From Planctomycetota bacterium (GTDB taxonomy: Bacteria > Planctomycetota > Planctomycetia > Planctomycetales > Planctomycetaceae): a stretch of DNA of 64,000 bases. The stretch covers positions 1 to 64,000 of the forward strand of contig VGZH01000001.1 of assembly GCA_016872645.1 (NCBI GenBank). Reading direction: 5' to 3'. Position 1 is the stretch's first letter. Every line of letters begins with the position of its first letter. The notes under the pieces were generated by a model, which was not told where the DNA came from, searched no databases, and saw nothing but the letters and a program-made list of their open reading frames with translations. Positions 1-64,000 of the stretch are shown here, in pieces. Position numbers and translations under genes: made by a program.

Positions 1-2
1 AT

Positions 3-536
3 TCAACTACTGACAACTTCACGGAGTTCGGGAAAGTCAGTACGGATGACATCACCGTTTCTGCGGCTCAGCGGGCCATTGTGGGCTATCTGATCTACGG
101 ATTGCCCTCCGGACCGGTGCTTGCCGGCCAATGGGATTCGCTGAGCGATGATACCGATGATCCCTATGGTCTCGTATCGACGGAGATCAAACGGCTTTAT
201 CTTCAGAGCAATGGGATGACCAATGTGACTTTGGGTACAAAGGGCTTTAACGAGATGAATTATCCGACGCTCGACACCTACCACACGCCGCTGATCGTTT
301 CGGCAGGCGCGGATGGAGATCTGGGACTTTTCGAGCCGCATCAAGGAACAGCGTCGGGGGCGAGTGGAGCGGATGTGCTCGATACAGATCTTGGAATCTT
401 GGCACAACCGATTCACGGCCCTGGCGGACCGTATGATTTCAGCGACCTCGCCCGCACACCGCTTGGAAACTCAGTGATCTCGGCGCTGACGGACAACATC
501 ACGAATCGCAATCGGCGCGCGGGAAAGGGGAAGTGA
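3..536 (+). CDS. Type II secretion pseudopilin-like protein, C-terminal part (5' end outside window)
   Basis: The frame is open from the window edge to TGA at 534-536, so the real start lies upstream; the GTG at 81 is only the first internal start codon. The visible 177 residues are soluble. They contain the segment PLIVSAGADGDLGLFEP, which resembles the C-terminal beta region of GspG-like pseudopilins in planctomycetes, where an S-A-G-x-D-G motif precedes the end of the protein. The N-terminal methylation segment cannot be seen. The next gene, a clear pseudopilin, starts one base after this stop, so the two are surely co-transcribed. By position this would be the G-like major pseudopilin ahead of an H-I-J-K series. 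The family call rests on context and this one motif. Confidence 0.6.
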   Translation, partial: STTDNFTEFGKVSTDDITVSAAQRAIVGYLIYGLPSGPVLAGQWDSLSDDTDDPYGLVSTEIKRLYLQSNGMTNVTLGTKGFNEMNYPTLDTYHTPLIVSAGADGDLGLFEPHQGTASGASGADVLDTDLGILAQPIHGPGGPYDFSDLARTPLGNSVISALTDNITNRNRRAGKGK

Positions 537-537
537 G

Positions 538-1896
538 ATGAATCGTGTTCGAGTCACTTCCCTGATAGCGTTTCGCCGGTCTGTGAGTTCTGCACAAACT
601 CACGCGACTCGGTCGTGGCGTGGAGTTGGTGGTTTCACACTGGTCGAGTTGTTGATCGTCGTCGCGGTGATGTTGATCTTAATTGTGATGACGGTGCAGG
701 CGGTGGACTTCGCGTTCACTCAAGAGCGATTGAAGGCGGGTGCTCGGCAGGTACAGTCGGCCTTGGAGGGTGCTCGTGACCGGGCCATTTTTGCTGGAAA
801 GATCAATCCGCAAGCGAGGGTCGGGATTCGATTCCTGACCGATGAAACGGATCCACGTCAAATTACCAGCATGATCTACGTCGGCGTCAATGTTGGTGTT
901 CCGGCTAAGCCTTGGGATCGAGGTCAGATTCGCTTGGAGCGAATCGACAATAACGGCGATGGAGTTGCTGATCTCGTTGTGGATATCAACAACGACGGCA
1001 TTCTGGAGTCGGCGGTCAAGATCGTGCGTGGCGATGCAGGAACGGCTTGGTACGCACTCAAAGAACGCGGGTTGCTCGGCCTGTTTGAAGACAGGAACCT
1101 CAATGGCGTGCTGGATTCCGGTGAAGATCAAAATGGCAACGGGCTGTTAGACATTGATGCTGCGCGGATTGAAATCCCAAAGGATAGCGGCGTTTGGTAT
1201 CCCGTGCTGACGCATCGCCTGACGGCCGTGAATCAAGTTTTGGAGTTGGCGACACCATTTCAAGAATCCACGACGACATTGGATAACGAGGTGATTGCGT
1301 TCCAGGGAACAGGGCCGAGCACCTACCGACTGGAATTGCAGCCGCGCGTGTTGCCGGAGTCTCAGCCGATTTTGTTGCCCGAGACGGTGTGCATCGACCT
1401 GGATGGCTCGCTAGTTCCGTCGTCGTGGCGACCTGCTCCGGGGTCGCCGCAGAATGCGCGGTATTCCTCGCGCATGGACATCCTGTTTTCTCCGCGTGGG
1501 GTCGTAACCGGTTCCGCGGCGGCGATGGGCTTGGTCCACCTTTACGTTGCCGAGCGGAAGGATGTGCAGAAGACCGTCGATCTGTTAGCTCGGCCGCCGG
1601 TGAACTCCAACTCAGCGGGACCATTGTTGCCGGGTCAGAATCAATTTCGTGAGGACCTGAACGAGAACGGCACTCTCGACGCCGGCGAGGATTTCAACGG
1701 CAATGGTGTGCTCGACGAAGCGAGTCCGCTGGGACAACAGGCAATCATTTCCATCTTCACGCTGACCGGAAAAGTTTCGTCGTATCCTGTGGATGCAACC
1801 GATGTGTTGATCAACGCCACGGGATTGAGCGGCAGCGATGGTTATGCAGACAGGCCGTTCCGAAGTAGCTACGTTGGCGAGGTGACCAACCAATGA
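538..1896 (+). CDS. GspH-like minor pseudopilin with EF-hand-like loops
   Basis: The 452-residue protein has a type IV prepilin N-terminus. A basic leader of about 32 residues ends in GG, followed by FTLVELLIVVAVML, so cleavage and N-methylation are expected at G32/F33. Glu5 of the mature protein (residue 37) is present. The helix runs to about residue 55 and is followed by QERLKAGARQVQSALEGAR, typical of GspH/FimT. The body is far longer than ordinary GspH (about 170 residues). It contains acidic loops of the type D-x-N-x-N-G-x-L-D-x-G-E-D near residues 140-162, 184-204 and 375-395, which look like calcium sites. The ATG is one base past the previous stop, and the 3' end overlaps the next gene by 4 bp (ATGA). 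It would act in the inner membrane as part of a pseudopilus tip. Confidence 0.8.
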   Translation: MNRVRVTSLIAFRRSVSSAQTHATRSWRGVGGFTLVELLIVVAVMLILIVMTVQAVDFAFTQERLKAGARQVQSALEGARDRAIFAGKINPQARVGIRFLTDETDPRQITSMIYVGVNVGVPAKPWDRGQIRLERIDNNGDGVADLVVDINNDGILESAVKIVRGDAGTAWYALKERGLLGLFEDRNLNGVLDSGEDQNGNGLLDIDAARIEIPKDSGVWYPVLTHRLTAVNQVLELATPFQESTTTLDNEVIAFQGTGPSTYRLELQPRVLPESQPILLPETVCIDLDGSLVPSSWRPAPGSPQNARYSSRMDILFSPRGVVTGSAAAMGLVHLYVAERKDVQKTVDLLARPPVNSNSAGPLLPGQNQFREDLNENGTLDAGEDFNGNGVLDEASPLGQQAIISIFTLTGKVSSYPVDATDVLINATGLSGSDGYADRPFRSSYVGEVTNQ

Positions 1897-3428
1897 AAAC
1901 GACGCGGATGAAAAATCGTTGGCTCGCGTCGCTTCGTCAGACGATGCTTGCGGGGCCAGATACCATATCGACTCCGCGGACCGGTATGACGCTGATGGAA
2001 GTGCTCATGTCGTGTGCGATTATGACCATTGGTGTCGTGATGGTGGCGACGGTGTTTCCGCTCTCGACATTGCGAGTCCTGGAGGCCAGCCGCCAGACGA
2101 ATTCGACAATCACACGGTTCTCGGCCGAAGCCTTGCTCGATGTGGATCAGGCTTTTGTGAACAACCCGGATGGAGTCGCGGGAGCAAACAGCTCAGGCTA
2201 TCAAACGCCGGTATACTTTGTGGACCCTTATGGCTATCAGACGTTTCATCGCGATGCGTCGCTGGCGGCAAGAAGGGGTGCGGGGGCAATTCCCACGACT
2301 GAGACGACTCTGTTGCGGGATACTTGGGGAAAGTTGCCGACTGACTCCACCGTGAATGTGCCGTTGCCACGTCGATATACAGGAGCCAGCTTGTTCCCGT
2401 CCAATCCGGGGACGACACCTGGGGCCTCGATCCGAGCTTACCCCACCAACGATCAAGAAAGCGATTCAGCCATCGCGCGGGCTGTGCAGTTGGTTGGTCA
2501 ACCAGACAACTGGAAGGTGGTCGCCGAGGGGACAGTTGATACCTCGGTCAGTGCGACTACCAACATCACGTCGCTGACATTGGACAACGACGTGGATCTG
2601 TCCTCGGTCCCGACGTCTTTTCCTCCGGCTCCCTCATTCATCTCGGTTGTTTATCGCGCGGTGATTTTCGACCAGCAGGGAGATCTCGGTGGCCGACGCA
2701 GTGAGATTCGATACCTCACCGCCTCCAGCGCGTCGCCGCCGACAGTGACTTGGACGACTCCGCTTTCGACGCGGTTCGAGAATGGCAACATCGGCAAAGT
2801 TCGCATCGAGCAACTCGACGAAGTCTATACCTGGGCCTTGACGGTGCGCCGGTTGCCATCGGGCGACTCGAACATCGACGTAGTGGTCTTCTTCAAACGG
2901 AGCTTCAACCCGGAGCACGAGTACGTTTACCCGGCAGCATTTCGTCAGTTCGATCTCGGAGCACCCAACGGCAGTGGTGTGGCGGCTCCGGGGGCTGCGA
3001 ACTTCGATGACAACGGCATCTCTGGTGCGGATGACATTGCCGAGATCGGATATCCCAAAAATCTTTCGCTTCCCACGGCCCAGCAAAGCGACGATCAGCC
3101 AACCTCCATCGTTCGAGTCGATTTCGCGAGCCTGCCGTCGGGAACAGATCGTCCCGCGTTTCGTCGAGGCGGCTTCGTGTGCGATACCAAGAACGGTCTG
3201 TGGTATCGCATCCAGGGATTACAGAACGAGACCGATACGACCATCGAGTTGGTTTTGGACAAGTTCGTCCAGCAAGACGGCACGGAAGATCGGATCTACC
3301 CCGTGCCGTTGCCGTACCCGTACACCCCGACGCTCGATCCCGGTGAAGACACGAACGGCAACAGAGTGCTCGATATCGGCGGCATCTATTGGAATCCGAC
3401 AGTCGTCAATGTGTTTTCAGTGAGATAG
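1893..3428 (+). CDS. GspI-like minor pseudopilin
   Basis: This 511-residue protein has a prepilin signal: basic leader, then G31/M32 with MTLMEVLMSCAIMTIGVVMV. Glu5 of the mature chain is residue 36. The sequence after the helix (FPLSTLRVLEASRQTNSTI) fits the GspI/PilV class. The body is long and mostly beta-like, with one acidic loop (GEDTNGNRVLDIGG) near the C-terminus at about residues 488-501. The start overlaps the previous stop as ATGA, indicating translational coupling. It follows the H-like gene and precedes the J-like gene, the same order as in gspHIJK operons. Ordinary GspI is about 120 residues, so most of this protein is an extra domain of unknown role. Confidence 0.75.
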   Translation: MKTTRMKNRWLASLRQTMLAGPDTISTPRTGMTLMEVLMSCAIMTIGVVMVATVFPLSTLRVLEASRQTNSTITRFSAEALLDVDQAFVNNPDGVAGANSSGYQTPVYFVDPYGYQTFHRDASLAARRGAGAIPTTETTLLRDTWGKLPTDSTVNVPLPRRYTGASLFPSNPGTTPGASIRAYPTNDQESDSAIARAVQLVGQPDNWKVVAEGTVDTSVSATTNITSLTLDNDVDLSSVPTSFPPAPSFISVVYRAVIFDQQGDLGGRRSEIRYLTASSASPPTVTWTTPLSTRFENGNIGKVRIEQLDEVYTWALTVRRLPSGDSNIDVVVFFKRSFNPEHEYVYPAAFRQFDLGAPNGSGVAAPGAANFDDNGISGADDIAEIGYPKNLSLPTAQQSDDQPTSIVRVDFASLPSGTDRPAFRRGGFVCDTKNGLWYRIQGLQNETDTTIELVLDKFVQQDGTEDRIYPVPLPYPYTPTLDPGEDTNGNRVLDIGGIYWNPTVVNVFSVR

Positions 3429-3494
3429 GAATTTGAATCAGGGCAGCCAATGACTCTGTAGGTTTGCAGGATATCGTTGTGTGAAAGCAAGATC

Positions 3495-5759
3495 ATGAAT
3501 CGCTCGCGAACAATTCGATCGACAACTCGACGCACCGGCTTCACGCTTATCGAGATGTTGATGGCGGTGACGCTGGTGTTGATCATGATGACGATGTTCG
3601 CCGAGGTGTTCCAACTGGCCGGCGGCTCGGTCACGAAGCAGCGAACACTGGCGGATAACGATCAGAATTCTCGCACGCTCGTCACGATTCTGAAGCGTGA
3701 CCTCGATCAACGGACGTTTCGCTCGCTGGTTCCGTTCTACGCCAATGAGCCGATCGGGATTACTCGGTCCGATGCGGGAACCGACAACGGTTACTTCTAT
3801 CTCTCGAATAACTACCTCGGCGACTTCACCGACGACGTCCTGCAATTCACGATGGACTCGACCATCAACGTGAAGAAGATCGGGGAGTCCAGGTTCTACG
3901 GTTCGGCGGCGCAATTGCCATATCCACCGCCAGCCGTGTGGACCGCGAATCCGGCAACCAGGGTCTATCACTTCCTGCGGAACCCGAATCAGCCAGATGG
4001 TGACGACGGCGAAATCCTGTCGAATGGTGCCGGCTCTTCGACCAAGGCCGAAGTGTGCTACTTCATGCGCGGCACTCGGCTGTATCGGCGAGTGATGTTG
4101 ATTCGCGATCCGATCAAACAGGCCAGCGTCGATCCCACCAACCCTGGGCAGCCCGTCGTCTCCGAGGACGTCAACCTCAATGGCACTTTGGACCCCGGCG
4201 AAGATTTGAATGCCAACATGGCCCTGGATTCTCGGTTCGATTACTTCGCGAATGCCGGAGCGTTCGCGAATTTTTGGAGTCTGTACGATTACTCTGCGTT
4301 TCAAAGATCGCCGATTTTCTCGGCCAGCGGAGTCATGCCGGCCGGAGCGAGGTTTGTCGGAGCCAAGCCGTTCCTTGAAAACAAAAAAGAGGTGGCCTTC
4401 CCCGGCACGCCTTACTGCTACTCGCTCGGTCAAACTTGGAATCGCTTCGGCTTCAATTCGGCGTTCACGGGAGCGAATAACTTCAACGGACTGCCGCGCG
4501 AGTTCAGCGGCTTGGCAGCTCCGAACTTTTTCATCGGGCGGTTCACCCAAGAAGAGACCTCAAATACGACGTTCCAGTATCCGCAGGTGATGCCAGGTGG
4601 CGGCAATCCGATGGACGCTGCGGCGACGAACTACGCTGATGCGACGGGAGATGGTGTGATCGATACCTATGCCGGTGGCTCGCGAGCTGGTGTCGATCTG
4701 CTGCTGAGTAACGTGCATGAGTTTCGCGTTGAGGTTTGGGACGAGCGACTGCAAGACTTCGCCCAGATCGGTCACTCGCTGGGAGTGGGTGGCATCGCGG
4801 GAGACTACGCGGGTGTGCGTTACCTGAATCGTGATCCCGCCACGAACCAGCCGAGGTATGGTCCGCTGATAGCGACAGGAACTGTCGCACCGAACGTGTT
4901 CGACACCTGGCATCCGCTGTTCAATCGCAACGTGAACAGCGTCTTGGGAGACGGCCCTGATCGACCGCCATTCCGTCCGCTGACCATTGATCCCACCGGG
5001 GTCTCCGGCCCGACCTACACAAACCCCAGCGGAGCGCCAATCTGGTGGACTCCAAACACGGTCTATCAACCGGGAGACGTGGTCTTTCCGCGTCGCGAAG
5101 ATTTGAACGGCAACGGCGTTCTCGACGCGGGCGAGGATGGATCGAACGGTTTTCCGAGCGATGGCGTTCTGCAAGAAAACAAGCAGGTCTTTCTCGAAGA
5201 CGTCAACGGCAACGGCATTCTGGATGCGGGTGAGGATCTCAATGGGAACATGGTTCTTGATTCGCCATCTCCTGCCGGTCAAATTTTTGAAGATATCAAC
5301 CAAAACGGAATTTCTAATAATGGTGAAGACGGGGCCTTCAATCTGCCGGCAGACACCTTTTTGAATCCTCAACGATTCCAACTTCGTCGTCCTCTGTTTC
5401 CAACGGGATTGACCTATCGCTTTGTCTGTGTGCGGGCGGGAACATCGTCCGCACGAACGGTTACGAATGGTGGAACGGCTTCGATCCTCGATGAGCCCGG
5501 AGTCGGAGCCTGGTCCACAACGCCCGGGTTCATTATCAAGGGCTGGACGGAAGACACGAACGGAAACAACGTGCTCAATCCCGGCGAAGACGTGGACGGC
5601 GATGGAGCCATCGATCGCGAACCCGATTGGATGGTGGTCTATAACGCTCGGCCGTTGCGAGCCATTCGGATAACGGTGCGGTTCGAGCACCCCACCAGTC
5701 AGCAAATGAAACAAGTGACGATCGTGCATTCGCTACGCGACACGACCACGGTGCCGTGA
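3495..5759 (+). CDS. GspJ-like minor pseudopilin with many acidic loops
   Basis: I chose ATG 3495, which gives a short leader MNRSRTIRSTTRRTG followed by FTLIEMLMAVTLVLIMMTMF; a TTG six codons upstream (3477) is also open. Processing is expected at G15/F16, with Glu5 at residue 20. FTLIEMLMAV is close to the GspJ consensus. The 754-residue protein is several times longer than GspJ. It carries at least six acidic repeats such as EDLNGNGVLDAGED, spread over residues 220-245, 530-610 and 680-710. Some are single units and some are tandem. The gene begins 66 bp after the I-like gene. A role as a surface- or periplasm-exposed pseudopilin stabilised by calcium is inferred. Confidence 0.78.
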   Translation: MNRSRTIRSTTRRTGFTLIEMLMAVTLVLIMMTMFAEVFQLAGGSVTKQRTLADNDQNSRTLVTILKRDLDQRTFRSLVPFYANEPIGITRSDAGTDNGYFYLSNNYLGDFTDDVLQFTMDSTINVKKIGESRFYGSAAQLPYPPPAVWTANPATRVYHFLRNPNQPDGDDGEILSNGAGSSTKAEVCYFMRGTRLYRRVMLIRDPIKQASVDPTNPGQPVVSEDVNLNGTLDPGEDLNANMALDSRFDYFANAGAFANFWSLYDYSAFQRSPIFSASGVMPAGARFVGAKPFLENKKEVAFPGTPYCYSLGQTWNRFGFNSAFTGANNFNGLPREFSGLAAPNFFIGRFTQEETSNTTFQYPQVMPGGGNPMDAAATNYADATGDGVIDTYAGGSRAGVDLLLSNVHEFRVEVWDERLQDFAQIGHSLGVGGIAGDYAGVRYLNRDPATNQPRYGPLIATGTVAPNVFDTWHPLFNRNVNSVLGDGPDRPPFRPLTIDPTGVSGPTYTNPSGAPIWWTPNTVYQPGDVVFPRREDLNGNGVLDAGEDGSNGFPSDGVLQENKQVFLEDVNGNGILDAGEDLNGNMVLDSPSPAGQIFEDINQNGISNNGEDGAFNLPADTFLNPQRFQLRRPLFPTGLTYRFVCVRAGTSSARTVTNGGTASILDEPGVGAWSTTPGFIIKGWTEDTNGNNVLNPGEDVDGDGAIDREPDWMVVYNARPLRAIRITVRFEHPTSQQMKQVTIVHSLRDTTTVP

Positions 5760-5772
5760 GAAAGGGACTAGG

Positions 5773-5872
5773 GGTAGGGTGGGGCAAGCTCGCAGCGAGC
5801 GGCGGCCCGCTAGCAAAATCACACCAGAATCTGGTGGGCCGGCGCGGTGAAGCGCCGCTGGTCCCATCCTAC
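5773..5872 (+). repeat. Intergenic GC-rich repeat, family A, copy 1
   Basis: The spacer between the J-like and K-like genes holds two related units. Bases 5773-5810 begin GGTAGGGTGGGGCAAGC and contain the small palindrome GCTCGCAGCGAGC. Bases 5833-5872 begin GGTGGGCCGGCGCGG and end CGCCGCTGGTCCCATCCTAC. The second unit reappears in inverted orientation near 11489 and 51663, so this is a dispersed family able to form hairpins. It carries no coding capacity that I can support. Confidence 0.65.
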
Positions 5873-5991
5873 TGTTTTGTGAAACGGCCGAACCTCTCTC
5901 AGCAAAGATTTGAGGGGAGTGAAGATAAGGTGGGTCACAACCGGGGCAGGCGTGACTGACTGTCGCTGGAAGTTGACCGGAGAATTGAATC

Positions 5992-8900
5992 ATGAAACGT
6001 CAGCTTGGTTTGTCGGAAATGGTGCATCAGCGGGAGATGCGGGCTTCGCGCCGAGCGACGCATGGAGCGTCGGGAATGTGGGCGTGGTCGAGCGAAGGAG
6101 GCCTTCGGTCGCCATCGCGGCGGGGGCAGGAACCCCACGCCCAGCGCCCGTTGAAGCGGGGACGGCGCGGGAGCACGTTGCTGGTCGTGTTGGGACTGCT
6201 CGGCATGTTGTCATTGCTGGGGCTGATCTACTTCTCATTCGCCAATCAGGAGCAGCAGAACGCGACCTATTTCGCTGAAGCGGCCAAGGGGACATATCAG
6301 GAAGACGACATCGAGCGTATCTTCGGCGAGGCGATCAAGCAGATCACGATCGGGGCAGAGCCGACTCAGCCGAACAGCGTGATGTGGGGCCGTCGCCATT
6401 CGATGCTCTACAACCTCATCGGCTGGGATGTGCAACCACACACAGGCACCGGCGTGCATTTGATTCTCGACGGCAGCGGTGGTTTGGTGGTAGATCAAAA
6501 CTACGACGGCTCTGACGATGTGCCTGGGCCGAATGACGATCTGCGCAACGTCAATGATTCGCCGGCAGCGCACTTTCAGTTCCAGCGGAACGTCCTGGCG
6601 ATGCCGGCTCCCGATGTGGACTACACCTATCCCGACATCAACAACATGTTCCTGGGGTACAAGGGTTACACTTGGGACTATCGTTTGAATCCACCGGCCC
6701 AGCGATTGGTCATCAAGCCAGCCTTCCATCGCCCGGAGTTGTTCCGAAATGGTTCTGGTCAGCCGGTCGCGGATTGGGCGATCTCACAATCCACTTCCCG
6801 TCGGTCGTTTCGACCGCATCCGTTTCATTCCTACGTTTGGCGGCAGGACACGTCGGGGACTCCTCAGCGGCGGTTCATCATTGATGCCAGTTCGAATCCT
6901 GCGGCCGATCCAACTCTGGCGGGTTTCGTAGCGGCCGACGCGGCTCTGATTGGAGCGTCCGTCACGAATCAGGTGTCGTCGGCCTTTCCATTCCTGGTCA
7001 ATTTGAATGACCCGGTCACGGGAACGCCGGATGCTTTTCGAAGCGAACAAGGTGTCTTCAGCGCGGACGGCAATATGCACCCGATTCCGGGTGCTGGTAA
7101 TGTCACGGCGTGGAACCAGTACGAGTACGACGTCGATAACGATGGCGACGGCGTGATGGACGGCATCTGGATGGACTTTGATATGCCAATCCTGGTCCGC
7201 CCATCAGACAACCGGCCGTACATTCCGCTGATCTCGACCGCGATCTACGACCTGGATTCGCTGTTGAACGCGAACATGGTCGGCAACACGTTTGGCGACA
7301 CGCGCACGAACAACACTTCGAACTTCGGCAACGGCGGCCCGATCAGCGTTTCGGCTCAGGGGCTGTCCTCGCCAGCGGAAATCAATCCGCTGTATGCGCT
7401 TGACACGACCTACGCGGAGGCCAGCAGCGCCGCTCAGACCGATCTCACGTCGTACTTTGGTTACGCGCCCACTCCTGGCGCCAGCGCGATTCGGCTCGAC
7501 ATGGCCAACATGGAGTTCTGGACGTCGCTGAAAGGACATGTCCGGTTCTCGACACCCAATCAGATTTACGCGGGACGATTCGGTGAAGCCAACCGGATGT
7601 GGAGTGTCCTGCAAGCGGCCGGTGCGGGTGCTCCGATCGGAGTGCAGAACAGCGTCAACAGCAACCTCTTCCCGTACCCCGGCCAGTTCGACCTCGACGA
7701 CAATCGCGACGCGAACGAAGGTCACCGGAATTGGATGGGGGGCACCGCCGTCGGCCAGATTCAATCGTTCCGGCATCCGCTGCTCTTTGGCGGACGTGGC
7801 CGCTATTGGACGACAGGAGCGACCGGCCCCAAGTCGCCGATGCTGTACTCGGTCGCGACCAGTCCACTGACGTTCTTGCAATATCAGGATGTCTTCAATG
7901 GATTTGACGCGCTGAATTCCGGTACGGCGTTGACGGGAACTCCGCAGTGGTTCGGTCTCACTCCGTTCGGCGCACCCCCCAGCAATCCGCTGATGACGTA
8001 CACGAATCCCGCAACACTCCCGATTTACGGCGCCAACTTCGGCGTGCCGATCGGGGGGGCACCCTTCCCGAATCCGGCCAGCGTGAATGACTACTACCTC
8101 GTCGATGACTCGATGGAAGTGACGGTCGATCCGAAGTCCGAACAGCGGCCGTACGATGAACCGTTCGAGGCGATTGACACGTTGTACTTGCAGATGACAA
8201 ACGCAGATCGCAACTCGACGGGACTGACGTCACGCCTGGCCGACACGATGCCGGCCAACCTGGTGATCCCCACCGGAGCCAGCAGCCCGAATCAAGTGGA
8301 AGTCGGTCAGCGGTTCACATCCCTCAGTTGGGACTTGAAGCACTTCGGGTTGCGACGTCATTCCGGGACTGGGAGTGATCGCGTTTGGGAATTCAACGTC
8401 GATTTCGACGGCGACGGAAATCTGGAATTCCCACCGCAATTCAATCCGGTGCTGCCGGGCGCAGGCGGCACCCCTTATGTGCCGGCGATTGATCCGAGTG
8501 CGGCGACGTACCTGCCGGAGAACGCCTATGGTCCACGCGATCCGTTCCGTCCGCAGTTGCGCCGGTTGTTGTCCTTCGAGTCTGGATCGACCACAGACGC
8601 AGCGACTCCGAAGCGGTTGAGCATTAATGAATTTCTCGATGTCGAACGTCGTCCGGGAACAACGCCCAGTTCCTATACTTCGCAGTTGCAGTACCGGCAA
8701 CTGACACCGCACTCGACCGATAGCGCGGTTCAGAACCTGCCGACTCCCACGGCGAACACAATCAATCAGGCGTTCAAGGAACCGTACACGTTGCCGGCGT
8801 TTCCTCCGGCCGCGACCGGCATGCACTCGATCGAAGAGGTCAAAGAGTTCTGGGCACGCCGCGACCGACAGCAAATGGCTCGCGATATTTATGTGCTGCT

Positions 8901-11478
8901 CTACACGTTCTGCGGCGGAAATGATTCCGTCAACGTCTCGCCTCTCGGTGGTGGCGCTGCCGTTCCGACCACCGGCAACCTGACGACGAATTCCGGGCTT
9001 GAGGTTCATCCCGGCAACGTGCGTCGGCAGATGGCTCAGTTCGCCGTCAACTTTGTGGATGCGCTGGACACCGACAATGTGATCACGGCGTTTGAGTTCG
9101 ACCATAATCTGCAGGATGGCTGGGATCTGGATGATGATCCCGCCACGACCGATACGACCAACGTGCTGACTGGCGAGCGTGAAGTGGTCTATGGGGTGGA
9201 AACGCCGCAGCTCACTTTCAGCGAGGCGGCTTGGTACCGGCAGTCTCAACAGGCATCGAATAATTCACAGACGCCGTACGATGACACTGTCGGAGAGTTC
9301 AACTTCGTGCAGTTGGAACTGCGTTCGATCTTCCCAGAGACGGTACAGCTCGCGGACCGACTCTCGACCACTGCGGCAACGGGAATCTGGCGAATTCTTC
9401 GAGACGACAATAACAATGGGATACTCGACGACAACACTGCGATGGTTCCCAATGAGCGAGAGAATGCAGTTGTCTTTTTGAATCCGGCCGGATCGATCGC
9501 TCCCGGTGGCCTGTATACGATCGCAAGCTCAGATGCGGGATCGTTAGGCCCTGGCGGCTTCCAGTCCTCGTTGATTTACATCGACCACGCCGGAGCCACC
9601 ACGGACTTTGAGATGGTCTGTCCGAACGTGGCCACCGCTGGAGCGTACACGGGAGCGGCGCAGCCAGCGAACGGTATCGTGAATTTGGATCTGCTACATC
9701 CCAACGACACCCCCAAGTTCACGCTGGCATTTGGCATCGCTGGAGACTTCCTTAGCCGAAACAATAACCCGACGCTCAATACCCAAGCGGCTCCGGCTTA
9801 TTTCGAGAACCATCTCACTCACACCGTCTTTGCATTACAGAGACGATTAAACCCACGATTGCCCCAGCTCTCTCTTGTGAACAATCCGTATGTGACGGTC
9901 GATGCGTTCGATCGCGATGGCCGCGTCGCACCGGGAAAGATGGGGGTCAAGATGATGGATTTGAATTTTGATGGTTCTGTGACCGATCAAACGACGGCAC
10001 TTGCGCGTTTGGAAAATGATGAATTGCGTTCTACGGAGCGCGGTCAACCTCTGAAGAACATCAAAGTCGCCGGAGATACGGATGACCTCGAACTCAGCGG
10101 GAATGTCACTCCTGGCATGATGAAGACGACGTTTACCCTCAACAATTCCAAAAGCCCAGCGCAATTCAATCATCGTTACTCGTTTCTGCCGCACTTTGAT
10201 CGGGATTACTCGTCGATCGTTGAGCTACTTCACATTCCGCTGTTTGGACCCGGTACGCTGACACGCGACGCCCAGGCGATGTGGCTGCCACCAGAACTCG
10301 ATCCGGGAGGGGCGGGAAATGATTTGGGACAAGTCGGCGCGACGATTGACCCCACTGCCGCCAATAAAACCTACAGCGGCCCGCTGTCGTTCGGAGCTGC
10401 TGTGTTCCTTCAATCGGAGGATCGCGACCACGACGGCATGCTCGAGGCATCGGAAGACGCGAACGGCAATGGCCTCCTCGATCCGATGGAGGACACCAAC
10501 AGCAATGGCTGGCTGGATTACGGTGACGATCTCAACAAAAACGGAGTGCTCGATTCGCACCCGTATCACTTTCATCGGTTCTTTGCCTTCGCGGAAGTTC
10601 CGACGCGGACCCATCGGCAATTGGGTGATCCGTTGCAGCAGCATCGCGTGCCAGCACGGATCAATCTGAATGGCGTGCGCGATCCGCGCGTGTTGGCGGG
10701 ACTGATTGACGACCTGCAAGTCCACGGCATTCCCGAACGTGATCTCGGTGGTCCGAACCCGGGTTATACGGAAGACAAAAATCTCAATGGCGTGCTTGAC
10801 GTCGGCGAGGATCTCAACGGCAATGGTACGCTGGACGCGGTCCCACCCGACCCGAACGAGGACATCAACGGAAATGGGCGATGGGACCGGACTCTGGCCG
10901 ACGTCACTGGCAGCGATGCGAGACGCGATTGGTGGGGCAATTTCCTGTTGTCGCGTGACGGCTTGGATCCAACCAGCCAGATGTTCCTGCCGCTGTCGGG
11001 AACCTCGCGACCCTTCCGTGACTTCGGATTAACGCCGAATGGCAACAGCACCACTTCTAACGTGTCCTTAGAGGACTCGATTCTGCGGCGGATTCCGCAG
11101 ACTATCCCAGCCGATCGCCGACGACTGTTTGAACTCACCAACCAGTCGGAATTCACCTTCCCGACCAGTGGAGCCACGGCGGTTTCGCCGCTGATACAGC
11201 ATCGGTTGCTGTCGAAAATGGTGGGGAACACGACGACTCGGAGCAACTGCTTCGTGGTGTTCGTGACCATTGGTATGTTCGAGTGCGTGCAGTTCACGCC
11301 TCCCGGAACGACCGAGCCGGTGACACGCATCGGAGGCCCGCTGCTCAACGGCACGACTCCCGTCACCTACCGCAAAGCGTACATCGTGGATCGCTCGGTC
11401 GCCTTGGAAGCCAGCGACCAGGGAACCGGATCGTTCGACTGGAGGAAGCTGGTGATGGCTCAACAACGCATCAAGTAG
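5992..11478 (+). CDS. Giant GspK-like minor pseudopilin
   Basis: The ATG has GGAG 10 bases upstream. The 1828-residue protein starts with about 60 basic residues, then RRGSTLLVVLGLLGMLSLLGLIYFSF. This resembles GspK, which begins G-x-x-L-L-x-V-L and lacks Glu5: position 5 after G60 is Val65. The following sequence ANQEQQNATYFAEAAK also fits the post-helix region of K-like proteins. GspK is normally about 330 residues, so this one is more than five times longer. Acidic loops occur near residues 1140-1150, 1475-1522 and 1595-1630, the densest run being four units in tandem. It closes the pseudopilin operon, 232 bp after the J-like gene, with a repeat in the spacer. The long basic leader is odd, and a start at Met29 is possible. 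Confidence 0.72.
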   Translation: MKRQLGLSEMVHQREMRASRRATHGASGMWAWSSEGGLRSPSRRGQEPHAQRPLKRGRRGSTLLVVLGLLGMLSLLGLIYFSFANQEQQNATYFAEAAKGTYQEDDIERIFGEAIKQITIGAEPTQPNSVMWGRRHSMLYNLIGWDVQPHTGTGVHLILDGSGGLVVDQNYDGSDDVPGPNDDLRNVNDSPAAHFQFQRNVLAMPAPDVDYTYPDINNMFLGYKGYTWDYRLNPPAQRLVIKPAFHRPELFRNGSGQPVADWAISQSTSRRSFRPHPFHSYVWRQDTSGTPQRRFIIDASSNPAADPTLAGFVAADAALIGASVTNQVSSAFPFLVNLNDPVTGTPDAFRSEQGVFSADGNMHPIPGAGNVTAWNQYEYDVDNDGDGVMDGIWMDFDMPILVRPSDNRPYIPLISTAIYDLDSLLNANMVGNTFGDTRTNNTSNFGNGGPISVSAQGLSSPAEINPLYALDTTYAEASSAAQTDLTSYFGYAPTPGASAIRLDMANMEFWTSLKGHVRFSTPNQIYAGRFGEANRMWSVLQAAGAGAPIGVQNSVNSNLFPYPGQFDLDDNRDANEGHRNWMGGTAVGQIQSFRHPLLFGGRGRYWTTGATGPKSPMLYSVATSPLTFLQYQDVFNGFDALNSGTALTGTPQWFGLTPFGAPPSNPLMTYTNPATLPIYGANFGVPIGGAPFPNPASVNDYYLVDDSMEVTVDPKSEQRPYDEPFEAIDTLYLQMTNADRNSTGLTSRLADTMPANLVIPTGASSPNQVEVGQRFTSLSWDLKHFGLRRHSGTGSDRVWEFNVDFDGDGNLEFPPQFNPVLPGAGGTPYVPAIDPSAATYLPENAYGPRDPFRPQLRRLLSFESGSTTDAATPKRLSINEFLDVERRPGTTPSSYTSQLQYRQLTPHSTDSAVQNLPTPTANTINQAFKEPYTLPAFPPAATGMHSIEEVKEFWARRDRQQMARDIYVLLYTFCGGNDSVNVSPLGGGAAVPTTGNLTTNSGLEVHPGNVRRQMAQFAVNFVDALDTDNVITAFEFDHNLQDGWDLDDDPATTDTTNVLTGEREVVYGVETPQLTFSEAAWYRQSQQASNNSQTPYDDTVGEFNFVQLELRSIFPETVQLADRLSTTAATGIWRILRDDNNNGILDDNTAMVPNERENAVVFLNPAGSIAPGGLYTIASSDAGSLGPGGFQSSLIYIDHAGATTDFEMVCPNVATAGAYTGAAQPANGIVNLDLLHPNDTPKFTLAFGIAGDFLSRNNNPTLNTQAAPAYFENHLTHTVFALQRRLNPRLPQLSLVNNPYVTVDAFDRDGRVAPGKMGVKMMDLNFDGSVTDQTTALARLENDELRSTERGQPLKNIKVAGDTDDLELSGNVTPGMMKTTFTLNNSKSPAQFNHRYSFLPHFDRDYSSIVELLHIPLFGPGTLTRDAQAMWLPPELDPGGAGNDLGQVGATIDPTAANKTYSGPLSFGAAVFLQSEDRDHDGMLEASEDANGNGLLDPMEDTNSNGWLDYGDDLNKNGVLDSHPYHFHRFFAFAEVPTRTHRQLGDPLQQHRVPARINLNGVRDPRVLAGLIDDLQVHGIPERDLGGPNPGYTEDKNLNGVLDVGEDLNGNGTLDAVPPDPNEDINGNGRWDRTLADVTGSDARRDWWGNFLLSRDGLDPTSQMFLPLSGTSRPFRDFGLTPNGNSTTSNVSLEDSILRRIPQTIPADRRRLFELTNQSEFTFPTSGATAVSPLIQHRLLSKMVGNTTTRSNCFVVFVTIGMFECVQFTPPGTTEPVTRIGGPLLNGTTPVTYRKAYIVDRSVALEASDQGTGSFDWRKLVMAQQRIK

Positions 11479-11488
11479 TTGGACCGTC

Positions 11489-11570
11489 GGGCGGGACCAG
11501 CGGCGCATCGCATCGCCGCGCCGGCCCACTCAAATCTGGCATAGTATGAGGTGGGCCGGCACTCGACGCG
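11489..11570 (-). repeat. Intergenic GC-rich repeat, family A, copy 2
   Basis: Directly after the K-like gene, GGCGGGACCAGCGGCGC at 11489 and CGCGCCGGCCCAC near 11517 are the reverse complement of the unit at 5833-5872. A further GGTGGGCCGGCACTCG follows at 11550-11565 in the opposite sense. The pair can form a stem around the sequence CTCAAATCTGGCATAG. The rest of the 303-bp gap up to 11781 shows no convincing gene. No clear promoter could be picked out. Confidence 0.6.
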
Positions 11571-11781
11571 GTCTGCTCCCCCCCAATGAGTGTGGCAAAT
11601 TTGATGTTCTGCCACTCGCCCGTTGGACGGAACGTGCGTTACCCGCCTGTTTAAAATCGCTACCCCGTTCGCGGGATTCTGCACCACTCAAAATCAACAA
11701 ACTCCTGAGTGGCGTGCAGGCCCGCGAGCCCTTGGGGTAAGCCCGGTGGGGTGAATTTCAACAGGATGTTACGATCCGCTC

Positions 11782-14256
11782 ATGGCGAACGTGCTGTCAG
11801 AATCACCGTCGGAATCAGAACGTGGCCGACGGGCCAGAGTGAGCGAGTGGATCGCGGTGGCGTGGATCGTTGGGTACGCGGTCTTCTTTTTTCATTTCAC
11901 GTTGCCGAATAGCAATCCGCCCGTCAGTCGTGTCGACCTCTGGATTGATCTGCCAGAATTGTTGTGGTCGAACGTGGTCGCGCCGCCGAAAGCAGCGGCG
12001 TCGAGTTGGAAAAATCTTTCGCAACGCTTCGATCTGTTCGCGGTGGCTGCGGTGATCTGGCTCGGCAGTTGGGCGGTCGGTGGTTTGCTGCTGCGAGCGT
12101 TGCGAATTCCGCTTCCAGCGCGTTCGGCGGAGCGTTTCGTGAGCGCGTGCGGCGTCGGTCTGTCGGCGGTTTCGCTGCTGACGCTGGGTTGCGGCTTGGT
12201 GGGTTGGCTGTCGCCGTGGTTGCTTGGCGGAGCGTTGGGAGCGGCTACGGTCTACGAGGTCTGGTTGTGTTGTCACGACAAGAATGAAGGCGAAAGGCTG
12301 AAGGCGGAGATCAGCCAAGCCAGGCATTCCGCCTGGACATCGTTCGTGGGGTTCGTATCGCGCGGGGAGCAGCTTCCGTATCCAATGATCGCGAAAAGCC
12401 TCGCCGTCGTGTTCATCGGGTTTTTTCAGCTGGCGATGCTGCTCGGTTCCGTCCTCCCGCCGACGGATTTCGACGTGAAGGCGTATCACCTGACGGGGCC
12501 GAAGGAGTATTTCCTCAACGGCCAGATCACGTTCTTGGAACACAACGTCTACACGAACTTCCCGTTCCTGACCGAGATGCTGTGCTTGCTAGGAATGGTG
12601 CTGAGGCAGGATTGGTATCGAGGCGCGCTCGCGGGGCAAGCGGTGTTGATGGGGTTCGCTCCACTGACTGCGCTGGCGTTGTTCTGTGCGGGACGGAAAT
12701 GGTTTGGCGAAACTGTCGGCTGGCTGGCGGCCGTGATTTATCTTTCGACACCGTGGACGTACCGGCTGGCGATCATCGCGTATGTCGAAGGAGCGTTGTC
12801 GTGTTACTTGTTTTTGGCGTTATTCGCCGTGCTGCTGGCGGTGGAAACCTTGCGTCGCGAAGGAAGCGGGGCGGCGTCCAATCGGTTGTTCTTGTTGGCA
12901 GGTTTGTTCGCGGGCAGTGCGATGGCGTGCAAGTATCCGGGGTTGGTGTCGGTGGTGATTCCGTTGGGGTTGGTGAGTCTCTGGGGGGTTCGAAAAAAGG
13001 ATCACGGCCATCAGCTTTCGGCTATCGGCTTTCGGCCGGAGTGGTTGTGGGGCGCGTTGATGTATTTGATGGGCACAGCAGTCTCGGTGGGACCGTGGCT
13101 GCTGAAGAACCTGGCGGCGACCGGCAATCCGGTCTACCCATTGGCCTATGGATTGTTTGGCGGACGCGATTGGGATGCGATGTCTCACGCGAAGTGGAAT
13201 GCGGGGCACAGTCCGAAGACCTACGCGCTCAGCGATCTGGCCGAGAAGTTCATCGACGTCACCGCGAAAGCCGATTGGCTGAGTCCATTGCTGTTTGGTC
13301 TCGCGCCGCTGGCGCTGTTGGCAGCAGGCAATCGGCAGTGGGGAGTTTCCAGGGAGACAGAGTTGAAGGACTGCACCTCCACTCGGAACTCGGAACTCGG
13401 AACTCGGAACTTGATCCGTTGGCTTTCGCTGTATGTCGCTTACCTGTTTCTTCAGTGGTGGCTGCTGACGCATCGGATCGACCGGTTTTGGGTGCCGCTG
13501 ATTCCCGTCGTTTCGTTATTGGCGGCAGCGGGGTGTTTGTGGTCGTCGAGCAAACTGTGGCGTCGCGCGTGTGGCGCGTTTGTGGCCTTGTCGATACTGT
13601 TCAATTTGGGGTTCGTGACGACGCCGTTGTGTGGGTTCAACGCGTATCTATCGAACCTCAATCAAGCCCGCACGGGATCTGAAAGCACGGCCGAGGCAAT
13701 TCACTACCTCAACCAATTGTCGGATGCCGGCAAGCTGCCAAGCGACGCCACGGTGCTGTGTGTTGGCGAGGCGCAGGTCTTCGATGCTCGGCCGCGAGTG
13801 ATTTACAATACCGTGTTCGATCAACCAATCTTTCGCGATTGGCTGGCGGAACGGCCGCCCGGAGACGTTCCTGACCAAGACTGGCCTCTACGACCAATCG
13901 ATGAAGTTCGCCAGCAGTTCCAGTCGCAAAAGATCACTCACGTATTGGTCAACTGGCAGGAGCTGCTGAGATATCGGATGACGTATGGCTATTCCGAATT
14001 CGTCACTCCACAACGGTTTGCGTGGCTGCAGGGGCAAGGCTTGCTCGGCAATCCGGAAGAGTTCCGAATGGGAGCCCGCCAGTTCGAATCACTGCGAACA
14101 CACGAGCTTCGCAAGCTGGACGAACAGCGCGAGGTGGAAGAGTGGGCCCCAGAATTGAAGAGGTCATTCAATGGTGCGACGGTTTTCGTGACGTGGCAGT
14201 TGTTCCCGCTTCAGGCCCCCGCTCGGCCCAATCCGGATCGAAACAGATCCAAATGA
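11782..14256 (+). CDS. GT-C type membrane glycosyltransferase (family 39/ArnT-like)
   Basis: This 824-residue protein has about ten or more hydrophobic helices over residues 25-620. A first-loop motif TDFDVKAYHLTGPKEYFLNG near residues 232-251 carries acidic residues, as in GT39 and ArnT-type enzymes that use polyprenyl-phosphate sugars. The last 200 residues are hydrophilic and probably periplasmic. The likely role is transfer of a sugar from a lipid carrier at the outer face of the inner membrane; donor and acceptor are unknown. The gene stands alone, 303 bp after the pseudopilin operon. Its middle part contains three unrelated 7-bp tandem repeats (13010-13037, 13321-13345, 13381-13408), translated in frame as low-complexity loops such as NSELGTRN. 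Confidence 0.6.
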   Translation: MANVLSESPSESERGRRARVSEWIAVAWIVGYAVFFFHFTLPNSNPPVSRVDLWIDLPELLWSNVVAPPKAAASSWKNLSQRFDLFAVAAVIWLGSWAVGGLLLRALRIPLPARSAERFVSACGVGLSAVSLLTLGCGLVGWLSPWLLGGALGAATVYEVWLCCHDKNEGERLKAEISQARHSAWTSFVGFVSRGEQLPYPMIAKSLAVVFIGFFQLAMLLGSVLPPTDFDVKAYHLTGPKEYFLNGQITFLEHNVYTNFPFLTEMLCLLGMVLRQDWYRGALAGQAVLMGFAPLTALALFCAGRKWFGETVGWLAAVIYLSTPWTYRLAIIAYVEGALSCYLFLALFAVLLAVETLRREGSGAASNRLFLLAGLFAGSAMACKYPGLVSVVIPLGLVSLWGVRKKDHGHQLSAIGFRPEWLWGALMYLMGTAVSVGPWLLKNLAATGNPVYPLAYGLFGGRDWDAMSHAKWNAGHSPKTYALSDLAEKFIDVTAKADWLSPLLFGLAPLALLAAGNRQWGVSRETELKDCTSTRNSELGTRNLIRWLSLYVAYLFLQWWLLTHRIDRFWVPLIPVVSLLAAAGCLWSSSKLWRRACGAFVALSILFNLGFVTTPLCGFNAYLSNLNQARTGSESTAEAIHYLNQLSDAGKLPSDATVLCVGEAQVFDARPRVIYNTVFDQPIFRDWLAERPPGDVPDQDWPLRPIDEVRQQFQSQKITHVLVNWQELLRYRMTYGYSEFVTPQRFAWLQGQGLLGNPEEFRMGARQFESLRTHELRKLDEQREVEEWAPELKRSFNGATVFVTWQLFPLQAPARPNPDRNRSK
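13010..13037 (+). repeat. Heptamer tandem repeat (TTCGGCT type) inside coding sequence
   Basis: Four consecutive 7-mers are present: ATCAGCT, TTCGGCT, ATCGGCT and TTCGGCC. They lie in frame within the glycosyltransferase gene and encode the loop HQLSAIGFRP. Confidence 0.75.
13321..13345 (+). repeat. Degenerate heptamer repeat (GCAGTNG type) inside coding sequence
   Basis: The units GCAGCAG, GCAATCG, GCAGTGG and a partial GGAG have a period of 7. They lie in the same glycosyltransferase gene, encoding the region AAGNRQWG. Confidence 0.55.
13381..13408 (+). repeat. Perfect heptamer repeat ACTCGGA x4 inside coding sequence
   Basis: Four exact copies of ACTCGGA run from 13381 to 13408. With period 7 the peptide repeats every 7 residues, giving TRNSELGTRN. 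The array is the most perfect of three heptamer repeats in this one gene. Confidence 0.85.
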
Positions 14257-14538
14257 GCTCCCAGCAGGAACCGCGGATTTCGTCAAGCGGGGTTTTCCGA
14301 ACTGGGCATTGCGGCAATCCGAAGCCGTAGATATGGTGCTGCCTCAGATGGATGCTGTCGGGGCATCCTGTCTGGGTCTTGTAGGTGGTTCCCGGCTTGT
14401 GGGCAGAGCGAAACAAAAAGCTCATCGCGTGATGAGAAGTTTCCCAGCCATTCGCAAGCGTCAACGAGTGCTCCTGCGAAGCCTAGGTCTCAGAGTCGCG
14501 CCGTCTGGAAAACGGCGACAGTTCGAGGAAGTGCGTGA

Positions 14539-14859
14539 ATGGCTAAGAAACTTTTCGTGGGTGGTTTGGCTTGGGCGACGACGGACGATGGGCTCCGTCA
14601 GGCGTTCGAGCGTTTTGGACAAGTGGCAGAAGCCAAAGTCATCATGGATCGTGAAACGGGCCGGTCTCGCGGTTTCGGTTTCGTGAGCTTCAATGATGAC
14701 GCTCAAGGCAGTGCTGCCATGCAAGAAATGGACGGCGGACAACTCGACGGCCGGACTATCAAGGTGAACGAAGCGCAAGAACGCGCTCCCCGCCCGGGTG
14801 GAGGCGGTGGATACGGTGGTGGTGGCCGTGGCGGTCGTGGCGGATACGGAGATCGTTAA
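14539..14859 (+). CDS. Glycine-rich RRM RNA-binding protein
   Basis: The 106-residue protein is a single RRM followed by a Gly/Arg tail. RNP2 is KLFVGGLAW at residues 4-12 and RNP1 is RGFGFVSF at about 44-51. The tail from about residue 85 is GGGGGYGGGGRGGRGGYGDR. This is the architecture of bacterial and plant cold-inducible RNA-binding proteins, which act as RNA chaperones in the cytoplasm. The ATG has GAGGAAG about 8-14 bases upstream. A 282-bp leader precedes it with no gene I can support; such genes often have long regulatory 5' UTRs, but nothing specific can be shown here. A strong bidirectional terminator follows at 14919-14946. Confidence 0.93.
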   Translation: MAKKLFVGGLAWATTDDGLRQAFERFGQVAEAKVIMDRETGRSRGFGFVSFNDDAQGSAAMQEMDGGQLDGRTIKVNEAQERAPRPGGGGGYGGGGRGGRGGYGDR

Positions 14860-14918
14860 CCCCGACGGTGTCCGCGACGCCCAACAAAGACGCGGCATGA
14901 CAATTCGAAACATCAGAG

Positions 14919-14946
14919 AAAAAGCCGGGAGCGATCCCGGCTTTTT
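14919..14946. terminator. Bidirectional rho-independent terminator
   Basis: A perfect 12-bp stem AAAAAGCCGGGA / TCCCGGCTTTTT with the tetraloop GCGA lies between the convergent RRM gene (+) and holB (-). A-tracts and T-tracts on both sides let it serve both strands. Confidence 0.9.
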
Positions 14947-14979
14947 CCATTTCACGATAGTGATTTACACGAACTCGTT

Positions 14980-16044
14980 TCAGCGTCGCGTCGGACTCAA
15001 CTTGCGGCCGAGGTCTTCGCACAGAACCTCCAGACAACGCGAAACGGAGACGTTTGATTCGATGTGTTGTTCGGTTTCAGCGACACGCTCGAACAGGCTC
15101 ATCACGAATTCAAAGTCCTCCGGCGAACGAGCTTCGAAGCGCCGCGCGAATGACACTGCCGCCGGGATGATCGCTCCTTGCGGCTGATCGGACAGATGCA
15201 GCGCAGCGGCTCGAAAGAATTCGAGGCCGAAACGAACCAGCCACAGCGTGTTTCGTCGTTGCGTTGCTGTGTCGCCGCCGATCGCTTCGATTCCCGATGT
15301 CAACTTTTCGGCGAGTGCGAATGATTGAAACTGGTCGCTGGCGAGTTGCAGGTACAGCGCGTCCCGCAACTCACGCAACGCGGGGTCCAGTAATTGTGTC
15401 GCGACCGCCAAGCTGCCACCGCTAAGTTCGGCCAAGGCAACGGCCTCGGCGGGTTCAGTCACCAACTCTTGCTGCACGAGCAGTTCGGCGATGTCGCGGG
15501 ACGACAACGGATCAAATCGCACGGTCTGGCAGCGCGAACGAATCGTCGGCAACAGCGCGTCAAGGGTGTCGGCGATGAGCAGGATCAACGCCTTTGGCGA
15601 GGGCTCTTCCAGCGTCTTGAGAAAAGCATTCGCCGCCTCGACATTCATCTCCGCCGCGTTGTCGATGATCGCAATTTTTCGATCGCCCGACATTGGCAAA
15701 CGCGACAGATCGTAGCACAACCCCTCGCGGCCTCGATTCTCGGGCGGGCCGAGAAACAGATCGATCGTGAACTCCGATTTGCCCGATTTCCGGCTGACCT
15801 CGTGCAAGTCCGGATGCAAGCCCTTGACGACTTGCTTGCAGGCGGAGCATTCGCCGCACGCCAGCAATTCCTCGTTCGAGTGCCTCTGACACAACAAGCA
15901 CTGGGCCAGCGTCCGTGCGAACAGCCGTTTGCCGACTCCATCCGGGCCCGCGAAAACGTACGCGTGCGAGAGTCGGCCGCGACGCAAGGTTCGCCGAAAC
16001 CACTCGACACGTTCGCCATGTCCCCGAATCGCATCCCAGTTCAT
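14980..16044 (-). CDS. holB: DNA polymerase III subunit delta'
   Basis: The 354-residue AAA+ clamp-loader subunit starts MNWDAIRGHGERVEWFRRTL. The Walker A-like motif GPDGVGKR is at residues 33-40. Five zinc-module cysteines lie at about 49, 52, 63, 66 and 69. NAAEMNVEAANAFLKTLEEP corresponds to the region after Walker B, and TIRSRCQTVRF is the conserved SRC motif. The protein opens the sliding clamp together with gamma/tau and delta. It is read toward the RRM gene and shares its terminator. Upstream lies a palindromic repeat (16061-16127), then the lipA pair. The usual neighbour tmk is not here. Confidence 0.9.
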   Translation of the reverse strand: MNWDAIRGHGERVEWFRRTLRRGRLSHAYVFAGPDGVGKRLFARTLAQCLLCQRHSNEELLACGECSACKQVVKGLHPDLHEVSRKSGKSEFTIDLFLGPPENRGREGLCYDLSRLPMSGDRKIAIIDNAAEMNVEAANAFLKTLEEPSPKALILLIADTLDALLPTIRSRCQTVRFDPLSSRDIAELLVQQELVTEPAEAVALAELSGGSLAVATQLLDPALRELRDALYLQLASDQFQSFALAEKLTSGIEAIGGDTATQRRNTLWLVRFGLEFFRAAALHLSDQPQGAIIPAAVSFARRFEARSPEDFEFVMSLFERVAETEQHIESNVSVSRCLEVLCEDLGRKLSPTRR

Positions 16045-16060
16045 GCGGCTGACTTTCCCT

Positions 16061-16127
16061 CGTAGCCACGTTCACCAGAACGTGGATAATCACGAAAGAG
16101 ATCCACGTTTTGGCGAACGTGGCTACG
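16061..16127. repeat. Palindromic intergenic repeat, family B
   Basis: Left arm 16061-16086 (CGTAGCCACGTTCACCAGAA plus CGTGGA) and right arm 16102-16127 are inverted repeats matching at 24 of 26 positions across a 15-bp loop. The element sits between holB and the lipoyl-like gene, and its right arm touches the end of that gene. It could form a large hairpin and resembles REP-type dispersed elements. Confidence 0.75.
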
Positions 16128-16398
16128 ACTTTGAAACGACATCATCCAACTCAATCCATCCCAACGTATCGCCGGTTGCGATGACGTCGTTCTCAAAACA
16201 TCCGATCCTCCGCAACCGGCCGCTGCTGGGAGCTTCGACGTCAAACGTCATTCCGCGCAGCAACACTTCGACAACCGGATCGCTCGCGACGACCTCTTCG
16301 CCGATCTGAGTCAGCCAAGTGCTGACCCGAACCTGTTGTCCCTCCGCGCCGAGTTCCGGCAGGGTGATCGGTTGCCAGCCGGTGGTGTTGAGCGTCAT
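16123..16398 (-). CDS. Lipoyl/biotinyl-like carrier domain protein lacking the modified lysine
   Basis: I chose ATG 16398, which overlaps the lipA stop (ATGA); a longer open frame exists but its extra residues are a shadow of lipA. The 91-residue product is one lipoyl/biotinyl-type domain: ITLPELGAEGQQVRVSTWL, then a GEEV turn, then VEVLLRGMTFDVEAPSSG, then GDTLGWIEL. In true lipoyl domains the hairpin is D-K-A-x-x-E-V-P-x-P-x-x-G. Alignment by the V-x-A-P and final G puts Gly at the Lys position (L-R-G-M instead of G-D-K-A). The only lysine is the penultimate residue. So it cannot be lipoylated at the normal site, although it is coupled to lipoyl synthase. Possible roles: a scaffold, a regulator, or a domain working with another acceptor. 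Confidence 0.75.
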   Translation of the reverse strand: MTLNTTGWQPITLPELGAEGQQVRVSTWLTQIGEEVVASDPVVEVLLRGMTFDVEAPSSGRLRRIGCFENDVIATGDTLGWIELDDVVSKS

Positions 16399-17306
16399 CT
16401 CGTGATCTCCGCCGCCATCTCGCCAGCATGGTAGCTCGACCGCACGAACGGGCCGCTGGCCACCATGCCGAAACCAAGTCGCCTCGCCAGATCGCCAATT
16501 TCGTCGAACTCCTCCGGCGGAACGAAACGCTCGACTGGCAGATGATCGGGCGTCGGTTGCAGGTATTGCCCCAGCGTCAGCATATCGCAACCGACCGATC
16601 GCAGATCGGCAAAGACATCGAGCAGTTCGTCGAGCGTCTCACCAAGTCCCAACATCAGCCCGCTCTTGGTCGGCATGTCGGGAGCTTCGTCTTTGACTTG
16701 CTGCAGCAGGTCGAGTGTTCGCTGATACTCGGCGTTGCGTCGGACGCGGTGGTACAGCCGGGGGACCGTCTCGGTGTTGTGGTTAAAAACGTCGGGCCGA
16801 GATTCAATCACACGCGAAATCGCCGCTCGGTTGCCGAGAAAGTCGGGAGTCAGGACTTCCACCTGCGCTCCGGTCCGCTCGCGCACAGCCAACACGCAAC
16901 GAGCGAAGTGGTCGGCACCGCCGTCGGCCAAGTCGTCGCGAGTCACCGACGTGATGACGACGTACCGCAATCCCAACCGCTCGGCCGCTTCGGCGACACG
17001 TTCCGGTTCGTCCGCTTGCAGCGTCTCGGTCTTTCCTTTCGGGACCGAGCAGAATCCGCAGGGCCGCGTGCAAACGTTGCCGAGCACCATGAACGTGGCT
17101 GTCTGTCGCGACCAGCACTCGGTGCGATTCGGGCACTTCGCGCTTTCGCAAACGGTCTCCAGGCGGAGGTCCGAAATCACGTTGCTCGTGTAAACCATGC
17201 CTGGCTGTGGCATCGGCCGTTTCAGCCAGCTCGGCAAACGTCGCTTCGCCACGACGGCGGCCGCATTGGAAATCGCTTCGGACGGGAGGATGTTGAGGTC
17301 GATCAT
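16395..17306 (-). CDS. lipA: Lipoyl synthase
   Basis: This radical SAM enzyme inserts two sulfurs into octanoyl groups on carrier domains. The auxiliary cluster motif CESAKCPNRTEC (C-x4-C-x5-C) is at about residues 53-64, the radical SAM motif CTRPCGFC (C-x3-C-x2-C) at about 79-86, and the C-terminal serine ligand segment is RSSYHA near residue 291. Length 303 matches the family (about 290-320). No lipB lies in the window. It is the first gene of a two-gene operon with the lipoyl-like domain protein, which starts within its stop codon. The start chosen, MIDLNILPSEAI, is the only good one, although its ribosome site is weak. Confidence 0.96.
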   Translation of the reverse strand: MIDLNILPSEAISNAAAVVAKRRLPSWLKRPMPQPGMVYTSNVISDLRLETVCESAKCPNRTECWSRQTATFMVLGNVCTRPCGFCSVPKGKTETLQADEPERVAEAAERLGLRYVVITSVTRDDLADGGADHFARCVLAVRERTGAQVEVLTPDFLGNRAAISRVIESRPDVFNHNTETVPRLYHRVRRNAEYQRTLDLLQQVKDEAPDMPTKSGLMLGLGETLDELLDVFADLRSVGCDMLTLGQYLQPTPDHLPVERFVPPEEFDEIGDLARRLGFGMVASGPFVRSSYHAGEMAAEITR

Positions 17307-17427
17307 CGTTGAATTGGAAGTTTAGCTACGGCGTGGTGTCAACGCTCGCGAACGCTACCGCGAGAAACGCGAAGAAACTAGCGGCGGAATCGACGGTTCG
17401 ACATGATCTCTTGCCAAGGAGAACTCC

Positions 17428-19251
17428 ATGAACCGACTTGCCGTGACTGTTTTGCTGTTGCTGGCTTTGACAAACCTCTCTGCGGCAGCCCCGCCAAACG
17501 TGGTGCTGATCGTCGCCGATGATCTCGGAGCGATGGATCTCGGCTGCTACGGCAGTAAGTTTCATCGGACGCCGCATCTCGACAAGCTGGCGGCGGACGG
17601 GATGCGGTTCACGCAGTCGTATTCGGCCTGTCCGGTTTGCTCGCCGTCGCGAGCGGCCATCATGACCGGGCAATACCCGCCGCGATTTCAATTGACCGAC
17701 TGGCTGCCGGGACGCGGCGACCGTCCCGATCAACGGCTCAAGCGACCGACGCTGCGGAATCATCTGCCGCTCGAAGCAACGACGATCGCTGAATCGCTCA
17801 AGCCGGCCGGTTACGTCTGCGCGAGCATCGGCAAATGGCATCTCGGCGGCGAAGGCTTCGAGCCGACCAAACAGGGCTTCGAAGTCAACATCGCCGGCGA
17901 CGCGGCCGGTTCGCCGCAAAGTTACTTCGCTCCTTTCAGCAAGCCGAACGGCAAAGTGATGCCGGGATTGAATGACGCGGCCGCCGGCGAATACCTCCCA
18001 GATCGGCTGACAACCGAAGCGGTGAAGTTCATCGACGCGAACCGCGAGCGGCCGTTCTTTTTGTACCTGCCCCACTTCACGCCGCACACGCCGCTGAAGG
18101 CGAAAGACGACGTCGTCAAAAAGTATCCAGCCGCCGGCACATTCCGAGGCCAGCAGAACAATCCGATTTACGCGGCGATGCTCGAAAGCCTCGACGATTC
18201 GGTGGGGCGCATCATTGCAAAGCTGGACGAACTGAAACTCTCCGATCGCACGATCGTGCTCTTCACGTCGGACAACGGAGGACTCGCGACAACCGAAGGG
18301 CCGAACACTCCGGCAACCTCGAACGCTCCGTTGCGCGAGGGGAAAGGTTGGCTGTACGAAGGGGGCATCCGTACTCCGCTGCTGGTGAAGTGGCCGGGTT
18401 CGATCAAAACCAACAGCACCAGCGATGTGCCGGTTTGCGGAATCGACCTGTTGCCGACCATTCGTGACATCTGTGTCCTTGAACAAACTGAGTCACTCAA
18501 GATCGACGGCGTCAGCCTGCTGCCGTTGCTCAAGCAATCAGGGACAATCGAACGCGACTCACTTTTCTGGCATTATCCGCACTACGCCAATCAAGGAGGC
18601 AAGCCGGGCGCAGTCGTCCGCTCCGGCGAATGGAAGTTGGTCGAGTTCTACGAAGAGGGTCGCCGCGAACTGTTTCACGTCGCGAAGGACGCCAGCGAGT
18701 CGCGAAACCTTGCCGAGCAAGAACCCGCTCGTGTGCGTGAGATGTCCGAAAAGCTCGCCGCGTGGCGAAAAGAAGTCGGCGCGTTGATGCCGGAACCGAA
18801 TCCGGACTACATCCCGAACCCGCAAGCTAATAACGGTGAGATCATCATTCCCGCTCGCACGGCCGACGTGCGAGGAACGATGCTGCGGTACGAACCAATG
18901 CCGCACAAAAATACGATTGGCTTTTGGGTTCGCGTCGAAGACTGGGCCCGCTTCGAGTTCACCGTCACGAAGCCCGGCAGATTCGAGTTAGAAGGACTCA
19001 TCGGCTGCGGTAATGGCAGCGGCGGCAGCGAGGTTCGATTCGAGGTCGCTCCATCGGGTCAAGACTCCGAACCACAAACGCTGTCGTACGTCGTGAAAGA
19101 GACCGGCGGCTTCCAAAACTTCGTGCCAACGATGCTCGGCGACGTGACGATCGACAAACCCGGACGCTACGAACTGCGCGTCAAGGCGATCAAGAAACCA
19201 AACGTGGCGGTGATGGACCTGCGGCAGGCGCGGCTGCTCCCGAAGAATTAA
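17428..19251 (+). CDS. Secreted sulfatase (arylsulfatase A-like) with C-terminal beta domain
   Basis: AAGGAG lies 6 bases before the ATG. A signal peptide (residues 1-20, ending SAAA) precedes the alkaline phosphatase-like fold. Metal ligands are seen in VADDLGAMD (about 29-37), the formylglycine motif is CSPSRAAIMTG with Cys71, KWHLGG is near residue 137, and FTSDNGG is near 275. Cys71 in C-x-P-S-R needs a formylglycine-generating enzyme, which is not in the window. Residues beyond about 470 form an extra domain (NGEIIIPARTADVRG to the end) that looks like a carbohydrate-binding-type beta-sandwich. It probably removes sulfate esters from algal polysaccharides in the periplasm or outside the cell. 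The substrate is not predictable. Confidence 0.9.
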   Translation: MNRLAVTVLLLLALTNLSAAAPPNVVLIVADDLGAMDLGCYGSKFHRTPHLDKLAADGMRFTQSYSACPVCSPSRAAIMTGQYPPRFQLTDWLPGRGDRPDQRLKRPTLRNHLPLEATTIAESLKPAGYVCASIGKWHLGGEGFEPTKQGFEVNIAGDAAGSPQSYFAPFSKPNGKVMPGLNDAAAGEYLPDRLTTEAVKFIDANRERPFFLYLPHFTPHTPLKAKDDVVKKYPAAGTFRGQQNNPIYAAMLESLDDSVGRIIAKLDELKLSDRTIVLFTSDNGGLATTEGPNTPATSNAPLREGKGWLYEGGIRTPLLVKWPGSIKTNSTSDVPVCGIDLLPTIRDICVLEQTESLKIDGVSLLPLLKQSGTIERDSLFWHYPHYANQGGKPGAVVRSGEWKLVEFYEEGRRELFHVAKDASESRNLAEQEPARVREMSEKLAAWRKEVGALMPEPNPDYIPNPQANNGEIIIPARTADVRGTMLRYEPMPHKNTIGFWVRVEDWARFEFTVTKPGRFELEGLIGCGNGSGGSEVRFEVAPSGQDSEPQTLSYVVKETGGFQNFVPTMLGDVTIDKPGRYELRVKAIKKPNVAVMDLRQARLLPKN

Positions 19252-19469
19252 CGGCAATCGTCGTTGCCTCTCTCCCAGCAAACGACTACCACGGGAATAG
19301 CCTGGAGCAGCCGATTTGGTTTACTCGACATCCAGCATTTGCAGGATCGCCGAATGACTAATCCTGCTCCGCTTCGTTCCAAATTCCCCTCGTCAAACAG
19401 GTGCACCCTGAATAGGTGGATGTCAGCACGCGAAGGCCGTAACAGGCAACGCGCAGCAATTCCCACTCT

Positions 19470-19854
19470 TTAAGCCAGCAGCTTCGTTACCACATTTCCA
19501 TGCACGTCGGTCAAACGAAAATCGCGGCCTTGGAAGCGGTAGGTCAATTGGGTGTGGTCGAAGCCCAGGAGGTGCAGGATCGTGGCGTGGAGGTCAATCG
19601 AGCCGAAACGCCGACTCCTGCTTCTTGGCTCCGTGACAGCCGAGACATTTCGCCTCAAAGATCGGCTGCACCTCTTTGACGAAGTCGATTCTTCGAGCCA
19701 ACGGCTTCGGCAGTTGATCGTCGGCCGTCACTCCGATGGGCAAGGCCATCATGACCAACGAAGAAATCCACAACCAAGAACTCCGTCGTCGAGTCATCAT
19801 GCCGATCTCGCTTCCGAACAAACCGATAGGAAAATCACAAAGGCTTAAAGGCAC
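19470..19854 (-). pseudogene. Deletion scar joining a PSCyt1 gene start to a DUF1501 gene end
   Basis: On the minus strand, 19854 down to about 19600 encodes an N-terminal signal segment and the planctomycete cytochrome motif [20 protein letters not shown], with its heme site CLGCH. After FRLD the frame hits TGA. One base shifted, the next 130 bp encode a typical C-terminus of DUF1501 proteins: [31 protein letters not shown], then the stop at 19470. PSCyt1/PSD1 genes usually sit directly upstream of DUF1501 genes. The scar therefore looks like an internal deletion removing most of both, leaving an out-of-frame junction near 19605-19615. No product is expected. Confidence 0.75.
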
Positions 19855-19928
19855 GAAGAGTTTTATTTTGCGGCTTCAGTCTTAGTGGTCGACCGTAGCT
19901 CGCGAATCATTTGGTTGCCAGCGGCGGA

Positions 19929-20891
19929 TTACTTCCACAGCGATTCCTTCTGCCAGCCGAGGGATTCGATCCGTTTCAATTCGGCGTCGATGTCGCTCCC
20001 TTCATAGAACGAAAGCCAGCCGCGCAGAGTTTGTATTTCACTCGGAGCACAGTCTGGGAACTTCGGGTCGGAGTGCAGGCATGGGCAGGGCGGATTGCCC
20101 CACGGTCGATGGCACGGTTCCCAAGCAGTGATGATCCAACGCTTCTTCGATTCGTCATGCACAGCGACAAACGGCTTACGGAAGAGTTTGTTGTCGTTCG
20201 TCTGCGCCGCGAAGCCAGCGGCACCTTTCAGCATCACGCAGTTCTGCACACGCAGGTCAGAGAGTTTTTCGTTCGTGCCATTCTTCAGCCACAGTTCCAT
20301 TCGGACGGCGTCGCGCTGCGGGACGACCAGCGTGCCAAACTCGATGCCGTTTGGCAGCCGGCGTTGAAGATCGAAGGAGCCGTCCTGGCGGCGGTTCCAT
20401 TCGAGACGTTCCAGTTCGATCCCTTGCTTGGACCAGATCGTCGGGACGTGCGTGTGAGCCAGATACGTCAGGCCAAGATTCGACCACAACGCCTCCGGTA
20501 CATCGACGACGACATAGCTTTTATCGTCCCACGGCGTGAAGACGCTGACTTTGGTTTCGCGCTGCGGATTAACCGCTCCGTCGAGAAATCCGATGCGCGG
20601 ATGACGTCCACCCGGATACGGCAACACTCGCAACGGCGCGTTCGCCGCGCGAGCCGGACGGTTGTCGTCCCGAATATTGAACTTTTTTCTCGCAGCGTTG
20701 ATCTCTTCAGCAGCCAGGCCCGTCGCCGCGGTGATCTCTTCGGACGAGAACCGATGCTGCCAGATCATGTTTTCCAGCCAGTACCGCAATTCAGAGTCGG
20801 CTTTCGGTTTCCGGGCGTTTGATGGATCGTCCGCCAAGCTTGGTACGGCGACGACCAAAACCACGAGAGCAAACCAACAGAATCGAAGCAT
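19929..20891 (-). CDS. Secreted protein of unknown function
   Basis: The 320-residue protein has a signal peptide (MLRFCWFALVVLVVAVPSLA, cleavage near residue 20). An early helical segment SSEEITAATGLAAEEI (about 48-63) looks like a small helix-turn-helix-like unit. The remainder is beta-rich, with VVDVPEALWSNLGLTYLAHT and EFGTLVVPQRDAVRMELWLKN. Near the C-terminus EPCHRPWGNPPCPCLHSDP is rich in Cys, Pro and His and might bind a metal. I do not recognise the family. The order of a helical start and a beta domain suggests an extracellular planctomycete protein. It stands downstream of the kinase gene on the same strand, 22 bp away, so the two may be co-transcribed. Confidence 0.7.
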   Translation of the reverse strand: MLRFCWFALVVLVVAVPSLADDPSNARKPKADSELRYWLENMIWQHRFSSEEITAATGLAAEEINAARKKFNIRDDNRPARAANAPLRVLPYPGGRHPRIGFLDGAVNPQRETKVSVFTPWDDKSYVVVDVPEALWSNLGLTYLAHTHVPTIWSKQGIELERLEWNRRQDGSFDLQRRLPNGIEFGTLVVPQRDAVRMELWLKNGTNEKLSDLRVQNCVMLKGAAGFAAQTNDNKLFRKPFVAVHDESKKRWIITAWEPCHRPWGNPPCPCLHSDPKFPDCAPSEIQTLRGWLSFYEGSDIDAELKRIESLGWQKESLWK

Positions 20892-20913
20892 CGGCGATAT
20901 TCCTTGAATGGAG

Positions 20914-21981
20914 TCAGCACGAACAAACGGCTTGCAAGCGACGTCGCAAGTTAGTCAACAGCGCCACGAGCGAGCTTGGCGGCGACAGTAACCACTCGCA
21001 CGTCAATTCTCGCACGAGGTTTTGAGCTTCGGACGTCAAATAGTCCACCGTGCTCTTGCCATCCACGCGAGCCTTCATGCACGCGGCGAGATGACACAAG
21101 GCCCGACGTTCAAGTTGTGTTTGGGGCGGCACCGGCATTCGACCCTTGGCCAACGTCACGCTGTACGATGACCAGAACCCGAAGGCCAAATCCAGGAACT
21201 CGTCCAATCGCCGAGCGTGTTTGATCGTCTTGAGCAACACGTGGCTGAGAAAGAAACCGAGGTCAAAGGCTGGATCTCCAAAGTGGCCGGTCTCGAAATC
21301 GACGAGCACGAGTCGCGGTCGTTCGCCGTAGAGTCCGACCTCGGACGGGTCGAGCAAAATGTTCTTCGGGCTGAAGTCTCCGAGCACCAGGCAGACCTGC
21401 GTCGCCCAGGTTTCATCGATCAGCCGTGCGAGCGGCGGGCGCAGTTCTGGTTCGCGTTCGGCGACGAAGCGGTAGAACGGATCGAGTCGCAGTTCGTCAA
21501 AGATCGTACGATCGCCGAGCCGCTCACGCAGGTCCGTGTCGCCAACAGTTGTCGCATGGATTGTCGCCAAGAATTCGCCAAGCCGCCGCGCGATCGTCGG
21601 GTCAGCCTCGCCGTCCAACAAACAAGTCTTCCAGACGAGATGCTCGCGGGGGATCGCTTCCATCGCGAACAGGAAGTTGTCGCGATCCTCGAACAGCAGC
21701 TTGGGGACAAGGCCCGCGGGTGTGACTCGCGACAGCGCTTCGAGAACCTGCCGTTCGCGCCAGATTCGTTCCAGTTGGCTGAACCAAGCTGTTTGCGTGC
21801 GGAGTTGTGCCCGCGACTGTTTGACAACGAAGTCCTCCTCACCGGGTACAGTGACGCGCATCACGACATTCGAGACTCCGCCGCTGAGCACCTCGGCGCT
21901 CGAGCGCGCGGCAACGGCAGCAGTCAGCCTGCCCGTGTCGCGCAGATAGTCGATCAAATTGTCGGGACCGAGTTCGAGCAT
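20914..21981 (-). CDS. APH-fold small-molecule kinase (methylthioribose kinase-like)
   Basis: I chose ATG 21981 because GGAG lies 6 bases upstream; an open frame extends to 22074. The 355-residue product has the aminoglycoside phosphotransferase/choline kinase fold. LSGGVSNVVMRVTVPG is the glycine loop, EDFVVKQSR holds the ATP-site lysine, CLVLGDFSPKNILL the catalytic loop (Asp and Asn present, with Leu where His is usual), and VLVDFETGHFGDPAFDLGFF the metal-binding Asp. The pattern with GD(F/L)SPKN and VDFE is closest to methylthioribose kinase among families I know, but other substrates are possible. The secreted unknown protein follows on the same strand. Confidence 0.75.
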   Translation of the reverse strand: MLELGPDNLIDYLRDTGRLTAAVAARSSAEVLSGGVSNVVMRVTVPGEEDFVVKQSRAQLRTQTAWFSQLERIWRERQVLEALSRVTPAGLVPKLLFEDRDNFLFAMEAIPREHLVWKTCLLDGEADPTIARRLGEFLATIHATTVGDTDLRERLGDRTIFDELRLDPFYRFVAEREPELRPPLARLIDETWATQVCLVLGDFSPKNILLDPSEVGLYGERPRLVLVDFETGHFGDPAFDLGFFLSHVLLKTIKHARRLDEFLDLAFGFWSSYSVTLAKGRMPVPPQTQLERRALCHLAACMKARVDGKSTVDYLTSEAQNLVRELTCEWLLSPPSSLVALLTNLRRRLQAVCSC

Positions 21982-22263
21982 GTGTGCTCCGAGCATGTCA
22001 AAGTCTGTTCTCAGAGTAGCCGTTCTTTCGGAGAAGACGAGCCGATCGGCATCAAGCCATCTTGACGGTCGCACGCTTGACTTCTAGCATCCTCCTTCCA
22101 GTCTTGGGTTTCGAGGGGCCTTTTCTTCACGATGCCGTCTGAGCATCAAGCTTGCTGCCAACTGTCCGCAACCGGAACACAGCACATTCGGCAGAGGCTG
22201 TTCTCCCCTCCCGCTCGGGATCGACTCGATCACGATCACTTAGGCTCACGGGATGTGACGCCG

Positions 22264-23214
22264 ATGCTTGTCCAGCAACAAGACTCAGCGCTCGTCGTTC
22301 ACACCCCTGCCAAGCTCAATTTGTTTCTGGAGATTCTGGGGAAACGGCCCGACGGTTTCCACGAGCTGGAAACGCTCATGGTCACCATTGGCCTGTACGA
22401 CACATTGCGGTTCACGGAGGACGACTCTTCTGCTTCGCCGTCGCGATCTGCGTCGGCAACGTCTGCGGCGGATCTGCCGTCCGATATTCACCTGTCATGC
22501 CAGTGGACTGGGTCTCCGGAGTTTTCTCCTGCACCAATCCCAACGGGCCGAGACAATTTGGTGGTTCGGGCAGCGGAGTTGTTGCGGGAGGTCACAGGGA
22601 CTCGGCGCGGAGCGTCGATCGAATTGACCAAACGCATTCCGATGGCCGCGGGGTTGGCAGGAGGATCGAGCGACTGTGCCGCGACGCTGTTTGCCTTGAA
22701 CCGATTGTGGAAGTTGGGTCTGCCCGACCAGCGATTGCTGGAGCTGGCAGCTCGGCTGGGGAGTGACATTGCATTTTTTCTGACGCGGACTTCGGCCGCC
22801 GTCTGTCGCGGCCGGGGCGAAATCATCGAACCAGTGGCCGCACCCATGAGATTGCACTTCGTGATCGCCAAACCCGCTAGCGGCCTTTCGACCGCCGCCG
22901 TGTTCCGGCAGTGTCGTCCCGCCGCGTCACCTCGCTCGGCTCAACCGCTGGTCGATTCGCTGTGTGCCGGACGATTTTCGATCGCCGCTCGGCAACTGCA
23001 CAACGCTCTGCAACCGCCGGCCGAGCAACTCAACGCCGACGTCGTTCGTTTACGTCGCGCGTTCTCCCGACTGCCATTTCTGGGACACCAGATGAGCGGC
23101 AGCGGCACTTCGTATTTCGGACTTTGTTCGCAGCTGGATCAGGCGAGGGCACTGGCGGCCCAAGTCCGCTCGGCCGGTTGCGATGATGTGTTTGTGGCCT
23201 CGACTCAACCCTGA
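22264..23214 (+). CDS. ispE: 4-diphosphocytidyl-2-C-methyl-D-erythritol kinase
   Basis: This GHMP kinase of the MEP isoprenoid pathway phosphorylates CDP-ME. The start is set at ATG 22264, giving MLVQQQDSALVVHTPAKLNL; an open frame runs back to 22132 but lacks family similarity. Motif 1 is AKLNLFLEILGKRPDGFHEL with the catalytic Lys. The ATP loop is PMAAGLAGGSSDCAATLFALN at about residues 125-145, with the catalytic Asp in GGSSD. The C-terminal MSGSGTSYFGL is motif 3. Length 316 is normal. The SpoVG-like gene follows 38 bp downstream, echoing the ispE-spoVG neighbourhood known from Bacillus. Confidence 0.95.
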   Translation: MLVQQQDSALVVHTPAKLNLFLEILGKRPDGFHELETLMVTIGLYDTLRFTEDDSSASPSRSASATSAADLPSDIHLSCQWTGSPEFSPAPIPTGRDNLVVRAAELLREVTGTRRGASIELTKRIPMAAGLAGGSSDCAATLFALNRLWKLGLPDQRLLELAARLGSDIAFFLTRTSAAVCRGRGEIIEPVAAPMRLHFVIAKPASGLSTAAVFRQCRPAASPRSAQPLVDSLCAGRFSIAARQLHNALQPPAEQLNADVVRLRRAFSRLPFLGHQMSGSGTSYFGLCSQLDQARALAAQVRSAGCDDVFVASTQP

Positions 23215-23252
23215 TTTGTGAGCATGGTTTTCATCAGTGAAGGAGTGCTGCC

Positions 23253-23876
23253 GTGGAAATCACCGAAGTGCGCGTCAAATTGATGAGTGACCCCAACGAC
23301 CGCCTGATGGGCTTCTGCTCGATCACGCTCGACAGCAGCTTTGTCATCCGGGATCTGAAGATCATCCAAGGAGGCAAAGGCTGTTTCGTGGCGATGCCCA
23401 GCCGCCGCCTGATGGACCGCTGCTCGCGCTGTCACACCAAGAACCACCTCCGCTCACGCTTCTGTAACCACTGCGGCGGTCCACTCCGCGAAGACCGCTC
23501 CGCCAAAGACCTGGACGGCCGAGCCAAGCTCTACGCCGACATCGCGCACCCGATTAACTGCGACTGCCGCGAAAAGATCCAAATCAAAGTCATGGAAGCC
23601 TTCGAGCAAGAGAAAATCCTGGCTCAACAAGAGGGCTACATTTGCCGCTACGACGACTACGGCGAAGACGACTACGACGACGAACCAATCGCCGCGACGT
23701 TCGCTCGCCGCGAAGCTCCCAGCCGTGAGGGGACAATCCGTTTCGACCAACCGCAGCACAGCGTCGGTCCCACGGAACCTCACGTCTTGAAGATGCCGCA
23801 GTCCGAACCGGCGAAAGCATCAGTTCGCCTGAGCCAGGACAACGACGGCGATTCGTTCGGGTCGGGCATCGATTGA
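23253..23876 (+). CDS. SpoVG family protein with inserted zinc ribbon
   Basis: Residues 1-50 ([20 protein letters not shown] to [12 protein letters not shown]) match the first half of SpoVG. Residues 93-115 ([20 protein letters not shown]) match its second half, where ordinary SpoVG has E-F-R-D-I-A-H-P-I-N. Between the halves sits an insert of about 40 residues holding [19 protein letters not shown], a C-x2-C-x11-C-x2-C zinc ribbon. A long acidic, disordered tail follows ([12 protein letters not shown] near 129-141). SpoVG is a small RNA- and DNA-binding regulator, so the ribbon may change nucleic acid or protein contacts. The gene starts 38 bp after ispE. Ordinary SpoVG is about 85-100 residues; this one has 207. 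Confidence 0.85.
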
Positions 23877-23922
23877 TGTCATGCCCGCGCGGTCAGCACT
23901 ATTGCAGCGGCAAAAGGGAACC

Positions 23923-23961
23923 GAAGTCGTGAGACTTCAGGCCGGAGCTCTCACGAGTTCC
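23923..23961. terminator. Paired hairpins between convergent genes
   Basis: GAAGTC-GTGA-GACTTC (23923-23938) is followed by GGAGCTC-TCAC-GAGTTCC (23944-23961). The loops GTGA and TCAC are complementary and could kiss. There is no T-tract, so termination is only a guess based on the position between the SpoVG-like gene and rtcB. Confidence 0.4.
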
Positions 23962-23984
23962 GCTGTAATTGGTTCGAATCTGCT

Positions 23985-25502
23985 CTAATCGTCCGCTTCT
24001 GACGAGTCCTTGATCACGAACCGAGCTTTCAGTTTGGCGACTGTACGAGCCAGGCCGGCCTGCTCGACGGATCGCAAGACCTCGCCGAAGTTCTTGTACG
24101 CTGCGGGAGCTTCGTCTTTCGGATACAGGCGGCAGTTGCTGAGGATGTCGTGCGTGGCGAGTTCGTGGTCGATCTCGCGCTGGTCGAGTTCGCGAATCGC
24201 CCGCTTGCGTCCGAGTGCTCGGCCAGCACCGTGGTTGACGCTGTAGCAGCTCTTGGCGGCTCCTGGTTCAGCGACCATCACCACACTGCCATCGCGCGGG
24301 TTGCCCGGAAGCAGAATCGGGTGCCCGGTCGCTTCGTATTTTGTTCCTTTCAGACCGTGATGCCCCGCCGGGAATGCTCGCGTTGCCCCTTTGCGATGCA
24401 CCCAAGCGACTTCGTCATTCACGATCTCACGCCGTGCGATGTTGTGGCTGATGAAGTACACCAGCTCTCCCTTCACGCTGCCGAACACCTCCTGAAAGGC
24501 ATCCAGAACGAGCGCGTTGATCAGCAGATGATTGACCGTCGCAAAGTTCGCGCCCAAGGCCATGTCATCCAAGTACGCATCGGCCTCGGCGGTTCCCAGC
24601 GGAGCATACACCAGCTCACGATCGCCTCCCGGCAGCGGGATGTCCCACTGCTTGAATTTCTCTTGAATGGCCTTGAACTGCGCCGTCGCCAACCGATGTC
24701 CCCAGCCGCGCGAACCGCAGTGCGATAAGAATGCCACGCAGCCGTGCTTGAGACCGAAGACGTCTGCGACCGACGACGGGCTCTCCTGCCGCCCCTCCAC
24801 CAGTTCCACCGCTTCACACTCGCCGAAGTGGTTCCCACCCCCGTACGAGCCAAGCTGTTCGACGTTCTTGACGAACCGCAGACCCTCGTCGCTGGCGAGA
24901 TCGCCCACCAACCGATCGACTCGTTTCTCCAGCGAGCCGTTCGATCCATCGTGGCCGAGATGAAACGAGTCTTCGCAGCACTCGACCCAATGCGGAGGAA
25001 TGCCCAGCGCCTCGCACACCGCGCGCGACGCCCCTTCGATCACGATCTTTCGGCCCAGCGAACCGCTGACTCGCCGAGATTTCTTCACCGACCGTTGGCC
25101 GCGACCTGCTCCCGTCGGAATCCGCTCGACAATCGCGTCGATGAGTGCCCTCCGCACACGCTGTTCGGCAACCTGCTCGATCGGCAAGTCCATCTGCAAC
25201 AAGCTCATCGAGCACTTGATGTCGACTCCAACTGGTCCCGGATAAATGTGCGTCGGCGAAACCATCACGCAGCCCACCGGAGCACCGTAACCCCGATGCG
25301 CATCCGGGTTCAGAACCAGTTCAGTGACCCCCGGTGCCCCGCGCGAATTCAACGCCTGCTCGATGCACCCCGCATCAAACCCATTTCGAATCGTTTCGGT
25401 CCCAATGACCGTGATCGGCTTCGTGGTCGAATTTCGAGCCGGCAAGATCGCCGTTGCGCTGCCGGTCGCGATCATGTTGTGAGCTGCCTTCAATTCGTCC
25501 AT
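23985..25502 (-). CDS. rtcB: RtcB family RNA-splicing ligase
   Basis: The start is ATG 25502 (MDELKAAHNMIATGSATAIL); the open frame further upstream is not RtcB-like. The 505-residue protein carries the family metal and guanylylation motifs: NPDAHRGYGAPVGCV, GPVGVDIKCS (Asp and Cys ligands), GGGNHFGECEAVEL, SHCGSRGWGHRLA, ATGHPILLPGNPRDGS, and VNHGAGRALGR with the guanylylated His. RtcB joins 2',3'-cyclic phosphate (or 3'-phosphate) and 5'-hydroxyl RNA ends using GTP and Mn. DIKCS differs from the common DIGCG, and HCGSRG from HSGSRG, so this is a divergent subgroup. No archease or rtcA gene is nearby. A hydrolase pseudogene lies just upstream. Confidence 0.92.
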   Translation of the reverse strand: MDELKAAHNMIATGSATAILPARNSTTKPITVIGTETIRNGFDAGCIEQALNSRGAPGVTELVLNPDAHRGYGAPVGCVMVSPTHIYPGPVGVDIKCSMSLLQMDLPIEQVAEQRVRRALIDAIVERIPTGAGRGQRSVKKSRRVSGSLGRKIVIEGASRAVCEALGIPPHWVECCEDSFHLGHDGSNGSLEKRVDRLVGDLASDEGLRFVKNVEQLGSYGGGNHFGECEAVELVEGRQESPSSVADVFGLKHGCVAFLSHCGSRGWGHRLATAQFKAIQEKFKQWDIPLPGGDRELVYAPLGTAEADAYLDDMALGANFATVNHLLINALVLDAFQEVFGSVKGELVYFISHNIARREIVNDEVAWVHRKGATRAFPAGHHGLKGTKYEATGHPILLPGNPRDGSVVMVAEPGAAKSCYSVNHGAGRALGRKRAIRELDQREIDHELATHDILSNCRLYPKDEAPAAYKNFGEVLRSVEQAGLARTVAKLKARFVIKDSSEADD

Positions 25503-25543
25503 CACGATTTCTTTCTTTGAACTGCGGACCATGCGGTAAAGGC

Positions 25544-26031
25544 TTATTTCGCGGCACCGGGTTTGGCGGAATTCTCCTGAATGAACTCCCGCGTTCGAGC
25601 AATGACTTCGTCGTTGATACCCACGTGGCCCATTTCTGGGTAATGGTGAACTTTGTGCTGTGCCTCTGCTTTTTGCAGCACCTCGATCATCGTCAGAGCG
25701 TTCCCGATCGGCACCGACTTGTCGTTGCCGGAACGCAGAATCTGTAATGGCTTCGACGTCTTGGCGACATGCTTCGTCGGTGAAGCATACGCTCGAGCTT
25801 CGGCCATATCGACTCCCGGCGGAGTCCACAGTGCTCCCCAATCAAGAGCCACCAAATCGTAACCTGCTGCCACACCGATCGCGGCACGAAAGTCGTTGCT
25901 CTCCTTCTCCCATCCACTTCGCGAACGACAACCTTCGGTACGGCCTTCTCGTCCCCCAAGCCGACTTCACATTCGCTGAATTTGTTCGTGACGAATCCGG
26001 CCACCAACAATCCACAAGCCACCCACGCCAT
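25544..26031 (-). pseudogene. Broken secreted alpha/beta hydrolase
   Basis: From 26031 the minus strand reads MAWVACGLLVAGFVTNKFSE, a signal-like start, then VPKVVVREVDG. Near 25905 the homologous frame changes: the continuation is EKESNDFRAAIGVAAGYDLV in another frame, then GALWTPPGVDMAEARAYASP and a good hydrolase C-terminus with the acid residue in ILRSGNDKSVP and the histidine in YPEMGHVGI. The nucleophile half, with G-x-S-x-G, is missing altogether. So there are at least a frameshift and a large internal loss. No active product is expected. Confidence 0.65.
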
Positions 26032-26221
26032 TCGAAATCGTAGCGTCGTCTGCTGCACCTGCCTTGTCGCGAGCGGAACGTGGAATTGGCCTCAGACTCA
26101 GGAGCCATCATCGGCAACCGCCATGACCGGAACAACCTCGTGAGCACACTCACCCGAAGTGTCTGTGACGTGACACCACCGAGTTCATCTGGATAGCGAC
26201 AAAGATCGCAGCCTCGTCCCG

Positions 26222-27547
26222 CTAATGATCAGGCGGCGTTTCCTGAATGACGGAAATCGTGCAGTCGATCACCAGCCACGACAGTGCACACAGCGCGTAC
26301 GTCACGCCGACGATGACGAACACCGGCCGCCAGCCATAGTGTTCGGAGACGGGGCCGAAGACCAACGGAGCGGCGACCAGTGCGATGCCGGCGATCGAAT
26401 TGCTGAACGCGTAGACGGACGCTGTTGCTTTGCCGCCGATGTCGGTGATGACTCCCAAGTTGGTGGTCAGACTCCAATCGCCGAACAGCTTCACGAAGAA
26501 CAAGATCGAGCAGAACGCATACGGCCGGTCGAAAAAAATCAGCGCGACGAACATCAGCACGGCAGCCAGTCCTTTGCCGACGAACGCCACGCTGGCCCGC
26601 GACCAGCGGCGATTCCCCGTGCGAACAATCAGAAAATCGTTCAGCATCCCGCCGGTCACTCCGGCGACCGCCCCCCCCAGCAGCGGCAAGGCCGAGTAAA
26701 TCCCCATCTCTTTGAACTTCAGCCCATGCACTTGCGAAAGGAACAACGGAATCCAATTCGAGTAAATGTTGTCGGCAAACGTGCTGAGCACATTCTGCAG
26801 GCTCAGCCAGATCAGATTCATCAGCGAGCGGGGAGTCATCGAACGCAGCGTCGCTCGAAAGCCCAAAGCTGGAGTTGCGCTACTCACGACCACATTGCCG
26901 TCGATCAGCTGAGCTTCCGCTTCGTTGACGCTCGGATGTTCGCGCGGCGAGTTGCGGAACACAACCACAAACAGCAGCGCATTCACAGCGCCAACCGCCA
27001 CGAGAATCCAAACCGCGCTACGCCAATCGAGTCCCCACACTCCCAGCAGTAACGTCGTGAAGACGACCGAGGAACTCAGTGCCCCCAGCCGTCCGGCCAG
27101 CACGCCGACACTTCCTTGCAACGTCGTGCGGACGGCTGGCGGATACCACGTCCGAGCGACTCGGCTCAGGCAGGCATACACCGCCGACTGGCCGGTCCCC
27201 AATGCCGCTCGCGAAAACCACAGCCAGCTCACCGACGGCGCCCAGGCCATCAATCCCATCGCGGCGCACCACAACACCATCAAGCCGGTCAGCACCAGAT
27301 GGACGCCCCAGACATCCGCCGCGATCCCCAGCGGAAACTGAAAGCCCGCGTAACAGAAGGAGAACGCCGAATCGAGCTGACCAAGCTGCGTGTTGGTCAG
27401 CTTCCACTCATTCGCCAGCGTCGGCTTGATGAATGCGAAGACGTAGCGGTGCAAATACAGCAACGCCGAGATCGCGAACGCCAACGAAAACACACTCCAA
27501 CGAACGTTGGTTGCGTCGGTCTCAGGTTCGGATTCTGCGACAGACAT
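26222..27547 (-). CDS. MFS transporter (hexuronate/anion-cation symporter type)
   Basis: The start is ATG 27547 (MSVAESEPETDATNVRWSVF). The 441-residue protein has about 12 transmembrane helices. The motif between TM2 and TM3 (GIAADVWGVHLVLTGLMVLW) replaces the usual G-x-x-x-D-R-x-G-R-R. HRYVFAFIKPTLANEW in TM1 and GTGQSAVYACLSRVARTW in TM4 fit the anion:cation symporter group that includes hexuronate and organic anion carriers. It is the last gene in a minus-strand run with an enolase-superfamily enzyme and a lactonase-like protein, so a sugar acid is a reasonable substrate. A long inverted repeat lies between this gene and the next. Confidence 0.8.
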   Translation of the reverse strand: MSVAESEPETDATNVRWSVFSLAFAISALLYLHRYVFAFIKPTLANEWKLTNTQLGQLDSAFSFCYAGFQFPLGIAADVWGVHLVLTGLMVLWCAAMGLMAWAPSVSWLWFSRAALGTGQSAVYACLSRVARTWYPPAVRTTLQGSVGVLAGRLGALSSSVVFTTLLLGVWGLDWRSAVWILVAVGAVNALLFVVVFRNSPREHPSVNEAEAQLIDGNVVVSSATPALGFRATLRSMTPRSLMNLIWLSLQNVLSTFADNIYSNWIPLFLSQVHGLKFKEMGIYSALPLLGGAVAGVTGGMLNDFLIVRTGNRRWSRASVAFVGKGLAAVLMFVALIFFDRPYAFCSILFFVKLFGDWSLTTNLGVITDIGGKATASVYAFSNSIAGIALVAAPLVFGPVSEHYGWRPVFVIVGVTYALCALSWLVIDCTISVIQETPPDH

Positions 27548-27561
27548 GTGATGACATCCCA

Positions 27562-27690
27562 ACACCCAAGCACCAATGTCCAAAGAAATCCCAAGCTCCA
27601 ATTTCCAAAGACCATCGACCCCTGATTTCCGGCCTCTCAGGATTGGTCATTTGGATTTGGACATTCTTTGGACATTGGGGTTTTGGTCTG
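27562..27690. repeat. Inverted heptamer-based intergenic repeat
   Basis: The left part repeats AANNNCC units (AAGCACC, AATGTCC, AAGCTCC, AATTTCC). The right part shows GGNNNTT-like units on the same strand. The arms CCAATGTCCAAAGAA (27573-27587) and TTCTTTGGACATTGG (27664-27678) are perfect inverted copies. The element fills almost the whole gap between the MFS gene and the enolase-superfamily gene and has no support as a gene. Confidence 0.7.
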
Positions 27691-27696
27691 GGAGAT

Positions 27697-28779
27697 TCAA
27701 GATTCCATGCGGTACTTCCGCAATTTGTCGAGATCGACCTCAATGCCAAGTCCCGGTTTGGTCGGCACGGCGATCGTTCCCGCTTGGATTTGAAACGGCT
27801 CAGTGATGATGTCTTCGACGAGACCGTAGTAGGTCGTGTCATTCGCCAACGAGTACGCCGGTCCCGAGGCCGCGACGTGCAGCATCGCCGCCGTCTTCGG
27901 GCCGAGATCATGTCCGCAGTGCATGATGCACGGTACTCCCGCCGCCTCGCAGACGTGGCCGATCTTTACACAGGGAAAGATGCCGCCCGCGATGTGTGTG
28001 TCGGGCAGAATGAACTCGGCGGCGTCTTCGCGCAGGATCGCCATCACGCTGGCCGGGTCGGTGACGCTTTCATTGAGCGCGATCGGCACGTTCGTCCCGC
28101 GCCGCAATTTCGTCGCGTCGGAAAGAGGCTCTGCCGGGATCGGTTGTTCGAGGTACTGCAAGTTGTACTGCTCGAGATGCTGGCAGAGTTCGGCCGCTTG
28201 CTCCGGCGAGTACGCCCGGTTCGGATCAATCCGCAGCTTGAGCCGATCGCCGACGGCGTCGCGAATGCCGCGCACCATTTCGAGGTCTTCGCGCATGTCG
28301 GAACCGGCCTTCGTCTTCAACGTGCCGAAACCCATCTCGACGTACCAGCGGGCGAACTCGCCGGACCGTTCGTAGGACTGAATCCCCATGCACGCGGCCA
28401 CTTCGACGCGAGGACGGATCACCCCTCCTAAGAGCTGCGCGACCGGCAGATCGGCCGCCTTGCCGCAGATGTCCCACAGCGCGAGCTCGATCCCCGACTT
28501 CAACCGCGTTTCGAGCGGACAGTCTCGATGAAACGCCGCGATGTTCTGTGGATCACGACCGATCAACCACTCGCGCGCCTGTTGCTCGGCGCGCCGTCCG
28601 CTGAGGTCCGGCAGGAAGTTGACATTGTGCTCACCCCAGCCGATCAGCCCCTCATCGGTTTCAACCCGCACGATGCCGCTTTGCGTCGTCGAGCTGCTCC
28701 GAATGTGCGACCGATACGGAGCCAACGGTGCCGTCTGCGGCACCTCAACAATCGTTACGGAAACGTCGGTCACTCGCAT
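27697..28779 (-). CDS. Enolase superfamily (mandelate racemase/muconate lactonizing-type) enzyme
   Basis: I chose ATG 28779, with GGAAGAG about 6 bases upstream. The 360-residue enzyme has the MR/MLE capping domain and barrel. TLKTKAGSD carries the K-x-K catalytic motif (about residues 156-164), LRIDPNRAYSPEQA the first metal Asp, LEQPIPAEPL the Glu, and PIALNESVTDP the third ligand Glu. IMHCGHDLGP near the C-terminus may supply a His. Members dehydrate or epimerise sugar acids or act on dipeptides. The neighbours (lactonase, MFS carrier, aldolase, dehydrogenase) favour an acid-sugar dehydratase, but that is inference. The lactonase-like gene ends 37 bp upstream. Confidence 0.85.
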   Translation of the reverse strand: MRVTDVSVTIVEVPQTAPLAPYRSHIRSSSTTQSGIVRVETDEGLIGWGEHNVNFLPDLSGRRAEQQAREWLIGRDPQNIAAFHRDCPLETRLKSGIELALWDICGKAADLPVAQLLGGVIRPRVEVAACMGIQSYERSGEFARWYVEMGFGTLKTKAGSDMREDLEMVRGIRDAVGDRLKLRIDPNRAYSPEQAAELCQHLEQYNLQYLEQPIPAEPLSDATKLRRGTNVPIALNESVTDPASVMAILREDAAEFILPDTHIAGGIFPCVKIGHVCEAAGVPCIMHCGHDLGPKTAAMLHVAASGPAYSLANDTTYYGLVEDIITEPFQIQAGTIAVPTKPGLGIEVDLDKLRKYRMES

Positions 28780-28816
28780 CTGTCTCTTCCTTCGCCGCAG
28801 GGCGGGACCAACTCCG

Positions 28817-29890
28817 TCACTTTTTTGCCGGCAATTGATATCCCTCGCGGTTGAGACGAATGCGATACAGGCTCTTGCCAGCAGTGATGTAAAGCAGATT
28901 CGCGTCTTTGCCTCGGCCGAAGCCGACGTTGGTCGGGATCTCGGTCTTGATGAAGGCCAGCTCTTTCCCTTCGGGCGAATAGACGCAGATGCCCGGACGA
29001 TCTTCGGCGCGGACGGCAACGTAGAGATTCCCCTCTTTGTCGCAAACTAGGCCGTCCGGGCCATCGAACGGCGCGTAATCGACGAGCACCTTGCGGAACT
29101 TGGCCGTTCCGTCGGCCGCGAGATCGTAGGCCAGCAGTGCCATCAGCCCTTTGCGCAGCGGCGCAGAGACACTCGCCGGATTGTCGGAGCCTCCCGGTTT
29201 GCTGAGCCGATCAATCGCGGTTCCGCCGTTGTCGTTGCTGACGACGTACAGCGACTTCTGATCGGGCGAGACGCACACGCCGTTGGCTTTGCCCGCGTCG
29301 GTGATGATGCGATGAATCGAGCCGTTCGGATCAATGCGGTACACGCCGACGACCGGCTGATCGATCGGTTCGTGGCCGAGATACCGCGGGTCGCTGAAAT
29401 AGATGCGGCCCTTCTCGTCGATCGTGATGTCGTTGGGGGAGTTGAACGGCCGCCCCTCGAACAACCCGGCGATGATGTGCGTCTTGCCGGTCTTCAGATC
29501 GGTGCGAGTGACTCGCCGCCCGCCGAAGTCCGCCCCTTCCGCAACGATCAAGTTTCCGGCCGCGTCGAACTTGATGCCGTTCGACATGCCGCTGGGCGAG
29601 CGAAAGATCGCCGTCTTGCCGGTCGTCGGATCAAACCGCCAGATATGCCCCGCCTCAATCGCCCCATTCTCGTCACGAGCGATATGCGAAAACGTGATCT
29701 CGCTGAAATAGACCGACCCATCCGGCGCGACCGCCGCCCCTTCCGTCAGCACACGCGACTCGAACAACTTTTCGAGCTTCGCATCCGCCGGCACGATCGG
29801 GGTTTGAGCGTGCAGCGCATCAAGCCCCATCAAGGTCACCGCCAAAGCCAAAAAGAATCGCCACCATCGAGCGCCGCAGATCGTCAACAT
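28817..29890 (-). CDS. Secreted SMP-30/gluconolactonase-like beta-propeller
   Basis: I chose ATG 29890 (MLTICGARWWRFF), with GGAGA 6 bases upstream. A Sec signal peptide ends near ALHAQ (about residue 29). The 357-residue protein is a six-bladed propeller with SMP-30 signatures: LTEGAAVAPDGSVYFSEI, GMSNGIKFDAAGNLIVAEG, FNSPNDITIDEKGRIYFSDP and GKANGVCVSPDQKSLYVV. Glu, Asn and Asp in these loops bind calcium in known lactonases. It probably opens sugar lactones in the periplasm. It lies between the enolase-superfamily gene and, after a repeat, the dehydrogenase gene. A Tat-exported paralogue is at 33856-34875. Confidence 0.87.
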   Translation of the reverse strand: MLTICGARWWRFFLALAVTLMGLDALHAQTPIVPADAKLEKLFESRVLTEGAAVAPDGSVYFSEITFSHIARDENGAIEAGHIWRFDPTTGKTAIFRSPSGMSNGIKFDAAGNLIVAEGADFGGRRVTRTDLKTGKTHIIAGLFEGRPFNSPNDITIDEKGRIYFSDPRYLGHEPIDQPVVGVYRIDPNGSIHRIITDAGKANGVCVSPDQKSLYVVSNDNGGTAIDRLSKPGGSDNPASVSAPLRKGLMALLAYDLAADGTAKFRKVLVDYAPFDGPDGLVCDKEGNLYVAVRAEDRPGICVYSPEGKELAFIKTEIPTNVGFGRGKDANLLYITAGKSLYRIRLNREGYQLPAKK

Positions 29891-29942
29891 CGCTGTCTCC
29901 TTGTGAATTGCAATTCGTAGGGTGGTGTATGAGTTCCGAGAC

Positions 29943-30057
29943 AATGTAGCTACAGTCGCTCCGCGTGATGAGCCTGCCGAGTCATCGCTACGAAGGCTTT
30001 CGAAAACTCCCGGTCAAACTTCGAGGGCTCATTTCGCAGAGCGACGACGGCTACGTT
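29943..30057. repeat. Intergenic inverted repeat, family C
   Basis: The left arm 29943-29965 (AATGTAGCTACAGTCGCTCC...) and right arm 30035-30057 match as inverted copies at about 17 of 23 positions. The 70-bp centre has no gene. The right arm contains the stop codon of the hydroxyacid dehydrogenase gene. It may be a REP- or MITE-like element. Confidence 0.55.
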
Positions 30058-31103
30058 CGCCGCAGACGATCCCACTTCGCTCGGAAGCCCGAACGCTCGA
30101 AGACTTCCGGATTCACGACGCCACGCGGGCGACGTCCGGACGCCAAGTCGAGCATCCCCTGGCAGGCCGCTCGGCCGATGTCGCGGAACAGCTCGTCGGT
30201 CCACGCGATCGAATGCGGCGCGAGTAGCACATTGTCCAACTCGGCCCAGCGCGGCGGCGACACGATCGGTTCATCCACAAAACAATCGAGCGCGGCTCCG
30301 GCGATACGGTGTTCGGACAACGCCGCGAACAGCGCGTCTTCCTCGGCAATGCCGCCGCGAGCCGTGTTGAGCAGGTACGCAGTCGGTTTCATCAGCGACA
30401 GCTCGCGAGCCGACAACAAGTTCCGCGTGTGCTCGTTAAGCGGACAGTGCAGCGACACGAAATCGGATTGTGTCAGCAGTTCGTCGAGCGACACCGCTTT
30501 CGCACCGGACTCACTCACGACGGCCGGCGGCACGAACGGATCGAAAACTAGCGGCGTGTTCATGCCAAAGCTCGACAGCAGCTTCACGACGCTCCGCCCG
30601 ATGCCACCGAAGCCGATGATCCCCAGCGTCCGATTGCGAAGTTCGCTCCCCATGTACCGGCTGCGAGCATCCCACTGCCCCTCGCGCACCAGCCGATCTT
30701 TGACGCGCACATGATGCGTCAACGCCATCATCCAGCCGACAGTCGCCTCGGCGACTGAGTAATCGACCGCTCCCGCCGTGATGAACAACACCACATCCGC
30801 CGCCGTGCAGGCCGCGACGTCCACACTGTCGTAGCCGACGCCAAAGCGACCAATCGCCAACAAGTCATCGCTTTGGGAAAGACTCGCTGCTGTCACACGC
30901 GACGAGAGCACGATCGCGCCGTTGGCGGCGGCAAGTTGCCCCGGCGAGATCTCGGCGCGATGTTCGGCGAAGCGACTGACTTCGATGCCGGCCGTCGACT
31001 CCAGCAAGTTGAGGCCGATATCACGGTACTTCAGCCGGCCTTCGGCGTCGTAGAAGTCGTTTGTCAAAACCACACTAAATCGCCCGGCGTCGCTTATTTC
31101 CAC
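30051..31103 (-). CDS. D-isomer-specific 2-hydroxyacid dehydrogenase
   Basis: I chose GTG 31103 because GAGGAGGGG lies just upstream and the reading begins inside the previous gene's 3' end. The 350-residue protein has the NAD-binding motif TLGIIGFGGIGRSVVKLL. The catalytic Arg is in LLNTARGGI, the Glu in DCFVDEPI and the His in LAPHSIAWT. Members reduce 2-oxo acids or oxidise 3-phosphoglycerate; there is no ACT domain, so serine synthesis is less likely. Translation is coupled to the aldolase-bicupin gene by a 10-bp overlap, which links it to oxidation or reduction of an aldol cleavage product. The substrate is not certain. Confidence 0.88.
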   Translation of the reverse strand: MEISDAGRFSVVLTNDFYDAEGRLKYRDIGLNLLESTAGIEVSRFAEHRAEISPGQLAAANGAIVLSSRVTAASLSQSDDLLAIGRFGVGYDSVDVAACTAADVVLFITAGAVDYSVAEATVGWMMALTHHVRVKDRLVREGQWDARSRYMGSELRNRTLGIIGFGGIGRSVVKLLSSFGMNTPLVFDPFVPPAVVSESGAKAVSLDELLTQSDFVSLHCPLNEHTRNLLSARELSLMKPTAYLLNTARGGIAEEDALFAALSEHRIAGAALDCFVDEPIVSPPRWAELDNVLLAPHSIAWTDELFRDIGRAACQGMLDLASGRRPRGVVNPEVFERSGFRAKWDRLRRT

Positions 31104-32746
31104 GGATTCCCCTCCTCGGTCGCGCAACGCTCTTCGACGACGATCCGTTCAGGTTTCGGGCCGGCGTAGACCCACAGCATTTCCATGGTGCCTTGAGTTT
31201 CGTTGATGAAGTAATGCACTCGGCCGCGCGGTTGCAACGCGGTGGCACTGTCGCGCATCGAGTAGCGGCGGCCTTCGACGACGCAGGTGGCTTGGCCGGC
31301 GATGATGCAGATCGACTCGTCGAAATCATGCACGTGCGCGGGCAGGCGACCGGTCGGGTGAAACAGTCCGTAGCCGCCGCTCATTTCGAGGCCGGGGATC
31401 AGTTCGGAATTGAAGAAGTCGATGAACTCGGTATTCGGCCCGGCGGCGAAGCGTTTCACGGTCGCGAAGCGGTTGACGCGTTCGGCCCCGGGGAAGCCGG
31501 CCGAGTCGTCGGGCATCGCGCGACGTGGGAAGAACTTTTCGACCAGCGTCCGAGTCGGCGTATCAGACGCAAGAGCGATGTGGAAGACTGCCGGTTCCGT
31601 CGTTGAAGCATTTCGCGCCGCGTGCACTCGGCCAGTCGGCACGACGACGTTGTCCAACTTTTTCAGCGAGTAGCTGCGACCTTCGACTTCCACGACCGCC
31701 GAGCCGCTGAGCAGCGTGATCGACTCGGAGAACGTGTGACTGTGATAGGGCAAGGTTGCTCCGGGAGCGAACGTGACGATGCCGGTCGTCAATCGCCGAG
31801 CTTGATTGTGACTCCCAACCAGACATTCAAAGATCACGCCGCGAGCCAGCTCGACCTTCAGCCCTGCGCCGATCGGGTTCATCACTTCGGGCCGATCCGG
31901 CCGCATCGACTCCGGCGGCTTGGCCAGCGGTGCAACTTTCGTCGCCGACTCCGGCGTTAACGAGGCCTGAATCTGTTGATCCCGCCCGACAACATTGAGC
32001 GCACCTCGCAGCGAACGGAGCAGAAGACCGGAGTCGATTCCGACGCCGATCATCCGAAAGCCTTGCTGTCGGCGTTCAAGCAAATTGTCGTGGCTGATCG
32101 CGATGACTCCGCAGTTTTTGCCCGCCCGGCGGATGGTGTCCTTCATTTGCAGGATCGACTCGGCGACCCCCGGACCTTCCCACTGTCCACGAGCACCGGC
32201 CGTCGAGGAAAAATCAGCCGGTCCAAAGAAGAACAACTCGGACCCTTCGACTTGGCACATCAGCGGGACATGCTTCACGGTTCGCACGGTTTCGAGGATC
32301 GGCACGACGAGCACATGTTCGTTTGCCTCGGAGGTGTGTTCGACGAAGCATTGTCCCCAACAGGTCGCTCGTTCGGCTCCGATGCCGCGCGAGCCTTCGA
32401 GCGGATACCGCGAGTACGCGATCGCCTGCTTGAGCTGCTCGACCGTTTCGATCCAGGGGATGACGATGCCATCCGCCCCGATGTCGAGCGCCCGCTTGAT
32501 CAACCCGCTGTTGAGTTCCGCGATGCGCACGAGGGCAACGGTCTCGCTGCGCACGGTCGCTCGCAAGTGCTCGACGATGTCCTTCCAGTCGAGATGCCCA
32601 TGCTCAGCGTCAATCACAACCCAATCGAGCCCGAGCGCGACAGCCATCTCCGTGATGCTGGGAGATTCGAGCGTGACCCACAAACCAAACGTCGGCTGAT
32701 CAGCGGCCAGCTTGCGACGCAGGGCACGAATCGCGTTTGTCTTCAT
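31094..32746 (-). CDS. HpcH/HpaI class II aldolase fused to two cupin domains
   Basis: Residues 1-255 form an HpaI-type aldolase: TFGLWVTLESPSITEMA, DWVVIDAEHGHLDW with the general base His, GADGIVIPWIETVEQLKQAI, and LFFFGPADFS with the metal Asp region. From about residue 310 a first cupin follows (VTFAPGATLPYHSHTFSES, with its His ligands). A second follows near 455-540 (LFHPTGRLPAHVHDFDESIC and the C-terminal half RGRVHYFINE). Ordinary HpaI proteins are about 255 residues, so the 550-residue chain is a true fusion or a frame-retaining join. HpaI enzymes cleave 4-hydroxy-2-oxo acids to pyruvate and an aldehyde. The cupins could sense, isomerise or oxidise a sugar derivative. It is coupled to the dehydrogenase gene. 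Confidence 0.86.
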   Translation of the reverse strand: MKTNAIRALRRKLAADQPTFGLWVTLESPSITEMAVALGLDWVVIDAEHGHLDWKDIVEHLRATVRSETVALVRIAELNSGLIKRALDIGADGIVIPWIETVEQLKQAIAYSRYPLEGSRGIGAERATCWGQCFVEHTSEANEHVLVVPILETVRTVKHVPLMCQVEGSELFFFGPADFSSTAGARGQWEGPGVAESILQMKDTIRRAGKNCGVIAISHDNLLERRQQGFRMIGVGIDSGLLLRSLRGALNVVGRDQQIQASLTPESATKVAPLAKPPESMRPDRPEVMNPIGAGLKVELARGVIFECLVGSHNQARRLTTGIVTFAPGATLPYHSHTFSESITLLSGSAVVEVEGRSYSLKKLDNVVVPTGRVHAARNASTTEPAVFHIALASDTPTRTLVEKFFPRRAMPDDSAGFPGAERVNRFATVKRFAAGPNTEFIDFFNSELIPGLEMSGGYGLFHPTGRLPAHVHDFDESICIIAGQATCVVEGRRYSMRDSATALQPRGRVHYFINETQGTMEMLWVYAGPKPERIVVEERCATEEGNPWK

Positions 32747-32848
32747 GAAATCCCCTTGCCGAATCCTTCGGCGTCGTCCGGAGTAAGTTACGGTCAGTCC
32801 GCTGGGCAGGGAAGCATATCGGGCAACGACACTCGCGGGGATGTTGTT

Positions 32849-33745
32849 TCACTTGAGGACACCCGTCGTCCTTAGCCACGCCTGGCACGGTTTCGGCCAG
32901 TCGGTGACTGGCTGACCATCGACGTGTCGCAGGCCGTAGCCGTGACCGCCGGTCGCGTAGACATGCACTTCCGTCGGCACGCCGACTTTCTTCAGTTCCG
33001 TCGCGAGCAGCAGCGTGTTGAGGACAGTCACGCCGTCGTCATAGGCATGCACGAAAAACATCGGCGGCGATTGCTTTGTGACCTGGACTTCGTCACGCAG
33101 CTTTGATTGACCTTGAACCTCAAAGCCTCCTGGGTAGATCAGGGCAGCGAAGTCGGGCCGACAGGGAACCTTGTCGACGTCGTCGAGCGGTTCGTACTGA
33201 CGCTTGTCGTCGAAGATCGAGGTCAGCCCGGCGACTTGTCCGCCGGCCGAGAATCCCAAGATGCCAATTCGTTTCGGATCGAGTTTCCATTCTGACGCTT
33301 TGCTGCGCACGAAGCTCATCGCCCGCTGCGCGTCCTGAACGGCGGCGAGCCAACGCTTCTCCGGATCTCGGAATGGCACTCGATACTTCAGCACGATCCC
33401 AGTGACTCCAATCTCGTTGAGCCATTCAGCGACCTCCGTCCCTTCCAGGTCATAAGCCAGGATGTGATGCCCACCGCCGGGGCAAATCACAACGGCGGCC
33501 CCGGTGTCCTTCTCCTTCTCGGGTCGATAGACCGCCAGTTGCGGCGTCGAAACGTTTCCGAGCTTGATGATCCGGCGACCAGCGATGAGCCTGTCTTGCG
33601 GCTTGGTTTGGTCTGCTTCGGGAGGCAGTTCTTTCGTCTCACCGGGGGGCTTGCCCGGCCAGACGTTGAACGTGAGCGGCTCCGCCCCAAAGACGATCAA
33701 TCCTTCGAGTGCAATCAACAGCGTGAACAGTGGCAGGGGCTTCAT
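32849..33745 (-). CDS. Secreted alpha/beta hydrolase, acetylxylan esterase-like
   Basis: I chose ATG 33745, preceded by GGAGAGCAC. A signal peptide ends near GLIVFG (about residue 20). The 298-residue protein has the oxyanion region VVICPGGGHHILAYDLEG, the nucleophile motif GILGFSAGGQVAG (Ser about 165), the acid region VHAYDDGVT and the catalytic His in ATGGHGYGLR. This is the pattern of BD-FAE and xylan-esterase-like hydrolases frequent in planctomycetes, so it probably removes acetyl or feruloyl groups from polysaccharide fragments. It heads the minus-strand region, divergent from the Tat-type SMP-30 gene; their 5' ends lie 110 bp apart. Confidence 0.87.
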   Translation of the reverse strand: MKPLPLFTLLIALEGLIVFGAEPLTFNVWPGKPPGETKELPPEADQTKPQDRLIAGRRIIKLGNVSTPQLAVYRPEKEKDTGAAVVICPGGGHHILAYDLEGTEVAEWLNEIGVTGIVLKYRVPFRDPEKRWLAAVQDAQRAMSFVRSKASEWKLDPKRIGILGFSAGGQVAGLTSIFDDKRQYEPLDDVDKVPCRPDFAALIYPGGFEVQGQSKLRDEVQVTKQSPPMFFVHAYDDGVTVLNTLLLATELKKVGVPTEVHVYATGGHGYGLRHVDGQPVTDWPKPCQAWLRTTGVLK

Positions 33746-33855
33746 CGTGCTCTCCAACGAGTGGCGTTCGTGGACCGGTTTGCTCCAGAATAAGCCCGAT
33801 CGCGCCCATCGTCACGGCGCGGAGCACCGTCGAAAGAACCAGAAAGGACCTGACC

Positions 33856-34875
33856 ATGAAATCCCGATTGGTCACGCGACGCGAGTTTCTGGCAAAGAAT
33901 GTTGTCGCTGGAATAACGCTGGTCGCCACGTCCGCACGAGCGGCCGGCATTTCAGAGTTGTACTCCGGCTTGAAGTCTGACGACTTCTTCGACGGACCGC
34001 TCAAGGAAGAGGTCAAAGTCGTCGATCAAAAAGTCTTCACCGAAGGTCCGGCCGTCGCGCCTGATGGTCGAGTCTTCTTCACGAACGCGACTGCCGCGAA
34101 GATCCTGATTTGGAACCCGAAGGCTGGCGAACTCTCAACCTTTCGCGAAAACAGTGGCGAGGCGAATGGGCTGTTGTTCGATCACTCCGGCCGGCTGCTG
34201 GCCTGCGAAGGGAAGTCCGGCCGAGTAACTCGCACCAACTTGAAGTCCGGTGAGATCACAGTCCTCGTCGATCAGTTCAATAAGCAACCGCTCGGAGCAC
34301 CGAACGATCTGACGATCGACTCGAAGGGACGGATTTACTTCACCTCACGACTGCCGAACGATGACCCGAAGAAGAACAACGTCAACTCGGTCTATCGCAT
34401 CGACCCCGACGGCAAAGTCGCGCGAGTCCTGCATGAACCGGACATCCATATGCCCAACGGCGTCGAAATCTCCCCCGACGGTCGCACGCTGTACTTGATC
34501 GAATCCGATGGCCGCGAGAATCGCAACCGCTGCCTCTTCGCCTACGACTTGAAGGAGGAGGGCGCAGTCACGAACACACGGCGAATCATCGACTTCTACC
34601 CCGGCCGAGGTGGTGACGGTTTGTGCGTGGACGTGGACGGGACCTTGTACGTCGCGGCCGGCTTGCACAAGACGCGCGGCACTCACGAGACGCTCGACAC
34701 CAAGCCAGGCATTCATGTGATCTCGCCGCAAGGCAAGCTGCTGGCTTTTCTCGGGACTCCGACTGACACGCTGACGAATTGCACGTTTGGCGGCAACGAT
34801 CGGCGGACGCTATTGATCACCTGCGGCGATCGGCTGCTGAGCGTTCGCACGAAACGCCCCGGCCCAGCCCCTTGA
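33856..34875 (+). CDS. Tat-exported SMP-30/gluconolactonase-like protein
   Basis: I chose ATG 33856, with AGAAAGGACC upstream. The N-terminus has a twin-arginine signal, TRREFLAKNVVAGITLVATS, ending near SARAAG, so export is in folded form. The 339-residue propeller has the family motifs FTEGPAVAPDGRVFFTN, GEANGLLFDHSGRLLACEG, LGAPNDLTIDSKGRIYFTS and HMPNGVEISPDGRTLYLIES. Calcium-binding Glu, Asn and Asp are in place. It is divergent from the esterase gene and is a paralogue of 28817-29890, which has a Sec signal instead. A lactonase or related hydrolase acting on sugar derivatives is expected. Confidence 0.87.
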   Translation: MKSRLVTRREFLAKNVVAGITLVATSARAAGISELYSGLKSDDFFDGPLKEEVKVVDQKVFTEGPAVAPDGRVFFTNATAAKILIWNPKAGELSTFRENSGEANGLLFDHSGRLLACEGKSGRVTRTNLKSGEITVLVDQFNKQPLGAPNDLTIDSKGRIYFTSRLPNDDPKKNNVNSVYRIDPDGKVARVLHEPDIHMPNGVEISPDGRTLYLIESDGRENRNRCLFAYDLKEEGAVTNTRRIIDFYPGRGGDGLCVDVDGTLYVAAGLHKTRGTHETLDTKPGIHVISPQGKLLAFLGTPTDTLTNCTFGGNDRRTLLITCGDRLLSVRTKRPGPAP

Positions 34876-35133
34876 TGCCTCGCGTTCAGGCCCCAAACTG
34901 GTGATTTTTCGGGCTGAAGTCGGTTGAGTCGGCGGGGCGATCCCGTCACACTACGTCCCTTTCTGGCCGGCCGGCCCGTGTAAGCCGAGTGATGTCGCTG
35001 AACTCGCCTGAGTTCAGGATCTGGATCGTTTGTCGATTCAGCATCCTTGGTAGCACGGCTGGAGTTTGCCATCACTGTTTTCGAGACGTGACACTGCGTC
35101 ACGCTTCTCCTCTTGCTAACCAAGGAGAATCTT

Positions 35134-35496
35134 GTGTCGGTTCGCATTCGAATGACGAGAATTGGTCGCAAGCATCGGCCGTTCTACCGGATCGTGGTCA
35201 TCGATCGTCAGAAGGCTCGCGAGGGCAAGGCCATCGAAGAGGTCGGCACCTACGACCCGATGGTCAAAGACAAAGCCGCTCGCGTGAAGTTGAAAATGGA
35301 GCGGATTGAGTATTGGCAATCGGTCGGCGCGCTGCCGTCGGATCGAGTCGCCACGCTCATCAAGAAGGTAAAGACTAATCGCTGGACGGACCAAGTGGCC
35401 GCTCCGGCGCTGACTCCCCAGAAGCCTCCTCCCGCTCCGGCTCCCGCGGAAGCCCCGGCTGAGGAAGCACCGGCTGAAAGTGGCGAGGCCAGCTAA
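35134..35496 (+). CDS. rpsP: Small-subunit ribosomal protein S16
   Basis: The start is GTG 35134 (VSVRIRMTRIGRKHRPFYRIV), with AAGGAG 7 bases upstream. The S16 core ends near residue 85. A Pro/Ala/Glu-rich tail of about 30 residues (PPPAPAPAEAPAEEAPAES) follows; it is absent from most S16 proteins and probably disordered. S16 binds 16S rRNA early in assembly of the small subunit. The gene leads the rpsP-trmD-rplS operon; the 258-bp spacer upstream should hold the promoter, although I cannot assign it. Confidence 0.96.
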   Translation: MSVRIRMTRIGRKHRPFYRIVVIDRQKAREGKAIEEVGTYDPMVKDKAARVKLKMERIEYWQSVGALPSDRVATLIKKVKTNRWTDQVAAPALTPQKPPPAPAPAEAPAEEAPAESGEAS

Positions 35497-35508
35497 GCCG
35501 AGCAACTC

Positions 35509-36270
35509 ATGCGGTTCGACGTCCTCACGCTCTTCCCGGATTTGTTCGAGAGCTACCTCTCGCAGAGCCTGCTCAAGTTGGCAATCCAACGCGGGCTGGT
35601 GAGCGTCAAGCTCTGGAACTTCCGAGACTGGGCGACCGGCAAACGAAAGTCAGTGGACGACAAACCGTATGGGGGCGGACCGGGCATGTTGATCATGTGC
35701 CCGCCCGTGTTCGATGCAATCGAAGCGATCCAACCCGATGCGGAACAACCGGGTCAGTTGGTGATGCTCACCCCGCAAGGGCGCAAACTCGATCAGAAGT
35801 TGGTGGAAGAACTCGCTCAGCACAAACGGCTGTTGTTGCTGTGCGGCAGATACGAAGGGTTCGACGATCGAATCCGACAAGGGTTGCAGCCATTGGAGGT
35901 CTCGGTCGGCGATTTCATCTGCAACGGCGGCGAAGTGCCGGCGATGCTGATGATCGACGCGATCATCCGGTTGATTCCCGGAGTGCTCGGTGACGAGACC
36001 TCACACAAGTACGAATCGTTTTCCGAAAGTGGTCTTCTGGAATACCCGCAGTTCACGCGCCCCCGCGAGTTCCGCGGCATGACGGTTCCCGAAGTTCTGC
36101 TCAACGGAAATCACGCCGAAATCCAACGTTGGCAAGACCAACAAAGTTTGCAACGAACCCAAGAGCGTCGCGGCGACCTGGTCCCGCCAGTCGTCGACGA
36201 CAAAGACAAGAAACCGAAACGCCAGCGACGATCGAAAATGCGTCGCGATCCAGGGAGTCCTGAATCATGA
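35509..36270 (+). CDS. trmD: tRNA (guanine-N1-)-methyltransferase
   Basis: The 253-residue SPOUT-class methyltransferase modifies G37 of tRNAs. [20 protein letters not shown] opens the domain. [24 protein letters not shown] and [16 protein letters not shown] form the knotted SAM site, although the last differs from the common S-G-G-E-L-P. The C-terminus ends in the basic tail [14 protein letters not shown]. It lies 12 bp after rpsP, and its stop overlaps the rplS start as ATGA. The rimM gene usually found before trmD is absent. Confidence 0.96.
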
Positions 36271-36650
36271 TTAACAAGTTGATCCAAGAAGTCGAAACCA
36301 AGTTCCTGCGACCTGACCCGCTGAAGTTCGAAGTCGGCGACACCGTCGATGTCCACTGCCGAATCCTGGAGGGGACTAAAGAGCGCATCCAGGTTTTTAC
36401 GGGTATCGTCCTCGCTCGCCGTGGAGCCGGCACTCGCGAGACGTTTACCGTCCGCCGCATTGTTGGCGGTGAAGGGGTCGAGCGAATCTTCCCGGTCAAC
36501 TCGCCGAAGATCGCCAAGCTGGAAGTCGTCCGCCACGGCAAGACGCGACGGGCCAAGCTGTACTACCTCCGCAAGCGAGTCGGCAAAGCCACCAAGCTGG
36601 TCCAACGCCGAGCCCGGGAAGACAAGGTCGAGGTTCCTTCCTCCGAGTAA
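36267..36650 (+). CDS. rplS: Large-subunit ribosomal protein L19
   Basis: This 127-residue protein shows the L19 signature: [60 protein letters not shown] and [15 protein letters not shown]. It sits at the subunit interface. The ATG overlaps the trmD stop, so translation is coupled. It is the last gene of the ribosomal operon. About 140 bp without a clear terminator follow before the YraN gene. Confidence 0.96.
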
Positions 36651-36792
36651 TCACAATTTGGAATGCGGAGTCCGGCGTCTCTGCCGCTCAAGACACGTTG
36701 ATTGACAGACGAACTGACCTCTCATTGTCGATCGCGTTTTGAAAGGTGACGACTCTGGTCGTCGCACTCCAAAGGTTTTCGGGACCAGCGCG

Positions 36793-37191
36793 ATGCCGGG
36801 CCTGTGGAACAAGCTGTTTGGTAATCGCGGTGAGCGGGCAGCCGCCAGATTTCTCCGACGGCAAGGCCTCCGGATCGTCGAGCGGAACTACTCGACACCA
36901 CTGGGCGAGATTGACATTGTGGCTCTCGATGGCACGACGATCGTTTTCGTTGAAGTCAAAACTCGCTCATCGCTCGTGGCGGGTCGGCCTGAAGAAGCGG
37001 TCACGCCCGACAAACAAAAGAAGCTGACGAAGATGGCTTTGGTCTATTTGAAAAAACACAAACTGCTGGAGCACTCGGCCCGCTTTGACGTCGTCGCCAT
37101 CGTTTGGTCGGACGGTGCTCGTGAACCAGACGAAATCCGCCATCTCCGCAACGCCTTTGAGCCGACCGGCAAGTGGCAGATGTTTTCGTAA
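36793..37191 (+). CDS. UPF0102 (YraN) family nuclease-like protein
   Basis: I chose ATG 36793; an in-frame TTG at 36739 would add 18 residues. The 132-residue protein has the family pattern GERAAARFLRRQGLRIVERN, GEIDIVALDGTTIVFVEVKT and a C-terminal FDVVAIVW. The E-x-D-x16-E-x-K arrangement resembles a restriction-endonuclease-like fold, so nuclease activity on recombination intermediates has been proposed for the family. The function is not settled. In many bacteria yraN is close to the rplS region (rplS-rnhB-yraN), which fits here apart from the missing rnhB. Confidence 0.88.
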   Translation: MPGLWNKLFGNRGERAAARFLRRQGLRIVERNYSTPLGEIDIVALDGTTIVFVEVKTRSSLVAGRPEEAVTPDKQKKLTKMALVYLKKHKLLEHSARFDVVAIVWSDGAREPDEIRHLRNAFEPTGKWQMFS

Positions 37192-37270
37192 CGGGATTCG
37201 CCAGAATTCACACGGTTTCGCCAATTGACTGAACTCTGGCGAGTTCAGCAAGGTTCATTGGAAGTGCGCC

Positions 37271-38308
37271 ATGAAAATCGGACTGGTCGGATACCAAGGC
37301 AGCGGCAAGAGCACACTGTTTGAGTTGCTCACCGGGCACAAGCCCGATGTCTCGAAATCGCATCTCGGCCAGGTCGGAATGACGACCGTGCCGGACGAGC
37401 GATTTGACAAGCTGGTTGCATTCCACAAGCCGAAGAAAATCTCACCTGCGAAGATCGACCTCTTCGACACGCCCGGCTTGATGAAAGGGGACAACGTCCA
37501 CAATGCCCAGCGGCTGGGAATCATCCGCGAGTCGTCCGCACTGGTCCAAGTGATCGGAGTCTTCAACGGAATCGATTCGCTGTCCGAAGCGCGAGCTTTT
37601 GAAGACGACATGATTCTGGCCGACCTGCAAGTCGTCGGCAATCGCATCGAAAAGCTGAAAAAAGATCTGCTCAAGCCCCGTCCCGCCACCGAAAAAGACG
37701 AGCTGACCGCCGAACTTGGGGCGCTCGAATTTGTCAGCGCGAAGCTCAGCGATGGCCAGACGCTCCGCGGAATCCCGTTCACCGACGTCCAAGACAAGGC
37801 GACGAAATCGTTCGCGCTGTTGACTCGCAAACCGAAGATGGTGGTACTCAACACGGCCGACTCGTCCGTCGATGCCAAGCCACTCGCCGATCTGCACGCC
37901 ATCGGCATCACCGCAATTGCGGGACCTGTCGGACTCGAACTGGAAGTCGCATCGCTGCCCGAAGAAGACCGTGAGCTTTTCGCCTCTGAAATGGGGCTGA
38001 CCGAATCCTGCCGCAGCAAACTGCTGCGCGCGATCTTCGAGATCACCGAGCACATCACCTTCTACACCTGCGATGAAAAAGAGGTGCACGCCTGGTTGCT
38101 GAAGCGCGGCAGCAGCGCCCTCGAAGCCGCCGGCACGATCCACACCGATCTCGCTCGCGGATTCATCCGCGCCGAGGTCATGTCCACCGATGACCTCTTG
38201 CGGCTCGGTTCGGAGAAAGAAGTCAAAGCCCACGGCCTGTTCCGTACCGAAGGCAAGGAAGCTGTCATCCGCGACGGCGACGAAATCGTGATCCGATTTA
38301 GTGTGTGA
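37271..38308 (+). CDS. YchF/Obg-like GTPase
   Basis: The 345-residue P-loop protein has G1 GYQGSGKST (residues 7-15), G3 DLFDTPGLM, and a C-terminal TGS-like region (FITFYT-type segment ITFYTCDEKEVHAWLLKRGS to DGDEIVIRFSV). YchF binds ribosomes and prefers ATP in several species. Here the G4 motif N-K-x-D is hard to place, and MVVLNTADSS lies where N-x-x-E is usual in YchF. That weakens the assignment to canonical YchF and suggests a divergent branch. It stands alone, 79 bp after the YraN gene and convergent with hflX. Confidence 0.8.
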   Translation: MKIGLVGYQGSGKSTLFELLTGHKPDVSKSHLGQVGMTTVPDERFDKLVAFHKPKKISPAKIDLFDTPGLMKGDNVHNAQRLGIIRESSALVQVIGVFNGIDSLSEARAFEDDMILADLQVVGNRIEKLKKDLLKPRPATEKDELTAELGALEFVSAKLSDGQTLRGIPFTDVQDKATKSFALLTRKPKMVVLNTADSSVDAKPLADLHAIGITAIAGPVGLELEVASLPEEDRELFASEMGLTESCRSKLLRAIFEITEHITFYTCDEKEVHAWLLKRGSSALEAAGTIHTDLARGFIRAEVMSTDDLLRLGSEKEVKAHGLFRTEGKEAVIRDGDEIVIRFSV

Positions 38309-38422
38309 GCCATCTGCACCGTGCCCAATGTTCCCACGGTCCCAGCCAATCCCACCTTCGGATAGCCCCGGTATTCCACCCAAGAAAAACCAAGCTTGGC
38401 GAACTCGAGGCCCGGAACGAAT

Positions 38423-39814
38423 TCAATCGTCGGTACTACTCACGATGGCTCGGCCGAAAGTATCCCGCAGCGTGACGACGTCCCCCTCGGCTCGCAGCTT
38501 CGCCAGGTAGCGACGATCGATGCGGCATTTCAGCCGCACGCAGTTCGATTCGTCGTAAACGCGTTCGGTCACCTCGGCACATTGCGACAGGAACGCAAAC
38601 AGCTTGCCGTTGGACACGCTGGTCTCGACTTCCGCGACGACGATCCCATCACCCAACCGGGCAACGATGGCTGACTCCAACTTCTCGAGCCCCAATCGAT
38701 CGCGAGCCGAAACGCTGACGCAGTCGAGATGTTTCACTCGCAATACATCAACAATGCTGCGATCCGTGACCGCATCGACTTTGTTGAGCACCAGCAGCAT
38801 GTTAGTCCGATCCACGCCGATCTCTTCCAGCACCTCATCGACCGTGTTGATTTGCCGTTCGGCTTCCGGATGGCTGGCATCAACGACATGCAACAGCAGA
38901 TCCGCTTGTCGAGCCTCTTCGAGCGTGGATTTAAATGACGCGACCAGATGGTGCGGCAGATCGCGAACAAACCCGACAGTGTCGCTGAGCAACACTTCGC
39001 CCCAGTGCGGCACATGCCAGCGTTTCGTGCGTGTATCGAGCGTTGCAAACAACTGATCGGCGACATACACGTCCGCGCCGGTCAACGTCCGTAGCAGCGT
39101 GCTTTTGCCAGCGTTCGTGTATCCGACCAGCGAGACGGTCGGTTGATCGCGGCGTGTAGCAACGATCCGCTCGCGGCGTTTGGAAACATCTTTGAGTTTC
39201 GCCTTCAATTCATCGACGCGCTGGTCGATCAATCGGCGGTCGGTTTCAATCTGCTTCTCACCAGGCCCGCGCCCAGCACCGACGCCTCCTTCAATGCGCT
39301 CCAAGTGCGTCCACATCCGCTTCAGCCGCGGGCGGTAGTACAACAGTTGAGCCAACTCGACTTGCAACCGCGCTTCGTAGGTCTGCGCCCGTCGCGCAAA
39401 AATGTCGAGAATCACTTCGCTGCGATCGACAATGACACAGTTCAATTCCGCCTCAAGGTTCCGTCCCTGCGAAGGCGAGAGATTGTTGTCGAAGATGACG
39501 ACCTCGGCTCCGGTCGCCGCGATCAGTTGCTTCACTTCTTCGACTTTGCCTTTGCCGAGCAGCGTCGCCCCGCTGGGCTGATTGGTCTTCTGTACCAACT
39601 CGCCGACCACTTCCGCACGAGCCGACTTGACCAATCCGTGAAGCTCATCGAGCGCGGAGTCCTTGTCGATGCGACTGCCGGTTTCGAGCACGGCGACAAG
39701 AATCGCCTTCTGCTCCTGGACTTTCAGTTGTTCGCGTTTCGCGTCGGCCAAGCGAGTCTCCCGTGTGCTCAATGCCAGATTGTGGGGCAACGAGATTTTA
39801 AGTTGGCGGGACAC
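38423..39814 (-). CDS. hflX: Ribosome-splitting GTPase HflX
   Basis: The 463-residue protein has the HflX N-terminal domain (ATLLGKGKVEEVKQLI; FDNNLSPSQGRNLE; VIVDRSEVILDIFARRAQTY). A coiled linker holds GAGRGPGEKQIETDRRLI. The G domain follows: G1 GYTNAGKST, G3 DTVGF, G4 NKVDAV, G5 SVSARD. HflX separates stalled 70S ribosomes after heat or antibiotic stress. The start MSRQLKISLPHN is the only good one seen. It is convergent with the YchF-like gene. Confidence 0.95.
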   Translation of the reverse strand: MSRQLKISLPHNLALSTRETRLADAKREQLKVQEQKAILVAVLETGSRIDKDSALDELHGLVKSARAEVVGELVQKTNQPSGATLLGKGKVEEVKQLIAATGAEVVIFDNNLSPSQGRNLEAELNCVIVDRSEVILDIFARRAQTYEARLQVELAQLLYYRPRLKRMWTHLERIEGGVGAGRGPGEKQIETDRRLIDQRVDELKAKLKDVSKRRERIVATRRDQPTVSLVGYTNAGKSTLLRTLTGADVYVADQLFATLDTRTKRWHVPHWGEVLLSDTVGFVRDLPHHLVASFKSTLEEARQADLLLHVVDASHPEAERQINTVDEVLEEIGVDRTNMLLVLNKVDAVTDRSIVDVLRVKHLDCVSVSARDRLGLEKLESAIVARLGDGIVVAEVETSVSNGKLFAFLSQCAEVTERVYDESNCVRLKCRIDRRYLAKLRAEGDVVTLRDTFGRAIVSSTDD

Positions 39815-39966
39815 AAGACAGTTTGCAATGGGTGTGACTTTCGGAACCGACGGCTCGAGACGAGAAACCGCCCACCGTCACAGCGAAACGCTGACGAACA
39901 TCGTCGCTGGATCGGGTGAAACCACGTTCCTACATTATGGAACCAGAGGGTTCCGCGCGTGATAAG

Positions 39967-40194
39967 TCACCGAAACAATTGATTTTGGCAACCTCCGCAG
40001 CCAAGTTGCTTGACCTCTGCCGCTGAGACAGTCCAATTCGTAAATCCGGAACAGTGGTTATCTTCGAATCTGTCTTCGTGAGTTTCCCACGTTGCGCAGA
40101 GTGGGCCTTTGGCGGGAAACCATCGGCAGCCGATGATCTGACCGTGAAAAACTCTGCGTATCTTGCCTGTTCGGTCTGGAATGACAGGTAACAC
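39967..40194 (-). CDS. Possible small Cys/Trp-rich protein
   Basis: A 75-codon frame starts at GTG 40194 (MLPVIPDRTGKIRRVFHGQI) and ends LGCGGCQNQLFR. It has five Cys and several Trp, His and Phe residues with biased spacing (C-x8-C, HC, C-G-G-C), which could be a metal site. It is divergent from the coiled-coil gene and occupies an otherwise gene-less 444-bp gap (39815-40258). No family is recognised and no clear ribosome site is seen, so it may be spurious. The rest of the gap shows no other gene. Confidence 0.35.
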   Translation of the reverse strand: MLPVIPDRTGKIRRVFHGQIIGCRWFPAKGPLCATWETHEDRFEDNHCSGFTNWTVSAAEVKQLGCGGCQNQLFR

Positions 40195-40258
40195 CCACTG
40201 TGCCCCCGTGAGGGTGCAGCCCGCCTACGTTTTTTGAAAAGCTTTGAAAGGTTCCGCC

Positions 40259-41002
40259 ATGAAGAATTACGCGATTGTTTTTGGCTTGCTGATTGTGACG
40301 AGTTTTTCGGCGAATACGTTCGCCAAAGACAAGTTCTGCTGCGTCGATCCCAACCTGCAACAGATTCAGACGCAATGCTGCCAGGGAACGCTGCTGCCAT
40401 ACCACGTCGCCCTGAAGCGAGCCGATGACGCGACCAAAGCGGAAACCGCACTGGCTCACATGACGCAGCAGAACCAAGACCTCCAAGCTCAGCTCGCCAA
40501 ACTGCAATCAGACCTCAAGGCCGCCGTGGCCGATCGCGACAAAGCTCGCACCGAGCAAACAGCTGCCGTTGCTGAACGCGACAAGGCTCGTGCTGACGCA
40601 GCAGCGTCTGCCAAGAATGCGAAGCAGTCACAGGACAAAGCCGCGGCCGCCGAAAAGGCTAAACAAGTTGCCGAAGCTGCGGCAAAGACGGCGAAGGACG
40701 AACAAGCCAAGGCCAATGCGGAACTCGCCAAGGTGAAAGACGATGCCGCAAAGCAAGTGGCCGCCGCTCAAGACGCCGCGAAGAAAGCCCTCACGGACAA
40801 AGAAACCGCTATCGCCGCCGCCAAGAAGTCGGCCGATGAGCTCGTCGAAGCACAGAAGAAACTGACAGCAGCGCTCGACTCCGAAGACAAGAAAAAGAAG
40901 GCCGAGGAAGAGAAGAAGAAAGAGGACGACGCCAAGAAAGAAGAGGCCAAACAGGAAGAGAAGTCGGAAGGGTCCGCCGCCGACGCATCGACCGAGAGCT
41001 AA
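40259..41002 (+). CDS. Secreted alanine/lysine-rich coiled-coil protein
   Basis: The ATG at 40259 has GAAAGG 8 bases upstream. A signal peptide (MKNYAIVFGLLIVTSFSANT) ends near FAKD. A short Cys-rich segment follows (FCCVDPNLQQIQTQCCQG), then from about residue 60 to 215 a long Ala/Lys/Glu helix with heptad-like spacing (AVADRDKARTEQTAAVAERD repeats). The end is a charged tail. It looks like a periplasmic or envelope coiled coil, TolA- or stator-like in composition, but composition alone cannot give a family. A strong terminator follows. Confidence 0.75.
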   Translation: MKNYAIVFGLLIVTSFSANTFAKDKFCCVDPNLQQIQTQCCQGTLLPYHVALKRADDATKAETALAHMTQQNQDLQAQLAKLQSDLKAAVADRDKARTEQTAAVAERDKARADAAASAKNAKQSQDKAAAAEKAKQVAEAAAKTAKDEQAKANAELAKVKDDAAKQVAAAQDAAKKALTDKETAIAAAKKSADELVEAQKKLTAALDSEDKKKKAEEEKKKEDDAKKEEAKQEEKSEGSAADASTES

Positions 41003-41032
41003 CTCAGCAAGAACCAAATTTGAAATCGCCAC

Positions 41033-41064
41033 AGAAGCCCGGCTTTTCCGAAAGCCGGGCTTCT
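41033..41064. terminator. Strong bidirectional terminator
   Basis: A perfect 14-bp stem AGAAGCCCGGCTTT / AAAGCCGGGCTTCT with the loop TCCG separates the coiled-coil gene (+) from the MetE-like gene (-). T-rich and A-rich ends serve both directions. Confidence 0.88.
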
Positions 41065-41074
41065 CGCGTTTGGA

Positions 41075-42142
41075 TCATCCGTACTTCTCACGCAAGCGAC
41101 GAGCGGCGGCGACTTCGTTTTGGAGTTTCGTGTAGACCTCGTCGAGGCTCACATTGGCTGCCGAACCAGGAGCGAAGCCGCAGTCGGGATTGAGCGTGAT
41201 CCGCTCCGGCTTGAGATACTTCAGCGCCATCTCAACACGCTCGACGATGGTGTCGGCGGAGTCGATCTGACCGGGCTGACAACTGACGCATCCGAGGCCA
41301 ATCTCGATGTGTTCGGGTAGTCGCTGAAACACCGACATGTCCCCGGCTCCGGGGGAGGTGAACTCCATCGTGATGTGGCCCACCTTCAGGCGGCCGAGCT
41401 GTTTCAAGATCGGATCGTAGCCACCGCGATGATCGGCCTCGCCGCGTGCTCGTGCGCCAGCTCGGCGGCAGAGATGGACGGCCAGCTTGAGACCGTCGAT
41501 GCCATCGACGACCTGGTTGTCCATGTCCGCCGCGAAGTCAGCGGCTCGATCAGGGTCGGTGTACTGTTGGCGAACGTCGGGATCAACGAACAGGCACAAG
41601 TGCGGATCGTCGACTTGCAGAATCGACACTCCCTCGTCGCGCAGCAGTTCGGCTTCTCGTCGGAGAATCGGCACGCAGTCCCGCACGAAGGCGTCGCGAG
41701 TCGGATAGGCCTTCGACGACTTGACCGGATCCCACATGCGTTCGCCGAGCAGCGCAGGAGCTGGCAGCGTGGCTTTGATTCGCTTGTTGGTCAGTTGGTT
41801 CAGGAACTTGATCTCTTGCGCAATGAAGCCCGGTTGCTTCGGGCTGAGCTTATCCACAACGACCGTCCACGGCCGGCCGTCCGCCGGATTGCGGCTGAGT
41901 TCAAAGCCGTGCGCGAGCTCCGCGATCACGCCGATGTACGACTTTCGCCACCATTCGCCGTCGGTGACAACATCCAGGCCGGCCGTCTCCTGCAACGCAA
42001 CGGCAGTGCGAATCGCCGCACCCATCAGGCGGCGGTACTCATCGCCAACAATCAGACAATCGTCGGCGATCAGGTCTTTGACAAATTGCGGGCGCGGCAA
42101 GGAGCCGATGACCGACGTGGGAAAAAGAAGTGACTTGCTCAT
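41075..42142 (-). CDS. MetE C-terminal-like (cobalamin-independent methionine synthase family) protein
   Basis: The 355-residue protein is a single barrel related to the catalytic half of MetE and to UROD-type folds: TSVIGSLPRPQFVKDL, AGLDVVTDGEWWRKSYI, SILQVDDPHLCLFVDP and ITLNPDCGFAPGS. The last contains the expected zinc Cys. The other usual ligands (H-x-C) are not clear; GHITMEF is found instead, so the chemistry may differ. It is the last gene of an operon: its start overlaps the nucleotidyltransferase stop (ATGA). A methyl- or C-C/C-P-transfer step on a small metabolite is possible but unproven. Confidence 0.8.
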   Translation of the reverse strand: MSKSLLFPTSVIGSLPRPQFVKDLIADDCLIVGDEYRRLMGAAIRTAVALQETAGLDVVTDGEWWRKSYIGVIAELAHGFELSRNPADGRPWTVVVDKLSPKQPGFIAQEIKFLNQLTNKRIKATLPAPALLGERMWDPVKSSKAYPTRDAFVRDCVPILRREAELLRDEGVSILQVDDPHLCLFVDPDVRQQYTDPDRAADFAADMDNQVVDGIDGLKLAVHLCRRAGARARGEADHRGGYDPILKQLGRLKVGHITMEFTSPGAGDMSVFQRLPEHIEIGLGCVSCQPGQIDSADTIVERVEMALKYLKPERITLNPDCGFAPGSAANVSLDEVYTKLQNEVAAARRLREKYG

Positions 42143-42912
42143 GCTCGTTTGCCCAAATGCTTGCTGGTCCAGTTTCGTCGCGCGTACTCGAAGTCTTGCT
42201 GCGTATCGACCTCGATGTAACCGCCTGGCGTATCGACGTGCGTGAAGCGTTCGCCCGCTTCGATCATCTCTTGGAACAGCAAAATCTTGTAAGCCTTCTC
42301 GAAGACGGCGGCTTCACGCCACGGGTGGCCGGCGAATTGTTCTCGGCAACGATGGAAGTGTTGCTTTAATCTCGCGGCTCCTGCAGCTGAGAATTTGGCA
42401 ACGCCGATGTACTCGCCATGAGCTGCGGCGGGATCAATCGCACGATGGACTCGCGTGACGCAGCCGTTGGCGACGGTCACTTTCTCGGCGTCATCGGGAG
42501 GATGTTCGGTGCGGTGTTCGTAGCGCGTCAGCCATTCGGTATCGACACCCAACGCCATGTCTCCGCACGCGGCAGCCAGTCGAGCGATGATGTCGGCGTT
42601 GAACAGCACATCGCTGTAGCAGCAGAGAAACGGCTGGTCCATCAGGTCTTCGGCGTGAAACAAAGAGAGCAGTATGTTGTTGTGCTCCCAATCGGCGTTG
42701 TGGCGAAACGTGAACTGAGGATAGTCCGCTCGCACCTTGTCGATTTGATATCCGCCGATAAAGCAAATGTCGTTCAGACCGTTCGCGCGAAATGCGTCCA
42801 GTGCCCAATCCAGCAGGCGTTGGCCCTCAACTTCGGCGAAGCATTTGGGTGCGTCGGCCGTCGTGGGCATCAAGCGTCGGCCCCGTCCGGCGGCGATGAC
42901 AATGACTCGCAT
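42139..42912 (-). CDS. LicC-like nucleotidyltransferase
   Basis: I chose ATG 42912. The 257-residue protein begins MRVIVIAAGRGRRLMPTTAD, the nucleotide-binding loop of sugar-phosphate and choline-phosphate NTP transferases. Other features are APKCFAEVEGQRLLDW, the NN motif WEHNNILLSLFHAED and LLCCYSDVLF-like FLCCYSDVLFNADI with the metal Asp. LicC and PntC activate phosphocholine or aminoethylphosphonate with CTP, and the present enzyme is closer to these than to RmlA by length and the NN segment. It overlaps the transporter gene by 43 bp and the MetE-like gene by 4 bp, so the three act together. Confidence 0.8.
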   Translation of the reverse strand: MRVIVIAAGRGRRLMPTTADAPKCFAEVEGQRLLDWALDAFRANGLNDICFIGGYQIDKVRADYPQFTFRHNADWEHNNILLSLFHAEDLMDQPFLCCYSDVLFNADIIARLAAACGDMALGVDTEWLTRYEHRTEHPPDDAEKVTVANGCVTRVHRAIDPAAAHGEYIGVAKFSAAGAARLKQHFHRCREQFAGHPWREAAVFEKAYKILLFQEMIEAGERFTHVDTPGGYIEVDTQQDFEYARRNWTSKHLGKRA

Positions 42913-44585
42913 GGATGGCCCTTCGGTGCGATCAGCACCATCAGTGCGGCCACAATGGTCAGCCCGAAGGCGACCATCGCCGCAGTTTGATCCCAAGTGA
43001 TTCCCGACTTCCGCAGATAGCCAACGAAGACCGTCACCACGCCGGCACCAGAGACGATGATCCCCAGTACGGCGAACCAACGGTTGCCGAACGTCGCGGC
43101 CAGTGCGACCAAACCGAAATACGTTGCCCACTGTAACTCAGCAGGTTGTTGACCTCGATGAATAGCGATACACGCGATGCCCAGCGCCACCAGTGAGGCA
43201 AGCTTTGGGGCAAAGCTGGGCATCACGACTTCTCTCGCCTTTTGAGCCGACGTGTTCCAGAGAAAGCCGGTGATGAAGGCTCCAAGAAATGCCCAGCCCG
43301 CCCAAATGCAAATGACACTCCGCCAGCCTCCCTGTGCGGCAGAGGAGTAATGTCCGGTGACAACATCTCCCGTGGCAGCCCCCATGTAGCCGAGAAAATT
43401 CACGAATCCGGCCGCTGCCGCCGAAGTGCCGCGATGAGCCAAATCCGACGGGGCAGTACCAACGAGCAGCACTTGCGGACCAAATATGCAAAAGCCGATC
43501 ACCACCAACACGACCATCGTGCCGATCTCGCTGTGCCCGGCGAGGAATCCGTAGACCGGTGACAGAACACCCAGCAGCACCATCAACAGACAGACCACGG
43601 GAGCTCGCCGGCTTCCGAAAAAACGATCGGTCGCCCAGCCGGCCAGATAAGACCCAGCCGTCGCTCCGATCGCAATCACGAAGAATTGAAGTGTCGCTTT
43701 GCCAACACCGATCTTTTGCGTATCCACGAGATGCTTGACTCCCCAATCGGTGAATCCGTAGCGGCAGGCGTTGAGTAATCCCAACGCCAACCCCAACAGC
43801 CACAGCGACGGGTTGTAGAGTGTCCAGTAGAGACTCTCCGCCAGCGGCATTCTTGGTCGCGACACCGGAGCAACCACGACCGGGTCACCCGGTGAAGTCC
43901 CCTGGTCTTCAGGAGGAGCGTCGCGCAGAAAGACCAACATGAACACGCCTGTCAGCGTCAACAAAATAGCAGGAACGTACAACGCACCTCGCCAGCCGAA
44001 ATGCTCGGCGGCCTGTCCGGCAATCAGGTAGGTCAGGCCTTGCGTGATTTGATACCCGGTGCCGATCAAACCAACCGCATGACCGCGTCGCGGTACCGGA
44101 ACCCAATTCGCCATCACGCGCACGCAAGGTGTCCAGCCCAGCGACTGACAGAAGCCGTTCGTCGCCCAGACAAACACCAGAAAGAAAAATCCTTCACTGA
44201 GCCCAAACAGCACGTTCAAGCCCGCCGAGCAGAACATCCCGACGGCCAACAACACGCGCGGCGAAATCCGCTCGGACAACTGCCCATTGAGCAACTGACC
44301 CAAGCCGTAGGCGATCTTCAAAGATGCCAGAATCCAACCTGTTTCTTCGCCGCTGAGTCCCAATCCTCGCTCGCTCACAGGCGAGTTCATTCCAGGCACG
44401 GCCGCTGAGAGATTTGTGCGACAAAAGTAGAACGCTCCATAAGTCAGCCAAAGCGTCCACAGCACACCGCTCTCCGCCGGAGTCGGTCGACAGAACTGCG
44501 GACCTCGTGCGACGTCGCCGGAGTCATCAGAGTTCGGTTGAGGCGTCGTCTCGGTGCTCACGGAGGTGTCCCAGGTGGAGGTCAC
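42870..44585 (-). CDS. OPA-type MFS transporter (GlpT/UhpT-like)
   Basis: The start is uncertain: GTG 44585 lies just after the upstream stop, GTG 44561 is another option. The roughly 571-residue protein has 12 main helices plus a C-terminal part with four more hydrophobic segments (about 440-560). Residues GVLWTLWLTYGAFYFCRTNL, GYGLGQLLNGQLSERI-like AYGLGQLLNGQLSERISPRV and ATNGFCQSLGWTPCVRVMAN fit the organophosphate:phosphate antiporter family. Substrates of that family are phosphorylated small molecules, which agrees with the downstream cytidylyltransferase-like gene. The extra C-terminal helices are unusual for GlpT (about 450 residues). Confidence 0.82.
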   Translation of the reverse strand: MTSTWDTSVSTETTPQPNSDDSGDVARGPQFCRPTPAESGVLWTLWLTYGAFYFCRTNLSAAVPGMNSPVSERGLGLSGEETGWILASLKIAYGLGQLLNGQLSERISPRVLLAVGMFCSAGLNVLFGLSEGFFFLVFVWATNGFCQSLGWTPCVRVMANWVPVPRRGHAVGLIGTGYQITQGLTYLIAGQAAEHFGWRGALYVPAILLTLTGVFMLVFLRDAPPEDQGTSPGDPVVVAPVSRPRMPLAESLYWTLYNPSLWLLGLALGLLNACRYGFTDWGVKHLVDTQKIGVGKATLQFFVIAIGATAGSYLAGWATDRFFGSRRAPVVCLLMVLLGVLSPVYGFLAGHSEIGTMVVLVVIGFCIFGPQVLLVGTAPSDLAHRGTSAAAAGFVNFLGYMGAATGDVVTGHYSSAAQGGWRSVICIWAGWAFLGAFITGFLWNTSAQKAREVVMPSFAPKLASLVALGIACIAIHRGQQPAELQWATYFGLVALAATFGNRWFAVLGIIVSGAGVVTVFVGYLRKSGITWDQTAAMVAFGLTIVAALMVLIAPKGHPCESLSSPPDGADA

Positions 44586-44590
44586 CAGAT

Positions 44591-46339
44591 CTAGTCGTCG
44601 TTGTCGAGCGATTCCAAAAACCAACCAGTTTTTGAGATGACCATCGGTTTGGCATTGGGCAAGAGCTCACCGGTGATTTCGTTGATCGCCCAGCGAATCG
44701 CGAGTGATGTCACGACCGGCGAGACCGCTGGTCCCAGAAACTCGCGCATCCTGGGAACTTGGGAGGTTGCTCGCAATCGGCCGAGCGATACGGCACTCGC
44801 CCAGCGCACACGTGTGAACTCGAACGGGATCGCCGCCGGGGATTCTGTCAGACGCTCGACCATCAACACTGCCAACGGTTCATCAGCCCGGCCGGCGTGC
44901 ATGTGTCCCAGACCCCAAATCGCCGCGCTGCGAGAGAACTCGCCGAGCCTGGAATCTTTCGGCAAGTACCTGCGAAGCAATACATCGGCAGGAAGGTGCT
45001 GCATCAAACCCAGGGCCTCGAACAAATGGGCCACCTGCAGTTCGATCTCTGTGGAATTAGCATTCTTTAGCAGAGCTTCCGTTTGTTGTGTGGCCTTGCT
45101 GAAGATCGCCGGCAGAGTTTCGCGGACAGCGAGTTTCCGCAGCCCCCAAGCAGCCGCGATCATCACTTCGCCGCGATCGGATTCGAGAAGGTTTACGAAA
45201 CGGGGAGCCGCCGGCTTGTGATTAAGCGCTCCGAGCAACAACGTGGCTTGTTCCTGGCCACGCCATTGCTCCCCGGCCAGCGTCAAGGTCGCCGACTCTC
45301 GCACTGCCGATTCCAAATCGGGTTTCTTCGCCAAATCAAACAACGCATCGCGCACGCGACCTCGCAGTTTGGGATGCGGATCGTCAAGCAGCCTGGCGAG
45401 GACCGCGACTCGTTCTGGCGTCGGGCGAGCCGCAAAAGCTTCGACTCCCTGCTGCCGGACCGGCGCGTCGTCATTCTGCATCGCTTTCTCAGCAAGCGGC
45501 ACTACCAAATCATGATCGATGGCATTGAGTCGTGTCAGAGCGGCGGCCGCCACACTCGGTTCAAGATCACGTGCCAATCGCAGCAACACCCGCTGCGCCG
45601 GTTCAGTCGTGTGCCGATCCAAAAGAGCCACAGCGCAGAGTCGATCCACAATCGTTGCGGATTTTGTTTGCGACAATCGCTCGGCGTCCGCTTCCAGCTC
45701 CGCAGCCCGAATTCTTCCCACCGACCGAGCTGCCGCTAATCGAGTCGCGGACGTTTGCTGAACATCCTGCGTGAGCGACAACAACAACGGTACGGCGGAG
45801 TCATCCGCAGTTGCTCCCAATCCATGTATTGCCAAGAGCAGCTCACGATGCCGCGTCTCTTTGGCGTTGAGCCGTCGCTGCCATACGCTGCGAATCGGCT
45901 TGAAATCCCACTTTGCGAGTGTCGGTTCAATCAGTTGCCGTAAGTCGGCCCCGTGCTGTTGAGAAACATCGAACAGGTCGGACGCGGCCTCCTTCGCATC
46001 CAGGACGATTAACGCTCGCGCAGCCGCAAAACGAGCAACGGGCTGCGTCGAATCGGCAGTGACGATCTTTTTCAGGAGCGGAGCGGCCTCGATCAATTCC
46101 GGAACTCCGAAAGAGTGCGCCTGAGCAATCGTGTCCGCAGACAGACGTTGCAAGTCCGCTTCAGGACGAGCCAGCGCGCTGAGCCACAACGGTTTCAATT
46201 TCTTGCTGAATCCGACCACCGGCTCGGGAATTTTCAAAACGGGATCGGATTCCATCGCGAAGTCGGGACGAATTTCATCTGCTGCGAGCATCGTCAGCGA
46301 GGTGCTCAACACCAGCAGTAAACAAACCAGGAAACGCAT
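44591..46339 (-). CDS. Secreted HEAT-repeat protein
   Basis: The 582-residue protein has a signal peptide (MRFLVCLLLVLSTSLTMLAA) and at least ten alpha-alpha repeats of about 30-35 residues, such as PVARFAAARALIVLDAKEAA, TRLAAARSVGRIRAAELEAD, PKLRGRVRDALFDLAKKPDL and GEVMIAAAWGLRKLAVRET. HEAT repeats bind proteins, and planctomycetes have many exported ones. It follows the 840-residue gene with only 3 bp between them and precedes the transporter by about 6 bp, so it is in one transcription unit. A partner role for the membrane protein is likely. Confidence 0.82.
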   Translation of the reverse strand: MRFLVCLLLVLSTSLTMLAADEIRPDFAMESDPVLKIPEPVVGFSKKLKPLWLSALARPEADLQRLSADTIAQAHSFGVPELIEAAPLLKKIVTADSTQPVARFAAARALIVLDAKEAASDLFDVSQQHGADLRQLIEPTLAKWDFKPIRSVWQRRLNAKETRHRELLLAIHGLGATADDSAVPLLLSLTQDVQQTSATRLAAARSVGRIRAAELEADAERLSQTKSATIVDRLCAVALLDRHTTEPAQRVLLRLARDLEPSVAAAALTRLNAIDHDLVVPLAEKAMQNDDAPVRQQGVEAFAARPTPERVAVLARLLDDPHPKLRGRVRDALFDLAKKPDLESAVRESATLTLAGEQWRGQEQATLLLGALNHKPAAPRFVNLLESDRGEVMIAAAWGLRKLAVRETLPAIFSKATQQTEALLKNANSTEIELQVAHLFEALGLMQHLPADVLLRRYLPKDSRLGEFSRSAAIWGLGHMHAGRADEPLAVLMVERLTESPAAIPFEFTRVRWASAVSLGRLRATSQVPRMREFLGPAVSPVVTSLAIRWAINEITGELLPNAKPMVISKTGWFLESLDNDD

Positions 46340-46342
46340 ACG

Positions 46343-48865
46343 TCACTCCGGTTTTGGATATGCGGCGGTCTTGCCATGTAGATCTAGCGTCAATACCTCA
46401 ATCTGCCAGAAGCTCCGCTTCTCTTCCAGCTTCAAGTCGGCATCCGTCAGTTCGGGTCGGTCCGAGTCGCCGCCGGAGACACGCAACAGCAATCCCCCGT
46501 CCGCTGACACGTTCAAAAATCCAGGGTCAGTGATGTCCAGCTCCAACGTGCCAACCGGATCAATCCACGTTTTCAAAGTCACGACGTCCGGCTCACGATA
46601 GGCGGCGATCTCCAGCTTACCGACTGGACCAGCCACTTGGATCGTCAGCCGCGCCCGCTGAACTTGCAGCGGCAGTAACACTGACGGAATTTGAAATCGC
46701 AGCCACGTGGCAGAGGGAGCGGCCTTTTCCTGCCAAGTGTGTTGCTTGGCATCCCACAGCGCAGAAGGGATTTCGCCGTCGGGTCCTTTTGTGGCTCGAT
46801 ACGGCAGCAACGGGGCGGAGATTGCCACCTCGGTTCCCAAAGGTGGACGTTCCCATTGCACCGGCACTGCAACCAAAGTCGCTCCGAATGATTGGGAGCT
46901 TTCACTAAATCGAAATCCAAGGTCCCATGGATCGGACCAGAAGAGCAACTGAGCCGAGCCGGGGTAGTCGCGACGCTGCGGATTTGTCAGCAACTGCAGT
47001 AGCGTCCGTCGTCGTCGAATTTGCTCGTCCGTCAACAGCCCGGCAGATAAGTACTGTTCCGCAGTGAAAACGCTGTCCGTAGGCGCGACAAACGTCAGAT
47101 CGTTGTGAATATTGACGCCAATCCGACCGTCACGCGTTGCCAGCACCACGTCAGAAGGTGCATGTCCCGCTGCACCGTGCAGGCGACCGACGACTCCTGT
47201 GGGCCCAAAAGTCGCGCGGGCCTCAATCCGTTCGGATGTCGTTCCGGATTGTTGCAACGTCGCGCTGCGCAAACCGGCTGTTTCCAGCAGATTCTCCCAA
47301 TGCCATGTTCCGAGGTCCGTCCAGACCATCCGCCGAGTCGTTCCTTTCAGACCAGTCATTTCAGGCATCAGCCAGCCACCGCGCTCTCCGGCCAAGTTGG
47401 CGGTCCCGGCCTCTGGAGCAAATAACCCAACGACTCCTTGGGCGCGGATGTCATCCGTCCCCGGGACTGCCTGCACAAACTGCAGACTTGTCACCGAGGC
47501 CGGGACCGCACTTCGCTGATGCTGGCCGGCCAGCACCAGCGCAAGGCTCACAGACAGGCCAAGCCCCGGACCAATCATGCCCATCAGTTCCAAACGGTGC
47601 GCCCGCCACAGACAAAATCCAAAGACCGCCAAAAGAACACACAGACCGATCAACAGGCTGCCAACCAACCAGCGCGACGGAATTGAATAGCCCACATATT
47701 CGCGCATTTGTGGTTCCAGCATTTCTTCCGACAGCAACGGCCCGGGACGCGGCATAAAGAGGGCTGGGATCAAATCCTGCAACGGAGCCAAAAGCGCGTA
47801 CTTCCCCTGATCCGGAGCACTCGTTTCCGACGCCGCTCGCCGACGCATCCAACCCTGCGGTCCCAACGTGGTCACCAGCAAACGACCTTCGCCGCAGTTC
47901 TTCCAAAATGCAGCAGGCCAGCCATCAATGGAGTACGCCACATCCACTTCCGAGATGACCATGCGTACGAAGTCCACAGGTTGTTCGTACTCCTGGCTCC
48001 ATCGCTCACCACCCGACGCTGAAGAGGATTCCATCCGAACGGTTGTCAGACCAGTGCGGTCGACGACCTCTCCAGAAAACTCGTCCCCCAGCAAACGCTC
48101 CAGCACAAGCGGGTCGACGCGATTGAGCATGACCCACACTCGCCCACCCCCATACAGCCAACGGCGAATGGCCGAAAGGCCCGCTCCATCATCCACGATT
48201 CGGCTATCAGCAATGACCAGTTGATCGATCGCTTGCAAGCTCTCTTCACCCGTGGGAAGCATCCGATCGGAAAGTAATTTGACCTGCTGATTTAAATTGG
48301 ACTGCAAACGCGAAGCGACAACCAACTCATAGGCAGCCTCAGACTCTGCCGTTGGCGACTCTTCCAGCGAGTCGATCAACGCGGTCACCGGCAGAGCCTC
48401 AGCGCGCCGCAAAACGGCATCGAGTTGCAAATACCCGGAATCACTTCGGATAAGCACTTCGCGAGCTTTTTGGGCATCCATCACCAGCGACCGCAGGTTG
48501 AACCGCTTTGCATCTGCGGCAATGTTGGGCATCAAAATCGGATGCCACGTTTCCATTCGCGACCGCGCAGGAATCCAAACACGGCGACCGAACTGCAACG
48601 TTGGTTCTTCTTCAAAATACGTTGTCGATAATAACTCCAACGGTTCGCGGGTCGGGTTGACCAATTGGACGTTCAAGCTGCCCCATTTGTTCGGCACATA
48701 GGCATCCACGCCATACGGCGACACCATCGCAATCGAATAGCCGACCCGCCCTTTGATCTCTTCGGACTCAACGTGGCCTGCCAAAAGCAGCCACCCACAA
48801 ATGGCGTAGATGGCGACACGCGGCCAGAACCAATTCCGTCGAACGAACTGCCTGCGAAAACTCAT
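46343..48865 (-). CDS. Large membrane-anchored protein of unknown function
   Basis: The 840-residue chain starts with an uncleaved or signal-like helix (residues 12-32, IYAICGWLLLAGHV). It continues with a periplasmic region to about residue 390 (beta domain, then a Rossmann-like part with SLQAIDQLVIADSRIVDDG and AIRRWLYGGGRVWVMLNRVD). Two helices follow near 400-455 (LVGSLLIGLCVLLAVFGFCL; GPGLGLSVSLALVLAG), then a long C-terminal beta region. The Gly-rich GATase-like segment is also common in planctomycete vWA/BatA-associated proteins. I do not recognise a named family. The HEAT-repeat gene starts 3 bp after it. Confidence 0.7.
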   Translation of the reverse strand: MSFRRQFVRRNWFWPRVAIYAICGWLLLAGHVESEEIKGRVGYSIAMVSPYGVDAYVPNKWGSLNVQLVNPTREPLELLSTTYFEEEPTLQFGRRVWIPARSRMETWHPILMPNIAADAKRFNLRSLVMDAQKAREVLIRSDSGYLQLDAVLRRAEALPVTALIDSLEESPTAESEAAYELVVASRLQSNLNQQVKLLSDRMLPTGEESLQAIDQLVIADSRIVDDGAGLSAIRRWLYGGGRVWVMLNRVDPLVLERLLGDEFSGEVVDRTGLTTVRMESSSASGGERWSQEYEQPVDFVRMVISEVDVAYSIDGWPAAFWKNCGEGRLLVTTLGPQGWMRRRAASETSAPDQGKYALLAPLQDLIPALFMPRPGPLLSEEMLEPQMREYVGYSIPSRWLVGSLLIGLCVLLAVFGFCLWRAHRLELMGMIGPGLGLSVSLALVLAGQHQRSAVPASVTSLQFVQAVPGTDDIRAQGVVGLFAPEAGTANLAGERGGWLMPEMTGLKGTTRRMVWTDLGTWHWENLLETAGLRSATLQQSGTTSERIEARATFGPTGVVGRLHGAAGHAPSDVVLATRDGRIGVNIHNDLTFVAPTDSVFTAEQYLSAGLLTDEQIRRRRTLLQLLTNPQRRDYPGSAQLLFWSDPWDLGFRFSESSQSFGATLVAVPVQWERPPLGTEVAISAPLLPYRATKGPDGEIPSALWDAKQHTWQEKAAPSATWLRFQIPSVLLPLQVQRARLTIQVAGPVGKLEIAAYREPDVVTLKTWIDPVGTLELDITDPGFLNVSADGGLLLRVSGGDSDRPELTDADLKLEEKRSFWQIEVLTLDLHGKTAAYPKPE

Positions 48866-49040
48866 GGATCAACCAAAACTTGAAGGCGGAAGGAGTCCCC
48901 ATAGTCACATCGCTATGACAAACCGATACCACGGTATCGTCAGTCTGCTTGCGAGGCCACTCGCCGGCGAGTAGTTCTCGTCGCTGACATTTCAGCCGGG
49001 AGTCTTGGCTACGATATGCGGCGAGGAAAGTTGGCGCTGC

Positions 49041-50107
49041 ATGCAAACTCAACGCCGCTTGCTCGTGTTTGTTTCTTTTTTGTCGGCATCTATTTTCGCT
49101 ACAGATTTGTCCTCAGTTGGGATGCTCCGGATCAGCCATCGTGGGCGAGCGACTCTTCACGATCGGCGGCCGCAACGATGACAAATTTCTGATCTTGCTC
49201 AACTTGAATGAGGTCAAAGACCAGAGCGTGGCTTAAGCCTGGGCGACGCGTTTTGGTCCAACATTTGATTTCAAGGGGAACTCCTGGAATGCAGGCCTGA
49301 ATTCCGCGCCGATGGTTGACGGCGACTTGGTCTTCGCGCTGGGGAGCAACGGCAACCTGATTTGCTCCGAGACTATCTCCGGCAAAGAAATCTGGCGCAA
49401 GGATCTGCCGACGGAATTGGAGGCTGAAGTGAATCCGATGCGGGGTGGTCCGAAAAAACTGGGCTGGGGCTTCACCTGGTCGCCGCTCGTGGATGGCGAG
49501 CAGTTGGTCTGTGTCCCCGGCAGACCGCGGGGTACGCTCGCGGCGCTCAACAAGAAAACCGGCGATGTCGTCTGGCACAGCAGCGAGATCACGGATCAGG
49601 CCACACACACACATCGCCAATGGCCGCGTAGATTTACGCCGTCCGGAAATATGTCGTGCTCACTAACCGCAGCATCGTCGGAGTCGCTGCAACCGATCAC
49701 GGGATCGAGGTCGTCAACTCGCCGATCATTCATGGCTTGCGGATGTACGTCATCGTCGGGGCCAGTCACGGTTGCGAGTTGATTCACCTCAGGACGAGGG
49801 GCGAGTCGTTCAAAGCCGAGCGGGTCTACGTCAGCAAAAACTTATCAAACCATCACGGCAAAGTCGTGCGGTTTGGTGAGCATCACTTCGGCTTCGGGGA
49901 GAATCACGGTCGGCTCTGCCAAAACTTTTCGTCGGGGGAGCTCGTTTGGTCGGAGTGACAGAAACCGCAGGCCGGTTCCGTCACTTGCACTGACGGTCGC
50001 CTGTACTGCTGCGACGAAAGCGACGGCACGACGGTCCTCATCGAGACCAGCACCAAGGGTTGGAAAGAGTCGGGCCGCTTCCGTATCCCGCAACAAACCA
50101 AACAATG
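49041..50107 (+). pseudogene. Decayed PQQ-type beta-propeller protein
   Basis: ATG 49041 opens a good signal peptide (MQTQRRLLVFVSFLSASIFA), but this frame soon stops. The homologous reading continues in another frame (IVGERLFTIGGRNDDKFLIL), meets an in-frame TAA near 49233, then gives clear propeller sequence: FKGNSWNAGLNSAPMVDGDL, LGSNGNLICSETISGKEIWR and GWGFTWSPLVDGEQLVCVPG. After DQATH the frame changes again (VVLTNRSIVGVAATD, VNSPIIHGLRMYVIVGA), meets TGA at 49956-49958, and ends CCDESDGTTVLIE before TGA at 50105-50107. With at least four lesions it is a pseudogene of a BamB/alcohol-dehydrogenase-like exported protein. Confidence 0.8.
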
Positions 50108-50221
50108 ACGACCGTGAGGCGGCATCTGGACACCACCAATCGTCTTCGGCGGCCGACTGTTTCTTCGCGATCAGGAGCTGCTGTCCTGCCTCGAGTGCAG
50201 GCCAAGGGCTGATCGACCAAC

Positions 50222-51607
50222 TCACGAATACAGAGCCGCGATCGGTTGGCCGCTGCTGATCGGGTAGGGACGGTTGGAACTGTCGTAGAAGTGACTGGCC
50301 GGATCGATCCCCAGTGCATGGAAGATCGTGGCGGTGACATCCCACGGGCCGTATTTCGTGCTGATCGGATACGCAGCTTGGCGGTCGGTCACCCCAACGG
50401 TTGTTCCGCCGCGCACTCCGGCTCCGGCCACAACGATCGAGTACGCCGCCGCCCAGTGCTTGCGGCCGGGGGAGGCTCCCTGGAATTTCGATTCGAGCGC
50501 GACCAGCGGTGCGCGGCCAAACTCGCCGAGACACACGACGAGCGTTGTCTCCAGAAGCCCGCGCTGATCGAGATCTTCCAACAGCGCCGAAAAACTCTGA
50601 TCGAAGCGCGGCAGCAGGCTGCGGCCCATCACATCGAAGATGTCGTTGTGCGTGTCCCAACCGAATTGTTCCTCTTCGTCGGGGTACTTGTCTTGGCCGC
50701 GGTTCGAGTGATTCCAAACAACCGTGACCAGTGGCACTTCGGCCTCGATCAGCCGTCGCGCGAGCAGGCACGCCTGCCCCGGACGATGCCGACCGTAACG
50801 GTCACGGAGCGCGGCGGGTTCCGCGTCCAGGTCCAGCGCCTGTCGTGCAGTCGGACGGTCAAGCATCTCGTAGGCTTGCTGGTAGAGAGTCTGCATGTCG
50901 ATCGTCGGCTGAGTGGATTGCGGTCTGATCGGCTCTAATTGCTCGAGCAATCGGCGTCGAACCGCTTGTCGCTCAGAGTTCACTTCTTCCAGACGTTCCA
51001 ATCCCGGTATCGCTGGCTGGTCGGTCGTCAAATCACCAATGACGAGCGAATCGAATCGCCTGCCGAGCAGTCCCGCAAATTGACCCGGCCCCGGCTCAAA
51101 CGGCACCAGCGCCGGACCATTCACCATCACCGACGTCCGCAGGAACTTCGATCTCGGCCGCACCTGCTCGAGCACCGAACCGAAGAACGGATGATCCGTC
51201 TCGCGCGGCGGCGGATTCGAGCTGATCCGCTGGTGATACTGCCCGGTCAATGTCAGATACAGCGCCGAGCCATGATCGAGGTCGTCGTGCGACATCGACT
51301 TTACGATCGCGTACCGATGCGCGAGCCGCGCCATTCGAGGTAGATGCTCGCACAGAAACGTGCCAAACACAGACGACTCGATCGCACCGAACTGACCGCG
51401 CACTTCCAGCGGCGCATCGGGGCGCGGGTCGAATGTTTCGAGCTGACTCTGCCCACCGCTGGCAAGGACCAACAAAACCGACTTCGCACGACCGAACCCG
51501 ACTCCTCGCGATCCTTCATCCGCACCAGCAGACCGCTGCCGCAGCACCTCACCTAAAAAGGCGAGGCCGGAACCGCTCGTTAAGCTCAACCACTCGCGAC
51601 GACGCAT
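50222..51607 (-). CDS. DUF1501 family secreted protein
   Basis: The 461-residue protein starts MRRREWLSLTSGSGLAFLGE, a twin-arginine-like export signal (R-R-R-E-W-L). It has the DUF1501/sulfatase-like fold signatures: VLLVLASGGQSQLETFDPRP, YAIVKSMSHDDLDHGSALYL, GWDTHNDIFDVMGRSLLPRF and VVCLGEFGRAPLVAL. DUF1501 genes in planctomycetes normally follow a PSCyt1/PSD1 gene; here none is attached, and upstream lies the SGNH hydrolase gene instead. Its C-terminus (YPISSGQPIAALYS) differs from the YRFQGRDF type seen in the scar at 19470. The function is unknown; an alkaline-phosphatase-like hydrolase is the usual guess. Confidence 0.9.
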   Translation of the reverse strand: MRRREWLSLTSGSGLAFLGEVLRQRSAGADEGSRGVGFGRAKSVLLVLASGGQSQLETFDPRPDAPLEVRGQFGAIESSVFGTFLCEHLPRMARLAHRYAIVKSMSHDDLDHGSALYLTLTGQYHQRISSNPPPRETDHPFFGSVLEQVRPRSKFLRTSVMVNGPALVPFEPGPGQFAGLLGRRFDSLVIGDLTTDQPAIPGLERLEEVNSERQAVRRRLLEQLEPIRPQSTQPTIDMQTLYQQAYEMLDRPTARQALDLDAEPAALRDRYGRHRPGQACLLARRLIEAEVPLVTVVWNHSNRGQDKYPDEEEQFGWDTHNDIFDVMGRSLLPRFDQSFSALLEDLDQRGLLETTLVVCLGEFGRAPLVALESKFQGASPGRKHWAAAYSIVVAGAGVRGGTTVGVTDRQAAYPISTKYGPWDVTATIFHALGIDPASHFYDSSNRPYPISSGQPIAALYS

Positions 51608-51662
51608 CGAAGTTCTCCCGTCGCGACTACCTTAATCGGCGGTGAACACTTCGCAAGCCGCA

Positions 51663-51708
51663 GGATGGGACCAGCGGAGTGCCGGCACTGCGCTGGCCTC
51701 ACCCTAAC
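51663..51708 (-). repeat. Intergenic repeat, family A, copy 3
   Basis: AGGATGGGACCAGCGGAGTG matches the reverse complement of the unit at 5833-5872 in its first 17 bases, followed by GCCGGC and a degenerate arm. It lies just past the 3' end of the SGNH gene (minus strand). Confidence 0.6.
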
Positions 51709-53233
51709 GTGAATGGCGCGGCGACACCCTCATCACTCGGCCCTGAGCCCAAAGCATCAGAGATTTCAGCCGCCGCTGGCCTTCGATCAAATAACTCGGC
51801 GGCAGCGATTGAAGATGCTGGTCGTAAACTCGCTGTCGTTCGGCGCCCCACTCGTGTTGCAGGTGAACGATCCCTTGCCGTTCGAGTTCCTCGGCAAACT
51901 CGTCGGCGATTTGCTGATAGCCCGCGATCGTCGGATGCACATGATCGGCGAACCAATCGTTGCCAGGAATCCCGTTGCGGCTGAGCCGATCGAACAACGC
52001 TCGAACGTCGACCACCGGTGTGCCCGAATCGAGCCCGACTTGAGTTACGAGTTCGTTCATCGGTTCGAGAATTCGCAGCGGACAGACATCCAATTCTTTG
52101 GCCCGAACGTACTCGGCCCGCGCGGCGTCGAATTGGCTGAGTGAGTCGTAGACCTTAGCCAAGTCGTACCGAATTCCCGCATGTTGATTGTCAATTGCCA
52201 GAGCCTCACGCAACAAACGCAAGGCCTCGACGGGTTGATCAGCGTAGTGTTGACGAGCCTGTTCCCGCAGATCGTCCCACTGCTGTCGTTCGTAGTCGGC
52301 CAGACCCGCGCGATGCTCGGCCTTAAATGGTGGCGAGTCACGCAAGTTGCACGCGGGGTTCATCAAGATCAATGGGAGGCCGGCTTGCCGAGCAATTGAG
52401 GTCATTCGCCGCAGATTGAATTCGTAGTGCGCGATGACGCCGCGGTGCCACTCCTCGTCCCGGTGATAGAACTCCAACCCGCCACGGTAGTCGAGCAACG
52501 CTTCGACCTCCGGCGAAAGAGTTTCCTCCTCGAGGGCGAGGCTCCCACCTAGTTGCTGCCCTTGTGAGTCATCCGTCGAGGCAACCGCTCGGCGGGAGTC
52601 TCGTCCTCCCAACTGCATCGCCGATCGCAGCACGTTGTAAATCCGTAGCTGCAAGGTCTGCTCGTGCAGTCGCCAGAGCCAGTAAGGCGTTCGTTTGAGT
52701 TCGCTGTAGGTGCGGTCTTCCAGGAACTCGTTGTGGCTGCAATGGACGATGACCAAGTCGGGGTGATACCGCAGCACCTCTTCGAGAATCGGGACCATGC
52801 GATAGCTGGCGTACGACACGCCGCCACAGTTGATGACGTTCCACTCGCGCGACGGATCGGCCGTGTTGAGGCAGATCTCCAACCAAGTCGTGAACGATGT
52901 CTCAGTCGTCCACGGGTTCCCCTGCACCGTCGAGTCGCCGATGCAAAAAATGCGAAACTCGCGCGGCGTTTTTCGGACGGCAAACGATTCCGGATAAAAA
53001 TAGACTCGCTTCGACCGAGCGATCTCGTAGCGCTCTCCCGCCTCGTTCAGGTCAAACAACGGCCGCACCGCGCTAAAGCCGACGAACGGGTCGTCGTGCC
53101 AACTTGGATGTCCGAAACCAAATGCTCGCAGCGTCAATTCCGCCAGGACAAACGGCAGCAAACCCAGCAATATGGCGGCTGCTCGGAACAGAATCGCTCG
53201 CCGCCAACGTGTTGGACGCGTTGCAGAGAGCAT
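51704..53233 (-). CDS. SGNH/GDSL hydrolase with internal TPR repeats
   Basis: The 509-residue protein has an N-terminal anchor (about residues 14-33, LFRAAAILLGLLPFVLAELT). The SGNH block I is IFCIGDSTVQGNPW (Ser101). Block II NCGGVSYAS and block III HCSHNEFLED (Asn) follow, and block V WFADHVHPT lies near residue 433 (Asp, His). Between blocks III and V, around residues 335-400, are two TPR-like units (PVEALRLLREALAIDNQHAG; GIRYDLAKVYDSLSQFDAARAE). The enzyme probably deacetylates or esterifies an envelope polymer at the outer face of the membrane, with the TPRs as partner-binding site. The DUF1501 gene follows downstream. Confidence 0.85.
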   Translation of the reverse strand: MLSATRPTRWRRAILFRAAAILLGLLPFVLAELTLRAFGFGHPSWHDDPFVGFSAVRPLFDLNEAGERYEIARSKRVYFYPESFAVRKTPREFRIFCIGDSTVQGNPWTTETSFTTWLEICLNTADPSREWNVINCGGVSYASYRMVPILEEVLRYHPDLVIVHCSHNEFLEDRTYSELKRTPYWLWRLHEQTLQLRIYNVLRSAMQLGGRDSRRAVASTDDSQGQQLGGSLALEEETLSPEVEALLDYRGGLEFYHRDEEWHRGVIAHYEFNLRRMTSIARQAGLPLILMNPACNLRDSPPFKAEHRAGLADYERQQWDDLREQARQHYADQPVEALRLLREALAIDNQHAGIRYDLAKVYDSLSQFDAARAEYVRAKELDVCPLRILEPMNELVTQVGLDSGTPVVDVRALFDRLSRNGIPGNDWFADHVHPTIAGYQQIADEFAEELERQGIVHLQHEWGAERQRVYDQHLQSLPPSYLIEGQRRLKSLMLWAQGRVMRVSPRHSR

Positions 53234-53571
53234 TGCAAAACTCCTTGGATCGGTCGTTCAACACCCTCAATTTGGGCAACCTGCTGAACTCACGGCGGAT
53301 GCGAAATAACGATCGTGACGCGTCCGCCTGTCAAACTAATTTTTATTCTTCGTGGATGATCATGAACGCAGCGTATGTCTGACACACGCTCAACCCAATT
53401 TAATTTATCCGGAATTCGCGTACGCGTCTCGCGATTTGAAGTCTGACAACGGCCATTGCCGCTGCATCGCTTGCAAACAGTCCCCTGTCAGCTGAGGAGA
53501 CGAGCGGGGAGCGAACTTTCGTCAACTTGATCCCAGCCGACTCATTCTCGTTCGCTGAGGATCCCAATCCA
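53234..53571. other. Gap with no supported gene
   Basis: About 340 bp upstream of the Gly/Arg-rich remnant. Between a diverging SGNH gene and the moxR operon I see only AT-richer sequence around 53320-53420, which may hold promoters, and a short remnant frame (ERTFVNLIPADSFSFAED) ending at TAA 53572-53574. Confidence 0.4.
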
Positions 53572-53574
53572 TAA

Positions 53575-53904
53575 GACCGCGAGCCGAGCCGGCGGACTGA
53601 CAATAACGATCGCAATGACCAGCGCGACAACGCTGATCCGAATTTGGATCGAGGACCGAGTTCCCAGTCCCACCGATCGGATGATCGACGATGGGACTCA
53701 CAACCGCTGACAGGTGGACGTGGTGGATTCGGTCCGCCTCCCGGTGATCCGCGCGGTGGCTTTGGTTCGCAGCAGCGAGGCTCGAGTCGTGATCGTGGTG
53801 ATTTTGTTCCGCCGCACGGTCGCAACGGCGATCGAGGACGCAGCAACTTCCGTCCGCCATTCAGTGAACCAAGTCACGATCGCGGCCACACGGTGCCGTG
53901 GTAA
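53575..53904 (+). pseudogene. Gly/Arg/Pro-rich protein fragment
   Basis: After TAA 53572-53574 the same frame stays open to TAA at 53902, with the biased text RTDNNDRNDQRDNADPNLDR, GGRGGFGPPPGDPRGGFGSQ and RGDFVPPHGRNGDRGRSN. No good start codon precedes it (only TTG 53644). Upstream of the stop, the frame also reads sensibly, so the feature is probably a gene broken by a nonsense change. Such low-complexity proteins bind RNA or form exported disordered tails; nothing more can be said. Confidence 0.45.
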
Positions 53905-54121
53905 GACTGGAGCCGCACGGACCCGACGGACGAGTTCAGCGAATCACGCAGAACTTGCCAAGACGATCGCTGGCCGTTCGTTGAAAATTCTGCCGGAACC
54001 TGACTGCGTGGATATTCGTCGAATGACCGGGAATAATCCGCCAGGAACTAACCGAGACGCTCGGGCAATTCTTCGATCCGCTCGACAGACCTCTCTGATC
54101 CAACAACTGGGGAATGCATCC

Positions 54122-55150
54122 ATGTCTCAGCCCGCGGCAACGACCGTTTCGGAAAAGCTGTCAGAAACCGATGTCCAGGCGATTGACCACCTTCGCGAAG
54201 TTTACGCGAAGCTGCAAAAAGAACTCGCCCGAGTCATCGTCGGCCAGAATGACACGATCGAGCGGTTGGCGATTTGCCTGTTTGCTCGTGGGCACGCGCT
54301 GTTGATGGGGGTGCCGGGGCTGGCCAAGACGCTGCTGGTCAGCAAGCTGGCCGAGACCATGTCGCTGAAGTTCAGCCGCATCCAGTTCACTCCCGACTTG
54401 ATGCCGATGGACATCACTGGCACCGACATCCTGCAAGACACAGCAGGTGGCAAACGTGATTTCGAGTTCGTTCACGGGCCGATCTTCGCGAACATCGTGC
54501 TGGCAGATGAAATCAACCGTGCGCCCCCAAAGACGCAGGCAGCGATGCTCGAAGCGATGCAGGAGCGGAAGGTCACCGTCGTCGGCAAGGCGTTCAAGCT
54601 CGAAGCTCCGTTTCTGGTGTTGGCCACGCAAAACCCGGTCGAGCAGGAAGGGACGTACCCGCTTCCGGAAGCACAGCTTGACCGGTTCATGTTCTTGATC
54701 GAGCTGGACTATCCCAACGAAGACGAAGAGGTACGAATCGCTCGTACGACGACGGGAGATGATCTTCCGGAGTTGAGTCATCTACTGCACGCCGAAGACA
54801 TCATTCGCCATCAGCATCTGGTCCGTCGCGTGCCCGTGCCGGATCACATCTATCAATTTGCGGCGCGGTTAGTCCGGAAGACTCGCCCGAACGGCGAGAC
54901 GGCTCCCGGCTGGCTCAAGCCACTCGTCGCCTGGGGAGCCGGTCCGCGAGCAGTGCAGAATTTGATCCTCGGCGCGAAAGCCCGCGCGGCGTTGATGGGG
55001 AGTTACATGGTCCGGCTGGAAGACATCCAAGTGGTCGCCGTCCCCGTGCTGACGCATCGCATCATTACCACCTTCGCCGCGCAGGCTGAAGGTATCGACG
55101 CCAAGAAGATCGTGCGGCGCCTGCTCGAAGAAACGAACGCGGAGGCGTGA
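54122..55150 (+). CDS. MoxR family AAA+ ATPase
   Basis: I chose ATG 54122 (MSQPAATTVSEKLSETDVQA); a longer open frame upstream is not conserved-looking. The 342-residue ATPase has Walker A GVPGLAKT, Walker B IVLADEINRAPP, the sensor segment VLATQNPVEQEGTYPLPEAQ and the arginine-finger region LDRFMFLIELDYP. MoxR proteins act as chaperones that load metals or insert partners with vWA proteins. The DUF58 and vWA/BatA genes follow directly, the standard moxR-DUF58-batA layout. A palindromic repeat occupies the spacer to DUF58. Confidence 0.94.
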   Translation: MSQPAATTVSEKLSETDVQAIDHLREVYAKLQKELARVIVGQNDTIERLAICLFARGHALLMGVPGLAKTLLVSKLAETMSLKFSRIQFTPDLMPMDITGTDILQDTAGGKRDFEFVHGPIFANIVLADEINRAPPKTQAAMLEAMQERKVTVVGKAFKLEAPFLVLATQNPVEQEGTYPLPEAQLDRFMFLIELDYPNEDEEVRIARTTTGDDLPELSHLLHAEDIIRHQHLVRRVPVPDHIYQFAARLVRKTRPNGETAPGWLKPLVAWGAGPRAVQNLILGAKARAALMGSYMVRLEDIQVVAVPVLTHRIITTFAAQAEGIDAKKIVRRLLEETNAEA

Positions 55151-55153
55151 TGT

Positions 55154-55228
55154 GGCGCACGCGGCTCGCGTGCACAGGCTTTTCCGTCCAACAAAGACAA
55201 TCACAACTTCGGCACGCGAGCCGCGTGC
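55154..55228. repeat. Palindromic repeat inside the moxR operon
   Basis: GGCGCACGCGGCTCGCGTGC (55154-55173) and GCACGCGAGCCGCGTGC (55212-55228) are inverted copies of about 17 bp around a 38-bp loop. The element sits within the moxR-to-DUF58 spacer, where it may attenuate or stabilise the transcript. Confidence 0.65.
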
Positions 55229-55257
55229 CCCACAATTCGATTCCCGAAAGCCCACGG

Positions 55258-56169
55258 ATGTTTGCTGATCGTCAGCCTCGCAGCTTTTTGGATACCGGCG
55301 CGCTGTCGCGACTGGCGGCCGTGCCCTTGAATTCGCGGCGACCGATGCTGGGAAGCGTGTCGGGGCGGCATACCAGTCCGCATCGTGGAGCCAGCGTCGA
55401 ATTCGCCGAGTATCGCAAATACGTTCCCGGCGATGATCTGCGGCGGCTTGATTGGCGAGCCTACGGACGCTCCGATCGCTTCTACGTCAAAGAGTTCGAG
55501 GCGGATACCAACCTGCGGCTGTGCGCGGTACTCGACACAAGCGGGTCGATGGACTTTGGTTCGACCGGCATCACGAAGATCGAATATGCCCGCAAGTTGG
55601 CCGGATCTTTGGCCTATTTGGCGAGTCAACAAGGGGACGCGGTCGGGCTGTCGTGCGTGGCGAATACGATCGTCCGCAACATCCCGCCGAAGCGCGGACC
55701 CGCGCATCTGATGAACGTGTTCGACATCCTCGAACAAGCTCAGCCGAGCGGCGAGACGCAGCTGATTGGGGTACTGCATGAACTGGCTGAGACAATTCGG
55801 CAGCGAGCCTTGATCGTGATTCTGTCCGACTTCTTCGTCGAACCGGACTTGCTGCGCGGCTGCTTGCAGCATCTGCGGTTTCGCAAACACGACGTTTCGA
55901 TGTTTCAGTTGCTCGACCCGCTGGAAATCAACTTCAATTTTCGTCGGCCGATGCGTTTTATCGACATGGAAGGTGGTCCGTCGATCTTCGCGGAACCGAA
56001 CGAGATCGCCGACCGCTACCAAAAAGCGTTACAGAAATATGCCGACGAATTGCTGGCGGTCGTGCTGGAGTCGGCGGTCGACTTTCATCCGGTCACGCTC
56101 GACGAAAACTTCGAGCAAGTGCTGATGCGATTCCTCGTCGGCCGTACTCGGACGAAGGGGGTGCGATGA
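55258..56169 (+). CDS. DUF58 protein with vWA-type domain
   Basis: The start is ATG 55258 (MFADRQPRSFLDTGALSRLA); an upstream frame overlaps the repeat. The 303-residue protein has the DUF58 signature RGASVEFAEYRKYVPGDDLR, RLDWRAYGRSDRFYVKEFEA, then a vWA MIDAS motif VLDTSGSMDFG (about residues 108-118). A metal-dependent adhesion domain paired with MoxR is typical. The gene ends with a 4-bp overlap into the BatA-like gene, so translation is coupled. Confidence 0.92.
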   Translation: MFADRQPRSFLDTGALSRLAAVPLNSRRPMLGSVSGRHTSPHRGASVEFAEYRKYVPGDDLRRLDWRAYGRSDRFYVKEFEADTNLRLCAVLDTSGSMDFGSTGITKIEYARKLAGSLAYLASQQGDAVGLSCVANTIVRNIPPKRGPAHLMNVFDILEQAQPSGETQLIGVLHELAETIRQRALIVILSDFFVEPDLLRGCLQHLRFRKHDVSMFQLLDPLEINFNFRRPMRFIDMEGGPSIFAEPNEIADRYQKALQKYADELLAVVLESAVDFHPVTLDENFEQVLMRFLVGRTRTKGVR

Positions 56170-58151
56170 GCTTCCTTCAACCGCTTCTTCTCGCCGGTCT
56201 GCCGCTCATCTCGCTGCCGATTCTGATTCACCTCATCAACCAGCGTCGGTTTCAGACGATTCGCTGGGGAGCGATGATGTTTCTGCTCGCGGCGAATCGG
56301 ATGTCGCGCGGGTATGCCAAGCTGCGACAATGGCTGATCCTGGTTTTTCGCACCTTGGCGATTGCAGGGTTGATCTTCGGCGTTGCTCGGCCGCTGGCGA
56401 GCGGTTGGCTGGGGCTGACAGCCGGAGGTCGGCCCGATACGACAATTATTTTGCTCGACCGGTCGCCGAGCATGAGACAGCAAGGCGAAGGGCAAGTCGG
56501 AACAAAACTCGATACGGGGCGGTATCAGTTGGCCCGATCGCTGGGCCTGCTCGGCTCGGCTAAATGGGTGTTAATCGAGAGCACGACGAATACGCCGCGC
56601 GAGATCGAATCACCCGAAGTTTTACTGAATCTGCCCGCGACTGAACCGTCCAGCGCGTCGGCCGACCTGCCGGTAATGCTGCAAGCGGCTCACGATTATG
56701 TGAAGGCGAATAAGTCGGGGCGCACGGAGATTTGGATCTGCTCAGACATCCGCGCGAACGATTGGAACTCGGAAAGCGGCCGCTGGGCGACGCTGCGTGA
56801 TGCGTTTCTCGAACTGACGCAGGGGGTGCGATTTCACTTGCTGGCTTACGCGCAGTCAGCGACAGGCAACGTGTCACTGCGCGTCACAAATGTCCGACGA
56901 CAACAGAGCAGCGACGGGGCCGAGTTACTTGTGTCGCTCAAACTGAGCCGCGAAGGGGTCGCGGATGATGCCGAGAAAGTTTCGGTGCCGGTCTCGTTCG
57001 AGATCGAAGGGGCACGCTCAGAAGCGACCTTTGAAATAAGCGGCTCAACGTTCGAGATGAAGGATCATCGCATTCCGATTGAACGCTCGAAAGATCGAGG
57101 ATGGGGAAAAGTCTCGATCCCGGCGGATGCGAACTCGGCGGACAACGATTTCTATTTCGTGTTCGATCGACCGGCGGTGCGGCAGACGATTATCGTGGCC
57201 GATGACGCGAATGCCGCTCGACCACTGCAACTGTCGGCGGGAATTTCACCCGATCCGGCCATGAAACTCGCGGCGGAAGTGCTCACGGTCGATCAACTGC
57301 CGACCGTCGAGTGGGATCAAGTCTCGCTGGTGCTGTGGCAAGCGGCGCTGCCCGATGGTCCAACGGCCGATGCGATTCAAATGCTCGTCGATCGCGGCGG
57401 ACAAGTCATCTTCTTTCCGACGCAGGGTGTGACGAGTACCTCGTTCGCTGGCATGTCCTGGCAATCGTGGAATGAATCTCCGGACGGCATCGCGATCGAG
57501 ACGTGGCGCGTCGATCAAGACTTGCTGGCGAATACTCAAAGCGGAGCCGCGTTGCCCGTCGGACAATTGCAGGTCCGCAAGCACTGCGGTTTATCGGGAG
57601 AACACACTCCGCTGGCGACGCTCAAAGGGGGTGCGCCGTTGCTGGCTCGAGTGACGACGAATCGTGGCGGCGTGTATTTCTGCGCGACGACTCCGGCTGC
57701 GGCTGACTCGTCGCTGGCCGAGAACGGCGTCGTCTTGTACGTGCTCGTACAACGAGCGCTTGGGCTAGGCGCGGCAGTACTGGGGAATACTCGGCAACTG
57801 GTGGCAGGGGATGTCTCTGGCGAGCAACCGACTGCGTGGCAACAACTCGCTGGGCCGCCAGACGCGCTCTCCACCGAATTCGCGTTTCATGGCGGAGTCT
57901 ATTCGGGAGGCGAACGCTTGCTGGCGCTCAACCGCGCGAGTGCCGAAGATCAAGCGGCAGTGCTGGCCGATGGGCGAATCGCCGAGTTGTTTCAAGGGCT
58001 GGACTTCGCTCGTGTCGATGACAAAGCCGGCAACCTCGCCGCGCTGATTCAAGAGATTTGGCGTCTGTTCCTCGTCGCCATGATCATCGCCCTGATCGTC
58101 GAGGCGGCGTTATGTTTGCCAAAGAAAGTGACTCAGGTTGTGTCCGCTTAA
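56166..58151 (+). CDS. BatA-like vWA membrane protein
   Basis: The 661-residue protein begins with two membrane helices and the BatA signature SFLQPLLLAGLPLISLPILI, HLINQRRFQTIRWGAMMFLL. The vWA MIDAS is TTIILLDRSPSMRQQG (about residues 92-107). The long periplasmic middle contains a Rossmann-like or GATase-like domain (VDRGGQVIFFPTQGVTS). A C-terminal helix (LFLVAMIIALIVEAALCL) anchors it. It follows the DUF58 gene with ATGA overlap. In aerotolerance operons, BatA-type proteins work with MoxR; its exact task here is unknown. Ordinary BatA is about 330 residues. Confidence 0.9.
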   Translation: MSFLQPLLLAGLPLISLPILIHLINQRRFQTIRWGAMMFLLAANRMSRGYAKLRQWLILVFRTLAIAGLIFGVARPLASGWLGLTAGGRPDTTIILLDRSPSMRQQGEGQVGTKLDTGRYQLARSLGLLGSAKWVLIESTTNTPREIESPEVLLNLPATEPSSASADLPVMLQAAHDYVKANKSGRTEIWICSDIRANDWNSESGRWATLRDAFLELTQGVRFHLLAYAQSATGNVSLRVTNVRRQQSSDGAELLVSLKLSREGVADDAEKVSVPVSFEIEGARSEATFEISGSTFEMKDHRIPIERSKDRGWGKVSIPADANSADNDFYFVFDRPAVRQTIIVADDANAARPLQLSAGISPDPAMKLAAEVLTVDQLPTVEWDQVSLVLWQAALPDGPTADAIQMLVDRGGQVIFFPTQGVTSTSFAGMSWQSWNESPDGIAIETWRVDQDLLANTQSGAALPVGQLQVRKHCGLSGEHTPLATLKGGAPLLARVTTNRGGVYFCATTPAAADSSLAENGVVLYVLVQRALGLGAAVLGNTRQLVAGDVSGEQPTAWQQLAGPPDALSTEFAFHGGVYSGGERLLALNRASAEDQAAVLADGRIAELFQGLDFARVDDKAGNLAALIQEIWRLFLVAMIIALIVEAALCLPKKVTQVVSA

Positions 58152-58229
58152 AAACGCGTAATGGCAATCGGCTGACAGCATTCGGCCGAACTCCGAATGC
58201 CGATCGCCTTTATCTCCTTTTTGGTTGTT

Positions 58230-60437
58230 ATGAACTCCACCCGTTCACTCACGTTCTTATGGACCCCTGGATCGCTGGCTGTGTCAGTGATTGCGGTGTT
58301 GGTCGCGACCGGCTTCTGTTGGGCGGCTTGGCGACGATCGGGGTATCGGCCGTCGTTGGGGATGCTCGAAGTCCTTCGGCTGGTGATCGTCGTGCTGGCG
58401 GCGGTGATGTTCAATCAGCCGGAATGGGTCGAGGAATTTCGCCCCGACGAAAAGCCGTCGATCGCAGTGCTGTGGGATGACTCAACCAGCATGGGGACGA
58501 AGGACATCTCACCGAGTAGTTCGCCGGGGACGCCGAATTCGTCGTTGATGACTCGAAAGGAAGCGATTGCCGGGATGACCGAGGCGGCGGTATGGGTGAA
58601 GCTCAATGAGAAGATGAATGTCGTGATTCAGCCATTCGCGTCACCTCAGCCGGGACGCGGGACCGATCTGCATGAGCCGCTCGCGGAAGCTCCGGAGAAG
58701 TTCAAGAACTTGCTGGGCGTCGTGCTGATCTCTGACGGCGATTGGAACGAAGGTCTGCCGCCGGTGCAGGCGGCATCGCGGTTGAGATTGAAGGGGGTAC
58801 CGGTCTTCACCGTACCGGTGGGGAGTCCGATTCGGTTGCCGGATTTGGAATTGCTCAGCCTCGACGCGCCGACGTTCGGCATCGCGGGGAAGTCGGTGCG
58901 GATTCCGTTCGCGATCGAAAGCTCTTTGCCGCGCGAGACGACGACGACCGTGACGCTCAAGACGTCGGACGGCGACGAGGTCACGAAGGAAGTTCGCATC
59001 GCCGCGATGGGTCGTACGAGCGAATCGATCACCTGGAAACCAAAGACGACCGGCGACTTTACGCTGACGCTCGACGTCCCCAAGCACAGCGACGAGACAC
59101 TGATCGACAACAACAAACTGACCGCTCCGATCGTGATTCGCGAAGAGAAACTCAAAGTGCTGGTTGTCGAATCCTATCCGCGGTGGGAGTACCGCTATCT
59201 CCGCAACGCGCTGTCGCGCGATCCGGGAGTCGAGGTTTCATGCCTGCTGTTTCATCCGGGGCTGAGCAAAGTTGGCGGCGGCAACAAGGACTACATCAAA
59301 CAGTTTCCGAGCGGGCTTGATGAGCTGTCGAAGTTTGACGTTGTGTTCTTGGGCGATGTCGGTATCGACGACGGGCAACTCACACAAGAGCAATGCCGGT
59401 TGCTCAAAGGTTTGGTGGAGCATCAAGCGAGCGGTCTCGTCTTCATGCCGGGAATGCAAGGTCGTCAGTTCAGTTTGCTCGACACGGAATTAGACGACCT
59501 CAACCCGGTGGTGCTCGATGAGGGCCAGCCGAGCGGTTGGGGTTCGCGCACGCCGGGACATTTTGAGCTGATGGAACTTGGACGCCGCAGCTTGCTCACC
59601 AAGCTGGCTGACACGACCGACGACAACATGGAAGTCTGGGAAGACCTCCCCGGCTTCCAGTGGTACGCGCCGGTCGTCAAAGCGAAGGCCGGCAGCGAAG
59701 TGCTCGCGGTCCACAAGGACATCACCAACGAGTACGGTCGATTGCCGTTGCTGGTGACTCGCACGTTCGGAGCGGGCAAGGTCTTGTTCATGGGGACCGA
59801 CGGTGCATGGCGTTGGCGAAAGGGAGTCGAAGACAAATACCACTATCGCTTCTGGGGCCAGGTCGTCCGCTGGATGGCCTACCAACGCAACATGGCCAAA
59901 GGGGAAACCATGCGACTGTATTACTCCCCCGATCAGCCGCAGATGCGACAGACGTTGGCCCTGCACGCGAACGTGATGGAACGAAGCGGCGAGCCGCTCG
60001 CGAAGGGAGACGTCACCGCCCGCATCGTGGCTCCGTCTGGAAAAGCCGAGACAGTTCGGTTTATCTCCGCCGGTGACGAATGGGGCGTCTTCCACAGCCG
60101 CTTCGCCGCCGAAGAACCGGGCAAGCACGAAGTCACGCTGCTCTGCAAGCAAACGAACTCCACACTGGAAACCTCGTTCTTCGTGCAAGGAGTCGCTGCC
60201 GAAAGAGTCGGCAAACCGGCTCGGCCAGAGGTGCTTGAGGAAATCGCTCGCGTCACGCGGGGCAAAGTGCTGGAACCGTCGAAAGTCCAAGAAATCGTGC
60301 AATCATTAGCCAATCTTCCGGAACCTTTACCGTCCATCCGCCGCGTCCAACTCTGGAGCCACCCGGTTTATGCCGGACTTTTGGTGCTGTTGCTGGGCGT
60401 ATTTTGGGTGGGTCGAAAGGTGATTGGGTTGATATGA
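58230..60437 (+). CDS. Second vWA/GATase-like membrane protein of the moxR cluster
   Basis: I chose ATG 58230 (MNSTRSLTFLWTPGSLAVSV); ATG 58197 is also possible. The roughly 735-residue chain has two N-terminal helices (SLAVSVIAVLVATGFCWAAW; MLEVLRLVIVVLAAVMFNQP). A vWA-like MIDAS VLWDDSTSMGTKD (about residues 90-102) and a GATase1-like domain (VLVVESYPRWEYRYLRNALS; GLVFMPGMQGRQFS) follow, with one C-terminal helix (YAGLLVLLLGVFWVGRKVIG). This is the pattern of the large planctomycete homologues in moxR/batA clusters. It follows the BatA-like gene by 78 bp. Confidence 0.85.
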   Translation: MNSTRSLTFLWTPGSLAVSVIAVLVATGFCWAAWRRSGYRPSLGMLEVLRLVIVVLAAVMFNQPEWVEEFRPDEKPSIAVLWDDSTSMGTKDISPSSSPGTPNSSLMTRKEAIAGMTEAAVWVKLNEKMNVVIQPFASPQPGRGTDLHEPLAEAPEKFKNLLGVVLISDGDWNEGLPPVQAASRLRLKGVPVFTVPVGSPIRLPDLELLSLDAPTFGIAGKSVRIPFAIESSLPRETTTTVTLKTSDGDEVTKEVRIAAMGRTSESITWKPKTTGDFTLTLDVPKHSDETLIDNNKLTAPIVIREEKLKVLVVESYPRWEYRYLRNALSRDPGVEVSCLLFHPGLSKVGGGNKDYIKQFPSGLDELSKFDVVFLGDVGIDDGQLTQEQCRLLKGLVEHQASGLVFMPGMQGRQFSLLDTELDDLNPVVLDEGQPSGWGSRTPGHFELMELGRRSLLTKLADTTDDNMEVWEDLPGFQWYAPVVKAKAGSEVLAVHKDITNEYGRLPLLVTRTFGAGKVLFMGTDGAWRWRKGVEDKYHYRFWGQVVRWMAYQRNMAKGETMRLYYSPDQPQMRQTLALHANVMERSGEPLAKGDVTARIVAPSGKAETVRFISAGDEWGVFHSRFAAEEPGKHEVTLLCKQTNSTLETSFFVQGVAAERVGKPARPEVLEEIARVTRGKVLEPSKVQEIVQSLANLPEPLPSIRRVQLWSHPVYAGLLVLLLGVFWVGRKVIGLI

Positions 60438-60485
60438 TCCGCATGCGTCTGACGGGTGCTCGTGTCCATGAAGGAGATCGGAGCC

Positions 60486-63146
60486 ATGAGTCTTGCTCAC
60501 CATCGATTGACGTTGCCGGAGTCGTTGCAGACGCAATTGCTCGACTTTCGTCGGCGCGTGTGGACGGTCAAGTTAGTCGAGGCCGTTTGTGGCTCGGTCG
60601 TCGGCATCTTGGTCGCGTTTTTGGCGACCTTCTTGCTGGACCGAGTGTTCGACACGCCATGGGAGGTGCGGTTGGGCATCTTTGTGGCGGCGATGGTTGG
60701 CTGCGGATTGATTCCGCTGGCGCTGCATCGCTGGATTTGGCAGCAGCGGAAGTTGGAACAACTCGCGCGGTTGCTGGCCCGGAAGCATCCCAGCGTGGGG
60801 GATCAGTTGCTGGGCATCATCGAACTGGTGCATAGCGAGAGCGAGCAGGCTCGGTCGCTGGCCTTGTGCGAAGCGGCCGTGAAACAAGTGGCCGAGGTTG
60901 CGACGAAGCGGGACTTCAGCGATTCGGTGCCGAACCCGAAGCATCGCAGTCGGGGAGTCATGGCGGGCATCGCGTTGACCATCGCCGTCGCGCTGCTGGC
61001 GATTGTCCCCGCTGCCGCGACGAATGCATGGGCGCGGTTCCTCATGCCGTGGGGCGACACGCCGCGGTACACGTTTGCGTCCATTGAACCCGTCTCGAAT
61101 CGTCTGGTGGTTGCTCACGGCGAGCCGTTCACCGTTGCCGTCACGTTGGCGAAGGAATCGGTCTGGCAGCCGGACCAGGGTGAAGTGCAACTCGGTGGAC
61201 AGCGGCCAATCGCGGCCAAGCTGCGCGAGGGGCGGTACGAGTTTGAAGTTCCAGGCCAGATCGACGATGGCTGGTTGATTGTTCGCATTGGCGATCTTTC
61301 GCAGCGAGTTCGCGTGCAGCCGATGATGCGGCCCGAACTGGCCTCGATCGGAGCGGATGTGGCTTTGCCGGAGTACCTCGGCCGCACTCAGTCGCAACAT
61401 AAAGATGTGCGTGGTGGAACGATCTCGCTCGTGCAAGGGAGCAGTGCGACCTTCACCGCGACAGCCAGCCGGGCGTTGACTTCGGCAGAGTTGGACGGAA
61501 AGCCGCTGGCACCGGGTGGCAAGCAGGTGACAAGTCCCAGCATCAGTGTCTCGGAGACTCGCAAGGTGGAATTCACCTGGTGCGACGAGCACAAGCTCTC
61601 CGGCAAAGAACCGTTCGTACTGACGATTAATAGCCGCGAGGACGAAGCTCCGTCCCTTTCGGCCGAGGATTTGCCAAGACAAAAAGTGGTCCTCGATTCG
61701 GAGGCGCTGAACTTCAAGATTCGTGCTCAGGACGATTTCGGAGTCAAACAAGTCGGCATCGACTGGCGGGGAATCGACACGACGAATTTCAAGAATCCGG
61801 CCAAAGGGGAGCGCATCCTCGCGGCAGGCGGAGCGGACAAGGAACAACTCGAACTCGCCGGTACGTTCTCGGCCACCTCGCTGGGGATCGAACCGCAGCC
61901 GATCCAAGTGCGGCTGTTCGCCGAAGATTACTTCCCCGGTCGCGAGCGAATTTATTCGCCGACTTACACGTTCTATGTACTCAACGCGGAACAGCACGCG
62001 ATCTGGGTGACGGAGATGCTCAGCAAGTGGCATCGCCAGTCGCTGGAAGTCCGCGACAAAGAGATGGCGCTGCACGAAACGAATAAGGCTCTGCGCGAAA
62101 TGTCCCCCAGCGATTTGGATCAACCCGAGAATCGCAAAAAGATCGAAGGGCAAGCCGCCGCCGAACGGGCTAACGGACGACGCCTGTCGAACCTCGCGCT
62201 CAACGGTGAAGACTTGGTCAAGCAGGCGATGCGCAATCCCGAGATCGGCGTGGGCCATCTCGAAAAATGGGCCGAGATGCTCAACATCCTGAAGGACATC
62301 TCCGGCAATCGGATGCCATCCGTTGCTGATCTGCTCAAGCAGGCGTCGCAGGCTCCCAAGACCGCGTCGAATTCTGAGTCACCAAGCAACAAGTCTCCAA
62401 AGGCGGGCGAGACGCGAGCGTCCGCCGCCGGCCAGCCGACGGAACCAGATCCAAACGCCAAAAAGCAACCGCCGACCAAAGTCCCGTCGGTCAACGATGT
62501 CGAATCGACTCACGGCTTCGCGAAGAAGGACGACAAGAACGGATCGGCGGAAGCACCCAGCAAATCCGGAAAGCCCAGTTTGGGACTGGCCACCACAACG
62601 CTGATTGGCCCGCCGAAGAAAGGGGACGACAAGTGCCCCGCCGATCAGAAGGTCGAGGAAGCGGTGAAAGAGCAACAAGACTTGCTCGCCGAGTTTGAGA
62701 AGCTCACCGATGAACTCAACAAGGTGTTGGCGAATCTTGAAGGAAGCACGCTGGTCAAGCGGCTCAAGGCGGAGTCTCGCCTGCAGTACAAAATCGGAGG
62801 CCGCATCGGCGATCAGGTCAGCGATGCGTTTGGCCTGCCTCCGAATGCGGCCAAGGAATCGGCGACGAAGCTCTTCACGGAACTGGTGGCTCAGGAAGCG
62901 AAGAGCAGCCAATCGATCTCCAACATCATGGACGACCTGCAGGCGTACTTCGAGCGGCGTCGGATGATGTCCTTCAAAGCGGTGCTCGACGACATGCGAG
63001 CACAGGATGTCATCGGCGGACTGCGAGCGCTCGGCGATGACCTCAAGAAGGAGAACGGCCTGTCAATAGCCCAATGCGAGTACTGGTCGGACGCGATGGA
63101 CCGGTGGGCGGAGGATTTGGTCGATCCGACCAAAGGAGGCACCTGA
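60486..63146 (+). CDS. DUF4175-like membrane protein ending at an in-frame TGA
   Basis: I chose ATG 60486, preceded by AAGGAG. The 886-residue chain has two N-terminal helices (VVGILVAFLATFLLD; LGIFVAAMVGCGLIPLALHR), then a third near 165-185 (GVMAGIALTIAVALLAIVPA). Beta domains and a long charged C-terminus with coiled-coil character follow. The frame stops at TGA 63144-63146 after WAEDLVDPTKGGT. The same frame then stays open for 204 more codons with sequence continuing the same style, so the true gene may extend to 63758 (see next entry). It belongs to the moxR cluster by position and direction. Confidence 0.72.
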   Translation: MSLAHHRLTLPESLQTQLLDFRRRVWTVKLVEAVCGSVVGILVAFLATFLLDRVFDTPWEVRLGIFVAAMVGCGLIPLALHRWIWQQRKLEQLARLLARKHPSVGDQLLGIIELVHSESEQARSLALCEAAVKQVAEVATKRDFSDSVPNPKHRSRGVMAGIALTIAVALLAIVPAAATNAWARFLMPWGDTPRYTFASIEPVSNRLVVAHGEPFTVAVTLAKESVWQPDQGEVQLGGQRPIAAKLREGRYEFEVPGQIDDGWLIVRIGDLSQRVRVQPMMRPELASIGADVALPEYLGRTQSQHKDVRGGTISLVQGSSATFTATASRALTSAELDGKPLAPGGKQVTSPSISVSETRKVEFTWCDEHKLSGKEPFVLTINSREDEAPSLSAEDLPRQKVVLDSEALNFKIRAQDDFGVKQVGIDWRGIDTTNFKNPAKGERILAAGGADKEQLELAGTFSATSLGIEPQPIQVRLFAEDYFPGRERIYSPTYTFYVLNAEQHAIWVTEMLSKWHRQSLEVRDKEMALHETNKALREMSPSDLDQPENRKKIEGQAAAERANGRRLSNLALNGEDLVKQAMRNPEIGVGHLEKWAEMLNILKDISGNRMPSVADLLKQASQAPKTASNSESPSNKSPKAGETRASAAGQPTEPDPNAKKQPPTKVPSVNDVESTHGFAKKDDKNGSAEAPSKSGKPSLGLATTTLIGPPKKGDDKCPADQKVEEAVKEQQDLLAEFEKLTDELNKVLANLEGSTLVKRLKAESRLQYKIGGRIGDQVSDAFGLPPNAAKESATKLFTELVAQEAKSSQSISNIMDDLQAYFERRRMMSFKAVLDDMRAQDVIGGLRALGDDLKKENGLSIAQCEYWSDAMDRWAEDLVDPTKGGT

Positions 63147-63758
63147 CCCGGCGGCAAATCGCGCGGCAGTTTGCCGCCATCCATCGTGCTGGAAGTTCTG
63201 CAAATCCTCGAAGGCGAAGTGAATCTGCGTGAAGAAACTCGCGTCGCCGAACAAGCCAAACCGGCCATCAAAGTTGAAGAGCACGCCAGGCAGGCCGAGC
63301 AACTCGCTGAAGTGCAGCACAAGCTCGGCGAGCGGACGGAGATCGTCGTCGATCGCATTCGTGCGCTCGAAAACGGTGAGGAAGAATTTGGCAAGGAAAT
63401 CGCTTTGTTGAGACAAGTCGCCTCGGTCATGTTCGATGCCAAGACGATTCTGAGCAAAGCAGACACCGGCAAGCCGGCGGTCGCGGCCGAGACGGAAGCG
63501 ATCGAATTGCTGCTGCAATCCAAACGGATCAATCCCAAAGGAGGCGGCGGTGGCGGTGCGAATCCCGGCGGCGGGGGTAGCGGCACGACCAACGACTCGG
63601 CCCTGACGCTCATCGGCACCGGCGTCAACGAAAAGGAAAACCGCGAGGATCACGGTGTCTCGCAAGCCACAGGAGATTCGGGACCGAAGCTACCCGAAGA
63701 ATTCCGCACCGGCTTGGATGAGTACTTCAACCGACTCGAAAAGAACGCCAACAAATAA
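63147..63758 (+). CDS. Downstream part of the same gene, beyond TGA 63144-63146
   Basis: In the same frame, 204 codons from PGGKSRGSLPPSIVLEVLQI to LDEYFNRLEKNANK are open up to TAA 63756-63758. They form a coiled-coil part (about residues 20-90) and a Gly-rich linker. No good start codon with a ribosome site is seen; TTG 63171 is the first weak candidate. The absence of any other lesion argues for readthrough, selenocysteine or a very recent mutation rather than old decay. If separate, it would be a small soluble protein needing reinitiation. Confidence 0.55.
   Translation, partial: PGGKSRGSLPPSIVLEVLQILEGEVNLREETRVAEQAKPAIKVEEHARQAEQLAEVQHKLGERTEIVVDRIRALENGEEEFGKEIALLRQVASVMFDAKTILSKADTGKPAVAAETEAIELLLQSKRINPKGGGGGGANPGGGGSGTTNDSALTLIGTGVNEKENREDHGVSQATGDSGPKLPEEFRTGLDEYFNRLEKNANK
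63150..63178 (+). promoter_or_regulatory. Perfect hairpin right after the in-frame TGA (SECIS-like or readthrough element)
   Basis: GGCGGCAAA (63150-63158) pairs with TTTGCCGCC (63170-63178) around the 11-nt loop TCGCGCGGCAG. The GG of the loop lies 19-20 nt after the TGA, within the range known for bacterial SECIS loops, and TGA is followed by C, a leaky context. There is no T-tract, so it is not a terminator. Confidence 0.5.
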
Positions 63759-63868
63759 CCCCGTCTGTCCTCCATTTTTCGCCCTTCATTTTCTGCCAGC
63801 TTCTTTTGAGCTCCTGCGGCTGGTGGAAAATGAAAGGCAGACAATTGGAACTACTCTGAGATGTGCCT

Positions 63869-64000
63869 ATGAAGCCGCTGTTGTTCGGGATGTTATTGCT
63901 GACCACCGTCGCCTTCGCGGACGATGATAAGCCGGCCGTTGAGCAGAAGGCGGAACCTGAGGCCGCCGCCGATCCGAAGGCGAAAGCCAAGCAGGCGATG
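63869..64000 (+). CDS. Secreted protein, N-terminal part (3' end outside window)
   Basis: ATG 63869 opens a frame to the window edge. The start MKPLLFGMLLLTTVAFADDD is a signal peptide with cleavage near residue 17. The next 25 residues are Lys/Ala/Glu-rich (AEPEAAADPKAKAKQAM). It follows the previous frame by 110 bp and is probably in the same cluster. No family can be named from 44 residues. Confidence 0.65.
   Translation, partial: MKPLLFGMLLLTTVAFADDDKPAVEQKAEPEAAADPKAKAKQAM

Follow-up and report, generated by a model that had tools for sequence, protein, structure and literature searches.

The name SpoVG derives from sporulation, and to our knowledge Bacillus-type spores are made by neither Planctomycetes nor Omnitrophota. 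Studies of other bacteria have mapped how SpoVG proteins contact DNA: according to the accessible part of PMC3688583, binding requires an Arg/Lys doublet (K50-R51 in S. aureus, R53-R54 in B. burgdorferi), specificity is set by a six-residue stretch of a helix (residues 66-71 and 69-74, respectively), and the S. aureus protein behaves as a tetramer. For L. monocytogenes SpoVG, the available portion of PMC4959528 gives lower apparent Kd values for RNAs (129 and 273 nM) than for single-stranded DNA (1.2 uM). Phage-borne spoVG genes are already known (PMC8940887, accessible part; see also PMC10294663). The closest precedent for the protein described here is that of Gupta, Bhandari and Naushad (2012), who reported an insert of 32-36 amino acids in SpoVG as a signature indel of Planctomycetes (PMC3444138); in the portion of that text available, the insert is claimed to be exclusive to Planctomycetes and zinc is not mentioned. 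Here, we analyzed a spoVG gene in a 64,000-nucleotide stretch of a Planctomycetota genome (contig VGZH01000001.1, positions 1 to 64,000; hereafter, the window).

A predicted zinc ribbon within the SpoVG fold

The features of the locus are collected in Table 1. The encoded protein matches the SpoVG family across residues 1-119 (PF04026; 87.4 bits against a cut-off of 29.6, E 7.1e-25), a match to the zinc ribbon family DZR is nested at residues 53-75 (PF12773; E 4.1e-6, exactly at the 27.3-bit cut-off), and SpoVG structures in the PDB align to it in two pieces, residues 1-55 and 94-120. The earlier note, made from the DNA letters, had proposed a zinc ribbon inserted in SpoVG, and the nested match and the two-piece alignment bear this out: judged from its sequence, a zinc ribbon sits inside the SpoVG fold. 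The spacing given there, C-x2-C-x11-C-x2-C, has one residue too many in the middle, as the cysteines read C57-x2-C60-x10-C71-x2-C74. The basic doublet that marks the SpoVG family after MPS is present (R51-R52), and the 36 extra residues enter after MPSRR, giving a loop after MPS of 45 residues versus 9 in the SpoVG of Bacillus, Paenibacillus and Agathobacter.

Table 1. Features of the ribbon-bearing spoVG gene and its upstream neighbor, in window coordinates
Feature	Position	Strand	Basis or remark
ispE (4-diphosphocytidyl-2-C-methyl-D-erythritol kinase), directly 5' of spoVG	22132..23214	+	TIGR00154
Candidate ribosome-binding site AAGGAG	23240..23245	+	7 nt 5' of GTG; read from sequence
spoVG with predicted ribbon	23253..23876	+	207 aa plus stop, GTG start
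SpoVG fold, first half, residues 1-52	23253..23408	+	PF04026, PDB SpoVG matches; pLDDT 90-95 to residue 50
R51-R52, equivalent of S. aureus K50-R51	23403..23408	+	Alignment; PMC3688583 (accessible part)
Insert-containing loop, residues 53-95	23409..23537	+	Loop length 45 vs 9
Predicted zinc ribbon C57-x2-C60-x3-N64-x6-C71-x2-C74	23421..23474	+	DZR match, alignment; pLDDT 83-95
SpoVG fold, second half, residues 96-124 (DIAHPIN and helix)	23538..23624	+	PDB matches, model
Residues 103-108 (CDCREK), equivalent of S. aureus specificity stretch SDMRQE	23559..23576	+	Alignment; PMC3688583 (accessible part)
Acidic tail, low model confidence, residues 125-207	23625..23873	+	pLDDT 54-71 from residue 131; pN/pS 0.33
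Conserved C-terminal tip FGSGI, residues 202-206	23856..23870	+	Motif in 104/193 planctomycete tails

The insert has the two CxxC knuckles and the ribbon fold of a four-cysteine zinc ribbon, and its cysteines, which presumably hold Zn(II), are invariant across a 36-row alignment; all 36 members of profile A1 show both the SpoVG match and the DZR match. A double zinc ribbon, as the DZR name would imply, was considered and rejected: there is a single four-cysteine set, and the best stretch covers positions 22-45 of the 45 in the profile. The pattern C..C...N......C..C had no occurrence in 1.37 million residues of other open reading frames from the same loci. Because the protein reached 83.1 bits, in two stretches, against the cut-off of 108 for the NCBIfam equivalog PRK13259 (septation regulator SpoVG), it is filed under PF04026 and not under PRK13259.

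The earlier note had also suggested structure prediction of the split domain, and an AlphaFold2 model built on a 94-row alignment returned an intact SpoVG fold with a confident ribbon. Mean pLDDT was 80.3, with ten-residue blocks at 90-95 up to residue 50, 83, 91 and 95 for the ribbon blocks (residues 51-80), 81 and then 66 (residues 91-100) for the joining loop, 93-98 for the helix (residues 101-130) and 54-71 for the tail. The ten best PDB chains in a Foldseek search were all SpoVG (E 2.1e-7 to 9.9e-6), and VIA-align placed B. subtilis SpoVG (2ia9_F) at Z 13.3 with 86 aligned of 90 residues and an rmsd of 2.7; CDI immunity proteins (Z 5.6-6.2) and RNA polymerase domains (Z 3-5) followed, in a range that the tool calls common. 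For the insert alone, the nearest shapes were RanBP2-type fingers and ribosomal eL40, none of them significant (best E ~0.5).

Conservation of the insert within Planctomycetes

An open homologous frame without stops was found in all 59 relatives searched, from 44 genera, and a SpoVG match in 145 of 246 genomes taken from the phylum. The matches listed span ~336-378 bases per 82 profile positions, corresponding to ~36 extra residues, and the exceptions among them are three rows from two genomes (G069, G141). At the level of individual loci, the ribbon was present in 118 of the 120 planctomycete loci examined; one of the other two (L118) covers a distant paralogue in G069 that lacks the insert and was missed by the profile, and the second (L119) has a frame broken inside the ribbon, probably an assembly error. 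The first cysteine pair varies in two loci (C-x1-C in L102, C-x4-C in L113). Of 117 loci measured, a set that leaves out the ribbon-bearing locus L055, 96 have a 45-residue loop after MPS, and its length ranges from 40 to 53 overall.

Across the 66 pairs formed by 12 loci of one genus, the insert had a pN/pS of 0.13, compared with 0.06 and 0.14 for the halves of the core and 0.33 for the tail; the insert is under purifying selection. The earlier note had named a frame error or restriction to this strain as outcomes that would undo its reading, and both are ruled out by the open frames in relatives, the near-universal presence among planctomycete loci and this selection. Among 184 canonical planctomycete ribbons, the residues between the cysteines are also retained (K63 in 98%, N64 in 99%, H65 in 74%, L66 in 77%, R67 in 85% and N72 in 89%), and the ribbon with its flanks carries a mean net charge of +5.3 in 191 sequences of the planctomycete set and +5.2 in 24 from Omnitrophota.

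Distribution beyond Planctomycetes

A scan of named genomes with profile A1 yielded 575 relatives, and the ribbon was present in 80 of the best 80, a set biased toward ribbon bearers since the query and patterns came from such proteins. Among these 80 were records titled Omnitrophica or Omnitrophota (L188, L195, L198), Desantisbacteria (L151) and Vermiphilus sp. (L177), the last being the one record title on which the name of this third group rests. Whole phyla were also searched with PF04026. In Omnitrophota (the phylum of L188), 160 of 193 genomes had a match, at least 133 of the 193 with one of 320 bases or more and 9 with short ones only, among the matches listed, outside which a further 18 matching genomes fall. 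All four Desantisbacteria genomes (the phylum of L151) had a long match, as did 27 of the 28 matching genomes among 35 in the third group (the phylum of L177), the remaining match being split over contigs. The long matches whose sequences were read carried the same ribbon in the same place. The taxonomic survey suggested in the earlier note thus finds the insert planctomycete-wide and, beyond that phylum, in Omnitrophota, Desantisbacteria and the third group, and its restriction to Planctomycetes was rejected. Verrucomicrobiota, Chlamydiota, Spirochaetota and other phyla lie outside the survey.

Controls consisted of SpoVG in 10 phage and 9 plasmid records, from Firmicutes, Fusobacterium and gut phages. 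Control matches that cover most of the query measured 231-249 bases, without the insert, and one covers only 44%; in the five controls whose full sequences were read, the loop is 9 residues long. Seven Omnitrophota loci are insertless at the ispE locus (L237, L238, L239, L240, L251, L256, L260), and another (L248, 1489-1818) encodes a SpoVG whose insert site has a 20-residue loop without cysteines, which could be the remnant of a lost ribbon. Eleven second, divergent insertless SpoVGs from Omnitrophota genomes were read as well (L292-L302), and most of these genomes have the ribbon form besides. Planctomycete-type SpoVG was seen in records titled Actinomycetes (L150) and Bacteroidales (L155); the former title is wrong, because its genome falls in the phylum of the window.

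At the R67 position, threonine stands in 69% of ribbons in the third group (the phylum of G302), and arginine in 56% in Omnitrophota. Given this replacement of R67 in the third group, any role shared between the phyla would be general and not base-specific, and a shared base-reading role is doubtful.

Linkage to ispE and origin of the ribbon

The ispE assignment is well supported (TIGR00154 on 22261-23214; 212 bits against a cut-off of 138.7), and the true start of this gene may lie later than that in Table 1. On the other side, an RtcB RNA ligase gene (PF01139, E 1.7e-100; 23985-25841, minus strand) lies tail to tail with spoVG. A promoter scan of positions 22100-24050 found none. The order in B. 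subtilis is ispE-purR-ridA-spoVG-glmU-prs; the earlier note's statement that the ispE-spoVG order is that of Bacillus holds in that ispE comes before spoVG, but only loosely, because purR and ridA intervene there. An ispE gene on the same strand precedes spoVG in 94 of 119 planctomycete loci and 76 of 80 named loci; the counts are 32 of 32 for Omnitrophota, 4 of 4 for Desantisbacteria, 15 of 16 for the third group and 0 of 23 for viral contigs. Downstream, no family occurred in more than 8 of the 70 first open reading frames scanned (of 125), the commonest being TPP enzymes (8) and NTP_transferase (5), which leaves ispE as the sole stable neighbor. Given this linkage and the B. subtilis order, the ribbon protein occupies a seemingly ancestral site.

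A careful tree was computed from 115 rows and 83 core columns, with the insert and viral rows excluded (viral rows were included in a first quick tree only), and many of its forks are open. Firmicutes and Fusobacterium stand apart from all others (96/81), and the Omnitrophota rows without the insert fall within the ribbon-bearing part, with 3 changes needed; monophyly of the ribbon rows was not rejected (AU p 0.16). The simplest reading is one early gain of the ribbon followed by losses in Omnitrophota, and it is a reading and not a result because of the open forks and the unrejected one-clade tree.

Ribbon-bearing SpoVG on viral contigs

The ribbon form was found on ten viral contigs. On one of these (L205, 3001-3429), it lies directly downstream of portal (E 2.1e-54) and head-morphogenesis (E 3.1e-16) genes, so that structural genes stand beside a regulator gene, and a matching region is present in L206. 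A large terminase gene is found near the ribbon SpoVG of L210. The ribbon SpoVG of L207, on a viral contig of 298 kb, has just upstream of it the genes for two small proteins that contain CxxC pairs (1960-2912).

The acidic tail and its tip

The tail is fast-evolving, modeled with low confidence and, as the earlier note had it, acidic, with 18 D/E versus 8 K/R in the last 84 residues. A tail end of the form F[GSAN]xG[ILVMF] occurs in 104 of 193 planctomycete tails (61/120 and 43/73) against 0.15 expected from shuffled tails, a contrast that is somewhat overstated because the motif was found by eye in the same sequences, and related sequences are counted many times. The same tip was found in 0 of 25 Omnitrophota tails, in 0 of 4 and 0 of 16 in two further sets and in 0 of 10 viral tails. 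Sharing of the tip with other proteins of this genome was also considered and rejected, as a genome-wide search for the variant FGxG[ILVM]x-stop gave 9 sites versus 8 in reversed controls, spoVG being the sole long intact frame that ends in it. In one planctomycete locus (L031), the SpoVG tail continues into a long pure glutamate stretch. The C-terminus of SSB is an acidic arm with a conserved tip, and this analogy suggests that the SpoVG tail may act in docking.

Proposed function of the ribbon

We hold it slightly more probable than its opposite that the window protein is a SpoVG-family nucleic-acid binder in which a zinc ribbon adds contact and the tail serves as an arm. The ribbon would replace the short loop between the doublet-bearing strand and the C-terminal helix, and Zn(II) on C57, C60, C71 and C74 would fold it so that it lies next to both the doublet and the helix that sets specificity. 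K63, R67 and neighboring conserved basic residues would then add nucleic-acid contact, most likely with RNA. A flexible arm for docking or auto-inhibition would be formed by the acidic tail and its FGxGI-type tip. In the chain, the ribbon falls exactly between R51-R52 and residues 103-108, the equivalents of the elements mapped in S. aureus (PMC3688583, accessible part). An added nucleic-acid contact is favored by this location between mapped DNA contacts, together with the conserved basic residues and the preference of Listeria SpoVG for RNA, and we give about an even chance, by analogy, to the ribbon enlarging the nucleic-acid-binding face. Nucleic-acid binding by the window protein and the roles of its ribbon and tail are thus what we infer, and a regulator role would be inherited from studies of other SpoVGs.

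A different reading, which we regard as somewhat unlikely, is that the ribbon makes no nucleic-acid contact and is a module for protein docking or oligomerization, within a SpoVG dimer or tetramer or with a partner such as the ribosome, RNA polymerase or an RNase. Similar small ribbons bind proteins too, the nearest non-SpoVG folds including RanBP2 fingers with Ran and the TAB2 finger with ubiquitin, the tail tip resembles a docking peptide, and the tetramer reported for S. aureus (PMC3688583, accessible part) would suit such a role; however, the insert has a basic net charge in four lineages and lies between the two elements mapped as contacting DNA. The four cysteines in a functional loop, with an extra loop cysteine in a few members, could also make the ribbon a zinc or redox switch, in which loss or oxidation of the site alters SpoVG activity. 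The site is, however, near-invariant and compact, like structural ribbons, and alike across lineages of very different habitats (as inferred from record titles), leaving this little chance. Slightly less probable still is a neutral relic, a lineage marker without a function of its own. A signature indel was published without a function, at least in the accessible part of PMC3444138, some Omnitrophota lack the ribbon at the ispE locus and the L248 loop has no cysteines, but the low pN/pS of the insert within a genus and the near-complete retention of K63-N64 across the phylum both speak against a relic.

Returning to the ribbon as an added nucleic-acid contact, a broader scenario can be offered as a conjecture that is, on the whole, unlikely to hold in full. 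In Planctomycetota, Omnitrophota and allied phyla, ribbon SpoVG would be an RNA-binding global regulator of ancient origin, linked to ispE, whose ribbon, gained a single time before these phyla diverged, widens the RNA-binding face; in planctomycetes, an acidic disordered tail with an FGxGI docking peptide would have joined it as an arm like that of SSB, and tailed phages may tap the same circuit. Planctomycetes and Omnitrophota keep SpoVG in a modified form outside the spore formers, and four cysteines, two basic residues and one tail tip offer a handle on its role outside Firmicutes. In addition, the wider spread corrects the use of the insert as a Planctomycetes-only marker, and the insert could be used as a character common to Planctomycetota, Omnitrophota and Desantisbacteria.

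Comparison with known systems

Among the papers listed in searches of the open-licence PMC literature, none was seen to describe SpoVG as bearing a zinc ribbon; the single paper matching both terms, PMC10611510, has tcaA as its subject, judged by its title. The earlier note had not seen this architecture described. The insert itself was already published (PMC3444138), and its zinc-ribbon identity and wider spread are additions; both appear to be new to the literature, as does its location between two DNA-contact sites. The indel of Gupta and colleagues and the window insert share protein, length (+36 residues, within the size reported) and, as far as the available text tells, place; their indel is presented there without zinc and for Planctomycetes only, whereas here it is a predicted zinc ribbon found in further phyla too.

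With the SpoVG family (PF04026; B. subtilis, Staphylococcus; 2ia9, 2i9z, 2i9x), the window protein shares the fold, MPS[RK][RK], D-I-A-H-P, the C-terminal helix and the ispE neighborhood, and it differs from ordinary SpoVG in the 36-residue zinc-ribbon insert and the long acidic tail with a conserved tip; solved SpoVG chains have 87-105 residues, compared with its 207. RanBP2-type fingers (ZRANB2 ZF2, 3g9y), whose RNA-binding pattern was taken for comparison from the accessible part of PMC6384913, share C-x2-C-x3-N-x6-C-x2-C, an Arg at the R19 position and an Asn after the third Cys, and the 3g9y shape fits the insert with an rmsd of 0.7 over 22 columns (E 2.9). The window ribbon differs in having no Trp before the first Cys, His for Trp 17 and Ser/Ala for R20; GGU binding of the RanBP2 type was considered and rejected, as the spacing, one Arg and the Asn fit the pattern in that source and the Trp and second Arg are missing. 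DZR, Zn_Ribbon_1 and ribosomal eL40 are the best sequence matches of the insert, from which it differs in being a single ribbon nested in another fold, neither terminal nor in tandem.

Follow-up and report, generated by a model that had tools for sequence, protein, structure and literature searches.

A UGA codon lying in frame within a large gene of the analysed planctomycete DNA (a stretch of 64,000 nucleotides, hereafter the window) very probably encodes selenocysteine (Sec). Comparative analysis suggests that the hairpin at 63163-63177 is read by SelB, that Sec is incorporated at UGA 63144 and that the full protein of 1090 residues is made. What the analysis shows is a conserved exchange of TGA and Cys, constraint at the RNA level, the presence of the Sec machinery and purifying selection acting on the extension. 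The initial annotation had offered three options for this codon, i.e. Sec, readthrough or a fresh nonsense mutation. Since the homologous column holds Cys, the sel genes are present and the sister genomes keep TGA, the first of these is strongly supported, and the last is excluded because 29 genes from 16 genera carry the TGA. The features identified are listed in Table 1.

Table 1. Coordinates of the genes and RNA elements discussed in the text (positions within the window).
Feature	Position	Strand	Remarks
MoxR-type AAA ATPase (PF07726)	53714-55150	+	true start may be downstream of the listed GTG
DUF58/vWA protein (PF01882)	55147-56169	+	Pfam match
Membrane protein, BatA N-terminal domain 'Aerotolerance regulator N-terminal' (PF07584)	56166-58151	+	
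Large protein, sub-threshold GATase1_like (PF07090) match	58197-60437	+	TGA is an ordinary stop
Putative selenoprotein gene	60486-63758	+	1090 aa, Sec would be residue 887; single open frame apart from TGA
In-frame UGA, putatively read as Sec	63144-63146	+	column shared by 29 TGA genes; Cys in 98/114 non-TGA genes
C-terminal extension, requiring UGA recoding	63147-63758	+	203 codons, with long helices, a Gly-rich stretch and a conserved C-terminus
9-bp hairpin of the initial annotation	63150-63178	+	excludes the proposed SECIS; 3' arm common to both
Proposed SECIS hairpin GCGGCA-GUU-UGCCGC	63163-63177	+	stem 63163-63168/63172-63177, loop GUU 63169-63171
Next gene, 335 aa, runs past the window	63863-64000	+	no Pfam match

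The interrupted reading frame and its homologues

Under the standard code the gene would end at 63146. Analysis of the frame (for which GTG 60456 is an alternative in-frame start) agreed with the initial annotation in that TGA 63144-63146 breaks an otherwise open frame, with 886 codons before it and 203 after it, and that neither a frameshift nor an additional stop follows. A scan for intragenic TGA codons in approximately 451 kb yielded 16 in-frame candidates, of which TGA 63144 ranked first; the second was rejected, as it turned out to represent two adjacent genes (FabZ and TrmB) lying in one frame. Purifying selection acts within the genus on the frame past the TGA (median dN/dS of 0.11 downstream and 0.05 upstream; 36 pairs, dS of approximately 0.6).

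Homologues were sought in a sample of 397 genomes of the class, drawn from a larger group. A TGA at the same column was found in 29 genes, originating from 29 genomes, 16 genera and 5 families. It is therefore not a local error, as it is carried at this column by 8 other genomes of the same genus and 20 genomes from 15 other genera; thus, the sister genomes, whose comparison had been proposed earlier, have TGA and not a sense codon. Homologous genes without TGA number 114, and 98 of them carry Cys at this site, the outcome that the initial annotation had named as support for Sec. Gly, Ser, Glu, Lys or Pro, i.e. neither Sec nor Cys, is found in the other 16, and the residue is therefore dispensable in some lineages. 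These counts omit L027 and L030 (site not covered), L029 (same place as L023) and L182 and L183 (fragment or weak paralogue), while the homologue set leaves out another G388 copy with the same score, marginal matches (e.g. G241 and G018) and short fragments. In the tree, from which L179 was additionally removed, Sec and Cys have been exchanged repeatedly (13 changes, 11 of them forced by well-supported branches).

A fresh nonsense mutation, an assembly error or a decaying pseudogene, in which the TGA would remain undecoded, would be compatible with a single in-frame stop, and a hairpin kept within the genus alone would not prove recoding. However, the recurrence of the identical TGA across 16 genera (29 genomes), the dN/dS of 0.11 past it, the synonymous codons fixed downstream and the lack of further lesions leave this explanation a negligible chance.

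Residue conservation continues right across the site, and in most Cys homologues one frame of approximately 1090-1150 codons runs through without a break. The consensus of the surrounding loop is GG(T/S)-U-PG(G/S/A/C), with Cys replacing U in most relatives. No additional Cys is present in 26 of the 29 Sec loops, and at least one more occurs in 83 of the 98 Cys loops. One TGA gene (G025) has a second TGA 18 nt upstream, aligned with a Cys of the sister row and placed 37 nt from the same hairpin loop.

Selenocysteine machinery

The genome from which the window originates contains all four components that the initial annotation had named as worth looking for: a tRNA-Sec (selC) with the anticodon TCA (UCA), SelA (E-value of 1e-131), and SelB and SelD, both over the cut-off. 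SelA is present in 28/29 TGA genomes versus 33/111 genomes with only non-TGA copies (Fisher p of 2e-11; matches with E-values between 1e-20 and 1e-60, found in 10 genomes without a stronger one, were scored as absent), and this association loses significance on independent tree pairs (approximately 3.8 for and 0.5 against, median p of 0.25). The TGA genome in which SelA was not found is G160 (83% complete). SelD was likewise found in 28 of the 29, but not in G006. An intact tRNA-Sec was detected in 17 TGA genomes, with one more cut by a contig end, and no intact copy was found in 12 of the 29. SelB was inspected in 12 of them, scoring over the cut-off in 10 and occurring in pieces in 2.

In the window's own genome no second selenoprotein with an in-frame TGA was found, and its Fdh-alpha is free of TGA. 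The exact loop motif occurs there at 16 sites compared with 18 for the control, and it is therefore not enriched.

RNA constraint downstream of the UGA

The bacterial SECIS model assumes a stem of 4-16 bp, a loop of 3-9 nt with a G in its first two positions, a distance of 16-37 nt from the UGA and an MFE of at most -7.5 kcal/mol. The hairpin at 63163-63177 agrees with all four constraints (6 bp, a 3-nt GUU loop, 22 nt between the UGA and the loop, and -9.8 kcal/mol). The codons AGT (Ser+8) and TTG (Leu+9) are fixed in all 29 TGA genes, and the pair is found in 10 of the 114 others. Among 97 synonymous sites (degenerate columns with an invariant residue), the five of lowest entropy are codons +5 and +7 to +10. 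The loop is closed by 4 or more base pairs in 26/29 TGA genes versus 12/114 others; in the remaining three TGA genes (G025, G314 and G350) the stem contains an A-C mismatch and only 2 bp lie beside the loop. Pair 21-33 stays paired as C-G, U-G, G-C and U-A and is the only one of the six in which both partners vary; in 7 of 24 distinct sequences the outermost pair is open. RNAalifold predicted only three pairs on the alignment, other than those of the proposed SECIS, and an Rfam search of 62900-63400 returned nothing but a chance match far below the cut-off. Taken together, this hairpin is likely the SECIS and the conserved element of the region.

The initial annotation had pointed to a different structure, and its description proved accurate: the arms GGCGGCAAA (63150-63158) and TTTGCCGCC (63170-63178) enclose an 11-nt loop, and GG is present at 63165-63166, i.e. 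19-20 nt past the TGA. In free RNA of this genus, this 9-bp hairpin surpasses the proposed SECIS in stability and represents the minimum-energy fold, and it arises in only 0.95% of 20,000 synonymous recodings of the stretch. Nevertheless, taken alone it is weak evidence: with loops of 3-15 nt allowed, the window contains 19 perfect hairpins of 9 bp, and the fold of the 61-nt segment does not surpass those of shuffled sequences (z of -0.92; 28/200 as good). Moreover, two of its central pairs are disrupted in 9 of the 24 distinct sequences, in several genera, none of its pairs changes on both sides in this set, and its loop is longer than the 3-9 nt that the model allows. For these reasons it is probably not the SECIS, contrary to what had been proposed. 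The 5' arm (63150-63158) is presumably covered by a ribosome standing on the UGA.

A variant of the Sec reading, in which SelB of this genus recognizes the 9-bp hairpin, or in which both hairpins interplay, draws on the minimum-energy fold and on the arms being identical in all nine genes of the genus. We regard it as unlikely, given that the pairing is lost without compensatory change in other TGA genera, that the loop is longer than the model permits and that the fixed codons point to the smaller hairpin.

Two further explanations dispense with Sec. The UGA-C context would suit readthrough, programmed or leaky, in which an ordinary near-cognate tRNA decodes the codon without selenium and both a short and a long product arise. 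This is very improbable, considering that Cys is the exchange partner in 98 of 114 genes, that SelA accompanies the TGA in 28 of 29 genomes and that the RNA constraint, with its G-U loop, lies at the distance expected for SelB. Alternatively, the TGA could be a true stop, with the C-terminal 195-203 residues made as a separate protein from an internal start (e.g. TTG 63171), in line with the rule-based ORF listing, which gives a TTG-started ORF at 63171-63758. That TTG, however, is the Leu+9 codon inside the proposed SECIS, the Cys homologues are single chains of approximately 1100 residues and residue conservation spans the site, so that two proteins are extremely improbable.

Predicted structure, genomic context and proposed mechanism

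The putative selenoprotein has no Pfam or NCBIfam match over the cut-off, no relative by sequence in the PDB and no PDB fold match at an E-value of 0.001; the plasmid collection contained no match either. The structure model is all-helical (mean pLDDT of 70), and according to it the Sec is placed in a flexible loop between two long helices, with the loop itself modelled at low confidence. The all-helical model and the missing PDB fold match argue against a thioredoxin-like fold. In this window, the MoxR, DUF58 and BatA genes are adjacent to one another and located upstream of the putative selenoprotein gene.

In the proposed mechanism, SelB and Sec-tRNA-Sec would bind the short hairpin GCGGCA-GUU-UGCCGC, which has a loop in which G is followed by U, 22 nt downstream of the UGA, and would insert Sec at UGA 63144, giving a full, membrane-anchored protein of 1090 residues. 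We infer the insertion of Sec itself, the topology of the protein and the role of the residue. Sec would most likely be a lone redox-active selenol exposed on the membrane's outer face, where it may be joined to a partner chain as a selenenylsulfide or diselenide, or serve as a metal ligand. As a tentative and rather doubtful extension, the protein may represent an undescribed family in which Sec, located in a flexible loop of a large helical envelope protein working with a MoxR-vWA/BatA complex, would be a redox switch or metal ligand and not a catalytic residue of the thioredoxin type; the loop exchanges one Sec for one to four Cys, and in G025 two Sec would depend on one hairpin.

Significance and comparison with known systems

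A large planctomycete envelope protein thus appears to join the selenoproteins as a new candidate family, for which the evidence is unusually clean, comprising 16 genera, recurrent exchange of Sec and Cys and a SECIS signature in the codons themselves. Selenium would thereby be linked to the MoxR-BatA envelope system, a system of disputed function, and the Sec/Cys residue, a chemically active spot in a protein without a known domain, would offer a direct handle on it. Standard gene calling truncates the protein at the UGA, and it is therefore likely mis-annotated in Sec-bearing species. The case also illustrates that the SECIS may be a different element from a stable hairpin that follows the UGA; here the conserved hairpin overlaps the stable one.

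The type case of bacterial selenoproteins decoded by SelB with an in-frame SECIS is FdhF of E. coli. With such proteins the gene described here shares (i) the in-frame UGA, (ii) Cys homologues, (iii) SelA, SelB, SelC and SelD in the genome and (iv) a hairpin 16-37 nt downstream, with a small loop in which G is followed by U. It differs from them in encoding a helical protein without a recognised redox domain and in that the hairpin stem showed no bulged U. None of the 119 selenoprotein families in Table 1 of a 2026 review (PMC13188914) recognisably matches the putative selenoprotein, which nevertheless resembles families of that table in its Sec/Cys exchange and in a motif of the UxxG or UxxS type, which several of them have. 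Planctomycetes P1 and P2 (PMC4807772) belong to the same phylum and possess Sec machinery; unlike the present candidate, the selenoproteins named in the main account of these bacteria are FdhA and FmdB, and an overlap with the fuller set of candidates in its S9 Table is possible.

Among the papers listed in a literature search on Bat (MoxR-DUF58-BatA) clusters, none described a selenoprotein in such a cluster, and the abstract of PMC3557215 reports that the Bat proteins of Leptospira biflexa were not found to protect against oxidants. The locus differs from these aerotolerance clusters in its large helical protein with a Sec/Cys loop, but it shares with them the gene order MoxR, DUF58, BatA, which here precedes the putative selenoprotein gene.

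A candidate selenoprotein gene

The in-frame TGA at 63144-63146, for which the initial annotation had proposed selenocysteine (Sec), readthrough or a nonsense mutation, is very probably decoded as Sec; this option is backed by a TGA column shared among homologues, by exchange with Cys and by the presence of the Sec machinery. Reading of the frame bore out that this TGA (Sec at residue 887 of 1090) is the sole interruption of a plus-strand frame, which is the fifth in a row of genes (see the table). The upstream neighbour is itself terminated by TGA (60435-60437), and therefore this genome also uses TGA as a regular stop codon. The window protein gave no matches above cut-off in Pfam or NCBIfam (zero models in release 20.0 of the latter). 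Since transmembrane stretches were recognised by eye at its N-terminus, its C-terminal part would be placed on the outer side. The name Bat, represented in the row, refers to aerotolerance. As bat deletions in Leptospira biflexa showed no oxidative phenotype (accessible part of PMC3557215), the redox link of the MoxR/Bat cluster is weak.

Features of the gene row in the window and partial tRNA-Sec copies in other genomes (genome:contig:positions)
Feature	Location	Strand	Annotation
Gene 1 of the row			MoxR (Pfam PF07726)
Gene 2 of the row			DUF58 (Pfam PF01882)
Gene 3 of the row			BatA N-terminal domain (Pfam PF07584)
Gene 4 of the row			large protein, GATase1_like match (sub-threshold)
Putative selenoprotein gene	60486-63758	+	fifth gene, after MoxR, DUF58, BatA and GATase1_like neighbours
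tRNA-Sec partial copy	G005:C190:2577-2622		
tRNA-Sec partial copy	G009:C2:1124-1169		
tRNA-Sec partial copy	G009:C103:1357-1419		
tRNA-Sec partial copy	G010:C23:65490-65554		
tRNA-Sec partial copy	G006:C125:681-745		

Exchange of TGA and Cys among homologues

Matches to the window protein were found in 27 of 59 related genomes and in 134 of 397 genomes of the class. The site column was read in 148 loci, of which five rows were dropped, leaving 29 TGA genes and 114 non-TGA genes. All 29 TGAs fall in one column; each of the 29 genes comes from a different genome, and by group code they span 16 genera in 5 families. Alignment across the TGA, suggested in the initial annotation, revealed Cys in 98 of the 114 non-TGA genes, the remaining 16 having Gly, Ser, Glu, Lys or Pro. 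Within the window's own genus (12 genomes) there were 9 with TGA, 2 with Cys and one with no match (G011, 91% complete). On a protein tree built without the site itself, the Sec label needs 13 changes, 11 of them forced by well-supported branches; this amounts to repeated exchange, with gain and loss undistinguished.

One genome (G019) carries two copies (L012 and L028), with Sec in one and Gly in the other at the same column. A Cys-type homologue (L179, G225:C32) contains two in-frame TAG codons and is a broken copy or a sequencing error. Locus L024 (G025, contig C272) has a pair of in-frame TGAs with a spacing of 18 nt (UPSGGTUPGG), of which the first aligns with Cys in sister row L145. Their distances to a shared hairpin loop are 37 and 19 nt, both inside 16-37 nt, and L024 is possibly a double selenoprotein.

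The extension beyond the TGA appears to be a real part of the protein; dN/dS within the genus (36 pairs) was 0.11 after the TGA and 0.05 before it. In an AlphaFold2 model of residues 499-1090 (all helix, mean pLDDT 70, no matching solved folds), Sec (model residue 389) sits midway along a loop modelled with low confidence (383-395) and flanked by two long helices. Since Sec loops are mostly without a further Cys (26/29), while most Cys loops (83/98) carry one to three extra Cys (37/98 being CxxC), one selenol may stand in for several thiols of the relatives.

A candidate SECIS element

The 9-bp hairpin proposed in the initial annotation (63150-63178) exists in the window, but 9 of the 24 distinct sequences disrupt the two pairs at its centre (10-32 and 11-31), and no changes on both sides of any pair were seen. 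The fixed string is a different one, namely CAGTTTGCC, found in all 29 TGA genes, and GGCAGTTTGCC is present in 26 of them. AGT (Ser+8) and TTG (Leu+9), numbered in codons after the TGA, occur in 29/29 TGA genes, and the AGT-TTG pair in 10/114 others. Of the 97 columns at which all TGA genes share one residue with degenerate codons, +5 and +7 to +10 had the lowest codon entropies; the mean was 1.45 bits. These codons form a smaller, overlapping hairpin, GCGGCA-GUU-UGCCGC (63163-63177), in which one pair stays paired across four pair types. A loop-adjacent stem of at least 4 bp was found in 26/29 TGA genes versus 12/114 others; in the three TGA genes without it, Asp replaces Gly, giving an A-C mismatch in the stem. 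The smaller hairpin falls within all four limits that PMC13188914 prints for the bacterial SECIS model. Counting against it, the initially proposed fold is more stable in free RNA in this genus, and RNAalifold does not pick the smaller one. A ribosome on the UGA would presumably cover the 5' arm of the larger hairpin and leave the smaller one free, and we take GCA-GUU-UGC to resemble the E. coli fdhF loop.

Sec machinery of the TGA genomes

A search for sel genes, also proposed initially, found tRNA-Sec (anticodon TCA), SelA (E 1.1e-131), SelB (333 bits, cut-off 242) and SelD (297 bits, cut-off 125) in the window's genome. SelA is present in 28/29 TGA genomes, the exception being G160 (83% complete); tRNA-Sec is present in G160, and SelA in G153 of the same genus. 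SelD is likewise present in 28/29 (not in G006). Intact tRNA-Sec was recognised in 17/29, and in G010 a contig end leaves 87 of its 93 bases. SelA (E <1e-60) was also found in 33 of 111 genomes having only non-TGA copies. Co-occurrence of SelA and TGA gave a raw Fisher p of 1.8e-11 with kinship ignored; on independent pairs the direction was right and significance was not reached.

One in-frame TGA each was found in Fdh-alpha of two TGA genomes (G153:C164 and G160:C148) and in SelD of two others (G310:C19 and G130:C1); both are known selenoprotein families, and the finding is consistent with use of Sec in these genomes. In the window's genome, Fdh-alpha, SelD and roughly 451 kb of sequence yielded no second selenoprotein. 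The frame that contains SelD in G000 (C23:9115-10047) and in many other genomes stays open for about 740-880 codons, and SelD is therefore probably part of a fusion with a further domain; short forms occur in a few genomes. In G111, G125, G186, G194, G239, G261, G332, G361, G374 and G376, SelA matches were weak (E 1e-24 to 1e-49) with no full SelA, perhaps owing to a SelA-like PLP protein with another role. G040 has a stronger SelA match (7e-69), with tRNA-Sec and SelB over cut-off both absent. The partial tRNA-Sec copies adjoin or replace the full gene, consist of the 5' 46 bases or of the 3' half starting at base 29, and look like attachment-site remnants left by selC-integrating elements.

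Comparison with known selenoproteins

Table 1 of PMC13188914 (119 families or subfamilies by the table's own count) holds, in its accessible part, no entry recognisable as the window protein. In the accessible parts of three further papers, FdhA and FmdB are named among selenoproteins of two planctomycetes (PMC4807772), three hypothetical selenoproteins are named from sulfate reducers (PMC12013277), and the sole mention of planctomycetes is as a sparsely sequenced phylum (PMC1794560). None of the open-access papers returned by literature searches names, in its listed entry, this family or any selenoprotein in a MoxR/Bat cluster. Within the reach of these comparisons the protein family is new, and the mechanism by which its UGA is probably decoded is the known bacterial Sec insertion.
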